Position numbers and translations under genes: made by a program. Below the pieces are notes generated by a model. The model saw only the letters and a program-made list of their open reading frames with translations. It did not search any database and was not told where the DNA came from. Shown here in pieces: positions 1 through 64,000 of a stretch of DNA of 64,000 nt (position 1 is its first letter; every line of letters begins with the position of its first letter). Source of the DNA: Steinernema hermaphroditum (taxonomy: Eukaryota > Nematoda > Chromadorea > Rhabditida > Steinernematidae); contig CM059624.1 in the NCBI GenBank assembly GCA_030435675.1, positions 10,626,769 to 10,690,768 on the forward strand, read 5' to 3'.

Positions 1-3000
1 AGGTTCTCTTGCTAGTATCCTAGTTCGATTTTTACAGCTTAGCTTTTGAATCTGCAGAGTTCCAATCAAAATCAAATTTCGAAAACCCAATTGGAGTCCA
101 AAAACAAAGAAATTCTGCGCTTATATTTTCGTGCCTTCTTGCAATCAAAACCTATAGCCACAAAAACAGAAACATGTTTTGACCGACATAAATATATCCT
201 AATTGCACATATCACCTTAAGATAAAAATCCAAAACAGTGTAGTTCCCATAAATGTAGTTCGCAAAAGAGCCGAGAAGTGATACCGGAGCGACTTCCGCA
301 CCGAAGAAGGGTATCACTGCAGACGGCCAAACGCTCCAGACGTGCTGATGCCTCTTTCGCTTTATTTGCGCAGTGGAAAATGCAAAAAAAAAGAATCGAC
401 CACTATACAAATAAAACGAACACACATGCCAGAATTTCATTCGATTCCATCAGATATGGCCGCGGGACACTCCAATCGTCCACCTCTTTCCCGCTCCTAT
501 CGGGTTTCCGTTCCGTTTTCGTCTCCCTCTCTCCGCAAAGATAAATATACAGAACGATAAAAACCAATGGCTTCTGGCGTGGCGGGAGGGGGCGCCGGGA
601 GCGCTGCCAAGACGCCCCAGGGGATCCTCGGCTGATTCGGGCCTGATTTGTTGTTGTTTTGTTGCGTTGGCGCGGATTCGCCGCGCGGCGGTGTGACTGT
701 GACGCGCCGCTGAGAGCGATGGACGCCAGAGGGGCACAATGGGGGAGGGCGAAAGTGAAAGCCGGCTTTTCCTGTTCTGGATCGTCGTCATCGGCGTTTT
801 CGCAGACAAAAGCGGGAAAACAGCGGCGAGGGGACGGTCCTGGAAAGCGACGGCGCGATGACGTGATACAGAAGAAGGTGACAGCGGCGGGGTTTGTTTG
901 GAGGGACTGTGACTAGGCACGCGACCAAGGGACAAGAGAAGGTTCCTCGGAGAACAGAGAGGGACTCAAGTGCGACGAGCCATAAATCTACGATTTGCAT
1001 TATTATTGGAAGGAAGAGTTGAGGACTTGTTTCTCTTCAGATTCAGCAAGAAACAACGCGGAAACAATGGTTTCTTGTTCGGCTGTTGTCAAAAAGAGTC
1101 TTTGGAAGCACACACTTAGCAAAAGTGGTGTACGGTACTTTTGTGGGGAGTCGGAAGTGATGAGAAAAGAAAGTTGGCATTCACTTTATTCCAGAGAACC
1201 GGAGGGAACGGAAAACGTTGATGTAGAGGGTGTATTTGTGAAAAATAAAATGTCACCACCGGAGGAGTCAAAACAAGGCGACAGAATTCCTTCCCACGTA
1301 TGTATGCATCCTCGGAAGAAAATTTCAGTCATCAACAAGAAGGGAGAGTCTTCGAATAAGTCATTAAGAACCAAATGCATTGAAAACACCGCACGATTCT
1401 TAGCTGGTTCAATTAGAGCAAGATAACTTTTATGTTTCATAAAAACATCCACATGAAAGCATTACGGTCTTCTTGGCGAGACGTTGGAACTACGGCTCCC
1501 TGGTGTTCCAGGCGTTCTAGGAGACGGGCCTATCATTGCGCCAAGATTGAGGTTCGACAAAACCTATCGTGGAAGTTGGACATGCCAGGTATGACGGCTC
1601 AGTCAGCTCATTCCTGGACCATCCGGCTGATCGCCACGGACACAAATGGTGAACTCGTCCAACTCAAAAATTGATCCGAAAAACACATTCATGTGAAACT
1701 ATAGAAATCCTATTGATGAGAAGTAAAGCAGGAGCTCTCAATATCAACCAAAGAAGAGAGTTATGTTTCTTTATTCCTACTTCGTCATTGTATTATGCGA
1801 ACCTTTCTGATGGTGACTTAGTTATCACTTCCTGACAATCCAATACAGTCTGAGCAATGTTATAAGACTTTAAAATTCACATGAAATCTCCATCAATCCT
1901 AACCACCTACCCACCCTGTCTCCTCTTCCGTTTTCTGCTCGGAAACACTCACGTACGTTCACCTGCCATCGCTTCCCGTGTTGTTACATCTGTCAAACAC
2001 TCATTTCGCTTTGTCGCCGTCGTAACCAGCTGCTCCGCGTCCGGCGCTTCGCCGAAACGCTCCCAAAAAATCGCTTTTGTCATGCGACCACACAGTCTCC
2101 TCTCGTTTCAAAAGGAATTCTTTTGTCGTTTCGGCCGACGGCGTCACCACCGGCGGTTTCGGCGCACCGCGGTGGGCAGCTTTGTTTGCCTCGCGCGCTT
2201 TTTACAGCGCCCGAGACGCGAGGGAGAGTTTTATGGGCTTTGGACGAAGGAGAGTGAAAGTGGGAATCTCCGAGTTTTAGGCTTTTTTCGTCTGGAAGAA
2301 GCAGAAGAACTGACCTTCGAGGAGTGCACATAGTGGTCGAAGGAACAAAGAAGAGAGACACAAGTGGGAAGATTGGTTGATCTCTGTGATGTTCGAGCTG
2401 TATCTTCTGTTGTACTCCAAAAAATGTTTTTAAAAGTACTCAGTTTGGGGGTTTAACGTCTTTTGAGAGTGCAGAAGGTCATGAAAATCAGGCTGTTCTT
2501 TTAGAAACATTGCCCGGACAAGATAACCAATTCACCTCTAGAGATATTCGATTCGAAAATATGACAATTTAAAAGTTCCTCACTATACTTAAAATACATC
2601 CGATTTTCTCTACGAACTGATTTCGTCTGGACTCAAACTATGAAACTAGCGCTAACTCACGTTTTAACATTTCTCATTAGCTATTCAGTCGACGGAGTTA
2701 GTCACTCGAAAAAGTCACGACCACCTTTTCAAACGACAAGTCAAAAGTGAAACGACGTCGAAATCCACTACAGTATACCTCCTGCTCCTGTCGCATAATC
2801 TAAGCCGACGCGAGGTCATCGGACGACTTCGCAGGCGTCCGAAGGTGACCGGCGGAGGGGGACAAAAACAAGCACAGCGTGCGAAGGCAGCGGTCGAGAT
2901 GAATTCGCGAACCATCGTCCGCCGAGGCTACCCAACAGCCGATTCAAGGTCAATGCCAAAGGCGCTTCGCCGATGCGACGACGAAAACAGCGCCGAATTG

Positions 3001-4570
3001 TTGGTCATCTCTCGCTCGGAGATTAAACGATTTCACTGGCATACTTTGGAAATCGAATTAATTTGTTGATTATGCCAGCATCAATCACTTTTCGATAGCG
3101 TTCTCGCGGAGAACGATCTGAATTGGACACAACATGGAGAAGTTAATTTATTAGGCGACGAGTGGCTGGAACATGTAAGCAAACTGGTGATGCTGAGAGG
3201 GCGACGTGGGAAGAAGAAAGGATGGCATAATTTGAGGGGGGTCAAGATCATCAAATGTCCAAGGGTTAACGCAAGAATTGAGAGGATATAAAATGTAGAG
3301 ATTGGCGTTCAACAAAGCCTATGTTGAACAAGCTAGGATGGGGTGTTTCCTTGCACCCTCGATGTATCGCCATAGAATTCATAAGGAGCCACTTTTTGCT
3401 GAATTAGTTGACTTGTGAAAGCCTGCATTTGCCTATTTGCCATCGACCTTAGCGCCAACAATCAGTTTTTGAGCCATCGATTCTCAGAGAGTGATTGTGC
3501 ACCTGATAAACACATAATTGGAACATCTCACAGTCAATTGATGTTGTTGGAAAGAGCAATTTATTTCCCCAACACACAGTATCTATCGCAGCTGGAATGA
3601 AGTGATACAACCATTAGTCATTCCTCTTCCTTCCTGTCACTTTCCTTTTCGTGTTTCACTTGATGTACCGCACAAAACAGTCCGTAACTCTTTTTCCTCT
3701 CCCGTCAGAACATGTTCGCGCTTCCCGAATTCGGCGCTTCCGTTTTTCCGTCGATAATTGGCACCATCGCCACGACTCTCAATTACCTCTGCGGCGGCGG
3801 CGCTTCGGCGGATTAAGCGCCGAGTGCCCGATTTCGTGCAGTCGTAGTACCGTAATCCTCTTGGAACGAACGCTGTGTGGTGTTATGCTGTTGCTGCTGC
3901 TGCGAGAGTTTTTGGAGGCGAAAGCGAAGTGGAATTCCGATCGCCGGCGGACCGGTTGCTGCTTCGCGCGGCCGTTTTTGCGAGTGGCGGTTATTGCATA
4001 ATGGTGGCGGAAAACTGGGCGCCAGAGGAAATAATGCGGCGTGAAGGCCATCGCTTTCGACCAATCGCCCCTCGCGCGTCGTCAAGGCTGCTTCAAGTGG
4101 AAGTGAATCACGCGGGGACGCCGAGAAGCGAAAGGGAACAAGCCGCAGAGGCTCTGGAACGAACACAGAAGTCTCCAGGGAAATGGGGTCAGTTCCCGTC
4201 GAGTGACCAACAGTTTGAGCGTTTGCAGGTTCAAGGCCGGCGAGGGCTTTGTAAAAGGACACTTTTTGTGCCGTCGAATTCGTGCGTTTGTCCTTGCAGA
4301 GCACTTTGAAGAGCAAATGGGTATCGAGATGTTATCTGCGAGCACACAACGTGTTCAGAACTGAACCAACAAAAAGCCGAATTCGGTGAAGTGCAGAGAT
4401 AGCATCTAGGACGTGTGTCTGCCGGCAGCTAGCCATGACGGGGTTCAGCTCAATGCTAGATGACCAGTTCTGAGGGGTCCTAAAGTGTCGAAATAAAGGT
4501 AACGACAGGGAGAATGCTGCGGAAAAGATTTTGTCATTTTAATGGCAAAAGAGAACGATTTCAGTTGGGA
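1..4570. other. No defensible gene; intergenic DNA
   Basis: Open frames here, such as the 143-codon plus-strand frame at 995-1426 and the overlapping frames on both strands at 3813-4316, lack a consistent codon signature or splice structure. The GC-rich stretches near 550-900 and 1950-2300 look like promoter-type DNA. A trinucleotide CTG/TGC run lies near 3886-3902. I see no RNA gene or mobile element. Confidence 0.5.
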
Positions 4571-5253
4571 TTAAAAAAAGAAGAGCAGGCAATACAGAAA
4601 TATGTTCTCGCCCGGTTCTATGCAGAGGTTGCACGCCTTGAACATGCTGATGGTGAGGCGACGGGTCTTGGAGCAAATCAGCGAGAAGAGGAGGTCTCTG
4701 AAGGACGTACGGATGTTGTCCCTGTAGGGGAGCAACTCGGCCTAGAAGGTCGTCGGCTGCTGCTTCACCTAAAGAAATTCTTCTGAAGACTTTTTTGAAA
4801 AAATTTCCGAAAAACTGAAAAAGAAGATTATTTGTACTATATGTGCGTGTTTCTTTAACTTAGCTTCGCCGCATCGATTTCCATCCTTAAACATCTGAAA
4901 ACTGTTTAGTTTAGCGTGCAATGCCCGTTTCCATTACTTAACTGCTTCTTTGTTTCATTCCACGACTGCTTGAAGAAGGCGAACACCACGATCACCACGA
5001 GGCCAATATCCTCGGTCGCTTCTTCTTCAACGTCATCCACAATTAATGTTTCGAACTGGTCCGAGAGGATACTTGAAAAGAGTGGTACTAATTCGGATTG
5101 GGAGGTTGTAAGGTATATGGTAGATCTCTTGAGCCCGACTTGTATTGTTGTTCGGGTTTTGAACGTTTCATTGGCCGTGGAATGAGAATGTTTACGACAA
5201 AAAGCAATGGCTGTCATAGCTGTGAACTGTGACAAGAACGGTCCTGGTTGCAT
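4571..5253 (-). CDS. Probable single-pass membrane protein, 3 exons
   Basis: Model on the minus strand: 5253-4938, 4814-4769 and 4721-4571, joined by introns of 123 and 47 bp. Phases agree at both junctions (phase 1, then phase 2) and the product is about 170 aa. The first exon carries an acidic stretch (residues about 73-82), then a short hydrophobic run at about 83-94 (IGLVVIVVFAFF), then a basic segment KQSWNETKKQ, which fits an outside-acidic, inside-basic single-span topology. The hydrophobic run is shorter than a usual membrane span. The last exon has very strong G/C-ending codons (FRDLLFSLICSKTRRLT). The family is not recognised. The start at 5253 is the first ATG of the open frame and upstream exons are possible. 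The plus-strand frame at 4514-4786 is its antisense shadow. Confidence 0.45.
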
Positions 5254-6225
5254 TCAGAAGCTTAATTCGATATACATACGTCGCCGTTATCGATTAATGC
5301 TTTTTATTACAGAGCTTATTATAGATCAAATGGTTTAGACATTTCGATGGTTGGTGGTGGAATGAGATTTTTTTGGCAAAAAGGCATTGCCTTGTAGAAT
5401 TAAGTCCGCAACACATTGTTTATAGAGGGAAACAGCTGCCATTAACAATGCACTAGACCATTTGGTGTCACTTAGGTAAAACGCTACGAAATCAGAGGGT
5501 GTTTGTACTACTATTTCATTGTATCCTATACGCTTTGGTCTTATATGCAAAAGCCAATCAACCCAATTCTCAATATTCTTCTTGCCATGTGTTCAATGCA
5601 CCTGTTCAATAGCTTCTTTAAAGGTAATAGAAGCTGTGAATGTGACGATTGGTCGAAGTCGAAGCCACTGATAGCCAAGCAAACAGCAACAACGGCCGAA
5701 ATGTTTCTAAAATTTCCATTACATTATGCCAATGGCAAATACTCCAATAGGTCTATTTCCGTCGCCTACCCCAATGTGTTCTTCAAACTGCGTTCTGAAG
5801 TTTGTGCGTTGGTGACTCGTTGGGTCAAATAGCCGTAGTGACTCATCGTTGTTTGCGTTTGCGAATCTCTCGAAGTTCGGCAGTGCCAAACACTCCGCGA
5901 AGCTCGAACGGCCACCGCAACACAATGGCCATCGCTAGAGCAAATAATCGCCGACGTTCAAATCGGCACACAGAGCGGCGGATCGCGAAAAACGCCGAAC
6001 GAAACGTCATCGCCGATCTCGTGACCGCCGCATTCGAGATAATTGTTCCGGTGAAGTGTTGAGGGGCTGTCAACGATTCGCTTTTTAAAAACCGCAATAA
6101 ACACAAGCCGCTATCGGCGAAAAGACTTCGGAGGCAGGATCAAAGGAGAGAAGCGGAGACTCCGATGATCACACTATTCGAAAAAAGTTCGCAGTTCTAA
6201 ACAGAGCGATGCATGATCCTCATAA
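5254..6225. other. Intergenic; weak open frames only
   Basis: A minus-strand frame at 5335-5550 (for example FVAFYLSDTKWSSALLMAA) could be a further upstream exon of the neighbouring membrane-protein gene, but its codons are AT-rich and no donor/acceptor pair in phase was found. The GC-rich stretch 5880-6110 probably belongs to the promoter of the next gene. Confidence 0.4.
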
Positions 6226-6798
6226 ATGCGTTCGTCGTCTTCCGCAGTCAAATCCAAAATGAATTCTAGCGACTCCGTCAATTTAGAGGGAAAATACTTT
6301 GTTCTCTCCGCTTCCGAGGAAGATCCGAAGCGCCTCAAAGTCGTCGCCACCTCCCAGGGCCGACGTCAAGATCTCGTCGAGCTTCTGCCCGCGGAGGAAG
6401 CCGCCTGCGTGAACCTCCTCTGCGCTCTCTTCAACGACGAAATCGAGGCTAAACAAGAAGAAATCGAGCTTCTGAGGGGAGCCGTCGCCCAGAGGGAGCA
6501 AAGTCTCGCAAGCGTGCACGAGCACCACTACAGGCAGGGACAACAGCTTCATGCGGAGCTCGAGAGGAGCGAACGAGAGAGGGAGGAGCTGCACCGGAAG
6601 ATGGCCGAAGCCGACGAAGAGGCGAAGCATCTCCTCAGGCAGATCGACGCTTCCCACAAAGTGCACAATACGTGGCTCCACCAGAAACACGAGGACCAAA
6701 TTCATAAGATGATGAAGATAGGCGGCCTCATTATCGCAGTTCTGTTGGCGGTAGCCGTTGGAGCCTTCTTCGGATTGTTCGTCTACCTGAAAGAGTGA
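6226..6798 (+). CDS. Tail-anchored coiled-coil membrane protein
   Basis: A single uninterrupted exon of 190 codons. The middle is charged and heptad-like (about residues 70-150, with EEIELLRG and ELERSEREREEL), consistent with a long coiled coil. The last 30 residues hold one hydrophobic segment (about 160-185) followed by YLKE-stop, the layout of a C-terminally anchored protein facing the cytosol. No signal peptide is visible. Codons are strongly G/C-ending. There are two in-frame ATGs, 6226 and 6259. The tract cttccgcag ends just before the second, so a trans-splice or 5' UTR acceptor there would make 6259 the real start (179 aa). No known family is recognised; a role in organelle tethering or membrane trafficking is only inferred from architecture. 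Confidence 0.75.
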   Translation: MRSSSSAVKSKMNSSDSVNLEGKYFVLSASEEDPKRLKVVATSQGRRQDLVELLPAEEAACVNLLCALFNDEIEAKQEEIELLRGAVAQREQSLASVHEHHYRQGQQLHAELERSEREREELHRKMAEADEEAKHLLRQIDASHKVHNTWLHQKHEDQIHKMMKIGGLIIAVLLAVAVGAFFGLFVYLKE

Positions 6799-7337
6799 TT
6801 TAAGCAGAACATATTTTGCCTTAGACCGTATAAATTCGTTTTTCATCTGTAACTCCAAGTAGCCCATGTTCAGGATAGTTTAAAATGACTGTACTGTCAA
6901 GGTGAACAACAAAGATCTATCTCGTTCGATGGTGACTTTCTGGATAGCCGCGATTTATGTTGCTCCATCTGTAGATCTGTTGGGTTTTGACAAGTCGACT
7001 TCTTCGCCAAGAAAAATGCATTTTTATGCTGGAAAGGCTATTTTTCGTTCAAGACTGCAGTCCGTAGAAATAGGCGCAGCGTTGGATTTCGTTCGTTTTC
7101 GGTTCATTCGATAATTCGCGAATGTTTTGCCGTCAGAATCATAGATTAGAAGACAAGAACTGAAAAAATTGTCGTAGACTGCGTGTGGTCCTGCAAGGAA
7201 AGCGCGGTGTCCCGATTTCCCTCACTCTGACAAGTCGTGTTTCTGTCTAGTCTGCAGCATGTGTCTGATTGTAGCAGGGACCGCTGCTTCATTTGGTGCT
7301 CTCCTTTCGACGCGCGCGGCGGAAACTCGCTTCTACG
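6799..7337. other. Intergenic; nothing recognised
   Basis: This stretch holds the 3' flank of the coiled-coil gene and the 5' flank of the next plus-strand gene. No RNA gene, repeat or exon-like frame stands out. Confidence 0.5.
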
Positions 7338-8222
7338 ATGGGTGACGCGAGTGAGTTCGGTCTTCTGCGCTGGCTTTTCTACGGCTTTGTTTAGAAAATC
7401 GTCGTGGAGAACGTGTAAGAAGCAGCGGCCCTTCGCAAAACGCCGTGGAGGACAATCCCGGTCCCCCGAAGAGGGTGAATCTCTTCGAGATTTTCATTTC
7501 AATCGGTCCTTTATTCTAGAGGACTGCAAGCGTGCACGCCGAGAGGGCGGCGGCCCTCGAGAAGAGGCCGCCCACGCCCCGTGCCCAGAGGAAACCGCAC
7601 AACCGGGTAAGGGGGAAGGGAACGCGGAGTCTCCAACCGCGCATGGCGTCTGATCAGAGTCGTGCCAACGAGAGCCGCTCGAGAGAGACCATGGAAGACA
7701 TCGAGCGGGAGCGCCGGAAGCTTCAGCAGGAGAAGGAGCTGTTTAAGAAGGATCTCGAAATCGCGCAGCTCAAGGCGGCGCTAGTAGCGATGAGCGAAGC
7801 AACGAAGAGGGCCGAAGAGGCTGCGAAGGAGGCCCGAGCTGCTGCCGCCGCCGCTAACCAGACGAACTCAATGATGTCTAACCCGACAAGCTCAATGATG
7901 TCCAACCCGACGAGCTCCATGATGTCCAACCCGACGAGCTCAATGATGTCAAACCCCAGCTCCATAATGTCGGTCAGCCAGTACTCGAAGTCGGTGATTG
8001 AGGAGGAGCCCTACTACATTATTGACGTAACAATTCCCCCCGTCCATTTTTCCAAGTTCATTTCAGTTGAAGGGGGTGTCCATACCGCCTCCTCCGGATG
8101 ACGAGAAGTCGACACCGAAGACCGAACAATCGAAGAGCGAGCCAAACAGCGTCATCGTTGAGCCGACTAAAAGGGAGAAGAAAGCACCCAAAGCGGTGTC
8201 TAAAGAAATCAAGAAGAAATGA
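7338..8222 (+). CDS. Coiled-coil protein with SMMSNPTS repeats, 4-5 introns
   Basis: Exons 7338-7350, 7395-7474, 7520-7606, 7658-8026 and 8067-8222 join in phase, with introns of 44, 45, 51 and 40 bp. All use GT donors and AG acceptors (tttgtttag, tttattctag, gatcag, atttcag). The product is about 234 aa, starting MGDAKNRRGER. The third intron (7607-7657) is 51 bp and open in frame, so it may be retained, giving 251 aa. Order: basic, Pro/Arg-rich N-terminus; charged helix likely to form a coiled coil (MEDIERERRKLQQEKELF, then an Ala-rich run); four 8-residue Ser/Met/Asn/Pro repeats; the motif EEEPYYIID; and a Lys-rich C-terminus ending KEIKKK. No family is recognised. An AATAAA at 8260-8265 fits its poly(A) signal. 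It converges with the minus-strand gene ending at 8327. Confidence 0.7.
7862..7957 (+). repeat. 24-bp coding tandem repeat, 4 units
   Basis: Four head-to-tail 24-bp units, each encoding an 8-residue block with the core MMSNP. Units differ by a few, mostly synonymous, bases. A truncated fifth unit follows. Confidence 0.9.
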
Positions 8223-8326
8223 TCCACGGAATCAGTTCTATAGTACACATCAGACTGCGAATAAAGCTCTTGTTGCTGCTATAGGTCTTGTAACAACCAC
8301 ACGACAAAACATTAAAAACAATATGT

Positions 8327-9453
8327 CTAGTTTTGAGACGTCTGTACACGATCCTTGGAGTGCACGCGCTTCACGGGAGCCGCCTTTATTCCGATGAGTC
8401 CAGGGATTCGGGCATTTTTCATACTAAACGAAGGATGGTTAAAAAGAAACAATCACAAGAACTCACTCCTTGTAGCATGATGAATTCAGCGCAGCTCGTT
8501 GAACGGCTTCGGCAGTCGACATCATAAAGCTGCTGCGAGATCGGTTGCGCGTGACCGAGGGTTCTAGAAAACGACAATACTACTTTACTTGGTCGAAACA
8601 AAAACCACAAACCTTCAGTTTTCGGTGTTCCGCTGTCCCGGGAGACTCTCATCTTCGGCTTTGAAAGCCGATCGAAAACGTTATCAGTGCGAGAGTTTGA
8701 CGATGGCGTCTTAGTAGCAGACACGCGCGATTCCGTGGTAACGCGTGAAGAAGGCTGAAGTTGACGGACCAAAGGTACTGGTTTCTGAGGTTTGGTCTTC
8801 GATGATTGGGAAAGGCGATCGAAAACGCTGCCAGTTCTTGTCGGAGGCTTCACCAGCTGCGGCTTAACAGGGGTTACTCGCGCTGAAAGCTGAGTCTGAC
8901 GAACAGCAGGAATTGGTTTGACGATTGGGAAAGGCGATGGCGTCTTAGTAGCAGACACGCGCGATTCCGTGGTAGCGCGTGAAGAAGGCTGAAGTTGACG
9001 GACCAAAGGTACTGGTTTCTGAGCTTCGGTCTTCAATGATTGGGAAAGGCGATCGAAAGTGCTGCCAGTTCCTGTCGGAGGCTTCACTAACTGCGGCTCA
9101 GGGGTCACTCGCGATGGGGACTGAGTCTGACGAAGAGCAGGAATTGGTTTCTGCGCAGCTGCGGTTTCCTCCATTTCCGTCCGTGCATGCAGCAAAGGAA
9201 CGGGAGCCTGGGGACACTTGGGGACATTATCCACAGCTGCGGTTTCCTCCATTTCCGTCCGTTCATGCAGCAAAGGAACGGGAGCCTGGGGACACTTGGA
9301 GACATTACCCACAGATACGGTTTCCTCCATTTCCGTCCGTTCATGCAGCAAAGGAACGGGACCTCGCAGCACTTCGGTACCAAAAACTGGGCCCTTCTCG
9401 TTGAATTCCACAAAAGTCGGAACACCCGGGAAATCGTATTCTCCAGTCGCCAT
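8327..9453 (-). CDS. Proline-rich modular repeat protein, FDRLS motifs
   Basis: Minus-strand exons 9453-8613, 8563-8467 and 8423-8327 are separated by 49- and 43-bp introns with consistent phases (1, then 2) and give 344 aa. The start is ATG 9453; gatttcag ends 11 bases upstream, a good trans-splice or 5' UTR acceptor. N-terminus: MATGEYDFPG. Then come three 26-residue units with the core PVPLLH(E/A)RTEMEET, then two and a partial third 78-residue unit containing KPPT.TGS.FDRLSQS and KPVPLVRQ. The C-terminus is basic and ends PVKRVHSKDRV. No globular domain, signal peptide or membrane segment is seen; it is probably disordered and may be a scaffold with repeated short linear motifs. The FDRLS motif recurs three times. 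Function is unknown. It is tail-to-tail with the coiled-coil/repeat gene at 7338-8222, 104 bp apart. Confidence 0.75.
8702..9170 (-). repeat. 234-bp coding repeat, two copies
   Basis: The same sequence starts at 8702 and again at 8936, a period of 234 bp (78 codons), inside the proline-rich gene. A degenerate third copy follows towards its C-terminal side. Confidence 0.85.
9161..9370 (-). repeat. 78-bp coding repeat, three copies
   Basis: Near-identical units begin at 9161, 9239 and 9317 (period 78 bp, 26 codons). The period is exactly one third of the 234-bp unit next to it, and both units share a P(V/I)P(L/A)(L/V) core, so the larger unit may derive from the smaller. Confidence 0.9.
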
Positions 9454-10182
9454 CACCGGATAAACTGAAATCCAAGAGAAATATAAAATGGAAAACCACA
9501 GCTTTGTTCACACAAAACATGCAACAATACAGATTGGAATAATTAGGATAATAATAAAACAAAAAGTCTGTGACTTGACAGTCTACCAACAAAAAAAAAG
9601 ATAAAATCAAAGGTAAGGCGTGAGAAACAACGGAATTCAGGGAAACGATGAAGGATTATGCACAAATTTCAGTCTGTTCCCCCACTGCATATTCTTGTCC
9701 ATCCGCACACGCAGCATCAAAAGCTTGGATAACTACAACATCTGCAATTTCGCAGTGCTTCGAAATGCCTAATCATCCTCTAAGCCTGCGTATCGCGCTG
9801 ACGCCCCTTTCAATTTTCCGCTTTTTGGGCTTGCAAATCACAAACTCATTCCGTTTTATAATCACACTAAGCAACCTGATTGTAAAACAAAACAGAACAA
9901 AAAGCCGAAAAAACACGCGAAACGAATGAAGTTCGTTTGACGTGGACTTCTCTGGGAAGTTAAGTTGGTCAAAAATTGATTGAAAACACCGACGAACGCC
10001 AACGAAGTACGAAGAGCAGGGCGAACCGATCTGCGTCGAGATAGTCCCTCGAAATGCGAGTTTGCACCAGAGCTCGCCTGTCTCATTTGCCGAAGGCGCG
10101 ACGCATCTGTCGCGTTTACAATCATAAGGCTAATCGTGTTGGGACCAGACGTGGGCACATGTTGTCGTAAATCGTCGGAAAA
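9454..10182. other. Intergenic, AT-rich
   Basis: This is the 5' flank of the minus-strand repeat gene. No exon-like frame or RNA gene is recognised. Confidence 0.5.
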
Positions 10183-10193
10183 AAGGGTGCTCG

Positions 10194-10312
10194 GACATTT
10201 GCGCCACAGACATTTGCGCCACCGACATTTGCGCCACTGACATTTGCGCCACCGACATTTGCGCCACCGACATTTGCGCCACCGACATTTGCGCCACAGA
10301 CATTTGCGCCAC
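10194..10312 (+). repeat. 15-bp iteron array, 8 units (left end)
   Basis: Eight head-to-tail copies of GACATTTGCGCCACN; only the last base varies (A, C or T). Confidence 0.95.
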
Positions 10313-10521
10313 TTTTCTGGTTTTTTTACGCCCAATACTTTTAAATTTTCAACTAAGAGCATGTTGTGTTCAGATGTCTAGGCGCATGTCACTGAGGTTT
10401 CAGCAAGCGAAGCGAGCCTTCCTCTTTGCTCATGTCGTAGACCTAGGTTTGCCTTAGGAACATGCCTAGATGTTTAATATTGCGAGCCATGGCCTAATGA
10501 CCTAACATCCAGGCTTGGCTT

Positions 10522-10717
10522 ACAAGGGAACATCCCCAAGTGTCCGACGAGTTAGGAGCTGAGATGTGGCGCGGCTTGTAGACGGTCTTCTAACTAAGAA
10601 AACGCACATAGTCTCACCGGCCATAAATCAGTCGGGCTACCATAAAGATGGTCATGAAGTTGCAAAAAATTGTAAGGTCTCCTGGTGCGATGTCCCTGAC
10701 TAGTCAGAATATACGGT
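10522..10717 (+). repeat. Left arm of 196-bp palindrome
   Basis: The reverse complement matches 10848-11043 over its full length with only a few differences, for example in the 10546 and 10702 regions. Transcribed RNA would fold into one long hairpin. Confidence 0.9.
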
Positions 10718-10847
10718 ATTTTTGTCTGATTTTGGACGGGGTTTTTAAGGATTTCGGCATTTAGAGCCAAAATTAACATTACCAGTTAACAACCATGTTC
10801 TTTTAGCAAGAAAAGGGGTCAAAAAATGACAAAAAACTGACATGAAA

Positions 10848-11043
10848 ACCGTATATTCTGACGAGTCAGGGACATCGCACCAGGAGACCTTACAATTTTT
10901 TGCAACTTCATGACCATCTTTATGGTAGCCCGACTGATTTATGGCCGGTGAGACTATGTGCGTTTTCTTAGTTAGAAGACCGCCTACAAGCCGCGCCACA
11001 TCTCAGCTCCTAACTCGTCGGGCACTTGGGGATGTTCCCTTGT
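10848..11043 (-). repeat. Right arm of 196-bp palindrome
   Basis: Inverted partner of 10522-10717; the loop between the arms is 10718-10847. Confidence 0.9.
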
Positions 11044-11327
11044 TAGGCTCATACCTATTGATTTTGCGTGCCCGAAAACACGAAATTCAAGATTAAGAAT
11101 TTGCTCTGAATTTTATAAACTCAAACTCGTGCATAAATGCCAGGCCATAGTTGTGAGACACAGGCTGTGACTCAAATTTTTGTTTGCGATTTTTAAGTTT
11201 ATTCTTATATGTACTAGTCGTAGCTTGCATGGTAGAAAGTATCGAACACAGCTCACGACTTACCGTTCCTACTCCAGTTATCAATTAAAGGGATTCGTAA
11301 AAGGCTTTTCGTGGTGAGACCAGAAAA

Positions 11328-11401
11328 GTGGCGCAAATGTCTGTGGCGCAAATGTCTGTGGCGCAAATGTCGGTGGCGCAAATGTCGGTGGCGCAAATGT
11401 C
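11328..11401 (-). repeat. 15-bp iteron array, 5 units (right end)
   Basis: Five copies of GTGGCGCAAATGTCN, the reverse complement of the left-end iteron. Confidence 0.95.
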
Positions 11402-11412
11402 CTAGTACCCTT

Positions 11413-13093
11413 GCACCTCAACACTCACTCCACGCGCCGGAATTAAACGATTTATGAAACAGACCACCAGTCTAAGTCAATTTAACAGCATACAGCACTA
11501 CTGCACGCTGGTTATTCATCAGTATCACCACTATCAGAGTCGTTTATACTATCATCTGAGTTCCGATGCACTGTAGCGCTTGTTAAGGAACCAATTTTGC
11601 ATCATTGAAGCTTGAAGGTGAAATTACTGGTAAAATTCAGAAGTTCGCTCCTAGCAAAGAGAGCCTAGATAACCTCTCGTTCTAGAGTTACGCAGCATTC
11701 TCTGACACGACTCAAAGATTCAATGGCGAAACGCCAAAATCAGAGTGCGACGTTTCCTACAAATGCACTTTTCGTGTCAGGAGCCTTGACCAATTGAAAT
11801 TACCCCGACCATACATTCCTCAACAAATTAATATCCGTCTCTTGTGTTATGAGTTTGCACCCTAGGAAGGCGCTCCTTCCTAAATCAAGTTTACAGTGTG
11901 CAGTTGAGCTTTAGGTGCTCATTTGTCACGTAGCCCTACAGTAGCTGCATGGAGCTGTCTGTTGGTGGAAAACATCTGCCCATGAGTTTACTCCCTAGGA
12001 CCGACATTGACCGAAAAAAATGACACAACTCGCTCCTACATACAGGCTATAATCCTAGTTAAGAGAAATAGTATGAGTCTGGTTTGTATCCGGTGCCAGG
12101 ACCATACGATAAGACTATGAATATGAACGTAGGAGTTACGAGGACGGCTCCTCACAGACTATGAAGCTGTACTCTTCCATCGTGCCTGTGGATCGCAGAG
12201 CTTTATCAGATATATTTCGAAGAGTCTTCGGCGATCCTCACGCCATAAGAGTCCCAAATAGCTTGATCCTAGATAAATTGTAGGATTTATGAGTGAGCTG
12301 TAAAACGGTAACACTCATTCGATCATCGTCGGCTCTATATCAAAACGTCTGTTCAATATTGGATACTCTAAGCCAATAGGAGGGGACCCCTTCTACAGTC
12401 CATTCTGCAGTAAAAGATTTAATTTCCCCGTTCGCTACCTGTGCCCGACACGGAGACGTCTCCGTTTTTGTGCCGACGCGCTATAATGCAAATGCACTTT
12501 TTCTGTCTAGACACTCAGACGAGGCCCATTTTATTGCACAAAATCTTGCGAGAGGGTTGTGGGAGCTACCGTGCAAATGCATGAAATCAAACCATCGCCA
12601 CCTTAATGCACTTTCCCATCGTTCAATCAGATCGCACATCTCGATGTGCTCTGTTTTGGCTTTTCCTCTCCGACGTTTCTAAACAAAACGGTTGTTCTTC
12701 CTCGTCTCCACGCTCTCCGTTGTCGGATCCTCTCTCCGTGCCTCGGCCCTCCCGTCGCCGCTCCGGACGCCTCCGTCAGTTTGATTTCCAATGCTAATGA
12801 ACTTAGAACGCGGAGCACCTTACGAGGCCCTTCACGACTGCGAACGGAGCGCCAAGACGACGATCGATCCCTTTGTCTCCCCTTCCAATCAAAAAATATT
12901 CGAATGTCATCGCGGCGACGTGTTTTCGCTCGCGCCGACGGAAGGCAGAGAATGTTACAGTAACCGCCGCGGCGCCTTCTGAATCAAGCGTCGGCGGAAT
13001 GTTCCTATCGGGCCGCCGCGGAGAGCCACAACACTGCGTGAATCAGAGGCGTTGCCGATGCACGCCCCAAGATGATATTATTCATATCGCCGC
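11413..13093. other. No gene recognised
   Basis: 11.4-12.4 kb is AT-rich and has only short frames. 12.45-13.1 kb is GC-rich with many overlapping short frames on both strands and reads as promoter-like DNA. A small perfect hairpin, TAGGAAGG and its complement, lies near 11872. Confidence 0.5.
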
Positions 13094-13306
13094 ATGCTAA
13101 TGAGGCGCCCCGAGATCGTTTTATTCCTTCTTCTGGGCCTCTCCCGTACAGTCGCGCCACTGTCGGCGCTCCTCTCCCGGCGCTCCGACGTCGAAGATCT
13201 GTCGGGTTTTGATCGGAACAGTGGACAACCATCTCCTCTACTGGCCTTTCAAAATCTAATAGATCTTGGACTCCAGGACCGCGAGTCTTATTGCTGTGAT
13301 TGCTAA
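13094..13306 (+). CDS. Candidate small secreted protein
   Basis: A 70-codon frame with ATGs at 13094 and 13100. The N-terminus has the shape of a signal peptide: two arginines, a hydrophobic core IVLFLLLGL, then a small-residue site near PLSA. A mature part of about 47 residues would follow, containing SRRSDVEDLSGF and ending in three cysteines (CCDC). The dibasic RR near the new N-terminus could be a processing site. No family is recognised, no intron is needed, and the frame lies in generally GC-rich DNA, so it may be fortuitous. Confidence 0.3.
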   Translation: MLMRRPEIVLFLLLGLSRTVAPLSALLSRRSDVEDLSGFDRNSGQPSPLLAFQNLIDLGLQDRESYCCDC

Positions 13307-15054
13307 TGGAGGGCTTTCTATCCCTCGAAAAGACTGATCCAGATCCAGGCGACTCTCTCTAGGATCTTTCAGGAAATTAACCCAAGCGTAAATCACTACT
13401 ACAATTTTCCTGAACTCTACCGTAATCATCGAACGGACACTGCTACGAAAAGAGACTTTCAAGGTAACGTTGTTATGGAACGTGCGTTTTTAGTTAATTT
13501 TCTACCGTACTCTTTCCGGGAACATAATTTTAGTACTGTTGGAATACAAACCTGACGACAAAGGAAAAGAGACGACGTAAGATACTTGTGTTTTGCATAG
13601 TTGAGCTATAGAGTTGTGCACCAATGCTAACAAGTGACAAAGACAAATACAATATGCCTTCTTAGTATGTCTACAGTGCCCATGGGCCGCTAATATTTTG
13701 CACGAATAATGCACTCAGGCATTAGTGTGCAAAATTTCCGCCAAATCGGCGTGGGAACCTTTAAATGTTCTCTTGTAAGTAATTTCTAAAAGACTTTAAG
13801 ATCGCGAACGTCTTAAGATTAACCGATTCACAAAATTAAAATTAAGTAACAAAATTAAAGAAAATTAGACGATTTCGTGGGTCAACTTGAATCAGTGAAC
13901 TGGTGTTCACGTGAAAAAATACAGAATTCAGTTCTATCCTGATGCCTCGTGGTACCGTAGATGTTGTGAATGAGTCTTTCGCGACAAAAAGCTGTATATC
14001 TGCTTCTCCGATCTTGGTCTGTTGTGAGGAAATGTTTGCTGACTGAGAAGATTTTGCAAAAGTCACTTATCTTAAGACGACAAGAAGTTGGAAAAGGCCG
14101 AGCTACGTTATGGCGAAAACCAAAAAGATGAAATAGGAAGAGAGAGAAAGATTCTCGGCGTTACGAGATAACAACTAGTGTGAGGTTAGGCAGTCCAAAG
14201 TCTTGGTGGATGTGCTCGCGTGACGACCGTTTCCAAACGGAAATCCTGATGGTTCGTTTCTTCTTGTGTTTTTAGTTGTTTTCGGCTAATTCCAATACAC
14301 CCTCCAGGCTTCTGTTTGCGTGCCACATGCACAAATTCAGGAATTAAACCGACATAAAATTCCATGGAATGGAATGGTTCCCAGAAGAGGGACTGTTTCG
14401 AAGTTCAGCGCTCCTAAATGGAATTTTCTCTGATAACGATACTGTTAGATGGATTAGATGGATTAGGTGTAAATACTGCAATGGTTAAAATTTGACACAA
14501 ATGAAGAAAGTATCAAATTTGCTCGAACAATTTCCGCGGCGTATACGGTCACCGTCGTCGTCTTGTGTATCCACGAATCGGATAACGGCGACGGCATCGC
14601 GCTAAAACGTAGATCGTAGGAGACAAACCTAACAAACGCACGGCATGGGAACAACATTTCAAAGAAGAGTTCTGCGGCGATTCGTGGAAGCGGGTGATTT
14701 AAAAATCGAGTTATAGAAATGGCTTGTCTCCAGTTTGCGTAATGGTTCAAAACAAACGTATGCCTGATTGCTTCAAAGTAACTGAGTTTTTGGTTCGGAC
14801 TGGCAAGAAAATTGAACGAAAACACCGTCCGGATTAGCATAAAATTACGGTACATTACGTTACAGTTTAAAATCATTTTGTCGCGACTTTGTCGATGGTC
14901 GCGTCACATGCAGTTGTGCCTTAAAGCTCCTCACCAGGATCATGTTCAACTTTGTTTCTTTGTCGAGGTGAAATTTTAAATTTTAAGTTTTTAAATTTTT
15001 GTTTTTTACTTTTAAAAGTTAGTTTTAAGGAAATCTTTTTTAGTTTTTGTTTAT
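13307..15054. other. No confident gene
   Basis: Minus-strand frames at 13842-14066 and 14463-14876 (137 codons) have peptide-like composition but no preferred codon use and no supporting splice sites. Confidence 0.4.
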
Positions 15055-15117
15055 TTGAATTCTCTCTTTCTCTCGAAATTTGAATTTCTCTCTCTCTCTC
15101 TCTCCGAGGTCCACCGA

Positions 15118-15450
15118 ATGAGTTTAGTGATCAGTCGTTCTCGGCCGTCAATGATCGTCCCCGACTCCCAGAAGGCCTGGAACACTAGGGATCCAGCGCA
15201 TTCTCCAAAAGGATTGTCACCACCGCATGACTCCACTCGAACCGTCCTAAAAAACTTAAGAACCGCTGCAAGACCGATGCCTGAGGCGTTAGCTTGGTAC
15301 CCACTGGTGCCGCCCACGGAGGCCACTGGATTATGCTGCAAAACGTCGAAATCTGCGCTGCCTTCCTCGGCGAATTTGGATCCCGCTTCATTCGTTGTGT
15401 TCCATCGTGTGCGCCACTCCCGAAATCGGCTCTTCTTCTATCATTTCTGA
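15118..15450 (+). other. Exon-like open frame, unresolved
   Basis: From ATG 15118 the plus strand is open for 110 codons (SRSRPSMIVPDSQKAWNT and onward, rich in P/S/T). A CT microsatellite (about 15085-15104) lies just upstream. The opposite strand is also open (15051-15341), so coding status and strand are uncertain. Confidence 0.25.
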
Positions 15451-16104
15451 TGTCCACGACCACTGATGATCTCCGCGTTCGACTCACATCGTTCGAAACG
15501 CCGTATCTTACGCCAATGACCAGAAGAACACCGACGACTACAGTGCGATAATGTACCTCTTGTGCTTATTTGACGCTCTGCACGGCGTAATGCTTTTGAT
15601 TTGAAAACATAAATGGAGTGGGTAGAAATTACTGTTCACAGTTCTTTGGAGATATGCTGCACGAACCGAGACGCAGCCGAAAGCCGAAGTTGCTTTAGAT
15701 GTCCATAAAGATTCTCAGTGAACTAAGAAAAAACGACTTGGAATGTTTTATGTTCTACATATGCATAGACCAGTTACTATCTGCCAAAAAGGGCCCTATT
15801 AAAAGCTGAAAATTTGAGCGTGAAGGAGATTTTCTGCAAAGGCTTGAATACTTAGAAGTTTTCTTAAAAATTTATATCAACATCCCTCATCCTCAAGTTT
15901 TCGGAAACTCTCTCAGAAGTTCAGAAACTTTGCGATAAAACCTATCGCATTTGAATGGATTCTTGCTTTACCGAACACTATAATACTTTTTGATCATGTT
16001 ACAGATTTTACAGATTTATTTTGCGATCTCATATGTGAAGCATGTGTAGTTCATGTAAAATTGGGACGCCCGGAAGCCGTAGTCCCACCACCGCTGACAA
16101 CAAG

Positions 16105-16450
16105 ATGTCCAACGTCAGGAATCCCACTGCGCGAGAAGTCAAGTCATCCCGAAGGTCGTCGACGTTCTGAGGGTGCTACCGATGAAGACGCAGCTTTCGG
16201 ACAATGTACTCATCTCTCCGAAGCACATGCAAGCTCAGAAGCGTGCGCTGTGCCGCAAAGTCCCACGAAAAAGATGTTCCGCCGTCGCTTCCGAAGTTTT
16301 GCTGATTCCCAGATGCCCCGTGAAGCGCACCGCAACCCACCGGTTAGACGTCTACACCACGCCAGGGATGAAGCCTGCTGCAAAGTGATATCCTCTGTTG
16401 TCTATTTTCGGTGTCAAGCAAGGCCTTTGATTCATGAAGTAAAATCGTGA
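16105..16450 (+). pseudogene. Disrupted gene copy A (shared with 19.3 kb)
   Basis: A coding-like segment starts at ATG 16105 (MSNVRNPTAREVKSSRRSS) and hits a stop after 21 codons. Coding-like sequence then continues in a different frame (LRVLPMKTQLSDNVLISPK) to a TGA at 16388. The 3' part, from about 16280 through 16450, is about 80% identical to 19268-19462, including bases after the stop. The pair therefore looks like duplicated gene ends, at least one disrupted by a frameshift. The parent gene is not in this window as far as I can see. Confidence 0.4.
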
Positions 16451-17251
16451 AAATCGTGAACATTCACTAATCGTATCTTCGTACATATTCTAAGATCAAT
16501 TTTCAACTTTAAGAGTAAAATGAATGATTCGAATGCGTAGAATAAAGATTTCGAAAATGAAGTCCCTCTTGCCTTGACTGTCACCCATTATACGCCCCCT
16601 GCACACTCAAATCGTCCACTTACTCGCACCGTGGCGCTGGCGGGATGCCAGCGTCCCGCCACGTCACAGTGCGCGATTTTTTGGCGCCCTTCTTCGCGAC
16701 GCTGGCGGCTGGTACGGACAGACACGGACGGTGCCAAGGTCACCGGGCGCAAACAGTAAAGTATGTTCAAACAGGAACGCTCGGTCGAAGTATGTGGAGA
16801 CGCGCGACTCCTCGAGTACTTCGGCGAGTGCCGTCTCTGGATTATTTGATCAGCGCCAAATCAAAGCACAAAAGAGTGGATTCCTTGACAGCTGATGGTT
16901 CTGTGTTTGCATTGTGATTGAAAGTGCAAATTTGAGAAATGAGTCGCCGTAGACACATTCGCAACTTTTTTGAGCCGCCGAACTTGGATCGGATGACGGA
17001 TGGAGTGCACATCAGGGGAGTGTAAAGTGACAAATTGTCTTTTGTGTGATAAGGAGACGCCTTTGACAGAGATGGATGCATCGGGTGGCATGCAAGGTTA
17101 ATTTTGTGATGAGAAATCGTAAATCTTAGCTCAAAATAGTTTCGATTTTCGTTGGAGCGGAGCGATTTCCACACACAGTTGAAACCCATTGACGAGTCTC
17201 GAATTCGGCTCGAGTAGGCCTCATATGCGGATCGGATAATTGGTCAGCCAT
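16451..17251. other. Intergenic
   Basis: Nothing recognised; a GC-rich patch lies at 16600-16860. Confidence 0.5.
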
Positions 17252-17323
17252 GGCTGAGTGGTCTAGTGGTATGATTCTCGCTTCGGGTGCGAGAGGTCCC
17301 GGTTTCGATCACCGGCTCAGCCC
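17252..17323 (+). tRNA. tRNA-Pro (anticodon CGG)
   Basis: A complete cloverleaf can be drawn: acceptor GGCTGAG/CTCAGCC; D arm with TAGTGGT loop; anticodon stem CTCGC/GCGAG with loop TTCGGGT (anticodon CGG at 17284-17286); five-base variable region; T stem CCGGT/ACCGG with loop TTCGATC. There is no intron. All stems pair, so it looks functional. CTTTTT at 17326-17330 fits a Pol III terminator a few bases downstream. Confidence 0.95.
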
Positions 17324-19267
17324 AACTTTTTACGACTTGTACAATTGGTTTTGCTGTCTTGTTTATGGTAACCTTTGTGCGGTCAACTGTTAGAGGCATC
17401 CAGGAAAGGCGGTTATAAGTCGATCGAAGCAATAAGAGTATTGAGTTACATATTATACTTGAAACAAAGACAAAAAGCCGCTTCTTCTTTCATATATGCT
17501 CTTAGGATTGAGGTTTCCAAACTGTGCATAGCCGATCGGTCACCCATAAAACCCTTACTATACCCTCCCCATACGCTCCAAACTCTAACTGCACATGGAA
17601 TGTTGCGGTTTCGTCACCATCAACGTCATGGAGCGGCGATTCTCAAAGCGGTGACACCGGAGCGCGCTAACCTGAGCTGACACTTCGGCGCGCGGCGTTT
17701 ATTTTTAATGCGATTATATGGTCGACGTACAAAACAGTTCACACGCCGAGAGGGCCGACGCCTCTTCAGCTGAAACGCATGGCGATGAGGTCACTTCTGC
17801 AAACAGATCGGTTTCGAAAATGATATGGTAACTTTAGAGGCGCGAATGTTATGCAATCCGGATTAGTTGCGCAAAAGTGACATGGCGGGACACGAGAGTG
17901 TGAGTTTCAGGTCACAGCATGTGGTAGGGTGGAAGCGTGTTCCTGGTTTGTTAGCAAAGTGGATGATCACCTTCAAAAGGAGACTCGTCACAACAAATTC
18001 TTGACCATTCCGGTTTGACTTCTAGTCTGCTCGCACTTAGAGCTTCTTCTGTACTCATACCTCGTACATCGTTTTATCAACAGATGTACTCCACGTTTGC
18101 ATGGAACGATCAGCAACAGCTTCTCACTAAACGCAGCATCACCGCTTTCTACACCTCCCCCTGTGCAAAACTTCGGCGTGCAGGGGTGACGCACCGGGTG
18201 GAGGCGCCCACGTGCGACCGGTTTGGGCGCGCAGTGCCATCAAGGCCGCTTTGGCAGCGCTCCAACGACGGCTCACTGCCAAAGAGATTATAAATGATGT
18301 TGTTGTTTTCGGGCATCACTTAAGGTCACTCACATGGTGACTTCTTGTTTTCGCATTGCGCAACTTTGTGAAAACGGAATAGACCGAGGACATGTGACGG
18401 CAGAGGTAAGCCGGAAAGTGGAGGTAAACAGCAGGACAAAGGTGTTTGCTGGCATCCATGTGATCCGCTTTGGTCGCGATCGGCAGAAATGATTCATCGG
18501 TAAATGATGAAATAATTGCTTGTTGACGAGCATGACAGTACCGATCACACATTCAGTGACAGTAGTTGCCGTAAATGAAATATAAAAGATGTGACTCATG
18601 TTATAAAAACATATCTGTATCTGCACTGTATCGTCAAAGAAAGAAAAGGAGAACATATCGAGCCCAATGGTAATGAAACCAAATACTTCTCCTGATTTAT
18701 GGATCCAGTCACACCACATCCGTGGATCACGGCGACTCAGTGAGATGAAAGAAAGACGTCTTATCTGGCCTTGCTTCTGGACATTTCTCATCTTGTTCCA
18801 GTTATGAAAAATACGAACGGGTTTGTAGATGAAGTAACTTAATTTACAGAGAAATTTGCGAACAACCTAGATTCTACCAGTTCAGCAAGACTTAGATAAT
18901 CCCACCTGCGAGAGTCCGAAGCTCAATTTCAGTCGACGAGTTCTTTACCCAACAAGTACTTAATAGTCTCAAAAGAGTCTTAGAGGCGATCGGATTCAAT
19001 CCCACGATAAGTCTGTTCTTGACTAAGAGTAGCCATCACGCCTCTTCCTTTAACTTTCTTCTACTTGTTAGAACTTATTAAAATCCACGTTAGACGCGAC
19101 CAACGACAAACTCTATAGATGGTAGCCCTTAAAATGCTTTCTCTAAAAAAATATTAAAAAACAGCTTTCTTTTCTATTTTTTTTTGTGCCAAAAAATGGC
19201 GACAGCTTCGTTTGTAGACGCGTATAATTCAGCTTAATGCTTTTAGATAGAAGCCTCCTCAAACGCC
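17324..19267. other. No confident gene
   Basis: The minus-strand frame 18330-18791 (153 codons) has no preferred-codon signature. The rest holds only short frames. Confidence 0.4.
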
Positions 19268-19462
19268 CCAAGAAGAAGAAGTTCGACCGCCATTTCCGGA
19301 GTTTCGCCGATTCCCAGATGCCCCGTGAAGCGGACCGTCTACGACCGGTTCGACATCAACACCACGCCAGGAATGAAGCCGCCTACAAGTGATATCCTCT
19401 GTTGTCTATTAATCGGTGTCATGCAAGGCATAATGCCTTTGATTCATGAAGTAAAATCGTGA
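19268..19462 (+). pseudogene. Gene fragment copy B (shared with 16.3 kb)
   Basis: This is the paralogous partner of the 16.28-16.45 kb segment. One frame reads PIPRCPVKRTVYDRFDINTT and runs to a TGA at 19462; the same frame in copy A stops earlier. There is no 5' part of the gene here. Confidence 0.4.
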
Positions 19463-22400
19463 ATCGTGAAAAAATCGTTTTAAGATAGTCCATGATTTTG
19501 GTTCTTAAAAAACATCGTGTGCTTGAGCCGAGTGGAGTCGGTTTCGAGTCAAAAAACACTAGAGCAATTTTCGAATTTTTTGCCAACTCTAGCGATAATT
19601 CCTAAAGGCATATTTTTCCGTTAAAGTGCACAGCAAATGCCACTTAAGAACAAGGCAAGACATCCACCCCCTCACCACGTCTTCAGCTTCCTGGTTCCGC
19701 TTTCTGACGGCTAATGAGTTTGTAGAGCACTCTTTTTTTCTGCACCCCCTTCTTCCGCCTTTTTTCGGAATGACGACCCCCGCTCTCATCAAGTCTTTGT
19801 TTACTTATTTGTTCCACTATCGGGGACATCTTTTTTCGCCGTCTGGGAATTCCAATCAAGAATGTGACCTCCAGCGCGCGGTGTAAATACGATTCGCGCG
19901 GGTGTCCTCGAAATTGCGTCAACCGGAAGGGACTTCGCGCCGTATCGGCGACGCCCCTGCTTGCACGTGACCCGACGCTCCTTCGCCGTTCGATTGTTTT
20001 GTAACATGACAATATCTCTCTCCATCAATCACGATCCGATCGAATTAAACGCCGAGAAGATGGGAACAAACTGGACGGATTCGGTTTTTGCAGCTGCGAA
20101 ACACAGCCCGATCGAGTGTGCTTTGTGCGCATTCTTCGGAGTGAACCGGAACATTCCGCCCGTCGGACGACGGCTTGATCAGCCTCCGAGGCTACTGTTT
20201 GCTTGTTTCATCGGATTCGGCAAACAACCGGTATCGAGATGATGCCGATCTCAGAAAAAGTGCGTTTGAGGTCGGATGGTATCTGGATGCTTTGCATGGA
20301 TAGCTTTCAAATGATTGCTATAGATTTGAACCGTAGAACCGAAACATCGTAACTAGCGGAACAATTTTAGAGTCGTTAAACCTTATTTTCATATCTGAAC
20401 GGTTAAATGCAAAAATCTGATAAAGATGAGGTTAGATGAGGTTTGCCTGTGTAGGTTCATAAGACTCTCTGCTTGGTCTCTCTCCTGCAGCTAATCCCTT
20501 CTAAGTCGCTTCTAACAGACTCGTATATCGCAAATGTACAGCAGTGTGTAGCGCATATACAGCAAAAACCACCATACTGCCCAAAGGAGCATCAAGAGAC
20601 GATCATTTTCCGAAACGCCATTGTAAATCTACCGTATGCTACCCAGCGCCAACATTCACCGCAAACGACGCATTTTTCGTTGTGGGTCTCGATTTCACAG
20701 TGAATCTCGGTTTTTGTGAGAGATTCATGAGGGATTCAATATGAACCGATTGATGTCTATTGCTGATGTCCAATGTCGTCTGTAGTGTTTAGACCTATCT
20801 GGGTGTCTAGAGTCATGCTACGTACCACCGAAGATCATTCCATCATCGAAGACCAACCGTTCGGCCGAGCCATAGAAACTGCCCCATTTCGTCATGCGGC
20901 CAGCGGAGTTGCACAACGAAAACAACACTTTCTCCAATATTGCGCAATTATGCGCCATATTTCAGCCGATCCCTCATTCACTTCGCACTCCGCTTTCCCT
21001 CGATTCACAAATAGTTTTCGGGTTCCGAAAAAATTCGCGCGAGTCGGATATCGTTTGCTAAACGTGCAAAAGTGCGAAGTGGTGCGCGACGTTCTTGATG
21101 GCCAGTGGACGGTGGATTCCTGCGCTTTTCTGTTTGCTTTCTATCGCGGGAAAGACCGTTTGAGTGAGTGCGTACGGTCTGCAAAGTTGCATTATAGGGT
21201 GGGACGATGCAGAGAGGGCGCGGTGGAGAATCAAAAGTCATTTTTTGATCTTTCGGCACTCGGAAAGAAAAAGATGTTTGCGATCTTGTGTTTACTGTTT
21301 GTTTCTCGAAGTCACGCTGGCGATAATTGTTGCCGAGGAAGTGGGATTCGATGCGTTCTGTGAGTAGCCGAGACAAAAACAACTTAAAATATGACCTTTT
21401 GTAGTAGTAGGAATCAATCAAATGGAGAGACTGGCATGAATACATATACATCAGAGGACTTCACTGTCCGGTGATAGAAACTAAACCAAACAAATCAAAT
21501 CCCCTTTTCACTTGAACTTATCCAGAAACAACATCATTTGTTTCATAGATGGTCGATTTCCGAAGGTGCACGTAGGCATTGTCTAGGCAGTTTCCTCGAA
21601 GACCGGAATAAATCATTCATTGCTTGAAAGCATAAAAAAGGAAACCTGTTCCTATTATATGAAAAAAAGGAACGATGTTTCTCGAAAATCTGATATGTGC
21701 GTTCTCCATTTTCTAATTTAGGCATATCGACTGCCTCTTGTTCTGAATTGTGAATTTCCCTCTTCACCGCAGAATCATTCAAAAACACTTTGTGTCCTCT
21801 TCCTTCTTTCTTGCACTTTCACTTAGGCGCTAATGACAAACAGTTGCTCTCTTGCAGACTCCATTTCCATTGGGCTTTTCTGCACAAAAAGTGCACTTGT
21901 GCGCTTCGTCACAAACTTCCCAAGTGCATTCACTTAGGGCGCTTCCCGCGGCGCTTGATAAGTAGCAGACAATTGCCAAAGTCGTTTGTTAGAGCGTCTG
22001 GCTGCCAGACAGTGAGCCCCCGGGCGAAGTGCACGTGAACGGACTCCGAACGGATGATTAATGAGATCGCGCAGGTTGACCGGCGACGAGGACGCGATTT
22101 GGAGAAACGATTTGTCGCCGTGACGAGCGTAACGGTGTAAAGTGTCCCTGTTCACGTCGATCGATACGACCGAATTCATTCACGCCAAGACGGAGCGGAA
22201 TGTGATGTAGAAAAGAAATCATGACGCATGTGCTTTTTTCAATTTACGGCAGCCCCTCTTCTGGGATTGATGGAAACGCTTCTCGAGTCGTAACGCGATC
22301 ACGGAAGACCTTGGTTCGAACATAAAACATCCGTTTGGCTCTCTCTACCGCCGAAATGTCGTAAAAAAATCGCTGAATGAAGATTCTGTTTTGTGGCGAT

Positions 22401-22963
22401 GACTACACTGGTTTCGTGGAATTGCTCTTGATTCCAAGTTTGTTGTTGATAGCGGTTCAAGAACGTTGAAACCACGATTAGCTTTAGATCATGGTCGAAT
22501 AGCTCTCGTGGAAGCCAAACACAGCTTTTTCCAAACGCACTGATGTCGATTTTCTACACTAGTTTTTTGTCTTTTTTTTACTTTTCCTTGTTCTGAACTG
22601 AACCAGCAGTGCCATCTTGGTTGCTCTTACTTCATCACAATATTAGTGGAACATTACTGTCAAGATTCGATGTGAATATCAGTAAATACTCGATAAATCT
22701 CTATTGCTCTTTCCATATTTTATGGCACTTTACATATCCAATTTTGCAAACGATGCAACAGTTCTACCGTATCTCCGCCGGTCTCACCCAGTTTTGTCTT
22801 CGTCCGTTCGGTCGTCGCCCCTCATTCGTTTGCAGGGCACTTCCGTGCGCGTCGTTTGCAAATTCCCTCGCCCCGTTTTTTGCAAAATGTTTATATTTGC
22901 AGAAAAATCGTGCGCCGTGAAAGCGCCACCTCGGCGGCGTCAGCGCAAATTGTGATTTGTGAT
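19463..22963. other. No confident gene; long plus-strand ORF 20773-21363
   Basis: The 196-codon frame at 20773-21363 begins with a true ATG but has mixed codon use, and the antisense frame (21005-21451) is also long, so I do not call it a gene. Remaining sequence is non-coding in appearance, with patches of GC-rich DNA. Confidence 0.35.
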
Positions 22964-23392
22964 TTACGATGTGAGGAGCCGCCCGTGCACACATAATAAC
23001 GCGTTGTGCACACGTTTTTGCCGTTCTGGGAGCCAACGGCTGATCGCATTTTGATGAGACGTTTTTGTTCTCTTTTTTGACATAAGAGCCGTCACGTAAA
23101 CGTTAGGAGGGTTGGCTGAATTCGGGGGTCCGGAGACGGAGCCGGAGAGGTCAGCGGGAGACGTTTTTGTGCTGAAGGCGTACATTAATCGCATTAGTCG
23201 TGGAGGTTCTCTGAGCGATTGATCGAGTCGACTCTTGAATTCTGTCGGCTCGCTTCGGGTATCGATCAAAAGACCGTCCAGTTCAGATGAGGCGATGCGA
23301 TTAGGAGGTTTCGGAGTGTGCAGAACCTTTTTAGGAGTGCAGAAGACGAAAGACAAGAACTGAAAGTTGCAAGGTTGGGTAGAGCTAGACAT
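22964..23392 (-). CDS. Candidate 142-aa uncharacterised protein
   Basis: A minus-strand frame from ATG 23392 to TAA with coding-like codon use in its centre (ELDGLLIDTRSEPTEFKSR). The peptide is rich in Ser, Pro, Lys and Arg (HTPKPPNR, SGSVSGPPNS, MSKKRTKTS) and lacks signal peptide, membrane segment or a recognised domain, so it would be a mostly disordered, basic cytosolic or nuclear protein. It may be one exon of a longer gene; the 3' end enters GC-rich non-coding-looking DNA. Confidence 0.4.
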   Translation of the reverse strand: MSSSTQPCNFQFLSFVFCTPKKVLHTPKPPNRIASSELDGLLIDTRSEPTEFKSRLDQSLREPPRLMRLMYAFSTKTSPADLSGSVSGPPNSANPPNVYVTALMSKKRTKTSHQNAISRWLPERQKRVHNALLCVHGRLLTS

Positions 23393-26300
23393 GGGGTTCA
23401 AAAGGCTCGGGCGAGGAAAACGAATTGCTGGAGCTATACACGATGATCGGAAGGTTCACTGTCAAATTGTGAACCGGATCTTTGTTGATCTGGGAATTTC
23501 GTGACAAATAAATGGAACATGCATATCTCTTCTACTGAAATGAGCATTTTCTCCCAACATTGCCTTCGAGATGCCATTAAGAATTTAACTGTTCCTTCAC
23601 TTATTATGTGGAACGTTTTACTTAACGTTTGTGGAGCACAAGTCGTTTGGTGGAGCGTTACATTATTCTTGTTTCATTGTGCTGGAATTCTTTGCGTTCA
23701 GTTATAGATGCGATAGATCGTATTGAGAAGACCGTGGATGACATTATGAACCTCATGAGGAGCCATTCCCGGGCAGCCTCAGGCGAAACTTCTTTCTTAT
23801 GAACTTTCTTTCGATCTTTTAATCTGTGTCCCTAACTGCAGTTTCTTATTGGAGTTCTCTAAAAATTTACGATGACTTTAAATTCCCGAGGAAAGTGCCC
23901 ACTGGACACAACAAAGTCTACGACATATCATAAAAACTCGCTGAGAAAACCAAACGTTTGTTTTCTTAGTGATCTTTTATGGTGTTTTCCAAGCGAATTT
24001 CTCGATTTCTCTCAAACGTTGTGCGCCATCGTTATGACTCTTTTTTGATAATCCGTCAATATTTTAAATTTATTGTGCTTTGTTTGTGGTTTGTGGCAAC
24101 GTAAAGTTTGTGACATGCGTATTCAGCTATGCACAGCAGATGTTTTTTCTAGCCGACCGCAGCACCATTATTTGTGGAAAGCGGAGTTCGCAAGCACTTC
24201 ATAAAATGGGTCTGAAAGTGCCCTTCCAAGGAGGTAGACCCTTGTTTTTTTGCACTTTTTCGTTCATTCCATGAAGGAAGAATTCGATCAAGAAGGAGGA
24301 GGGAACGTTTCCAATAAATTTTGATTTTGAGTTTTGCTATGCGCATCCTCATCAAGTTTACGACTTTCCAAAATAAGCCCATAACCACTTTATGAGACCC
24401 CCGAATATTTCATCGAATTTCCGGCCAAATGCACATCCCCGAAACCTTTATTCATCGGCAATCACGTGCAAAGTGCACATTTTTACGACTTGTCCATTGA
24501 GGCCTTTTTTGCGCGCCTCCTTGCAGACAGTCGGTGAGTGACGCGGCGTTCACCACCTGACCAGATTTAAAATTCATTCGCCCCTCGGCGAACCCTCGAG
24601 GCCGAATCGGCGGAAACGAGCGAAAAAACTCCTCTCGTTTGCGGCAAATTGTCCGTCGGCGGCAGACGCGCGGACGTCGGAGCTTCTTGGAAAAGCTCCA
24701 AAATCGATGGCGCTGGAAACGCGCCAAATCCCGCGCCGCCAGCCAACCAACAGCTGCGGTTCGATTGCGCAAATCGCCAAAAACGGAACGCGACAGCGTC
24801 ATGCATTCTAAATTGGTTCGTCGGAGTGTGCGCGCACCCAGAAGGGACGCCAAGAAGGAGAGCCAGAGGCACAGAAAGTGCAACTGCTCGATGGAGACTG
24901 TCATTCGGAAATTCAATTATTCACTTACGCGCACAGAGGATCGCCACAATTGGGTCCGAATCGGTCCCCGAGGATTGCAGCGTGCACTTGGAAATGAGAA
25001 ATTTTTGACAATTTATTGGGACAATTGATGGAGTGCGTTCTCGACGTACTTCGGACAATTGCTTTCGGGATGGATGGAGTCGGCCTCTCGAAGGCGACTA
25101 CGCGGAAATGAAAAAAGAGCTGTCCAGACGGAAGGGTTTCCGAGGTCATGTGGTTCACTTTTTATGGGGAGCTGCAGAACACATTAATTTAGAATATGTC
25201 ATGGACACAGAACCCTCCGTCCCAGGATACATTTGGCTACCTTAGGGCGCTGGAAAGACGCTGCATTTTTGGAGCTTTCCGCCTATTTTCGTCTTTTTTT
25301 TTTGTGACATTTCCATACATGAAGAAACAAAATAGAAACGGCGACCAAATTGCATAGATAGCTGACATTTCAGGAGCACAAATTCCACTTTTGTACGGTT
25401 TTGTCGGAGTACTTCTAATAGAAATTCCATGGCATATGAAATGGCATTATACCTCTCCTTTGTGACAACTCCCTACTTTCCTAAATCGACTTTTATTTAC
25501 CTGTTGAAGACCTTTTCTGTTACGCTACGACCTTCGAAAAGCGCCTGTAAGGATGAAATCAAATGATCAAAAAAGCGGAGCCGTCGGGAACGCTATAAAT
25601 TTCGCAGGACGCATAAATCAGGCCGGGCTCCGAATGTGACACTTATCCCTTTCTCATCTGCCCATTTCTTTTTTTTTGTTATGTGATTGTCGATCGATGT
25701 GTCTAGTACCTAATGAGAAATTGCCTTTGCTACAGTCTCCCGGTCCCAGTCCCCTTCCATAGGGATCCAACCCGCGTTCTACACCCTCCCCAGCCCACAG
25801 CGTTCCCTAAGGCGTTTCCGCTGCCCGGCAGATGGTCGCCGCCTTGAGAACGTTTGCATAATTACAGCTCGTCCCTAGCGAGGTCGTATTTTTCTTTGGT
25901 CCCTTTTTCGAGGTATTCGGGTCGCGTAATCAAGGCCGCCGAATTCTGCAAAAAACGCTTTCCGATCCTTTTCTGCAGCGAACGCATAATCCACGTCCAT
26001 TTTCGCTAATTGCTTCTTCTCCGGGCAACCTCCACCGCCGCCGCCACCGCAGATCCTCGCATCCAAGACGATTAGCCACCATTTTGTAGCCTCTGGTCGT
26101 GTGTCCATATTCGCATTACAACGCGTGGTGGCGGAGATGACCCAATGGAGAGGCGGCGGCGGCGACGGGAAGTGATGGAAAGTGGCCCCTCTTAGCAACC
26201 ACCACATCTGCTCAATCTCGACGACTCATATTGGCGCCACTCGCGGCTCCTCGTTGGCGCAACTAATTGAATAAAACCGACACATTGGAGAGGCGCGACG

Positions 26301-29300
26301 GAAATTGAGAGAAAAGGGATGCGAGAACGCCGTCTGGTCACGTGGAGCACGTGAACGCCAGCAACGGCTAGGGGAAGCCTGGCGACAGAGCCTCCGGTCA
26401 TGGGATTCGGTCATGCACTTGACATGTGGTCCTCTGAATCATTTGCTCTCTGAACGGTTCCAGAACTTTCGAGGGAAACACAAACAAGCGGTAAACAGAA
26501 GTCACTTGTAGGACAGAGGGCGCCCGACATGATGGATGTGTACTTAGCAGGTTTGATCTAGAAGAGGGATCAGAGGTTCACATAGAGCGTTTGAGGATAT
26601 TCTTGACAAGATAACAATGTGGTCAGTGTTTTGTCTTTAACTGTCAGATTACCACTGACTGCAGCTAGTCCCATTTCTTGGTTAATGTTACGGTCTTTCA
26701 TCGGGCAGTGCCGCCCCGGCATCTGCCAAAAATCATGCCGATGAGGAAACCGGTGAAACCGGTCTCCTCTGCCTGACCTTTCCCCACGTGACAGAGAAGG
26801 CCCCCCGCTATACAAGAGTCGAAAAATCAGAGGTCGACTTAATTTCGCGCTTCCCTCGAACCTCCTATTTTCGCGGAACCATAATTCCTCTCCAATCCCG
26901 TGTTTTTCCATTTAGAAAATTACGCTCAGCGGCCCCATCCGATTACAGTACCCCGTCGTCATTTCTCACATCCTTCCCATCCTCATCTAATATTAGACGA
27001 TGGCATTAATCTCCGTAGACGTAACATCCGTACCAAAATTGCATCCATTTCTAATTCGATCCTATGCAATCACTTAATCGTTTTTCGAGTCCCTTTTCAA
27101 CTGGCACCGTAGGAATTTGCCGTTGCCGCCGTGACGAAAGCAGCTCAATTTGCGTTTTCGGGAACGATGCAACATCTGAGGCAATTGATTGATCAATTAT
27201 TCGCCTACGGAAACCCTTTTTTCGATCCCGTCATGCGCAACATCTCGCCGGGTTAATGGGTCCGCGGAGGAGGAAAGACGAGAACGGCCGCTGACGTCGC
27301 CGATTCAGATGTTGCAGAGGGCACTGAAGAAGACCTTCCTACGCACTCGTCATCCGTGCGTTCCCTTATGTTTATTTTGCGTTTTTTGAGATCTGTCGTT
27401 CGAAAGAACGACAAGCTGCATTCTCGAGTGTTTTGAAAGCGGCCGACCGGAAGTGAAGTTCGAAATAAGCACTATTTCGGAACGGCTTCGCTCTGAGGAC
27501 GTCGCTGAAATTTTAACCAATTTAGAAAGTCCCAGAGATCAGAATAGGGCAGCCATGTGTGGGATAGCCCACTTGTTTTTCCCAACAGATCTATGTCGAA
27601 TATGCGTTAGTGTTCGGGGATTTATTTTTTTTTATTTGGTTTTATTTATCCTCAGGGTGATAGACCAAAAATGCGAATTGTAACTTATATTCTTAAGTGG
27701 ATGTTGCTGAAGAAGATGAATAGTTTATTCCGAAACTTATCCAAGATTTGCCATCTTTAAGTTCCACTGGTTCCAAGTTCCAAGTTCCACTGTGCTCCTT
27801 AAGGCTGTCCATAGAACGTCTTCATCTCCGGTCCGCTCCGTGCAATTCACTTCGATCGCGATTCCCTCAGAGACCGATCGACAGTAAATGACATCATTTC
27901 CCTCGATTTCCCGCTCCTAACAGATGTCCGCTTGCGGCGTCGTGCGATCATTCGCCGGTCGAGTAATCCGATTAGGCGTGCATACATCGCGCAGCCCTTG
28001 CCTGTACTCTGTTGCCTCGACTCCGCACGAATTTGCATCTCCGGCTCCAACAGTTCGTCGCCTAAAGATCAACAGTCCAAGTGGATTACGCAGTGACGAC
28101 GCCCAACTCGAGCGCTCTCTCTCTATTTCTATGCAAATTCGAGATCACTTTCGCAAAAGGCGGCGGATCTTTGAAAAGCGCGAAGGGTTATAACGGTCCT
28201 ATAAAAGCGATATTTCTCATTTCTCCCTAACTTGCAGTCTATCGCAAGCTTTGTGTTGTTGGAAAGATCTTTTCATTGCTGGGAAACAGTGTGACTCAGG
28301 TTCGTAATTAAGAGAATCGGCTACTACGCCAGATAACAATTGTATTCTCATGAATTCTACTATGTCACGTAGGAAACATTTCTTGCTTCCTTGATCGGTA
28401 TCTCAAGGTTTGATGTTCAAGAGACCTTTCCCATGATATTCTATCAAATTAAATTTTCCCTTACCTTTGAACAGACCATTCAACTGAGACCATTCTTTAG
28501 GAAAACATCTTATCCATTATTGCCTAACATGGCAATTTCAATTTTTTTCAATGGATATCTTCTCTATTCATACGATGACTGTGCTACCTGCGGGAAAAGG
28601 TACTTTATGAACAACCTTGTTATTTGGTCACCGAGAACGATTCACCTTTTTTATGAAATGCCTTTAATTTTCTCACATGACTCAGTGCGTTTCCACCCTC
28701 AAGGCTTGCGCTAACCTTTCATGACTTGAACCATGCAAAACTCGTCATCGACTCTCCAAATTTATAGCCCTTCACGGTTGAGTTCCTTCGACCGGATACA
28801 CGCCATCACCGCTATTTCTGCACCTACCGTACCTTCTCGTTGCATTCGAAGCGAACCCCTCTTCTGCCAAACTTTCTCGGGAACCGCTCCCCGCTTTCTA
28901 TTTATTCCCGAGTATTCTTCGACCCCCGGGAGACTGCCCATCCCGCGTCTCGAGGAAATTCATTCTTTGACCGACCCCCTTTCGCCGCGTTCTTCTCGAA
29001 CGGCTGTCATGCGCAAGGCGAAAGAGTAACGAGCAGTCAGGCGGCGTTCTGTTTGTGCCTCCAGGCGGATTTTTCCGTCTCCGAACCGCGCTGTGCCGCC
29101 TTGGCGCGGTGCCAACGCGCGCGTTGTTTACGCCATCGAGGCGATCGTCGAGAGCGACACAACGAATAGTCTAATTAGTTGTCTCTACGCTCGACGTCGT
29201 CGTCGTATAGCCATGGGGACAGGCGCCGATGGCCAGGCGCCAAGCTCGCAGACAAGCTGAGCGATCACGAGTTGTTTTTCAGACGCCGCGTGAGGTCCGC

Positions 29301-32300
29301 CGTCTGTCCAGAATCGCACAAACAAGCCGACACTCCCCGGTAACACGCGTAAACAACGCAAGAGGCGACGACAAATTAGCCGAAGAGGAACTCGCCGCCG
29401 CGATTAGCACCTACCCGTACCCAATTCCGGTACGCAAAGGGTGATCCACAAAAAGTGGTCGCCGACGAACGGGAAAGTGTTGACAGATCTCTGCTAAGCG
29501 TTAGGCGATTTGTTCCTCTTTGGGCAAATACAAGGAACGAACGCGTGTGAGCTTATTTTCATAAAGTAGTTGAAAATTAGCGGACTCACGTAGAGGCCAC
29601 ATACAGTTTCATTTAATAGCGCAAGCTCGAATACGGTAGTTTTGTGGACTGACTTCCAATGGTTCACTTGAGACGCCTTGGAGGAATGGGTGTGTCTAAG
29701 AGACAGTCTCCATAAACGTCTTAAGAAAGACCTCTTATACTATGTCTGATCCAAGAGACTTTTTGAAGGGACCTATGTCTAGCATACTGTACTGCTTTTT
29801 CTGCATCCTTTTGCGCGTCTGTTGTTTAAGAAGCAACTGCGAATTGACGTCATAAGAAATATTGCAGTTCGTCCGAGTAAACCAATTAAGTTAATCCCAT
29901 CAGATCTGATGTCATTTCCCCATTCTCTCGTGCCTTTCTCCAAACCCATCTTCATCTATCCAACGCCCAAATTTTAATTTTCCACCAGCCCCTAAATTAT
30001 AGCCTCCACAAACTCCTCTGGCCTCTATAATCAAAGTAATAACGATCACCCCTTTCTTGTGTATAGTACTCCTTCGGTCGTTGCATTCCGAAGACTCTCT
30101 CCGCTTGTAATTCGATGCTAATACGCTCGTTAAACACCTGCAGTTTCATCGCTTATCAGCCCCGCTGCATCGTAGCCCGTGCTCCCTCTTCCTCACATTC
30201 CGAACGACCTTTGTCGCAAAGTGTCCTCGTTTTGTTATGTGAGACGGAGTCAAGGAATACTCGAGCTCATTAAAAGGTCGAGCTTTTAGGGCGTCCGCCA
30301 TCGGCCGTCCACTCTAATTGTCGTTGTAAATGTTCGGTGCTTTGTGGCCATCCGACAAATATTTATTGTTTGGATGGCAGAGAACTCCCTAAATGCCGGA
30401 CTTTGTGGTTCGTGCCGACACGAAAGTGACCCTATATAGGCTCCGAACTAGACCACACATCGGCTGCCCTCTAGCTTGTGTTTATAGTTCTGCATCTTTG
30501 TGTACTCTGTGGAGGAATCTTGAAATTTCTCCTTTCTAGTACAGCCTGAGGTCGGTGAGCAGAGAGCAAAGAAAACGCGATCAAAGCAGCGAAGTGCCCT
30601 TTGCCCCAGAACGCTTTCTGTGTTCCGAGAAGTTGCTGTCGAGCCTGCTTTTCTGCACTCGTCCCCCGATTCAGCACCCGGGCTGTCCGGAAAATGCGAT
30701 TAGAGCGCAGAGAGAGGTGACGTTGTTTTCCCGATAAGTGCATGACAACGGAAAGCGGTGAGCACTCGGATTCGCTCAGCGAGCGCCTCGAAAGACGTCA
30801 ACCCCGTCGACGTTTCGTTGAAACGGTCGTTCAGCTGATTTCGGGTCGGTCCACGTGTTCCCCAGTCACTTCCTACTTCTTCTTCCGGCACCGTCACTAC
30901 GTCCATCGCAAAGATTTCCTGAAATTGAGGAAGTTTTTGTTTATCTTCGAAGGCACGATTTGTGTAATTTTGGGAACGAAGTGAGTCACCGTGTAAGCGG
31001 GGATTACAAGAAGTGGATGAGCTGATTCATGTGGTTAAATGGGGATTCTCGAGTCATTAGGCGACTAAGTGGAAGATTACACACTAAGCTTTGTTTTTAG
31101 AAAAGTAAGAAGGGATTCGGGAAAAGTCTTCCCTTCTTTTTGTTGATTTTTTGCAATACCTTGGGGATGACAAGTGACCGGAAGAGAGTCATCCATCAAC
31201 AAATCATTTTTGGCCCTTCGAAATGAAGGATTTTAAGCGGAAACGGCGATCTGCGGACGGTCCAGCTGACGCCCTAATTATTATAGACGGCGAGCAAATT
31301 CGCGAAGGCGAACAAACGAGGAGAACGGTGTTGATGGATCGGAGTCGTTGAGACGATTGTGATTTATTCTCTTTTTAGTCTGCACGGCGGAGAACTTCTG
31401 CTGAGACCGTGTCCCCTCTGAAACAGCTCAAAATGTTTTCAGAACATGACCACTGTGGACCGGTTCTCTAAACTCAATTTCACGACTGATTTAGCATCAT
31501 TTTGTCGTCGTCAGAGACGGTAATATTTTCAAAAATCCATGTTTACAGACTCCACGACCCCACATTCCTCTCGTTCCTGCGCACCCCCTAAGATCGCCTT
31601 TTCTTCGATGTGGTTCGTCTGATTTTATCGGTCACTACCAGTGTTCACATTCGGCCTTCCTCCTTTTTTGTTCCAAAAAAACCCACGGCGGCCTTACTCA
31701 TCTGACGGTCTCCCCTCCGAAATGCGCACCTTTGTGACTAACGGGCGCGGAATCCGCTCCCTTTGACCTCAACTGTTGCACCGCCGCCAGCTGCTACGGT
31801 ATGTCCCTCGTGCACCGTTTCCCGCCTGCTGCTTCTCCGGTGGTCGCCCCGTGTCCCGCTTTGTTTACTCAACCTCTCGCGCGCGCATAATGTGACCAGG
31901 ACTGGACGTTTGCCAGATGCCTCAAGTGAGTAATGTGTGAGGGCACGCGGGCGAAGGGCAGCACGGGGACAATACGGACGGAATGAGGGTCAATGTGTTG
32001 GGTAATGGGTCGATAAGTAGCCGAATAAGACGCTAACGGATGGGTCCTAGAGGGTCAAAGGGATAGAGCGATGAAAGGAGAGAAAAATTGTACAATAGCT
32101 GAAAGAATATTCCAAAAACGTATTTCAGAATATACTTTCACCTACTTCAGGATCAAATGAACAAAGAACGAAACCACAATTTTAGCGGATACTTTTTTGT
32201 GCCCACAAATACATGTTCAGTCTAGAGTTACCTCATGTAGTCACAGGCTGGCTCATCCACTTCCCCTCACGGTTCTATCATTTTTCTCGTGTTTGGCGCG

Positions 32301-35300
32301 CCCCTCATGAGAAAAATAATCCCTCGTTTCCCTCCGTCTGCCCGGTTCTGGCGCGAAGCCAACTAAAATTGAATCGACTGCGTGGCGAGTGGTCACGCGC
32401 GGCCTCCGAGTGGTCACATGACGGCCGGGGACTGCGCGGTGCCCCCGGCGACGTCTTCGGAATGTCTATTTCGCGTTGTTTTCTGCGACGACGTCGTCGT
32501 CGTCGACGTCGAAACGAGGACTCACGCCGATTGAGTTGTTTTACCATGCGTCGTCCCCTTAATGAACGTCCGCTTTGCCTCCGCCGACGCCGACCACAAC
32601 AATTGTTTGTTTCGACGACGTCCCCAAAGTCGTCTAATGACGACCACGATGTTCTTCTTGTGCTGTTTGTTCCCCTCTTGGAACGCGCGCGCTCGAAACC
32701 GATACCGTCGATGACGTCTCGACCACGTCACTTCACTGTTTTTATTTTCCGCTTTCTCAAAAGGCTCATGACGTCAGAGAGTGCACGAAATCGCCTAATT
32801 AGATCTCTTTCATTTCCGCCTCCGATTTAACTCTCCCCCTCAAACGGCGTCCTCGAGGAAACCCCTCTTCGCCTCAACCCCTTTCCGCCTAATCCCCAAA
32901 TAGTGCACCTTACGGGCTCCAATCGAGCTCCATCCGATAATCGCAGAATTAATTAACCCCACGTGAGTCCCGCCGTGTCCTTAGGCCATGCGCCGGGCCT
33001 GGCACACGCGCACTCCACACTACCGTACCCCGTCGTGGAACCATAGTAAAGCGCAGGCACGTGGCTCTCGATTCCCAGCCAAACAATCGGTAATCCGACA
33101 CTCCGTCCGGCCTCAGTGTGCCCTTCTAATTGTCCTTTCCGCACTTTATGGTCCCCCTCTAAATCGAGAAGTCTATTTTGTTGTCTTTCGGCGCAAACTG
33201 CGCCACCTTCTCCTTCACTACGAATTTGCAAATTGCAAATCTCGTCACGAGGGGCTCGTTTTTCAAAACACTTTCGCCAAGTGCGCCCAACCTGCCCGAA
33301 GATGGAAGTTCTTGTGATTGATGGAGCGATGTCGCAGCCGATAACTCTACGGCGCAGGCGTCGTACTCGAGTATTTGGCCAATGAACTGCGCGTTATCTC
33401 ATCGGTCGGCGCTTCCGTCCTCGATACAGTCGCCGGGTCACCGCAGCGTTCGGGTCAAGCGGACGATCCGATGCTTCAGGTTGTGTAAATAAACATTTAT
33501 GGCGTGCTAATAGAGCTTACCGTCATCAGCCGAAAGATTCTAGTGGGTCCTTAAAGTCAAACGAGTGGGCCGGATGATTTTTTGGATGTGTAGCCAAAAT
33601 TGTGCGTTCCATAACAAACAACACACGTCACCGAGTCCGAAAGTCATGAAGCAAATATGTTAAATCCCCCACCCCCAGATTTTGCAGCGAACAAGAAATA
33701 ATCAGATGGAGTGAAGTTCATGCGAGCTATAACGTAAACACACGTGCCAGCTTAGAAGGACAAAGTTTGCAGAATTTGCTTAATATCAAAACATTTCCAC
33801 TTATGTGACATTCTAGATTTTGCACGAGAACTGACGTCGTCTAATTTTGTGCCCTTTTTGTCGAGAACAAAGTGTTTTCTTGTTCTGCACCTATTACATG
33901 TACCCAGTAGTATGCATAGATCTCAAATGGACAATAATTAGACGATAATAATGTCTTAAACATCACGGACTCCAGAGAACATCAGGTCGTATAATCCTCA
34001 TTCATCACAAAAGCCCGTCAACTGCTCGCCTACGTGCAGATCAGCAAAGTCCCTTCGGGTCGCTTTCTGCAGCCTACGTCAGCGGCGCCCGGGTCGTCTC
34101 CATTCTGACTTCAAAAACGTCTTCTCCGTCGACAAGTGTACAATACGCCCGGAGAGTTTCTTTTTCGCACGGCAGCTGTTTCATTAAGGGTTTCGCAGAA
34201 TCCGTCACAGAGTCCAACCTGCGGACACCTCCGCTTCCGTTTGTTTTGCGACCGACTGGCACCGCCGGCGAATCCATCATCATCGCTGTACGGTAATTCG
34301 CCTCGTTTCGGATGTCGTTTGTTGTTCAAATAAGAGAGAAATATTAGGCGTGTAGGTGGCAGCCACGGTACATCCATAATTCATGCGCGATCGTTGGAAG
34401 AGCCGTGGACGATCGTTTTTTGAAAGCCTTCTCCAATTGATGCAAAGGTGCGAATTGATAGGATGCTTTTAAAGCGTCGCGTAGCAGACGTCTGTTCGAA
34501 ATGTCGTGTACCGGGAGCGGTTCCTGGTCGATCGCGCCCACCGGAAGCATAGATCACGGACAGGTCGGATCCCCCTCTGAGGCATGCCTCCGATCTTTGG
34601 GCTCGATCCATGTAAACACGAAATATTTTGTATCGCCCACCGTATTTGCCCTCAGTGCGCGCCTGTGCCTCCTGTACAAATGCAGCGCCATTTCCATTTG
34701 GTAAATGTCGCCCGGCATTATGCGACCTCTGTAGGCCGTCGTCTCTTTCGATGGGATGGCATGCTTGAAGGTATTTTGGATTTGATTTCCGATTTAGACT
34801 TTCAGAAATGGAAATAGTCTCTGTGCAACTAAATGTGGAAGCAGAAGGCCTTTCCCCTTTTGGTTTTTTTTTAAATACAGTGCAGCCTACTGATAAGGAT
34901 TATCAAAAGTTGCGATCTTTCCCCTCGACGCGCACTTTGGAAGTGCGGAGTCAAACGGGTTTTCCGAAAAACAAATTGAATTCGAAGTAGGAAACGGGTC
35001 AGGACGTCGGGATGCGGTTTCACCAAAATGAGATTTACGGTGACCCCTGTGATCTGTCGGCTTAGGAACGGTCGGCGAAGCGCGTAATGAGAGAGTACGT
35101 GACCTTTCCTCCATCAATTGCGTCACCGCCGACTGTTACAAGTCGGTGCGCGGCCCTGTACATACCACGGGGGTTGTCCCGAGTCACAATCTGTCAAATG
35201 GGCCTCGTGTGTGTACCCTCGCTGCACTTACAGCGCTTCTTCGCCTCTTTGCAAAGAATTCGCTAATCGTCTTCGCCCGTGTGTGCCTAGCGAGTATTTT

Positions 35301-38300
35301 TAGTCACCTGTAAATTGCGGATAAGCTCGACAGATAGCTCTGTCGCCTCTTTACACTTTGACTTTGTGTTCTGTGGCTTTAAGGGCTGCTCTATTTCGAG
35401 AGCTGACCTCCTGCTTGCCCTTGGTGATGGTTTTAAAAATTTATAAAAATCTCGCCCCAGTACTCTGAGTGTGCTCTGCCGTCTATCACGAGGTTTCCCC
35501 GCTAAACTGGTTAGAGAGCCTCTTCCGCGACGTTCAAACCTCGCCCTCCTATCGCTTCCTTGATCTTTGAAGAGTTTTCAACGTAGCGGAACACAGACAT
35601 TCCAGAAGGGTGAGAAATTATCAGAAAAATTTAACAAATGAATTTCGAGAGCCAGACGGCGTTCCTCCTCCTACGAACCCGTTTCACAACATCTTCCGCA
35701 ATACCAACACTCGTCTCAGCCCCTTACCTTCCAATTGAGTGTTCCTAATCCGTACTGAGCAGCCCGGACAACTCCGATCGGTCACGCGCCATCCGACATC
35801 CGATCTCCTCCTTCTCATTACCATAATCATAATCCGATCGCCCTTTGCCCGTCGTCCGTTACTTGTTGCGACTGTCTGGGTCTCATCCGAGTCTCGTCTC
35901 GCGTCTGGGTGCGCCTAGGCTGTGAGAAAGAGGCGCGCCAGACAGTCGCCGTCTGGCGATGACCGTCTCCCGGCGGCGTATCGTGTGTCAGAGTGGGAAA
36001 GGCGAAAAAGGCCGATTTGATGAGTCTTCGATGGATGCGTCCGAGGGGAGATAACGAATTTTTGACGATCTTTACAGCGCACTTGTTGTGTCTTCGCAGC
36101 GGCTCCGCGGCGTTTAATCCCGGTCGAATAGTTTCTTACACTTTTTACGGTTTAATAATTTATTTTTGCGGTTTTACACTTGCGACTACGGTACTGTCGC
36201 CGACTGTCAACTTTACAATGTGCACGTCGCCCGTTCGTCCCTTCCAAAATCTCATTTTCACCTATTTTTGCCAATTGCTCGACAATTGTTTCGACAACTG
36301 CTTGCTGCATGATCCCCGGGCGTTCTTCTGAAATCGCCCTCCTTGGCTCGACGGACCGGAATAGCCCTGTTGTTTACTATTTACAGCCTCGGCGACAGTT
36401 GCTTTCTATGCTTTGGCCCTCCACGGCGCCTTGGCGTCAAGTGTGCGTCGGTTGGCGTTTCCCGGAAGACGAAAAAAACGCCGTTGACTTTACATCTTCT
36501 GGGTTTTATTGATGGACCCGGAGAGTTCACGATGACTCGCCCTCGGGCTGAACGGATAAACATGTAAAAAGCAGGGTCATCCATCATCCACCTGGTGATA
36601 AGTGGGCAAAGGTTGTTCAGTCGGACCACAAAGGGTCTCAGCCCCTTCGAACACCTTTAGTACTGTGCTCCGCGACTTTGCAAGAGCAGCGCTTCCTTAA
36701 CTGTTGCGATTGTGGCTTTACGGTCTCCTCCTCTCAACCTAGTGCGTCGCCCCGTCACGCCTTATCTTATCGAACTGCAAACGTCTTCGTCGCACTCGAT
36801 TCGCCCTTTCCGTCTGCCTCCAACTGTTTGACTTCTAAAGTCAAATGATCAGCAGCTTCACGAGGCCCGACTGCAACATCCAACGCCGCTGCGGGTCTTC
36901 TCCTCGTGATAAGACTGTCCCGTGGTTCCAAATGTGCGTATTTGGTGACGTGGTGGCGCCAATCGAGTTCCGCCAGCTGATAAGAACCTCGGGCACACCA
37001 CTGTAGTGTGTGCCTCTGTTCTCTGATATCTGTTCGATTTGTGCCTTCTGCACGCCTAGAGGCGCTGCTCCCCCGTCAGCCCTTCCCGCGGGAATTCGCT
37101 GTACGGCAAATCTAGTAATTGTAATCGTGCCTTAATCCGTCGGGTTTGTCGCGCACACGAGCACGTGCTCCGCGTGTTTGTACAGCTTTCCAATCGTTTT
37201 CCTCTCTTTTCAGGACTCGAACGATACAATCGCCCCCACATCGCGCTAGAGCTCCCACTACCGTACCCCGGAGGACCCGTCCCATATAAGGTCGGTTGCA
37301 CTCGGCTCGCTTCCGCTTTGCTTCGGACAAACAAACAAAACACGCGGTCGGCACTTCGCCCTTCCCGCCAAAAAAACATGCGGAGCCACGCGATGCTTGA
37401 GTGGCCACCGTCTGAGGCCGCGTGTCCTCTAAGCCCGAGGATAGCCAGGCTAAGGGAAGTACGAGCAAACAGTCATTAGCACAGATCTCGACGACGGCGC
37501 CTGAAATCCGAGATGAAGCGCGAATATTAATTTGGCGGCGGATTCGATATCCCCCGTTTGAGCCACAAAGCACAATCCGAAGCGCCATTCCTGCACACGC
37601 TTTACGGCTGCAGCAAGTTGCTCCCTACAGTACCTTGCCCTCGCGAATAGCGGATTTCCGCGGATCCGGTTCGCATTCCGGCGAAGAAGCCACCGGATCG
37701 CGCGGCCGGTCCTCGAGCTTCTTTTTGCGAACTTCGCAACTGTTCGTCCGTTCCAGTTGCGTATGTTTACTCTTTGTTTTCCTCGCGGCGCTCCCTCCCC
37801 CGTCGCCGATGTAGTGTCACAAGCTGGAGCAGTCGCTCACTAATAGATCAGCTGACTGCCGCCAAGCTGCAGTTGCCCTTTTCACCTTCTTTTAGCCGGT
37901 TCCCAGCTCCCCATCTTCGCCCGCACTTCTATTATTAGACGATGCTCTTTTACGGTATCTTTCAAATCCAACATTGTTGTGCGTGACAAAGCCTCCTTTG
38001 AATGTTGTGTTTAGTGCGTAAATCTTCAGCGGATACGAAATGACGCTGTTTGTTTCAAAACGTTCGGCTCTAATTTTAGAAAAGTTCTCGAGCCGAGGGC
38101 GTTTTTAATAAATTTGAATCTTAAATTGACGCCGCCAATTAGACGGTTACGGTAAATGATGTCATGTCTTGAAACTCAACGTCCCTAGAACCCCGAGTCC
38201 TGTGTGTTTCGAACCGATTCAACGCACAAATGAGCAATTAAAAGAGATCCCGTCTGCGAGTCCAGTCAAAATTCGTTGTGACGCGCGGAGTTTGTTGGAA

Positions 38301-41300
38301 CTTGTTGGCAATCGGCGTTGTTTGTGTCGCGCGCACATGAATGTTTTTTGCACTGATTGGTCCAATTCTCCTCCACTGCATTCCAGCACGCGCGTAGTTC
38401 CGCCGACGACCCGAAATCGAGGCGATGACGAACCAAGGCGCCTCCAGACGCCCGGCCAGCTGCCGTAGCGGTGCCCTCTTCGTCGACTATGCGATGAGGC
38501 AACACATATTGCCCTCTCAGGGGGCGATACCCTCGTCTTATTGCTTCCTGTCTTCCAGCCGGCGACGCAAAGTGCAACAAATGTTGAAGGACCATTTGCT
38601 GTCGCGCACCCTTGTGCGACCGGAGGGCGCCGCCGTCGTTTTTCTTTCTGTCTTCTTTATGTCGCGCTTTTCTTTTTTCGAAAATGTCCTTTGGCGCGAC
38701 ACTGCGCGCGAAATGGTGAGAACCGGTAGGCAGACGACTGAGGGCACGGCGGCGATGCAGGAAGAAGCGGCGATGGTCCTTTGGGGCGCCGCCTGGAGGC
38801 CGCTTTGGCGCCTTTTACAGCTTTGCACTCCTCTTGCTCCTATTTTGGGACGTAAAACATGTCTACCGGCTGGGAACACAGATGTCCGCCAAGTGCGATG
38901 ATCGCAACCACAAGACGGCCATAAAGCGAGCGCCAAAAACTATTCGGAGTTTGGCGTACAGTACGCCTCCGCCCCGGAGCACTCCTGACTCAGAAGCCAA
39001 ATTTCATTCTTTGCGCATGAGTCACCGGGAGGGTCCCTCAATCATCAGAGGCACCCCTAAACACCGGGGCTGGGTGCACAGTAGCTCGTCGGAATTGCCG
39101 GGTAACCCGATACAATCCGCGGCTAATTTGCCGAAGTGATTCATTGCGGCGATGACGAGTAATCCCCTGCCGGAGATCCCGACACGTCCGGTCGAAGGTC
39201 AGCGTCGCTTTGATCTCCACTGTTTGCTGATCCGCACGCCTAAACGGTTAGCCCTGTCCCGGACCGTATTTGGTCTCCATCGCCGTTTTTCGCTCGGCGG
39301 CGCCCGAAGGGACCAATTACAGAACATTTATCGTCCCGTCGGTAATCCCTCCGTTTTCGCGCTATTCTGGATCGTAGCCCGCCGCGGTCGTCGTCGTTTG
39401 CCGCCCATTCATCCAAAATGTATTGTCTGATGGGGCAGGACACGTCTTCCCTCACATCTTCGTGTGTGTCCCGCTTTACGACCACCCATCATGGCTTTGT
39501 TCACGGTGCTTAATGGGTGGTCGCGCTCGGCGTCGTTGTCGTCACCTTTTAAGTGCGATAAAGAGGGGGCAAAAAGACGACGACGGCGACGAGTGCAGCC
39601 CTAAACGGTAGACGACTTGATGGGTCGCCCGAGGGAGTCACGTGGCGGCGGCGAAGGATAATTGCTTTGACGATGCGGGTGGCCCGCCTTACTTAATAAT
39701 TAATAATTTCCGAATGGCGAACGCGAGACCGCAGCTGCATAATTTATTTCGACAAACTGGCAATTATGTGTTTAGGCACAATGAGGAGAGGCGATTACTG
39801 TAGGGGAAGAGGGTCACCTGACTGCCTAAGACATCTGCAAAGACAGGAAGTCAATTGAGCGAGGAGGACGTGGCCCTAATGATGTAATCTCCTCAGCCAG
39901 CTGCAACCACTTACCTGTAAGCTCACTGTCACCCACTTGGCCTCTTTTCAGCCCTTTCACTTTCATCATAAGATCTGACGGTTGTTTTCAGCAGTCACAG
40001 ATTGCCCCACCCCTTTACAGTACCTTTCCAATGGTACATTTCACAGACGTCGGTCATGAGACGCACCCTTCTAAAAATGGAAACATAGCCGGTCTTACTA
40101 TAATTGGATTACAGATTTTTTGCTCTTCCGAACCGTACCCTCCTCTCCGAAACCGGAATCCCCTTGATCATTTGATCGCATCGCCGTTTTCGTGCAAAAG
40201 CTCAACGGTCTTAAACCTAATCCTCGTGGAAGTCTATTTGCATAATCAATTTGCAGGCCCTCGACGAGTTTATAGACTGGGGAATTCCCTCATCCACTGC
40301 GTGCGGGTCCTTGACACTTTAGGCTCTTGATTTAATCAGCAGCTCGTCCTTTCTCACTCTCCGCCACTTGTCTCTTCGCCGCGCCCGTTGTCGCCGCTGC
40401 TTATTCATCCCATCAGTCATCATCACCGACGGCCTTAATCCGCGCAGTGCCGCCGCGCACATACCGGCGCTGCACAGTCCTTTGCGGTAGCTCGGTGCTT
40501 GCTGGTACAGGCCGCAGTGCATAGGTAAACGGCGACGAGGCGCCGCCCTCGTCTCGGCGACTGCCGGCAGCGAGGGGTTGTGGCGGGATGTTGGCGCGTT
40601 GCCAGTCCAGATGACGATCACGTGGACGGCGGGAGGCCGAGTGCGTCGTCGTCGTCGTCGTAGTGGAGTCGAACGCCCCGTAGGCGCCGCCCCCATTTCG
40701 TCTCGTAGCCAGCGCTGTGCGCCGTCGTACTTCCTCAACTACTCTTGGCGGGCGGCTGTGCTCGCGCGCGAGAGATGATTTGATAGAAATCGGCCGCGAC
40801 GACGACGACTTCGCCCGAACCGACGTGACGTGAATCGCGCGTCTGGACTGTCTTCTGCGCCCCCGCTTCCCCGAGGGTCTTTTTCCACTCGCCAACGGTT
40901 GGTTTTTATCGTCTTCTTCTGCCTTCTAGGTTTTGCTTGAGGGCTTTTATCATTTCTTTTCGTGTTCAACCTTCTTTCCATTTCGTTATCTTCTCAGACT
41001 TTCCCCCATTCCCCCTCCCTTTGCACCGTTACATGGAAACAGTCGAGCGTTCGAAACGCTCTTTATGATCTTTTGAGCGCACTCAAAGTATAAACACGGA
41101 AAAAGGCGATCTCTGACCCTTCTGGCACCACCTTCCAAAAGCAAAGATCGAGAAGACGGATATCCCCGTAAAGGTGTTGACGAGTGGCCTCGTTTTTTTG
41201 GAGCGCATTCCTCTTGAGCGCGATCATATGATTCAGCTGTGGAAGTAGTTGCGCCGCGGGGGAGTCCGAGTGTTTAGTGAATCACACACGTCATGTGGTC

Positions 41301-43119
41301 GCCGTTCGCGGTATTTCGAAAATCTGACGTCACCCGGGCGCCATTCCAGAGCTCAGAGGCCTGGTGAGGTCCGCGCGACCGACCACCACAACGTCACTAT
41401 CCACGAAGTCCTTTTTGTGTTGCGCGAAAACACTCCGACTCACACGTCATCACGTGATCGCGGCGATTTCGACGAAAACTTTTGCGTCGCCAAATAATCT
41501 CCTCTGATTGCGCACGAAACGCCTTTGTGCGCCGCTTCTGTGCTAATACACATAGCCTTCTCGTCCCCTGAGGAGTGCTGTAGTCCCCCGGGGATCTGTG
41601 GTCCGGTCCAAAAGCTGGAAAGTGCGGTGTTAATAAGCGGTTTGGGATGGGTTGGCCCGAGGCAGAGCTTCTCGAATGACGACGTGCAGCCGTGCAACAC
41701 TTGCTCCTGCGGCACATTACAGCATCGCCGCTTTTTCCGAGAAAACTTTCTAATGCAGGGGTCTTCGCAGGGGCGACCGGAAGCGGGTAGTAAGCCCGGC
41801 GGCAGCCAGGCGTCCTCCGCTTTGTTTTTGTTTTGTTTTCGGCGGCGCCGGGTGCCCGGGGGCATCGTCCTAGTAAATAGAACTCCGTCGTCTACTTTCA
41901 CTGGTCGCGCCAAATCGCGCGGAAGCTGTCCGGGTTAAGCAAGGACTGTCCGCTCCTTAAGCTGTTCGGCGGGTGGAGGGCGCATCCATTTAGTGGCCCT
42001 TGCTTAATTCTACAATCGATGGCGAGTGCGCGGGAAAAGCGCGTCCCGAATGCATTGGCGCGCGGCCAAACGGCCACTGAGCGACGAAAATACCCGCGAA
42101 AACGGTGACCTCAGCCGATGGCGAACCTAATTGCGGCTATTGTGCCGCCGCGAACACGATCCGAAGCGCGGTAAAGTGACGACGGTCTCCCCCTATACGT
42201 TCTTTGGTCCTCTTCGGGCCTCCGCCTGTTCACGTGCCCCCGAATTCGTGGCGATCGGCCGATCTTCTATGGATACGTGAATCGGCGACCGGGCTAAGCC
42301 GATTTTCGACGACCTTTAATCCAATATCAACACCGTGCCAACACCATCAAAATATGTTTTTGGGGCTTTTTTGAGCCACCTCATTAGCATCCGTCTCCCC
42401 GGTCCTTACTAAAGAGTCCTGTCGGCGTCCATTTTCGGCGTTCGCACAGTCCGACAAGTCCGACCTTGTTTTACGGCGGGCCCTATCGATGATCTATCGA
42501 TGGCCGGGTCACCCTGGGAACGCCTGTCTGCCCCTCGTCTGTTATCATGTTTGGGAGGCGCCTGAACCACGCGTTGTCTGCGCGATAAGAAAGAGCGAAG
42601 GTGACGCCGGAAGAGTAGGAACGCCTTCTCGCAGTATTGTAGTCTTCGCGCGGCTGGTTCCTTCCCCGACCGTCTTCCTAACCTTCGCGTCACGTGCACC
42701 TGAAGCTGTCAGGTGACGATGGCGTTCTTTAACTCTCGTTTTTTTATAGTTTCGCTCCTTAACCTCGCTTTGTCCTTGCGAAGTGTCCCCGTGATCGTAC
42801 TATATGTGCTCTTTCTGTGTTGTCCGTCTGATAGGGCTTCCCTTCCCGCTTCGACGCTCCTCCCCCGTCTTCGGCGCCCCTCCTAATCTGCGTGTTGTGT
42901 GCGTTTGGGCTTACATGAGAGCGAAAGCCGCACTCATGTGATACAGTCGGATACAGGCTCGTCTTGTGCCTCGATATTTGCATATTTGTGGATTACGGTT
43001 GTTTTCGTTCGCGGCGAGCACCGAGCATCGCTCTAGAAAAATATTTTTACGTGGCATCGCGTCGAGGCGTCGCTCTGCTGTAATGTTGGCACTGTTTCTG
43101 AATCGTTTCGTCCTTGCAG
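23393..43119. other. About 20-kb gene-poor region, GC-rich islands
   Basis: No frame here combines length, codon preference and in-phase splice sites. The longest frames, 32213-32830 (plus) and 37112-37588 and 40413-40895 (minus), are arginine- and serine-rich translations of GC-rich DNA and overlap open frames on the other strand. Trinucleotide GTC/GAC runs occur at about 32485-32512 and 40645-40664. Homeodomain-type TAATTA/CTAATTAG motifs recur (for example near 29171, 31276, 32796 and 39694). One minus-strand exon-like piece ends near 25865 (acceptor gttttttgcag, then PEYLEKGTKEKYDLARDEL-stop) but has no clear partner. This may be regulatory or intronic DNA of the downstream gene. Confidence 0.45.
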
Positions 43120-43218
43120 ATTCAAGCATTGTTTGTTCCAACGCAAACAGTCAGCTCGTTCGTCACCGACGACCAAGTCGGATATTGTGTGAACCCACCA
43201 GTCTCTGAACCGACAGAA

Positions 43219-45300
43219 ATGTCCCAAACCCTCAGAAGAAGGCGTGCTTCTGAGCTCGTCAATCAGCCAGACGTCCTTCTGCTGGTCCTCGCCAGGTAGA
43301 ATGGCTGAGAAAGTAACCCGTTTACCGGAGCCCTCCCTTTAGATGTGACCCGGTGACGGTGTCCAGATGCCGCAACGTGTGCCGGAGGTGGCGCGAGACC
43401 ATCGACGGCGCCCTCGCCTCGAGGTACGTCGATGAGTTGAACCCGCAAGGAGTGCCTCTGCTCCGCGCCTCCGAGGGCCACGGGCGCATCATCATCTGCG
43501 ACAGGCGCCGCGCCATCCTGGAACGCATCAACGAGGACCAGGACGCGGAGACCTCACAGGCCGGCTCGCTCCAGGGGGCCGGACGCGTTCAGTCCTCGCC
43601 TGAACTCTGCATGCCCCTGGAGACAACCCTCGCCTGCGTCAAGATGAGCGCCCTCCGCAAGGCCGAGGAGCAGCGAGCCCGTCGCGGGTGGACCGTGAAG
43701 AAGGCGACCTTCTGGAAGGACCAGTACGCGCACCAGGGCATCGCCGGCTGGTCGTTCAAGTTCGACCTGAGCAACTGGATCAGCTGCTTCGAGGTTGACG
43801 AGGTGTGGCTCGAGAACTTCGGCTCCTTCCTGGAACGCAGCACCGCCTGCCACTCCGACCAGGGCTCCATGTACCCGCTCTACGATAGCGAACAGAAACA
43901 GGGAAACGCGAGGAATCCATTTGTAAGTTGTTTACATTCCTCTTCCCTTCTCTTACAAAACAAGAACCACAACTAACTTCTAGTTTCGCTGTTTATCTTC
44001 CCACTCACGTGCCTTCATTGTTTTAGCCGACTCCGCCACACAGCCAGGAAGCACTAAAAGGGTCGCCTCGGGGGAATGCCGTCGCCGCTGGGGCCCACAG
44101 ACCGGTTTCGCCGCCGACGCCCATTGTGCCTGCCGTCCAGAATCCGCTCGTCGTCCCTTCGGCGATCCCCACCCTCCACGGTCCCGCCAACGTCCCCTAC
44201 AACATGTTGCCCTCGACACAGGTGGCCAGAAGCCTCGACGCCGAGGACTCACGGCAGCTCATCCTCGACGACCAGGCCTGCGCCGACATGGCCCGCATCT
44301 CCGGAGGCCGCTTTGAACGCCTCGTGCAGCAGCTCAGCGACGTGTCGCCTCTCCACATCGTCTTCAAGGACCACTCCCTGTACCCCCGTCGGCCGACGAT
44401 GCTCCTCTTCTGGTTCCTTAGACAGTAAGTCGCCTCTCCGCCGGAGAACCAGTCTAATTGGCGCTTTTTTAGGCTGAAAGCCAATTTGCGGAAAGTAACT
44501 TTCGACAGCGTGCAGGGAGAGCAACGCGTCAAACTCGAAAACGTCCTCGACCTCACCGCCATCGAGGAGCTGAACATCGTGCAGCCCCCCAAGAAACCGG
44601 CCATCGAGATCGACGCCGACACCCTCACAGCCTTCGCCGACAGTCGCCAACACATTCCCAACCCCCGACCCTTCCGCCTCAGAATATGCGGCAAGACGGG
44701 ACTCACCGCCGAAGGCCTTCTCAACTTCATTAAGGTACGGTCGCACCCCGTTCAAAAACAAAGCTGACTGTTTCTCTTCAGAAATGGCAGAACCAGCCCC
44801 AACTGGTGAGGTTCGACTTCATCCAGGTGGACACGGAGAGCGTCTCCCTGAACGACTGGATCCAGGAGGTGTCGAAGAACGCGAAGCTCAACCAGCCCTG
44901 CGAGAGCGATCTTGACAAGATCAACAAGACCTTCTGCTTCCGGCACTTGAAGACGCACTGCCGTATCCGTTATCGCTACGAGAACGGTTACCTCTTCCTC
45001 TCGTTCGTCGACCCCACCGAGGAGGTCCGCCACCGCACGATCTCCTCCTCGTCCACCTCCTCCACCAACGAGGCCCAGCTGCCCTCGCTCTACTCGAGCG
45101 GCTACTTCTCTAGCCATGGCGCTCATCGCCAGAACTCCTCCTCGTCCTCGTTCTACTCGTCTTCCTCCTCGCGCAAAAACTCGCACGACCGAAGATACAT
45201 GCAGAACGAGTACGAGATCCCCGGTGCGGCCGAACTTCCGGCCAGTGAACCCTCGATGATCCACAGATTCTTCAACTATATACTCCGCTCAAACGCCTAA
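43219..45300 (+). CDS. F-box protein, 5 exons, 611 aa
   Basis: Exons 43219-43295, 43343-43922, 44027-44424, 44473-44734 and 44782-45300 join in phase; introns are 47, 104, 48 and 47 bp with canonical ends. The N-terminal F-box spans about residues 13-49: QPDVLLLVLARCDP, then RCRNVCRRWRETIDG, with the usual hydrophobic core, Cys and Trp. F-box proteins recruit substrates to SCF ubiquitin ligases through Skp1. The rest (about 60-525) has hydrophobic, leucine-rich stretches resembling the F-box-associated C-terminal regions common in nematodes (RKVTFDSVQGEQR; RFDFIQVDTESVS), but the domain family is not certain. The last 80 residues are Ser-rich and disordered, ending FFNYILRSNA. Codons are almost all G/C-ending. 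The first exon stays open upstream to an acceptor at 43119 (ccttgcag), so extra N-terminal coding is possible. Confidence 0.85.
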
Positions 45301-46124
45301 ACCCTCCCGGTCACTCTATCTATATGTATAGAACTGTTGTGTCAAATCGCCTGTACATACTCTCCCTATCGTTTCTGAATTTTTGCTCCCAAATAATCTA
45401 TCGAAAACGGGTATCCGATTGATTGAAATGCTCTAAATTAAATTAGCTACTTTCTTTCCGCTTTTCTCTTTCGGTCACTTGCACTGTTACCCGGGCTTTA
45501 CTCTCGCCAACCCGATGAACGTCCCCTGGTTGTGTGGCTTTAAGCCCTCGGGCAACAACTCTCTCCTCCGATATGGTACAACAATCAATCAGTGCAACTG
45601 ATCTCCTCTATCGAAACTGCTTCCCCTGTACATAGCCTCCTCCTTCTTCCCTCCCTCCTTCCGCCCTATCCATCGACAACCACTATTTGCTCCAAACCAC
45701 GCTCCATACTCCAACCCGACGAAAATCTTTCCATCACCACAGTGTCTTTGCTTAATTTATTAATTATTTGTTTTCTTCTTTCCACCTGAGAAATGCTTCA
45801 ATAAGATATCTCTCTCTCTCCTTCCCATTATGTACATAGCACCTGTGCCCCCTAGACGTCAAAAGTATTGTTTCGAGTCCGAAGAGTTCTATCGACTGTT
45901 TCTGTACATACACCCTCGATGACCACTTTTGTTTCTTGTTTATCCGACAGCTTCAACCCAGATGAACCCATCCGTTCACGTCCAACTCTCGATATGGTAC
46001 ATTCTGACCCGACTGTCTTCCAAGTGTTGTCAACTCTCCTTTCCCCTACTGGTTTGTACATACTTTTCCTTTCCGCTATGTTGAAAAGAAATGAAAGATA
46101 ATATCCACAAAACACCTTAATAAA
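45301..46124 (+). promoter_or_regulatory. Long 3' UTR with five PUF sites and poly(A) signal
   Basis: Downstream of the F-box stop codon, TGTACATA occurs exactly five times on the sense strand: 45352-45359, 45627-45634, 45831-45838, 45903-45910 and 46055-46062. This matches the Pumilio/FBF recognition element UGUANAUA. The 12-mer CGATATGGTACA occurs twice (45569-45580 and 45990-46001), 58 and 65 bases before two of the PUF sites. A canonical AATAAA is at 46119-46124. No coding frame explains the region, which is C/T-rich. Confidence 0.75.
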
Positions 46125-49100
46125 GCGGTATTTCTTATGTTTGCTGTGTAAATCAAAGGGCGCCACATCGAAAGATAAAACTAAGGAAATGTCAACAAGG
46201 AACTTTAATGGGTACATAGGTGAGACACTTTAATGCGTTGCCGATACAGTACTTTGACCGATTCACAGGGGGGTATCCTTGGACGTACACGTAGGAATGC
46301 GGTGGCCGAAGTCCAAGCGTACAAACACAGAGATCGATGTTATTTCTATTCACAAACAAAACATATCTGCAAGCGATCCAACAACAAGAAGTGACTGATA
46401 CTGATAACATCGGGGAATATTCCAAACCGACGGAAGATACACATTCAGTTATTTATTTAGAGATGATCGTAGCCGACGGAGTTGTAATGTATTCGTTTTC
46501 GTCTTCCGGCTTAGTTCGCCTAGTTCCTTTTGCCACATCTTCTGCGGCTATTTTGTCGCGACTACCGTAATAAAACGTGACAAAAAGGGGTTCCGGACAT
46601 GCCTCACTTTTGTGGTGTGTTGTTCGTATTTGATGGTGAAATTTACGACTTATTGTTCACCTTTATGTGTTCCATCGAGGAACTTTTGTTCAAAGATCCC
46701 TTTATCAAATTAAATAAACCTTGACAAATTGATTCTCAACCTTCCTTTTCGAGCTGTATCTGTCTGTGCCAACTTTTTGCACCTTGGACCCGAGAGATAT
46801 TCATACCGAGTACATCGATCTTTCTCTGCCTCTACGTGGCAGGCATTCTGTGTCGGAGACGACAGTCAAGTGCACTTTCTTCTACCCAAAACGCAACACA
46901 GATCGTTTTTACTGTAACTTCCTTTCCCATCGATCCATCACCATCTTTTAACACTCCGGTACGGAAGGGGAATGCTGTGAAAAACAGAAGACATCAAAGG
47001 ACGTGCAGATTGTAAGGCCAAAAACGACCATTATCCGCTTCGGCTCTTATCAATCGAGGACCTCGTTTGCACCTTGCTCTCGACTCCGAAACAAAACAGA
47101 AATCATTCGATCGTGACTTCACGTGGCGCTCCGTTTTTCCGCTCAATTAGCCTTCTGACTGACGGCTGGGTCATGTGACCGGATCACAGCGTTTTTTTTC
47201 TGTATTCGACAATACAAAAGGCACAAAAGCGACGAATTCACTTGGATTACATTACGATCGTCGCCGTCCTATGCTGGCATCAAACACCATGGTAATTCGG
47301 CGTCCGACTCTTCCGATCGATTCACCACCATTCATCTGCAGCAACTCTCCACAGCAGCTCTTGTCACTTCGGATGAGAATCATGTCGCAAAAATCGGCAA
47401 AAATAACGCCAGAAAATAAGCGTTAGCGGGCTAATTTCGCTTCGTAATTGGTTCCGTTGACGTCAGCACCGTTCCACGAGTGTCCAGAACGTCGTCGTCG
47501 TCTCTTTGTCTCCAAACCCGATTCCTCGCGCACCGTCTTCGCGCGTCGCCTAAGGGAAGTGCAAAAGTTTTACTGTAACAAAGGCCCATTTTTTACCGAA
47601 ACGGCGCCACTCTACTTTACGACCGCTACAAAGGTCGAAGTAGAGAGGGCACAAGAATCTCAGAGTTGTTGATGGGAGCGAGGTGCATACTCCTAGCGTG
47701 CTGCCGACAGTCGGACGCCTCGAAGGTGATAAAACGGACGGAAACGCGTGGACATGCCAGTTGGCGAAACGGTAAAAATAAAAGGGAGAAGAGGCGCCCG
47801 ACAGGCGACAGGAAGAGTCATGTTGACTATCTGAGAAGCGGGGGTAAATAGGAAATAAGGAAGAAGAAAGGGACGAACTTATATGAAAAATGGATCAGCT
47901 CCGATTTTTAGAATTTCGATGGTGATTTTGAAATGACAAGGAATATCGAGGTAAATGCACAGTTGGAATTGGGGAGTTGAATCCCTGGCGATTTATTTTC
48001 GCTTAGTTAGTCGAGATCCACTTCTGGAACACTACCCAGAAATAAGGTGTCGAGCGCTTGGGTCATTCGCTCATTCCCTCAGAAAGGAGTTCATTGAGCC
48101 GCCATCGGAACCCGAAGCCTAGGTCCGCGCTGTCAGCAACCGAAGATGGCTCTGAGCTTCGTTCGCTGTCAGCCTCTTAGCCGTAATCAGCTCCTTTTCC
48201 TCCTCCATTTCCCGCAAAAATTGAAGGCATCCTCCGACTTTGATGGTGCCGCAACTATGATGTGATATACTCCTCTTCTCTATGCTTATAGGTCCTGAAC
48301 GGATGCCGTTGATTTCGAAAGATGACCCCACAAAGTGCTAATGCACAGGTACAAGAAAGAACCTTTCTTCAGATCTTTCAATGTAGTTTTGCTGTTTTTT
48401 TTGTTTGCAAAGTATAACGAATCCTGAATACGAAATCTCGATACAACAAAAGAACTTTGTACAGTTGTTTTCAACGGGATGTATAATCCGTTCACCTTTT
48501 GCGTCGAATCGGCGCCGATCGTCCTGAAAAACATCGCCAGAAACACAGAAGGGTCTTGTAGTACAAACAGGCATGTGACCGATACTCAAGTGCTTCTGAA
48601 TCTCTGTACAGACAAATAATATTCTACACACTTTCAGATTCCGATCACTGTTCGTTGAACAGTCCAGACGATCCACAGTGATCTACAGTACGTCGGCGAT
48701 TATAAGAACAACAGAAATATGTGCAAATACAGGGAGCGAGCGTATGGTTGTCCCCCGATTTCATTCACTTTTGGTGCTCCCCTTAATTTTCAGTTTTTTT
48801 TAAAGAAATCAAGGCCTTCCGATCTGTCCAGTCTCTGAGAGTTATGGGAAAGGTTACAGAAACAACCCGCATTCGATGATCAGTTGCTGTCACCGTAGTT
48901 TAAAGAAATCATCTTCAACAACTAATTTCACATTTAACAACTGACATCCATCTCAGTCCATTCATTAAGATTATTTTCAATTTTATCTATATTTTGGCAC
49001 CGTTCCAAAGTACGGTCTTTTAGGGCTGTCATCCAGTCGCTTGGCTCTCATGATAGTGTACACGAAAACATGTGCCCTGATAATGTTTCTGCAGTGTTTT

Positions 49101-50751
49101 CCGGATAGCTTGGCATGTTATTGAGACCATATACTGATCAGAAAATGGGTACGGTAATGATTCAGTTAGGGATATTCTGAGAGAGTTCGAAAGGTGAAAT
49201 TTTAAAATAGCTGCAGTAGATCGGCTTGGCAATAACTGTAGGCATTTATTTGTGTCGAGGATAGAGTCGTAAACTCGAGATTAATAGTTGAGTACCAGAC
49301 TGAATGTAAGAACTGATAGCAAACTGGCGTGGTTGTGGTGGTTCAAGGCAGGATTTTGTAACCGCTAATAATTTCCTTTCTTCAATTTTTTACTTTAATG
49401 GAGCTTTCTGGTCATCCAGAGGAACACCTCTCCACTTTCAGAACTGTTCTTTTGATGATCCAGCCTATGGTTCTTTTAGGCAATTGTGGAGTTTTCAAAG
49501 GACTCTGAGAGAAAACGCCCCAAGAAGAGAGGAACACATCATTCGCCTGCTTCGTCTTTTAAATTAGACAAAAACGAAGTGAACCTCTGATTACAGTCAC
49601 AATGGGTCGATTAGCTTTCGATCCAACTTTCGTTTGATAAACCTTAGTCATGCAGGACTTCGATAGGCGATCACTTATTTGTAATTCAACCCACGGTTTA
49701 TTTTCTAATTCACCGGAAACGTGTGGATTATCGTCACGTCATCAATGTTGTCACAGTACATTTTTTGAATTTCCGGCTACGGTATGTTTGCGTCATGCGT
49801 AGTAAATACATTCCTGTGGAGGCGCCACAAAGACAGCCAAGACAGCAAAGACAGCCAATTACGCAAATATTTGCTGATAAATTAGCGCTGATATGCAGAT
49901 TTGAATCTGTGTACAGAGAGATAAAACGATTACTCAATCATCTCCCGCAAATGACAAATTTTTCTGAAAATTCGGTGGTTACGGCGACTGACACTTGAGG
50001 CTTTTTTCTATCTTCTCAATAAGCAAACTGCACCAAATATCTCGTGGAATCCATGGATGACAGTGTCGAGTTTGCTGTTTGGTCGTATCTTTCAAATGCA
50101 GCGCTGCAAGACTTATCTTCAAACATCGACTCGTCGCCGTCAATATAAGTATTTCCGCTGTTTTTGTAAGCTACCGTGATCGGCTAAACTGTTTGCGATC
50201 AAACTATCAACGGCGGCGCGTGAAAAGTACGGACTTGCATACGTCAGCAGTCTATCCCGACTGCACTTCACTGGATCTCTTCGTTATGCACTTATAATCA
50301 CGAATTCAGCTCACGTCAAGGCAGCTTCAGCCATAGTCACCTGGTTTACTGTTCTTTAGTAACTTCTACGCATGTGCCAACATCTTGTGATCTCTTATCG
50401 CTCGACAGTACTCTTGTGGACAAATGGCTCCAACGTCACCACCTAATCGCTCCTTTTTCTTTGTTTTCAAGTACTTAACTCTATGCCTCCCAACCGTATC
50501 CACGTACAGCATTTTTCTTTTCCTCGACACGTCCGCAACGTCAACAGCTCTCCATCAAAACACAGGATTTGCATTCTTATCGGCGCCGCCACAAGGGCAA
50601 GCGTCCAAATGTCGCAAATCTTTTGAAAAACAGGAAATTTCCTGCTGATAAGGAAGGGAACTAAAAATTGGAAACAAAGGCGTGTTTCATTGACACGGGT
50701 ATTGTCACGTGGGAACGATCAGTTCGAATGATAGGTGCAGATGTAAACGAG
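46125..50751. other. Unresolved: scattered exon-like frames, no firm gene
   Basis: Plus strand: a 39-nt exon-like piece at about 47912-47950 (acceptor gatttttag, donor GAG/gtaaat; reads NFDGDFEMTRNIE) may splice to LVEIHFWNTTQK-stop near 48008. Minus strand: frames at 49029-49232 (LPYPFSDQYMVSITCQAIRK), 48338-48530 (after acceptor gatgtttttcag) and 48119-48290 (FLREMEEEKELITAKRLTAN, then stop) look like exons of one gene, but I could not join them in phase. Confidence 0.3.
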
Positions 50752-51087
50752 CTAGTCATTTTTCTTCGTCAAAAATATCCGACCTTTAAGAGTGTTGTAC
50801 GGGCACAGCCGTACGAATGCGGAACCGGGGGAGAAACGACGAGAGGGTTGTCCGACGAGACTCCGGTGACAATTCCTGTGCGTGGGACGCGGGGCACGAC
50901 TTAGGAAAAACACTTTATAACCGTCCACAAGGGAACGATACCCGGTTAATACAACAAGAACCACACACTGAACAACAAGCAATAACGAACATAGGAACGC
51001 CGTGCGGATGGCACTCGCTCGCACGGTCGGGCTACGGTACAGGGGCTTCGCGGTGGGAGTCCAGGGCATCTTCTCAACAAGAGTCAT
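50752..51087 (-). CDS. Candidate small membrane protein
   Basis: From ATG 51087 the minus strand is open for 111 codons. The first 29 residues have G/C-ending codons (MTLVEKMPWTPTAKPLYR), followed by one hydrophobic segment (about 31-50, AFLCSLLLVVQCVVLVVL) and a basic, Arg/Ser-rich C-terminus ending FLTKKND. A 42-bp stretch (50942-50901) has intron-like ends (gtatcg...cctaag) and is a multiple of three, so it may or may not be spliced. The family is not recognised. It could be the first exon of a longer multi-pass protein. Confidence 0.4.
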   Translation of the reverse strand: MTLVEKMPWTPTAKPLYRSPTVRASAIRTAFLCSLLLVVQCVVLVVLTGYRSLVDGYKVFFLSRAPRPTHRNCHRSLVGQPSRRFSPGSAFVRLCPYNTLKGRIFLTKKND

Positions 51088-51613
51088 CTTTAAATTGTTG
51101 CGACCTTTACGGTACGGTGCAAACAGTTGCGATGCTAAATGTCCAGAAAGTCGAGAAGCACTCCTGGTGCATACCAATTTCATGGTCAAAAGACAAAAGT
51201 TGTTGCATGTAACAGTCGCTAAAGGCTGGTAACTTCCACTAAATAACACCCACTGAACCTTGTTCAACGTGTTCCAATATTGCTTGCAAAGTCAGCAATG
51301 GAAATGTGGAAATGAATAACATGTCACGTGTGGTAACATGTGGTATTATCACGTGAAGGGTGATCATGAAATTGCAGTGTGAATAGTGTCACTTGGAATT
51401 TTTCAGCGCTGAAAGGATAGAACGATTGATTAGTGGAGTTGCAGTTAGAAGCACAGCAGTATGATGAGCATGGCGGAAGCGGACACTACGAACTAGAACT
51501 AATTTTCCGATTGTTGGCGAACTGACAAGGTCAAGGAAACTTCCGTGGGGCCACGAAAGTCGAACAAAACAAAAGTTGTTGTTTAACTTGGCAGGTGTGC
51601 TTCGGACTTTTCT

Positions 51614-51943
51614 CTAGTGACGAGGCGAGTAGTGAATACCAAGCGAGTAGCTGCCACCGGAAATATGGGTCCAGTCGAACATACGGAACTGGGTAGATAT
51701 TTCATCATTGTTAGAGACTAGGTTGTAAAAAGAATATTTCTGTGTAGGATTTATCGTCTGTTCGCTCTCTGAGAAAAGGGTCGAGTGAGCGGTCGTTCTT
51801 GGCGCAATGGTCGCCCCGGCATCCGTAGTGCCTCGAACACTTGGGAGTAGTACCTCCACCATCTTATCAACAGGGCCACGAAAAGCCGAATCTCGCTGCA
51901 ACTCCGAAGTCGACGCGACCAGACGATGATTGAAATCTACCTC
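51614..51943 (-). other. Coding-like terminal exon, owner uncertain
   Basis: The minus strand is open from about 51981 to a TAG at 51614 with good coding composition (RDSAFRGPVDKMVEVLLPS ... FDWTHISGGSYSLGIHYS). Possible acceptors are ttcaag (exon from 51943) or ttgcag (exon from 51894). It lies directly 3' of the four-TM gene on the same strand, so it may be an alternative last exon giving that protein a longer cytoplasmic tail, or the end of a separate gene. No in-phase donor with a strong consensus was found. Confidence 0.4.
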
Positions 51944-52001
51944 GCTTGAAACCAGTGAAATTATTCGAGAAAGGAAATGTTAAATATTTATTGAAAAACA
52001 A

Positions 52002-52745
52002 TTAAATAAGTGTGACATTAGGGACATAATCATCCAAATTTCGATTACATTGGTACAGTACGTCTCTTCGCTCGGAGGACTGCTTCTGCACCATCGCGTC
52101 GACTTTCTGTCGAATTCTCATTTCTTTGACGTAACTGTAGGACTCCACTAAGATATACATAAGCCAGAACTGGAGCAGAGTGACGATGATGGAGGCGATG
52201 AGGACTCCGATGCCGATGAATCGAATCTTCGCAGGGGAAGCGTAGTCTTGGAAATGAATAACACTCAAGACGAGGTCTTCTAGATGCTCGGACTCGGAAA
52301 GGATCCAGTAGAAGATGGTGAATGTAAACCCACAGCAGAGAAGAATGGTGAATGATTTCAGTATGAGTTTAGGGATCATCCAGAGGGGTTTGTTGAAGAG
52401 GACGCCAAAGAGGATGAGGACGATGCAGATGACATGGAGGACGTAGAGAAGACTCACGGAAATCACCCAACCCGCGGCCACTGGGTTGGTGACCTTCAGC
52501 TGCACGAAGACATAGACGCCGCGGACGAGGGGGACGCTGAGAACGACGAGGTCGACGATTCCGACGAGGAGGCCGGGGAGTCGCCGACTCTGCAGAACAT
52601 TCATAAGCAGGGTGAGAGAGCTTATGGACACGATTATGGACTCATCGACGCCTTGGGCGTTTCGGTAATTGGATTTTCGATGGGGCCATAATTCGTTTTC
52701 GGGGAACGTGGGAGTTGGTTTTAAGCAGAGATGTTGCGGAGCGGG
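52002..52745 (-). CDS. Four-transmembrane protein, 5' end uncertain
   Basis: A minus-strand frame open from 52745 to TAA 52002-52004. Counting from codon 52631, hydrophobic segments lie at about residues 20-43, 53-79, 89-111 and 136-161, with a charged cytoplasmic-type tail (YVKEMRIRQKVDAMVQKQ). Short N-terminus, four spans and charged C-tail recall tetraspan proteins in general; no tetraspanin CCG loop or claudin motif is present, so the family is unknown. There is no in-frame ATG before residue 10 of that count. The coding-like sequence upstream (ELWPHRKSNYRNAQGVDES) therefore implies an upstream exon with the start codon, probably beyond an acceptor near 52745. AATAAA on this strand (51992-51987) lies only 10 bases after the stop. 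Confidence 0.65.
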   Translation of the reverse strand, partial: PAPQHLCLKPTPTFPENELWPHRKSNYRNAQGVDESIIVSISSLTLLMNVLQSRRLPGLLVGIVDLVVLSVPLVRGVYVFVQLKVTNPVAAGWVISVSLLYVLHVICIVLILFGVLFNKPLWMIPKLILKSFTILLCCGFTFTIFYWILSESEHLEDLVLSVIHFQDYASPAKIRFIGIGVLIASIIVTLLQFWLMYILVESYSYVKEMRIRQKVDAMVQKQSSERRDVLYQCNRNLDDYVPNVTLI

Positions 52746-53151
52746 CTAAGTCGGTTCACGTGACCGTTGATCTGCTGTTTACCACTGAAAATCGAAGGCA
52801 TAGTTCGGAATTAGTGGAACCTACTTCAGATATCTTGCTAAACGGAGATATGCTATGTTTTAAAGGTTTCTTTCCTATTCAAAAGGGTCACTCCTCTCTT
52901 TCGTTGCCGTCAATTCTTCCATAGTCTTCGACTTCGCGGCGTTCACGTGCCACGCTTTTTCATAAAATCATGCATTTATTATTAGATAAGTATGCACTAT
53001 GGCTTCCGAGTACACTGCCCTTTTATCTCTTCTGTTTTCCGATTTTGTTTGTTCCCGAATTGCATTCATCAACAGTTAAGAGGGTCAGTTCCATTGTCCG
53101 TTTTAACGGGTTTTAGGGGTGAATTTTTTTTTCTTTCATTTGTGTCCCCAG

Positions 53152-53422
53152 CGATCGGTCGGGTCGTCCACTTGCTCTGACTGAAATTCGCCGAAATGAC
53201 TCGAGTGAGCGGTCATTCACGGCCCCCGTTGATGGCCCACTGATCGCCCTGCTCCAGTCTACCTTGGCCGGCATGGAACGTAAGCCGAACCACAGTCTCG
53301 CCAAGAAGACCGTCAGCATCGCACGACCACCCACGCCTGACAAGCTGAAGATCAACCCTATCGAAGATCAAAAGTCTGCTCTGCCAGCCGTTTCGACGAT
53401 TAGATTCCACTTCGCCCGTTGA
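53152..53422 (+). CDS. Coding exon of unrecognised gene
   Basis: The acceptor tttgtgtccccag ends at 53151 and is followed by 90 open codons with strong codon preference to a TGA at 53422. Examples are HSLAKKTVSIARPPTPDKLK and LIALLQSTLAGMERK. The exon enters in phase 2, so at least one upstream exon with the start codon is missing from the model. After the TGA the same frame resumes across a possible acceptor (gtattcag, 53451) as CIKAAPTSAPKKEVKQ-stop. So the true end may involve a 63-bp intron from 53389, or the TGA may be a real or disabling stop. No domain is recognised; it is short, basic and disordered-looking. Confidence 0.45.
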
Positions 53423-53749
53423 TCTCCACCATTGTACTACATCTGTATTCAGCCTCTCCATTGCATTAAAGCTGCTCCGACCTCTGCGCCGAAGAAAGAA
53501 GTGAAACAGTGACTACCGTATTCCGCTATTCATTATGAGATATCTTGCACAGCGAATGTCATTGATTCATGAGTGAATGAAAGGGTGTTAAAAGAAAGGA
53601 TACGATTAAAAATAATTTCATCAGGTCGTCCTAGTGCTGTGCACTTGGACATAAAACATTCCCGGTCCACTAGTTTCTTTTTTGTATTCTTTTATAAGGG
53701 AAAAAGTAGTTTGACGAAATATTTCATTCAAGTTCTTTGCATTCTTCAG

Positions 53750-53872
53750 TCAAGCCGGTCAAAGTCACACTTTTGCGCAAGACGAGACTATTTAGCGGAT
53801 ACTGAAAGATGCATTGAGAGACCTCTACGGTCCTCTGAACTTGAACAGCTTCTTGGACGACTACTCTTATGA
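53750..53872 (+). other. Exon-like frame, unresolved
   Basis: After the acceptor gcattcttcag there are 40 open codons (CARRDYLADTERCIERPLRS ... LLGRLLL) and a TGA. It may be a last exon of the same plus-strand transcription unit as 53152-53422, or chance. It converges on the minus-strand gene ending at 53961. Confidence 0.25.
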
Positions 53873-53960
53873 TATGCACAAATAAACAACAAATCACAAC
53901 ATATTGATTGAATCATAGTCTCCCCCGGCATCAAATACATAAGAGTGCAATAGAGAAACT

Positions 53961-55347
53961 TTAGAAAGCCCCAATGAGAACCACCAAGCTGAGGACCGAC
54001 AGCGAAATGGAGATAGAAGCGGCGAAGTCGGGCTCCTGAGAAATCTCTTGCGTCGTGGTTGTAGTTGTCGTCGTGGTCGTAGTAGTGGTAGTGGTGGTAG
54101 TGGTTGTTGTGGTGGTTGTTGGGAAGATAGCGTTGTGGATCTGATCGTTCAGTCCGGGACTCACAAAGAGTTTCAGGTCCATGTCGTTTCCAAAAGTTTC
54201 AGCGAAGCATCTTGGCTTTTGGCCTGTAGCGAACCTCTGCACGTAGTACCTGTATCCCTTGCTCGTTTGCTAAATCGTCGGATCTCTTTTAAGAAAAGGC
54301 ACGAGGCCTACCTGCTTCAGAATAGTGTAGCCATTGCTGACGGCCATCGACTGAATTGTGTTCACATCGGTAACGTTGGCGATGTCCACAACGCTCTTGA
54401 AATTTATGGTGCCAGTCGGCTCAACTGGAACGTTTCGCACAATGTTATCCTTGTAGTAAAGGGTCTACAATAAATTATGAAATGATGCAGTTGTAGTTGT
54501 TATCTACGTTTCCGTCGGAATCGAACGCCATCGTCGAGATCTGCCCGATATTCTCGGCTGATTCAGTCGGCACAGTGGAAACTGTGTTGTTTTCCATGTT
54601 TATTCGGACAAATTTCGGCTTATCGTCATCTATAAACACGACAATATAGTGGAACGAATGTGCCACTGTTTTTGTAGATTTTAAGGAATAACTTTGAGTT
54701 GACCGAGTCATTTAACTTCTCTGCTAAAGGGTGGTCCAAAAGGGGACGAAGAGAGACTGGCAATTCAGACACGCTTATTGTAGATCACCCCATAATACCA
54801 TGAACTCACTGTCGTATCCGAACTGGTAGGCGATGTTCGTGTTCGAATCGGCCTTGAAGTCCACCGGATTGTTGAAGTCGTTGCTGCTGGTAGCCACTCT
54901 TCTCAGATCAGCTGATGTGTCAGCCTCGCAAGTAGAGCCTCCGTCCTCTCTCTTCTTCAAAAGGGGACAAGGCTGCAGATAGTATTGGTATCTGTAGATT
55001 ACGACCAGCTGAAACTCTGAAAGCCTAACCAGTCAGTCCACATTTATCAGAATTCTCCCACCTCCATCGCTTCGTCGGATCAAATCCAGCTGGCGACCCC
55101 TACAGCGACTACTTTCATCACTTCTGGCATCGCTCAACTCTCCAGTTTTGGCGTCGATCCGATCATGACTCATGTGGAAAATTGTGCAATTCGCATAGAG
55201 TCCGAAGATGGTGAACTCAGAAGAAATGACTTTTTTGAGGTTAGACAAAGAACATTCGTCGGTTCTGTTTTCGATATCGGTTGGAGCACCATTGGAATAG
55301 GCGGATAAAACAGAAATAAGCACAAACAAAGGAAACAAGACGAACAT
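53961..55347 (-). CDS. Secreted protein with poly-Thr stalk, GPI-like tail
   Basis: Minus-strand exons 55347-55062, 55016-54810, 54629-54508, 54464-54312 and 54269-53961 join in phase (introns 45, 180, 43 and 42 bp; acceptors ctttcag, tttatag, attgtag, gatttag), giving 358 aa. A clear signal peptide begins MFVLFPLFVLISVLSA. The ectodomain (about 20-306) has several Cys and N-glycosylation sequons (ENRT, NCT, NNT, ANVT) and no recognised domain. Then comes an unbroken run of 23 threonines (about 307-329), a spacer QEISQEPDF, and a C-terminal hydrophobic stretch ending LIGAF with no cytoplasmic tail, as in GPI-anchor signals. The Thr run is expected to be an O-glycosylated stalk. The start is ATG 55347; the tract gctacag lies 14 bases upstream. 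A likely cell-surface protein; function unknown. Confidence 0.75.
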
Positions 55348-57978
55348 CGTGTCGAGAAGACTGTAGCGGAATGTGAAGGGGAAAGAGTCGCCAAATTCCG
55401 TGATGTGGATCGCGCGGAGGAGGTCCGCGCATCTGAACAAATAATCTGCTTTTGTGGAAAAAGGGAAAATGTGTTTACTTTTGTGGCAGATGGAAGGCTT
55501 TCGGATCGACGATTATGAAATCGAGAGAAACACCCGATCCTAAAGAGCAAGGGGTGAAGGACTTTCTTCAAAAACTGTAATAGCCATCGAGATCAGAGCT
55601 TATGTTATGCGTTAGCATACGACGGACATTGACAGAAATGATCGTCTTTCGAAAAAATCAAAGTTTGTTTTATTTGCATTTATTTTTGTCGAATCGAACC
55701 GAATAATTCGGATTTTTTCTTTTGCGCTTTGCTCGAGGCTTTTCGAACATCGAATAAAAAATCGATTATCGATTCAGCAGTGCTGGGTTGTAATTACGAT
55801 GTTGCCTGTTTGGCTGTTCGATATGATCTCGAAAGTATCCTCAATGACTGTGATCTTCCGAAGAGTGAGAGCCTAGTTATCGATGACTCTACAGTATCAT
55901 TCCCACAATCGTTAAGTTACGCCAGCAATCAAACAGCCTTCACGGTTTTGTCAATTGGGCGACTCGAAGCAATTAACATTCCTTGCGTTCCACATATTTT
56001 GTGAGGATGTCCTCAAGAAGTCCCCAACTCAAGGAAGCCGCCAAAGATGCTCTACAACGCCAGCTAATGCTCGTTCCCGCTCTGTTCACTATGCTCTGCC
56101 GCCGTGCCTCGACTGGATTCAGCCTCTTCACCATCTCACACCAATCATTTTTTCACCCTAAAAAGGCGTAAAGTTCAAAACAGAAACATATTGAGTGGGA
56201 AAAATTGGGAAGAAGTCATACCAGAATTAATCGGGTGCATTTGAAGAATTTTCAGAAGCGCCTTGACGCCTGCATCACCACTGAGGAACTCATTTCGAGT
56301 GTTCTTGATTGTCGTTTGTACTCTTTTGAAGGAATATAAAACGAGTTGGCTGTTCTATGAAAAGTTGCAGCTATTTTCATGAGTGCCTTTATGCAAATAA
56401 GTAAATAAATGTGATTCAAAAATGTGTTTTCTGACTGAAAAAAGATGGAAAAATTTCCTTGACAAGTTCTATTTTAATTCACCTTTTGGATGATTGGTGA
56501 ATGCGAAGCATTTCAACAGGGCTGTCATGCCAACTCCCCGTCCCATTCCGTAACGATACCATGGAAATTGCATTCCTAAATTTCGCCGTGCAATGTCGCC
56601 CAAGATGTGTATTCTCACCTACACTATGTATATACCTTATGATTTAATCATTTGCAAATATGCAAATCCCATTATGATGATCCCGCAAAGGATAGCTCCA
56701 ATGCATATAAATACGAAAATTAACATTGATCTGTCTTTTCTTTCAGGCGGTCTTTCGCATTTCAATGTAGACTCTGACATTTCTCTTCTTGTCAGTGACG
56801 GCGAGCCACGTCACTATTAGTGTGCCACTCTAGTTTCATTTATTTTGTTTCGTATAGAATTTGACATTTAAATGAACAATTTGTCTTTAATTCGCCTCCG
56901 AATTCCTTCTCATTCGTTTAAATCCAAAATGGGTGATTTTCTGTGAATGACTTGTTTCTATGTTCGCTTGCTATCTTCTGTACTAAGCGGCACCGCGCGA
57001 AATCGCACCTCTATTCACCACAGAAAATACATATGTAGCGGAGCTAAAGCTGACTTTCCATGTTCCTTATTTAGATGTGTTCTGAACATGTTCTGTTTTG
57101 CAAGTAAATTGAATGAAAATGAGATGGAAAAAACACACTTTAACACTCCAGATTCCTGTCGTTTCCGACGAGACCTGAGGCATTGAGGTCCATTGAGGCA
57201 CTTTTCAGCGCAGGAAACCCAAATTTCAGGGAAGTGTGTTCCTGCTGCATACCATTCCAGTGTCCGCTTCCTCCACAACATATCGGACTTGTTCTATCGA
57301 ATTCATTTTTTTGTTTTATGGGGTGAGCTTGTTGCGCGGAGTTCACACTTGACTGGTAACCAGGTATTCCGTGTGTTTCTTAGTATTGTTAATGTGAGAA
57401 GTCAGTATAGAACGTGCTAACTATCATCTTCTATTCCATGGCTGACTGCCTGATCCTAGGTCACCACTTTAGGGCCCTATTGTATTGTTTACAATTCAGA
57501 CCGTTCTTGGACCAAAATTATTAATTATTGAAAGGATGGGCTGACCACTTTGTTTGCATTTACCATCATAATCTCCTTTGTTTTCCTCTATTTTTCCGCA
57601 TTCATTTGGTTATTCCATTTTCGTCCCTTCTGGGTCCCCCTGTAAATATTTGCCCACATCTGAAGGAACTAGAACCTAATCACCTTTGTGTGACCTGTGA
57701 CTAATCAGCGCCTTTAAAAGAGAGAGCGGGCCATAAAAGAGACGGTCAAACCGTCAAAACTGTCAGCCAAACAAATCGATTGACGGGTCTCTGATAAGCA
57801 GCACTTGCACAACATCGCCGTCACTCCCTCCGCTGCCCCCTTCCACGGCGTCTTATCTCTTCGCTAGAAGTCCAAAGGAGCATCGATCCCGTCGCTCTTC
57901 CTGTTGTTTTCCGCGTTTTTCGAATCGAGCACGGCCCGAAGTCATTTTCTGATTTTGTAGTTTGAAACATCGCCGAGA
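55348..57978. other. Exon-like frames at 55.7-56.3 kb; otherwise intergenic
   Basis: Plus-strand frames 55729-56004 (YDLESILNDCDLPKSESLVI) and 55955-56161 / 56007-56171 have coding-like composition. A terminal exon-like piece at 56256-56339 follows a strong acceptor (aattttcag; KRLDACITTEELISSVLD ... stop). Part of 55955-56161 (ALPPCLDWIQPLHHLTP) resembles the 53.4-kb region (ALPA ... IQPLHCIKAAP), suggesting related genes or a decayed copy. No complete in-phase model was found. 56.4-57.7 kb is AT-rich and empty. Confidence 0.3.
57791..57798 (+). promoter_or_regulatory. GATA site CTGATAAG upstream of ZnT first exon
   Basis: An extended TGATAA motif lies 188 bp upstream of the first candidate ZnT start codon (57979). 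In nematodes this core is bound by intestinal GATA factors; the link to this gene is inferred from position. Confidence 0.4.
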
Positions 57979-60900
57979 ATGGACAACCCAACTTTCGACG
58001 ACGACTGTCACGACCATCATCACCATCGCCACGGCCACGGCCATCCGCAGTCCTTTCAACTGATTGTAAGTCACCCTTTTTAAGGGTCTCCTCCGGCAGC
58101 TGTGCTGGAAACGTTGCCTTCCGGCGAATATGGACTGTAAAACGATTGGCGTGATGCCGAATCAATGGGATTATATTGTTTTTGGAAGGACGCGGGATTG
58201 TTTTTTAGTTCATTTTGTCGGAAACGCCACTCTCAGTTTATATTGTTATGACTGTCTTTCGACAGCTGTAACTGTAGCCAATAGTTGTCAGTATAGGCAA
58301 TTAGGTGGACGGTTTATATCTGATGGTTCTGCATGTCACATATGTCTGTGGACATAATGTCGACTATTCAATGGACAACACACGTGTACGACTCAATTTT
58401 TCTTATTTTGTCACCTTTCCTGTGGTGTGCAGCCGCGTTACGCGGGTGTACAAGGTGTATTCAATGCGTGAACGCATTTACGGGATAGTAAAAGTAGATG
58501 CAAATCCTCAAAAATGGGTCAGATGGATCGTTGGAACGGATGTTTGAACCTCATGTTTAAATGTGCTAGGTTAGAATATGAAACTTTGCACTAATTTGAT
58601 CATTTTAGCCAATTAACTACTTACCTAATACATAATAGAGGTTTATTTCTCGTTACGAACTAAGAATGTTTCTTGTCAGTAAATTTCCAGCGGTTCTGAT
58701 GATGGCATGGTTCCTCATGAAGCATTTGACTATAGCAGCGACATCTTTCAAGCGCTCGATAGCGGCGCTTCCTGTTTTTTTGGGTTGTCTGTCCTGTTCT
58801 GAAAAGAACTCTAAATTGCACAACGTTAAGTCATGAGGCCAACAACGTATTTAAAAATCCTGACTGACCCTCAGGAAGCGAATAGATTGTGCTCAAAAAG
58901 CTTATCACTGTGCTCTGCAAAGAGAAATTTTCTTTGCGTTAGAAGATCATTAATTCTTTGGACTTATGTGTTGTTAAGCAGTCCTTCGGATTGCATCTTT
59001 CGGAATGTGTGTCACTAGATATCTTTCACTGCATTACCTACTTGGCGAATCATACGGCTAGTGAAGTGTTACCATCCTATTGTAGTGAAGACTGCACTGT
59101 TCTATGGGTGTCTCGCCAAATGACGTCCACATAAATACCATGTACTTTTTCATATATCCGACGCTACCTCGTATGTTTAGCCTGCTTAATAATCGTTGCG
59201 GTGCCCCTTCCAAGACGGCCTCTTGTCTAAGTGTCCTGTTTTCCACTAGCTTATCGCTTGTTTTCTTCCTCCGATTCTGTTTTGATGAACTTTGTGTGGA
59301 GTCCATTGTCTGCCTTTGGACTATTCTGTATTTTATTCGTACAGCTGTCACCATCGGGACTAATTTGAGAAGAGATGTTTTACGCCTGTTATACAACTTT
59401 AGTCACTTCCTCGTTTCCAACGCACCCGGACCAAATTGCAGTTTTTTTATCGTAGACGACCATAACAAGACTATACACGATGTTTACATCGCCGTTGGGA
59501 ATGTTACACCCAAATATTTACGCCACATTGGAGAACAAAGTTTAGATAGAGCACGAAAGTAACTTTTGGTCTTTTGTGTACAAATGTGGACTTGATATTA
59601 AGCAGTAAAAAATTTGCGGAAACCTGTAGAGGCTTACAGATCAAATCCAAGAGATTTTTAGAGATATAGGGATCATACCAAATGAATAGATTGCGGATCT
59701 AACGAACTATTGTAAGTGTTGATAAAAAACGGAACGACAGTAAATGGGTAGGGTGATCAACGTAGTTAAGAAGTCACGAAATTTCAAACCGACCGAACGT
59801 TCGATCTTTTTGAAGGCGATTCACGCTTTTGACTTAGGCTGAAAATTTCGAAAATCTGAGTTTACGCACAGCCCCCTTATACAACCCTTTACCTCCCTTA
59901 TCTCTTCCCTTAAATTCACATCGTTACGAAATGTGAGCCAAATGTCGAAGCCTCGTACGGTCTTGGCGCCGCAATGAATGATCAATGATGACACATACAG
60001 GAATTGTGCATATCATCAAAACAAGACTACACACCTTATTTTCATTGCTGGCTGGAAATGTTACAACGAATGTCATGTGTTCTGCGTAGCGTTGAAAGGC
60101 AGATGCCCTGCAGTTAACTTCTGGTCTTCTTGCGAGAAAGCGAGTTTTTGCAACATTGAACAAAACACGGTTCCCGTCTTGAGACATTCCTCGTTTTTCC
60201 GGATGTAAATGAATAAATAAGTAGAACTAAGTCCTTCGTAGCTACGAGAACTGAAAGACCACTCGAGTCGAAAACGTCGAGCCAACAGCAACTCAGATCA
60301 GTCATCAATCATGAAGCGTGGGTCGAGTGCGGGTTTTCTTTTGATTGATCTGTACGGGTTCCGTGGGTCCTTCGACTTCCTCCACTCCGAGAAACCGATA
60401 CTTCAGGTTCGATCATTTGACTTCATTACATCTGCAGCTAGTGAGCTGATTTATTTGAAATATTCGCAGCTGTAGGAAACTGATTTACACTGAAGACAAC
60501 GGAGTTTTTTTTTACAAAAAAACCGCTTGGGTCTTTTTTTAGGATCATCATGTTCCCCTATATTAACGTCCCACCCTGATTCGGAGAAGAGTTAGGTCAT
60601 TCTCTTCGATTAGCTAATCTGTTCTTTCGCTGAACTTACTACTCGTTTGGATTCTGCAAAACTCGTTTATCCGATCGCTTTCGCTTTATTCGATTATTCA
60701 GATAATCACAGCTCGCTTCATTTTTTCATTTCTCTTTCTCAAAATTTCGCGCAGCCACAAATTGACCTCTCCGTCACAGTTTCGGGTTTCTTCTGCCCAG
60801 CGCCACTTCCGTTTGCCGACACCGAATCCCGGGTGCATTCAGATCGTCGCCGTGAATTCTCTCGCCGCCGCCAGTAATTAATCGTCGCAGAGGTTTCACG

Positions 60901-63900
60901 GGAGGGACCAGTTTAAGAGCTCCGCCGACGCGGCGACGGTCGTTCGCGAACGCGCGATTTCTTTTGTGTCGCTGGGCGCCTGCGGCGAAGTTGTCTTGCT
61001 CTGTCTATCGCCTGACTCAGAAGGGATTAGCTGCAATTGCAGCTGAACAGAGGAGGAAGATGTTCGAAAAGACGTTCGCCTCGATTTTCATCGTCCCCAT
61101 CAAAGTGAGTTGCTTAAGTTCTTTTCGGCTTCGGGCGGACTCTAAGGTGGTCACTCTTATGGGCAGTCGGTCGTGTGTTCAAAGTGTAGAAATCAGGAAA
61201 TGATCTAGGGAGTCATTCATCCACAAAAGTCTTACAATGTTTGTAAACCCTTTAAAAATTTCGTCTCCGAAATACAGGAATGAACGAGTGAAGGGAACTA
61301 AACAGGAGCCGACTTGGAAGTCCGAGCTGGGTCAAAGCCGTAGCCGGCTCGGATCGCCAAATTTCATTGAGCAGGCTACAACACCTTAAGTTTCCCTATA
61401 CGAAACGTTATTTCGCAATGAAGTCATGGTCACAGCAGCTAGGATAGCCTTGAAATGATTTCACTCGTATTCTGAACTGACCTTCAGCAACAAAATGGAA
61501 GAAACTTTGCTATGCAACGTGGCTGATACCAGTTAACCCTTGTGAAACTTTCGAAGCAGTCCTGTATGTTTCTTACAATATGCCTGCATTTGATCTAACA
61601 TTTCCACAGGTTGGCGACAACACATTACAAATGTCACAAGTTCATTTGAACTCGGACAAGAGGTATTGGATTCTTTGCTTCTACGCAAGAATTCTCCGCT
61701 TCAATGTTACACAGGAAAACGGGTTTGGGGTAAACAAAACAAAACGGCGGCTAGGAGAAGAAACCTCGACATCTAATGCATAGATTATTCTTTGTTCTAA
61801 GGGAGCGGGTTGAGAGTTGTTGACAGATGTCGACTGCTTTTCCCTGCACTCACTTCGGTGTGCGCATAAGGACTGAGTGCAGAAAGGTATCACGGTCTCC
61901 TTTCAATTGCTATGTCTCATTCGGTGCGTCATGTGTAACACCCACCGAAAATTTGATATTTATCTTGTGAATCTAGTGTTTTTTATCGTCATGTTTTGGT
62001 TAACATATGCATTAGTCATCAAGCTTATCTAAATAAAGTATCCAATAAAAGGCGCTTTTGTGTCATTCATTCTTCCAGCTCTCTTGTGATCTTTACAGCC
62101 TTTTAGTGAGCAATCATACAAGAAATGAACCGCGACCTTTGGTGATTGTTCCCTTCCCAGCACCCTTTAAAATTTCAGTTTACATGCACTTTAATCTCTA
62201 CCTGCATATCCGGCTCTGCGTCACAGTCGATGACCCTTCTTCCTTATCTAGTTCACTCGAAGTCAGTGATGATTCCCTGGTGATAATCTACTTTTCAAGT
62301 TCTCGCTTCCCTGTACCCACAATGAACTGTAGGACTGCAGTGTAAGATGTCGAAACTGCGTTTTCTCTTATCGCCACGTTGGTAACATCATATGTTTCCA
62401 AAGTACCTTCGAGTTCATTCTCTTATTTTGCGGAAACATTTCTCTCTCGCTTGCAGTTCTGAAATCTTGTTCTAGTAGGTCTCATTGACATAGGAGATAA
62501 AAGATTGAATCATCTAATGTCGCATGCCGGAGCCTCTAGTTAGTCATCGTTGCAGAGAACGGAGAACGCTTATCAGTTTGTCACCGCGCTTAGTGACATC
62601 ACACGGCCCACGTCTTATCACGTAGGTTACTTAAAGCCGTCGCTTTCGGCGTTTACTCCATTGTTCCGTTGGCATCTCTTCTTGGTCGTACTCTAGAGTT
62701 TAATCGATTTTATTCACATGTTGTGACCAGAGACAGAGCTGTGCGGAAATAAACTTGTTTACCGCTCCGAGGAGAGTTTCCCTGAAAAAGCCTTTGTAGT
62801 TCACTCGACGCGCTGATTTTTTGATTTGTAACCTCTGATCGCCTTCCTTTTTAGGATCTGAAGATGGACCAACGCGATCGTTCGGAAACGATTCAGAGTA
62901 CGGTCGGCGAAGTGGTGTCCATGAAGGACGACCACCCCCTCTACTACTGTGACAGGTTCCAGGCGCGTGGCCATCAGCCGATGTCGTAAGTTCGTTCGTT
63001 TTTCAGCAATAAATGAAAATATCACGAGAGCAACTGATTAGGACTGTAATGACCACGTCTAGTCTGTGATCATCGTAAAGTTTCGATCACAACAACATGG
63101 TTTATTTTTGGTTTTTGTACATTACACTGAAATAATGAAGTTTTGAGAGAAGGACAGTTTTCAAATAACACCTTTTATGAAGTCACGTCAATTGGACGTA
63201 TCGGCCGTTTCCCTCCACAGGTGCAACTATATCTACATTTGAAGGCCTTTAATTTGTGAGAAAAGGGATCTGTTTAAAATCAACAAAAAATAAACTTCTC
63301 TGAAACTCTTTCTAACTATAGAACCTTCTAGGCGCGCCGAGAAGAGTCTTATCTTCGTCTCCATCCTTACCGTAATCTTCATTGGTTGTGAGCTGGCCGG
63401 TGGTCTCATCGCCCACTCTCTAGCCATCATGACTGACGCCTTCCACATGATTTCCGACTTAACAAGCTTCATTGTCTCCATCATAGCGATAAGACTAGCG
63501 AAGAGAGCGCCATCCTCAAAGCACTCATATGGTCTCCTACGAGCTGAGATCCTTGGCGCTCTTATGAGGTTCGTATCTGGAATAATATGCCTTACGAACG
63601 CAGAATTTTAGTATTCTGATAATCTGGATTCTAACGGGAATTCTCGTCTACATGGCAGTGATGCGAATCATCAGAAAAGACCTGGAGGTCGATGCCAACA
63701 CGATGTTGATCACTGCCGGCATTGGAGTTGCCTTCAATATTATCATGGGACTGGTGCTCCATTTCGGGAAGGCCGGCCACAGTCACTTCGGAATTTCGCA
63801 CTCCCACGAAGGGGTAAGTGATGGCAGCCATGCACAAAACGAGTGTTTTCCAGGGCGATCACTCCCATGGCCATCAGCACGGCCATTCTCACAGCAACAT

Positions 63901-64000
63901 CAACGTCCGTGCCGCGTTCATCCACGTCATCGGCGATCTTGTTCAGTCCATTGGAGTTCTCATCGCGGCCCTTATCATCAAGTTCACGAAGTGGGAATTG
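57979..64000 (+). CDS. CDF/ZnT zinc transporter (partial, 3' end off window)
   Basis: Core exons 62855-62985, 63332-63568, 63612-63813 and 63854-64000 join in phase (introns 346, 43 and 40 bp). Upstream, exon 57979-58065 (ATG, 29 codons, phase 0) is His-rich ([11 protein letters not shown]). Cation-diffusion-facilitator proteins export Zn2+ from the cytosol, by H+ exchange, across the plasma membrane or into vesicles. Visible hallmarks: TM1 after RAEKSL; TM2 with [10 protein letters not shown] (the H and D of the zinc site); [13 protein letters not shown] before TM3; TM4; a His-rich cytosolic loop ([11 protein letters not shown], then [11 protein letters not shown]); and TM5 with HVIGDLVQS (second H and D). 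The HD-HD arrangement indicates zinc selectivity, in the ZnT2/3/8-like group that includes C. elegans cdf-2 and ttm-1. TM6 and the C-terminal domain lie beyond the window. Confidence 0.9.
58066..60310. other. First-intron region of ZnT gene; possible nested ORF
   Basis: Mostly non-coding between alternative ZnT first exons. A plus-strand frame at 58130-58357 is Cys-rich but unsupported. The better candidate nested frame is listed separately at 59104-59562. Confidence 0.4.
59104..59562 (+). CDS. Candidate two-TM protein nested in ZnT intron
   Basis: An ATG-initiated frame of 152 codons ends in TAA. Two hydrophobic stretches (about residues 38-58 and 64-83) are followed by a soluble segment with [20 protein letters not shown] and [18 protein letters not shown]. 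Codon use is mixed and the antisense frame is also open for 112 codons. It may be a real small membrane protein, an exon of something larger or chance. Confidence 0.3.
   Translation: MGVSPNDVHINTMYFFIYPTLPRMFSLLNNRCGAPSKTASCLSVLFSTSLSLVFFLRFCFDELCVESIVCLWTILYFIRTAVTIGTNLRRDVLRLLYNFSHFLVSNAPGPNCSFFIVDDHNKTIHDVYIAVGNVTPKYLRHIGEQSLDRARK
60311..60406 (+). CDS. Candidate alternative first exon of ZnT gene
   Basis: ATG 60311 opens 32 codons ([19 protein letters not shown] ... KPILQ) ending exactly in phase 0 at CAG/gttcga. A similar donor, ATGAG/gttcgt, is used inside the transporter core. It would join in frame to the exon at 62855. Confidence 0.35.
61060..61104 (+). CDS. Candidate alternative first exon of ZnT gene
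   Basis: ATG 61060 opens 15 codons ([15 protein letters not shown]) with G/C-ending codons and ends in phase 0 at a strong donor (AAA/gtgagt). It is preceded by an acceptor-like aattgcag and by a GC-rich, promoter-like block at about 60780-61000. It would join in frame to 62855. Confidence 0.55.
61105..62854. other. ZnT intron / upstream region of the core exons
   Basis: No exon-like frame of note. It contains the paired GATA motifs at 62569-62620 described separately. Confidence 0.5.
62569..62620 (-). promoter_or_regulatory. Paired GATA motifs upstream of ZnT core exon
   Basis: CTTATCAG (62569-62576) and CTTATCA (62614-62620) are two inverted TGATAA-type sites 45 bp apart, 235-285 bp before the acceptor of the first core exon. 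That exon has its own in-frame ATG (62864), so an internal promoter producing a shorter N-terminus is possible. Confidence 0.4.

Follow-up and report, generated by a model that had tools for sequence, protein, structure and literature searches.

The closest described nematode system is the ced-3 mRNA of C. elegans, whose 3'UTR carries six PUF-8 elements; in vivo binding of this mRNA by PUF-8 is described, with faster turnover as the proposed effect (PMC10565243). Where that paper deals with animals in which the six elements had been edited it describes no large corpses in the embryos, and elsewhere, for a particular context, it attributes to them an increase from 13.9% to 45.5% (PMC10565243). 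In Drosophila, the sequence UGUACAUA is known as hunchback PRE2, which was crystallised with Pumilio and to whose recognition Nanos contributes according to the same source (PMC4995099). A reporter containing three UGUACAUA elements is reported to be repressed by PUM1/2 in human cells (PMC4947167). With respect to target length, PUF-8 and PUF-9 are given as binding an 8-nt element, and FBF as binding the 9-nt sequence UGURNNAUA (PMC6351103). Among F-box adaptors, PROM-1 of the C. elegans SCF(PROM-1) complex is described as genetically linked to PUF control (PMC9479330). A search of the open-access literature yielded nothing on Steinernema PUF proteins; the titles found with Steinernema and Pumilio were off topic, and no title concerned the sites presented here.

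The locus compared with these systems lies in a window of 64 kb, meaning the whole stretch of DNA which was analysed, located at C4:10626769-10690768 of the 90.6-Mb genome of Steinernema hermaphroditum. All positions below refer to this window unless another location is given. The TAA stop codon of an F-box gene, QR680_006068, ends at 45300 and is followed by a predicted 3'UTR with five identical putative Pumilio binding elements:

43219..45300, + strand: F-box gene QR680_006068, splice model with an open frame of 611 aa
43219-43295, 43343-43922, 44027-44424, 44473-44734 and 44782-45300, + strand: the five exons of the F-box gene
45301..46140 (about 840 nt), + strand: predicted 3'UTR, taken to run from behind the stop codon to about 15 nt past the single sense AATAAA
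45352..45359, + strand: Pumilio binding element 1 (putative), exact match to TGTACATA
45627..45634, + strand: Pumilio binding element 2 (putative), exact match to TGTACATA
45831..45838, + strand: Pumilio binding element 3 (putative), exact match to TGTACATA, inside TATGTACATA
45903..45910, + strand: Pumilio binding element 4 (putative), exact match to TGTACATA
46055..46062, + strand: Pumilio binding element 5 (putative), exact match to TGTACATA
46119..46124, + strand: AATAAA, predicted poly(A) signal, which would keep all five elements in the mRNA, then TGTTTGCTGTG

An initial sequence-only reading had reported five exact sense copies between the F-box stop codon and AATAAA, roughly 70-280 bases apart. 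Both observations were reproduced: all five copies are located between 45300 and 46119, and the start-to-start spacings are 275, 204, 72 and 152 nt, a range of 72-275. As element 3 is contained in TATGTACATA, an antisense TGTACATA at 45829 overlaps with it. In its RNA form the repeated word reads UGUACAUA, and the Pumilio consensus UGUANAUA is matched by all five copies. Any base is tolerated at position 5 of this consensus, and all five elements have a C there. The counterparts of TGTACATA differing at this position are TGTAAATA, with an A, as well as TGTATATA and TGTAGATA; besides TGTACATA, no other form of the general pattern TGTANATA was found on the sense strand of the predicted 3'UTR.

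The likeness to ced-3 consists in many Pumilio-class elements within one 3'UTR of a nematode mRNA, whereas the ced-3 elements were recognised by motif scan in a target of another class and the F-box UTR has five identical 8-mers as putative sites (PMC10565243). With hunchback PRE2 the F-box UTR elements share exactly the same 8 nt (PMC4995099). As in the PUM reporter, in which repression was PUM-dependent, UGUACAUA is repeated, but the reporter is an artificial construct with three sites while the F-box UTR has five natural, widely spaced putative ones (PMC4947167). The resemblance to SCF(PROM-1) is that of a likely F-box adaptor (PMC9479330). Taken in this company, the F-box UTR is a strong new example of the well-known Pumilio control.

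The predicted 3'UTR is rich in pyrimidines (33% T, 30% C), and no coding segment over the score threshold was found in 45301-46140. Outside the 8-mer no base is common to all five copies on either side, and when aligned over 19 nt the copies are 74-84% alike. The AU content of the site flanks is 0.42-0.60 and thus not especially high. Predicted accessibility of the five sites was ordinary, at the 41st to 60th percentile among the 8-mers of the UTR, and a special accessibility was therefore dropped from consideration. An Rfam element as explanation was likewise dropped, as no Rfam family reached its gathering score in the 64-kb window. The same 3'UTR contains a 12-mer, CGATATGGTACA, twice (45569-45580 and 45990-46001, at a distance of 421 nt); it may represent a second element.

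The product of the splice model agrees with the database protein QR680_006068 (611 aa) at 100% identity and 100% coverage. An F-box (PF00646) was detected at residues 17-47 (E 5.3e-6, 26.6 bits at a cut-off of 20.5), and F-box models are matched, with an E of at most 0.1, by nine of ten aligned proteins, QR680_006068 among them. Within the genus, the S. glaseri relative is 83% identical in the alignment and that of S. carpocapsae (L596_011975) 71%; more distant relatives are found in the ascarid and oxyurid nematodes Toxocara, Parascaris, Anisakis and Enterobius. No C. elegans protein name occurs in the homologue set, which comprises ten proteins including the query, three of them without a name. 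All four matches of a genome search at E 0.001 or better fell on the gene's own locus; with no second gene locus at this threshold, a paralogue with a comparable UTR was ruled out. The AlphaFold model of the protein is poor (mean pLDDT 56), with alternating helices and strands ordered at about residues 300-525, and since a PDB search gave no match at E 0.001 or better, kinship of an adaptor fold to a solved structure found no support. Given the poor model and the empty PDB search, it is the F-box which carries the reading as an SCF adaptor. Of the earlier description as an SCF adaptor mRNA the F-box domain was thus recovered, while an SCF role beyond this domain found no support; from its sequence QR680_006068 is likely a ubiquitin-ligase (SCF) adaptor.

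The cluster was compared with chance in several ways. On both strands of the 64-kb window TGTACATA occurs seven times versus 0.59 expected, and none of 100 shuffles reached seven. Among simulated UTRs of 840 nt, 4000 from an order-1 and 4000 from an order-2 model, none contained more than one copy. With the order-3 model, into which the words of the motif itself already enter, two or more copies arose in 330 of 4000 runs, four copies in three runs and five in none. The Poisson chance of at least five copies in one such UTR is 3e-11 at the genome density of TGTACATA (4573 in 2 x 90.6 Mb) and 3e-6 if the density in UTRs is taken as ten times that of the genome. Apart from words of two 15-bp tandem arrays, TGTACATA is the only + strand 8-mer of the window to reach five non-overlapping copies within 760 nt. 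The five-site Pumilio-class cluster is real and statistically strong. As for the two arrays, they are located at 10194-10312 and 11328-11401, have GACATTTGCGCCACC and its reverse complement as 15-bp units, and are inverted with about 1 kb between them.

Across the genome TGTACATA was counted 4573 times and the backwards word 2619 times. At a distance of 30-60 nt from AATAAA, TGTACATA was found 187 times sense upstream, 96 times sense downstream and 82 times antisense upstream (binomial p of 7e-8 for 187 vs 96 and of 1e-10 for 187 vs 82), with a few places counted repeatedly due to overlapping AATAAA words and at least two copies of a dispersed repeat or its kin included. Judged by this distribution, TGTACATA behaves as a sense-strand 3'UTR element in S. 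hermaphroditum. Pairs of TGTANATA spaced 40-70 nt occur 127 times in the genome versus 53 times for the backwards pattern. A dispersed repeat which starts with TGTACATAAGAACGATGAATACTTTG and ends in TGTAAATA, present for example at C1:2121635, C2:6643452 and C3:3687035, inflates these pair counts. Its copies were left out, which concerned 28 of the 100 pairs listed among the 127 and 13 of the 30 loci L033-L062. From the 72 other listed pair places 32 were examined, namely 30 in 29 classified rows, the F-box gene, and locus L064.

Classification relied on a codon-usage score for which the F-box and Pumilio genes were the only training set; it placed 15 of the 29 non-repeat pair loci within 700 nt past a coding stop on the same strand. 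Three of the 29 lay in the corresponding zone of the opposite strand, all three also being in the sense zone. Within the window, this 700-nt zone after a stop accounts for 7% of strand positions; its share was 9-25% for three further stretches and 23% across the loci L063-L075. For the C-C pairs, a set which by our reading is complete among the pairs listed (16 places at 15 loci, F-box gene included), nine of the 14 loci besides the F-box gene were in the sense zone and five could not be assigned to a 3' flank. L063-L067 had first been chosen by eye as pyrimidine-rich, and the remaining listed C-C pairs were added later; L047 was dropped as a duplicate of L065, and L072a, labelled C-C in the classification, is C-T. 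Locus L064, outside the 29 rows, has three sites in a sense 3' flank. Five TGTACATA (L063:2105-2367, C4:15737104-15737366) also occupy a second predicted 3'UTR, in which stop codon and AATAAA are 355 nt apart, so that the F-box UTR is not unique; the two scored exons of L063 had no Pfam match at 0.001.

Two TGTACATA are found right behind the stop codon of a gene at L066:2187-2570, which by eye we take to be Yippee-like (no Pfam match at 0.001). The region L072 (C4:2371000-2377500) is almost without coding signal and contains 20 TGTANATA, all on one strand, in a satellite-like manner. Many genomic TGTACATA seem to lie outside UTRs. None of the first eight C1 copies among the matches listed had a sense coding segment upstream within its 3-kb locus, and a single genomic TGTACATA therefore means little.

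The same genome encodes cognate Pumilio proteins. A search for PUF repeats, with 17 matches at E 0.001 or better, pointed to at least three places, two of them on C1 and the third on C3. The two C1 genes, C1:7013939-7015539 (L030) and C1:7020844-7022447 (L031), are oriented against each other at a distance of about 5 kb, and their duplicated stretches are 96% identical over 1604 nt; the pair is either a recent duplication or an assembly artefact. The two encoded proteins are near-identical, and both have eight repeats with the residues SR-Q, NY-Q, CR-Q, NH-Q, CR-Q, NY-Q, SN-E and NY-Q. By the PUF code we take these to read A8 U7 A6 N5 A4 U3 G2 U1, which is UGUANAUA. Such a reading is in line with the code as presented in PMC6351103. 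The closest solved relative is human PUM2 (3gvo, E 5.5e-119), and in the alignment over repeats 1-7 its base-reading residues are identical to those of the C1 Pumilio proteins. The third PUF gene, at C3:6357460, is divergent and has S-H-E in the presumed repeat 7.

With five exact copies in its predicted 3'UTR, the F-box mRNA is a good candidate Pumilio target and is likely kept in check by Pumilio of the worm itself. We consider it probable that the Pumilio proteins of the worm bind several elements of this cluster at once and repress the mRNA. Following the precedents of hunchback, the PUM reporter and ced-3, this would be a multivalent binding to several UGUACAUA elements which leads to deadenylation and repression. 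Pumilio repression has reportedly been linked to deadenylation in one study (PMC5909466). Bound Pumilio would, as in other members of the family, recruit the deadenylase machinery, possibly with Nanos; the poly(A) tail would be shortened and translation reduced, and production of the F-box protein, and with it of an SCF ubiquitin ligase, would be confined to places or times at which Pumilio is scarce or displaced. Having five sites would render this repression steep and robust to the loss of any one of them.

Within the predicted 3'UTR there are two possible weak poly(A) signals, the use of which could yield shorter mRNAs with most of the sites lost:

45437..45442, + strand: ATTAAA, possible weak poly(A) signal, would keep element 1 only
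45800..45805, + strand: AATAAG, possible weak poly(A) signal, would keep elements 1 and 2

Alternative polyadenylation at these hexamers might leave the elements real but mostly bypassed, with one or two sites retained and the choice of isoform serving as control. Three of the five sites are indeed downstream of 45800; within 45301-46140, however, the one canonical AATAAA in sense orientation is that at 46119, which has a U/GU-rich stretch behind it, and a bypass of this kind is unlikely. It is quite unlikely that another trans-factor acts on UGUACAUA, be it a divergent PUF, a different RNA-binding protein or a pairing small RNA. The divergent PUF gene on C3 could provide such a factor, the C at the fifth base of all five copies is more uniform than the permissive Pumilio consensus demands, and UGUACA is self-complementary, which makes pairing between molecules possible. 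What the five copies have in common, however, is exactly the Pumilio consensus with no flanking base in addition, two canonical Pumilio genes are present, and the window lacks an Rfam family at gathering score.

A chance or repeat-borne cluster without function is very unlikely: TGTACATA does occur in the dispersed repeat and in the satellite-like array elsewhere in the genome, but the F-box UTR copies share no base beside the 8-mer and diverge over 19 nt as given above, simulation and Poisson estimates are far below chance, and the sense-strand UTR signature is genome-wide. The sequence-only reading had left the class of control as Pumilio/FBF, and SCF(PROM-1) is placed under a PUF hub in C. 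elegans (PMC9479330), from which an FBF-type control like that of the C. elegans germline stem-cell and sperm/oocyte switches might be proposed. The sense strand of 45301-46140 contains, however, neither UGURNNAU (TGTRNNAT) nor UGURNNNAU, FBF recognises 9 nt, and no homologue among the ten is named as a C. elegans protein, three being nameless. In the absence of the FBF core from this strand FBF-type sites were ruled out and FBF-type control is not indicated, which makes this reading extremely unlikely. The Pumilio part of the proposal found support in the exact 8-nt Pumilio/PUF-8 elements, the matching proteins and the sense 3'UTR signature.

Pumilio repression through the five-element cluster is thus the preferred reading, and by analogy with the family a use of this putative switch in the germline or embryo would be plausible. 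A wider version, rather unlikely as a whole, would have the recently duplicated Pumilio pair run a UGUACAUA regulon with the F-box mRNA among its most heavily loaded members. In such a Pumilio-to-SCF switch, translation of the adaptor would be released and a fate regulator thereby cleared, in the germline or the early embryo, in an insect-killing nematode which is consistently hermaphroditic.

The analysis provides well-defined and strongly predicted candidates for Pumilio targets, one of them a likely ubiquitin-ligase adaptor, in a nematode which parasitises insects, stands outside Caenorhabditis and has genetic tools reported for it. If confirmed, the finding would connect translational control with protein destruction in Steinernema, and would help to ask which of the two logics, Pumilio or FBF, came first in nematodes.
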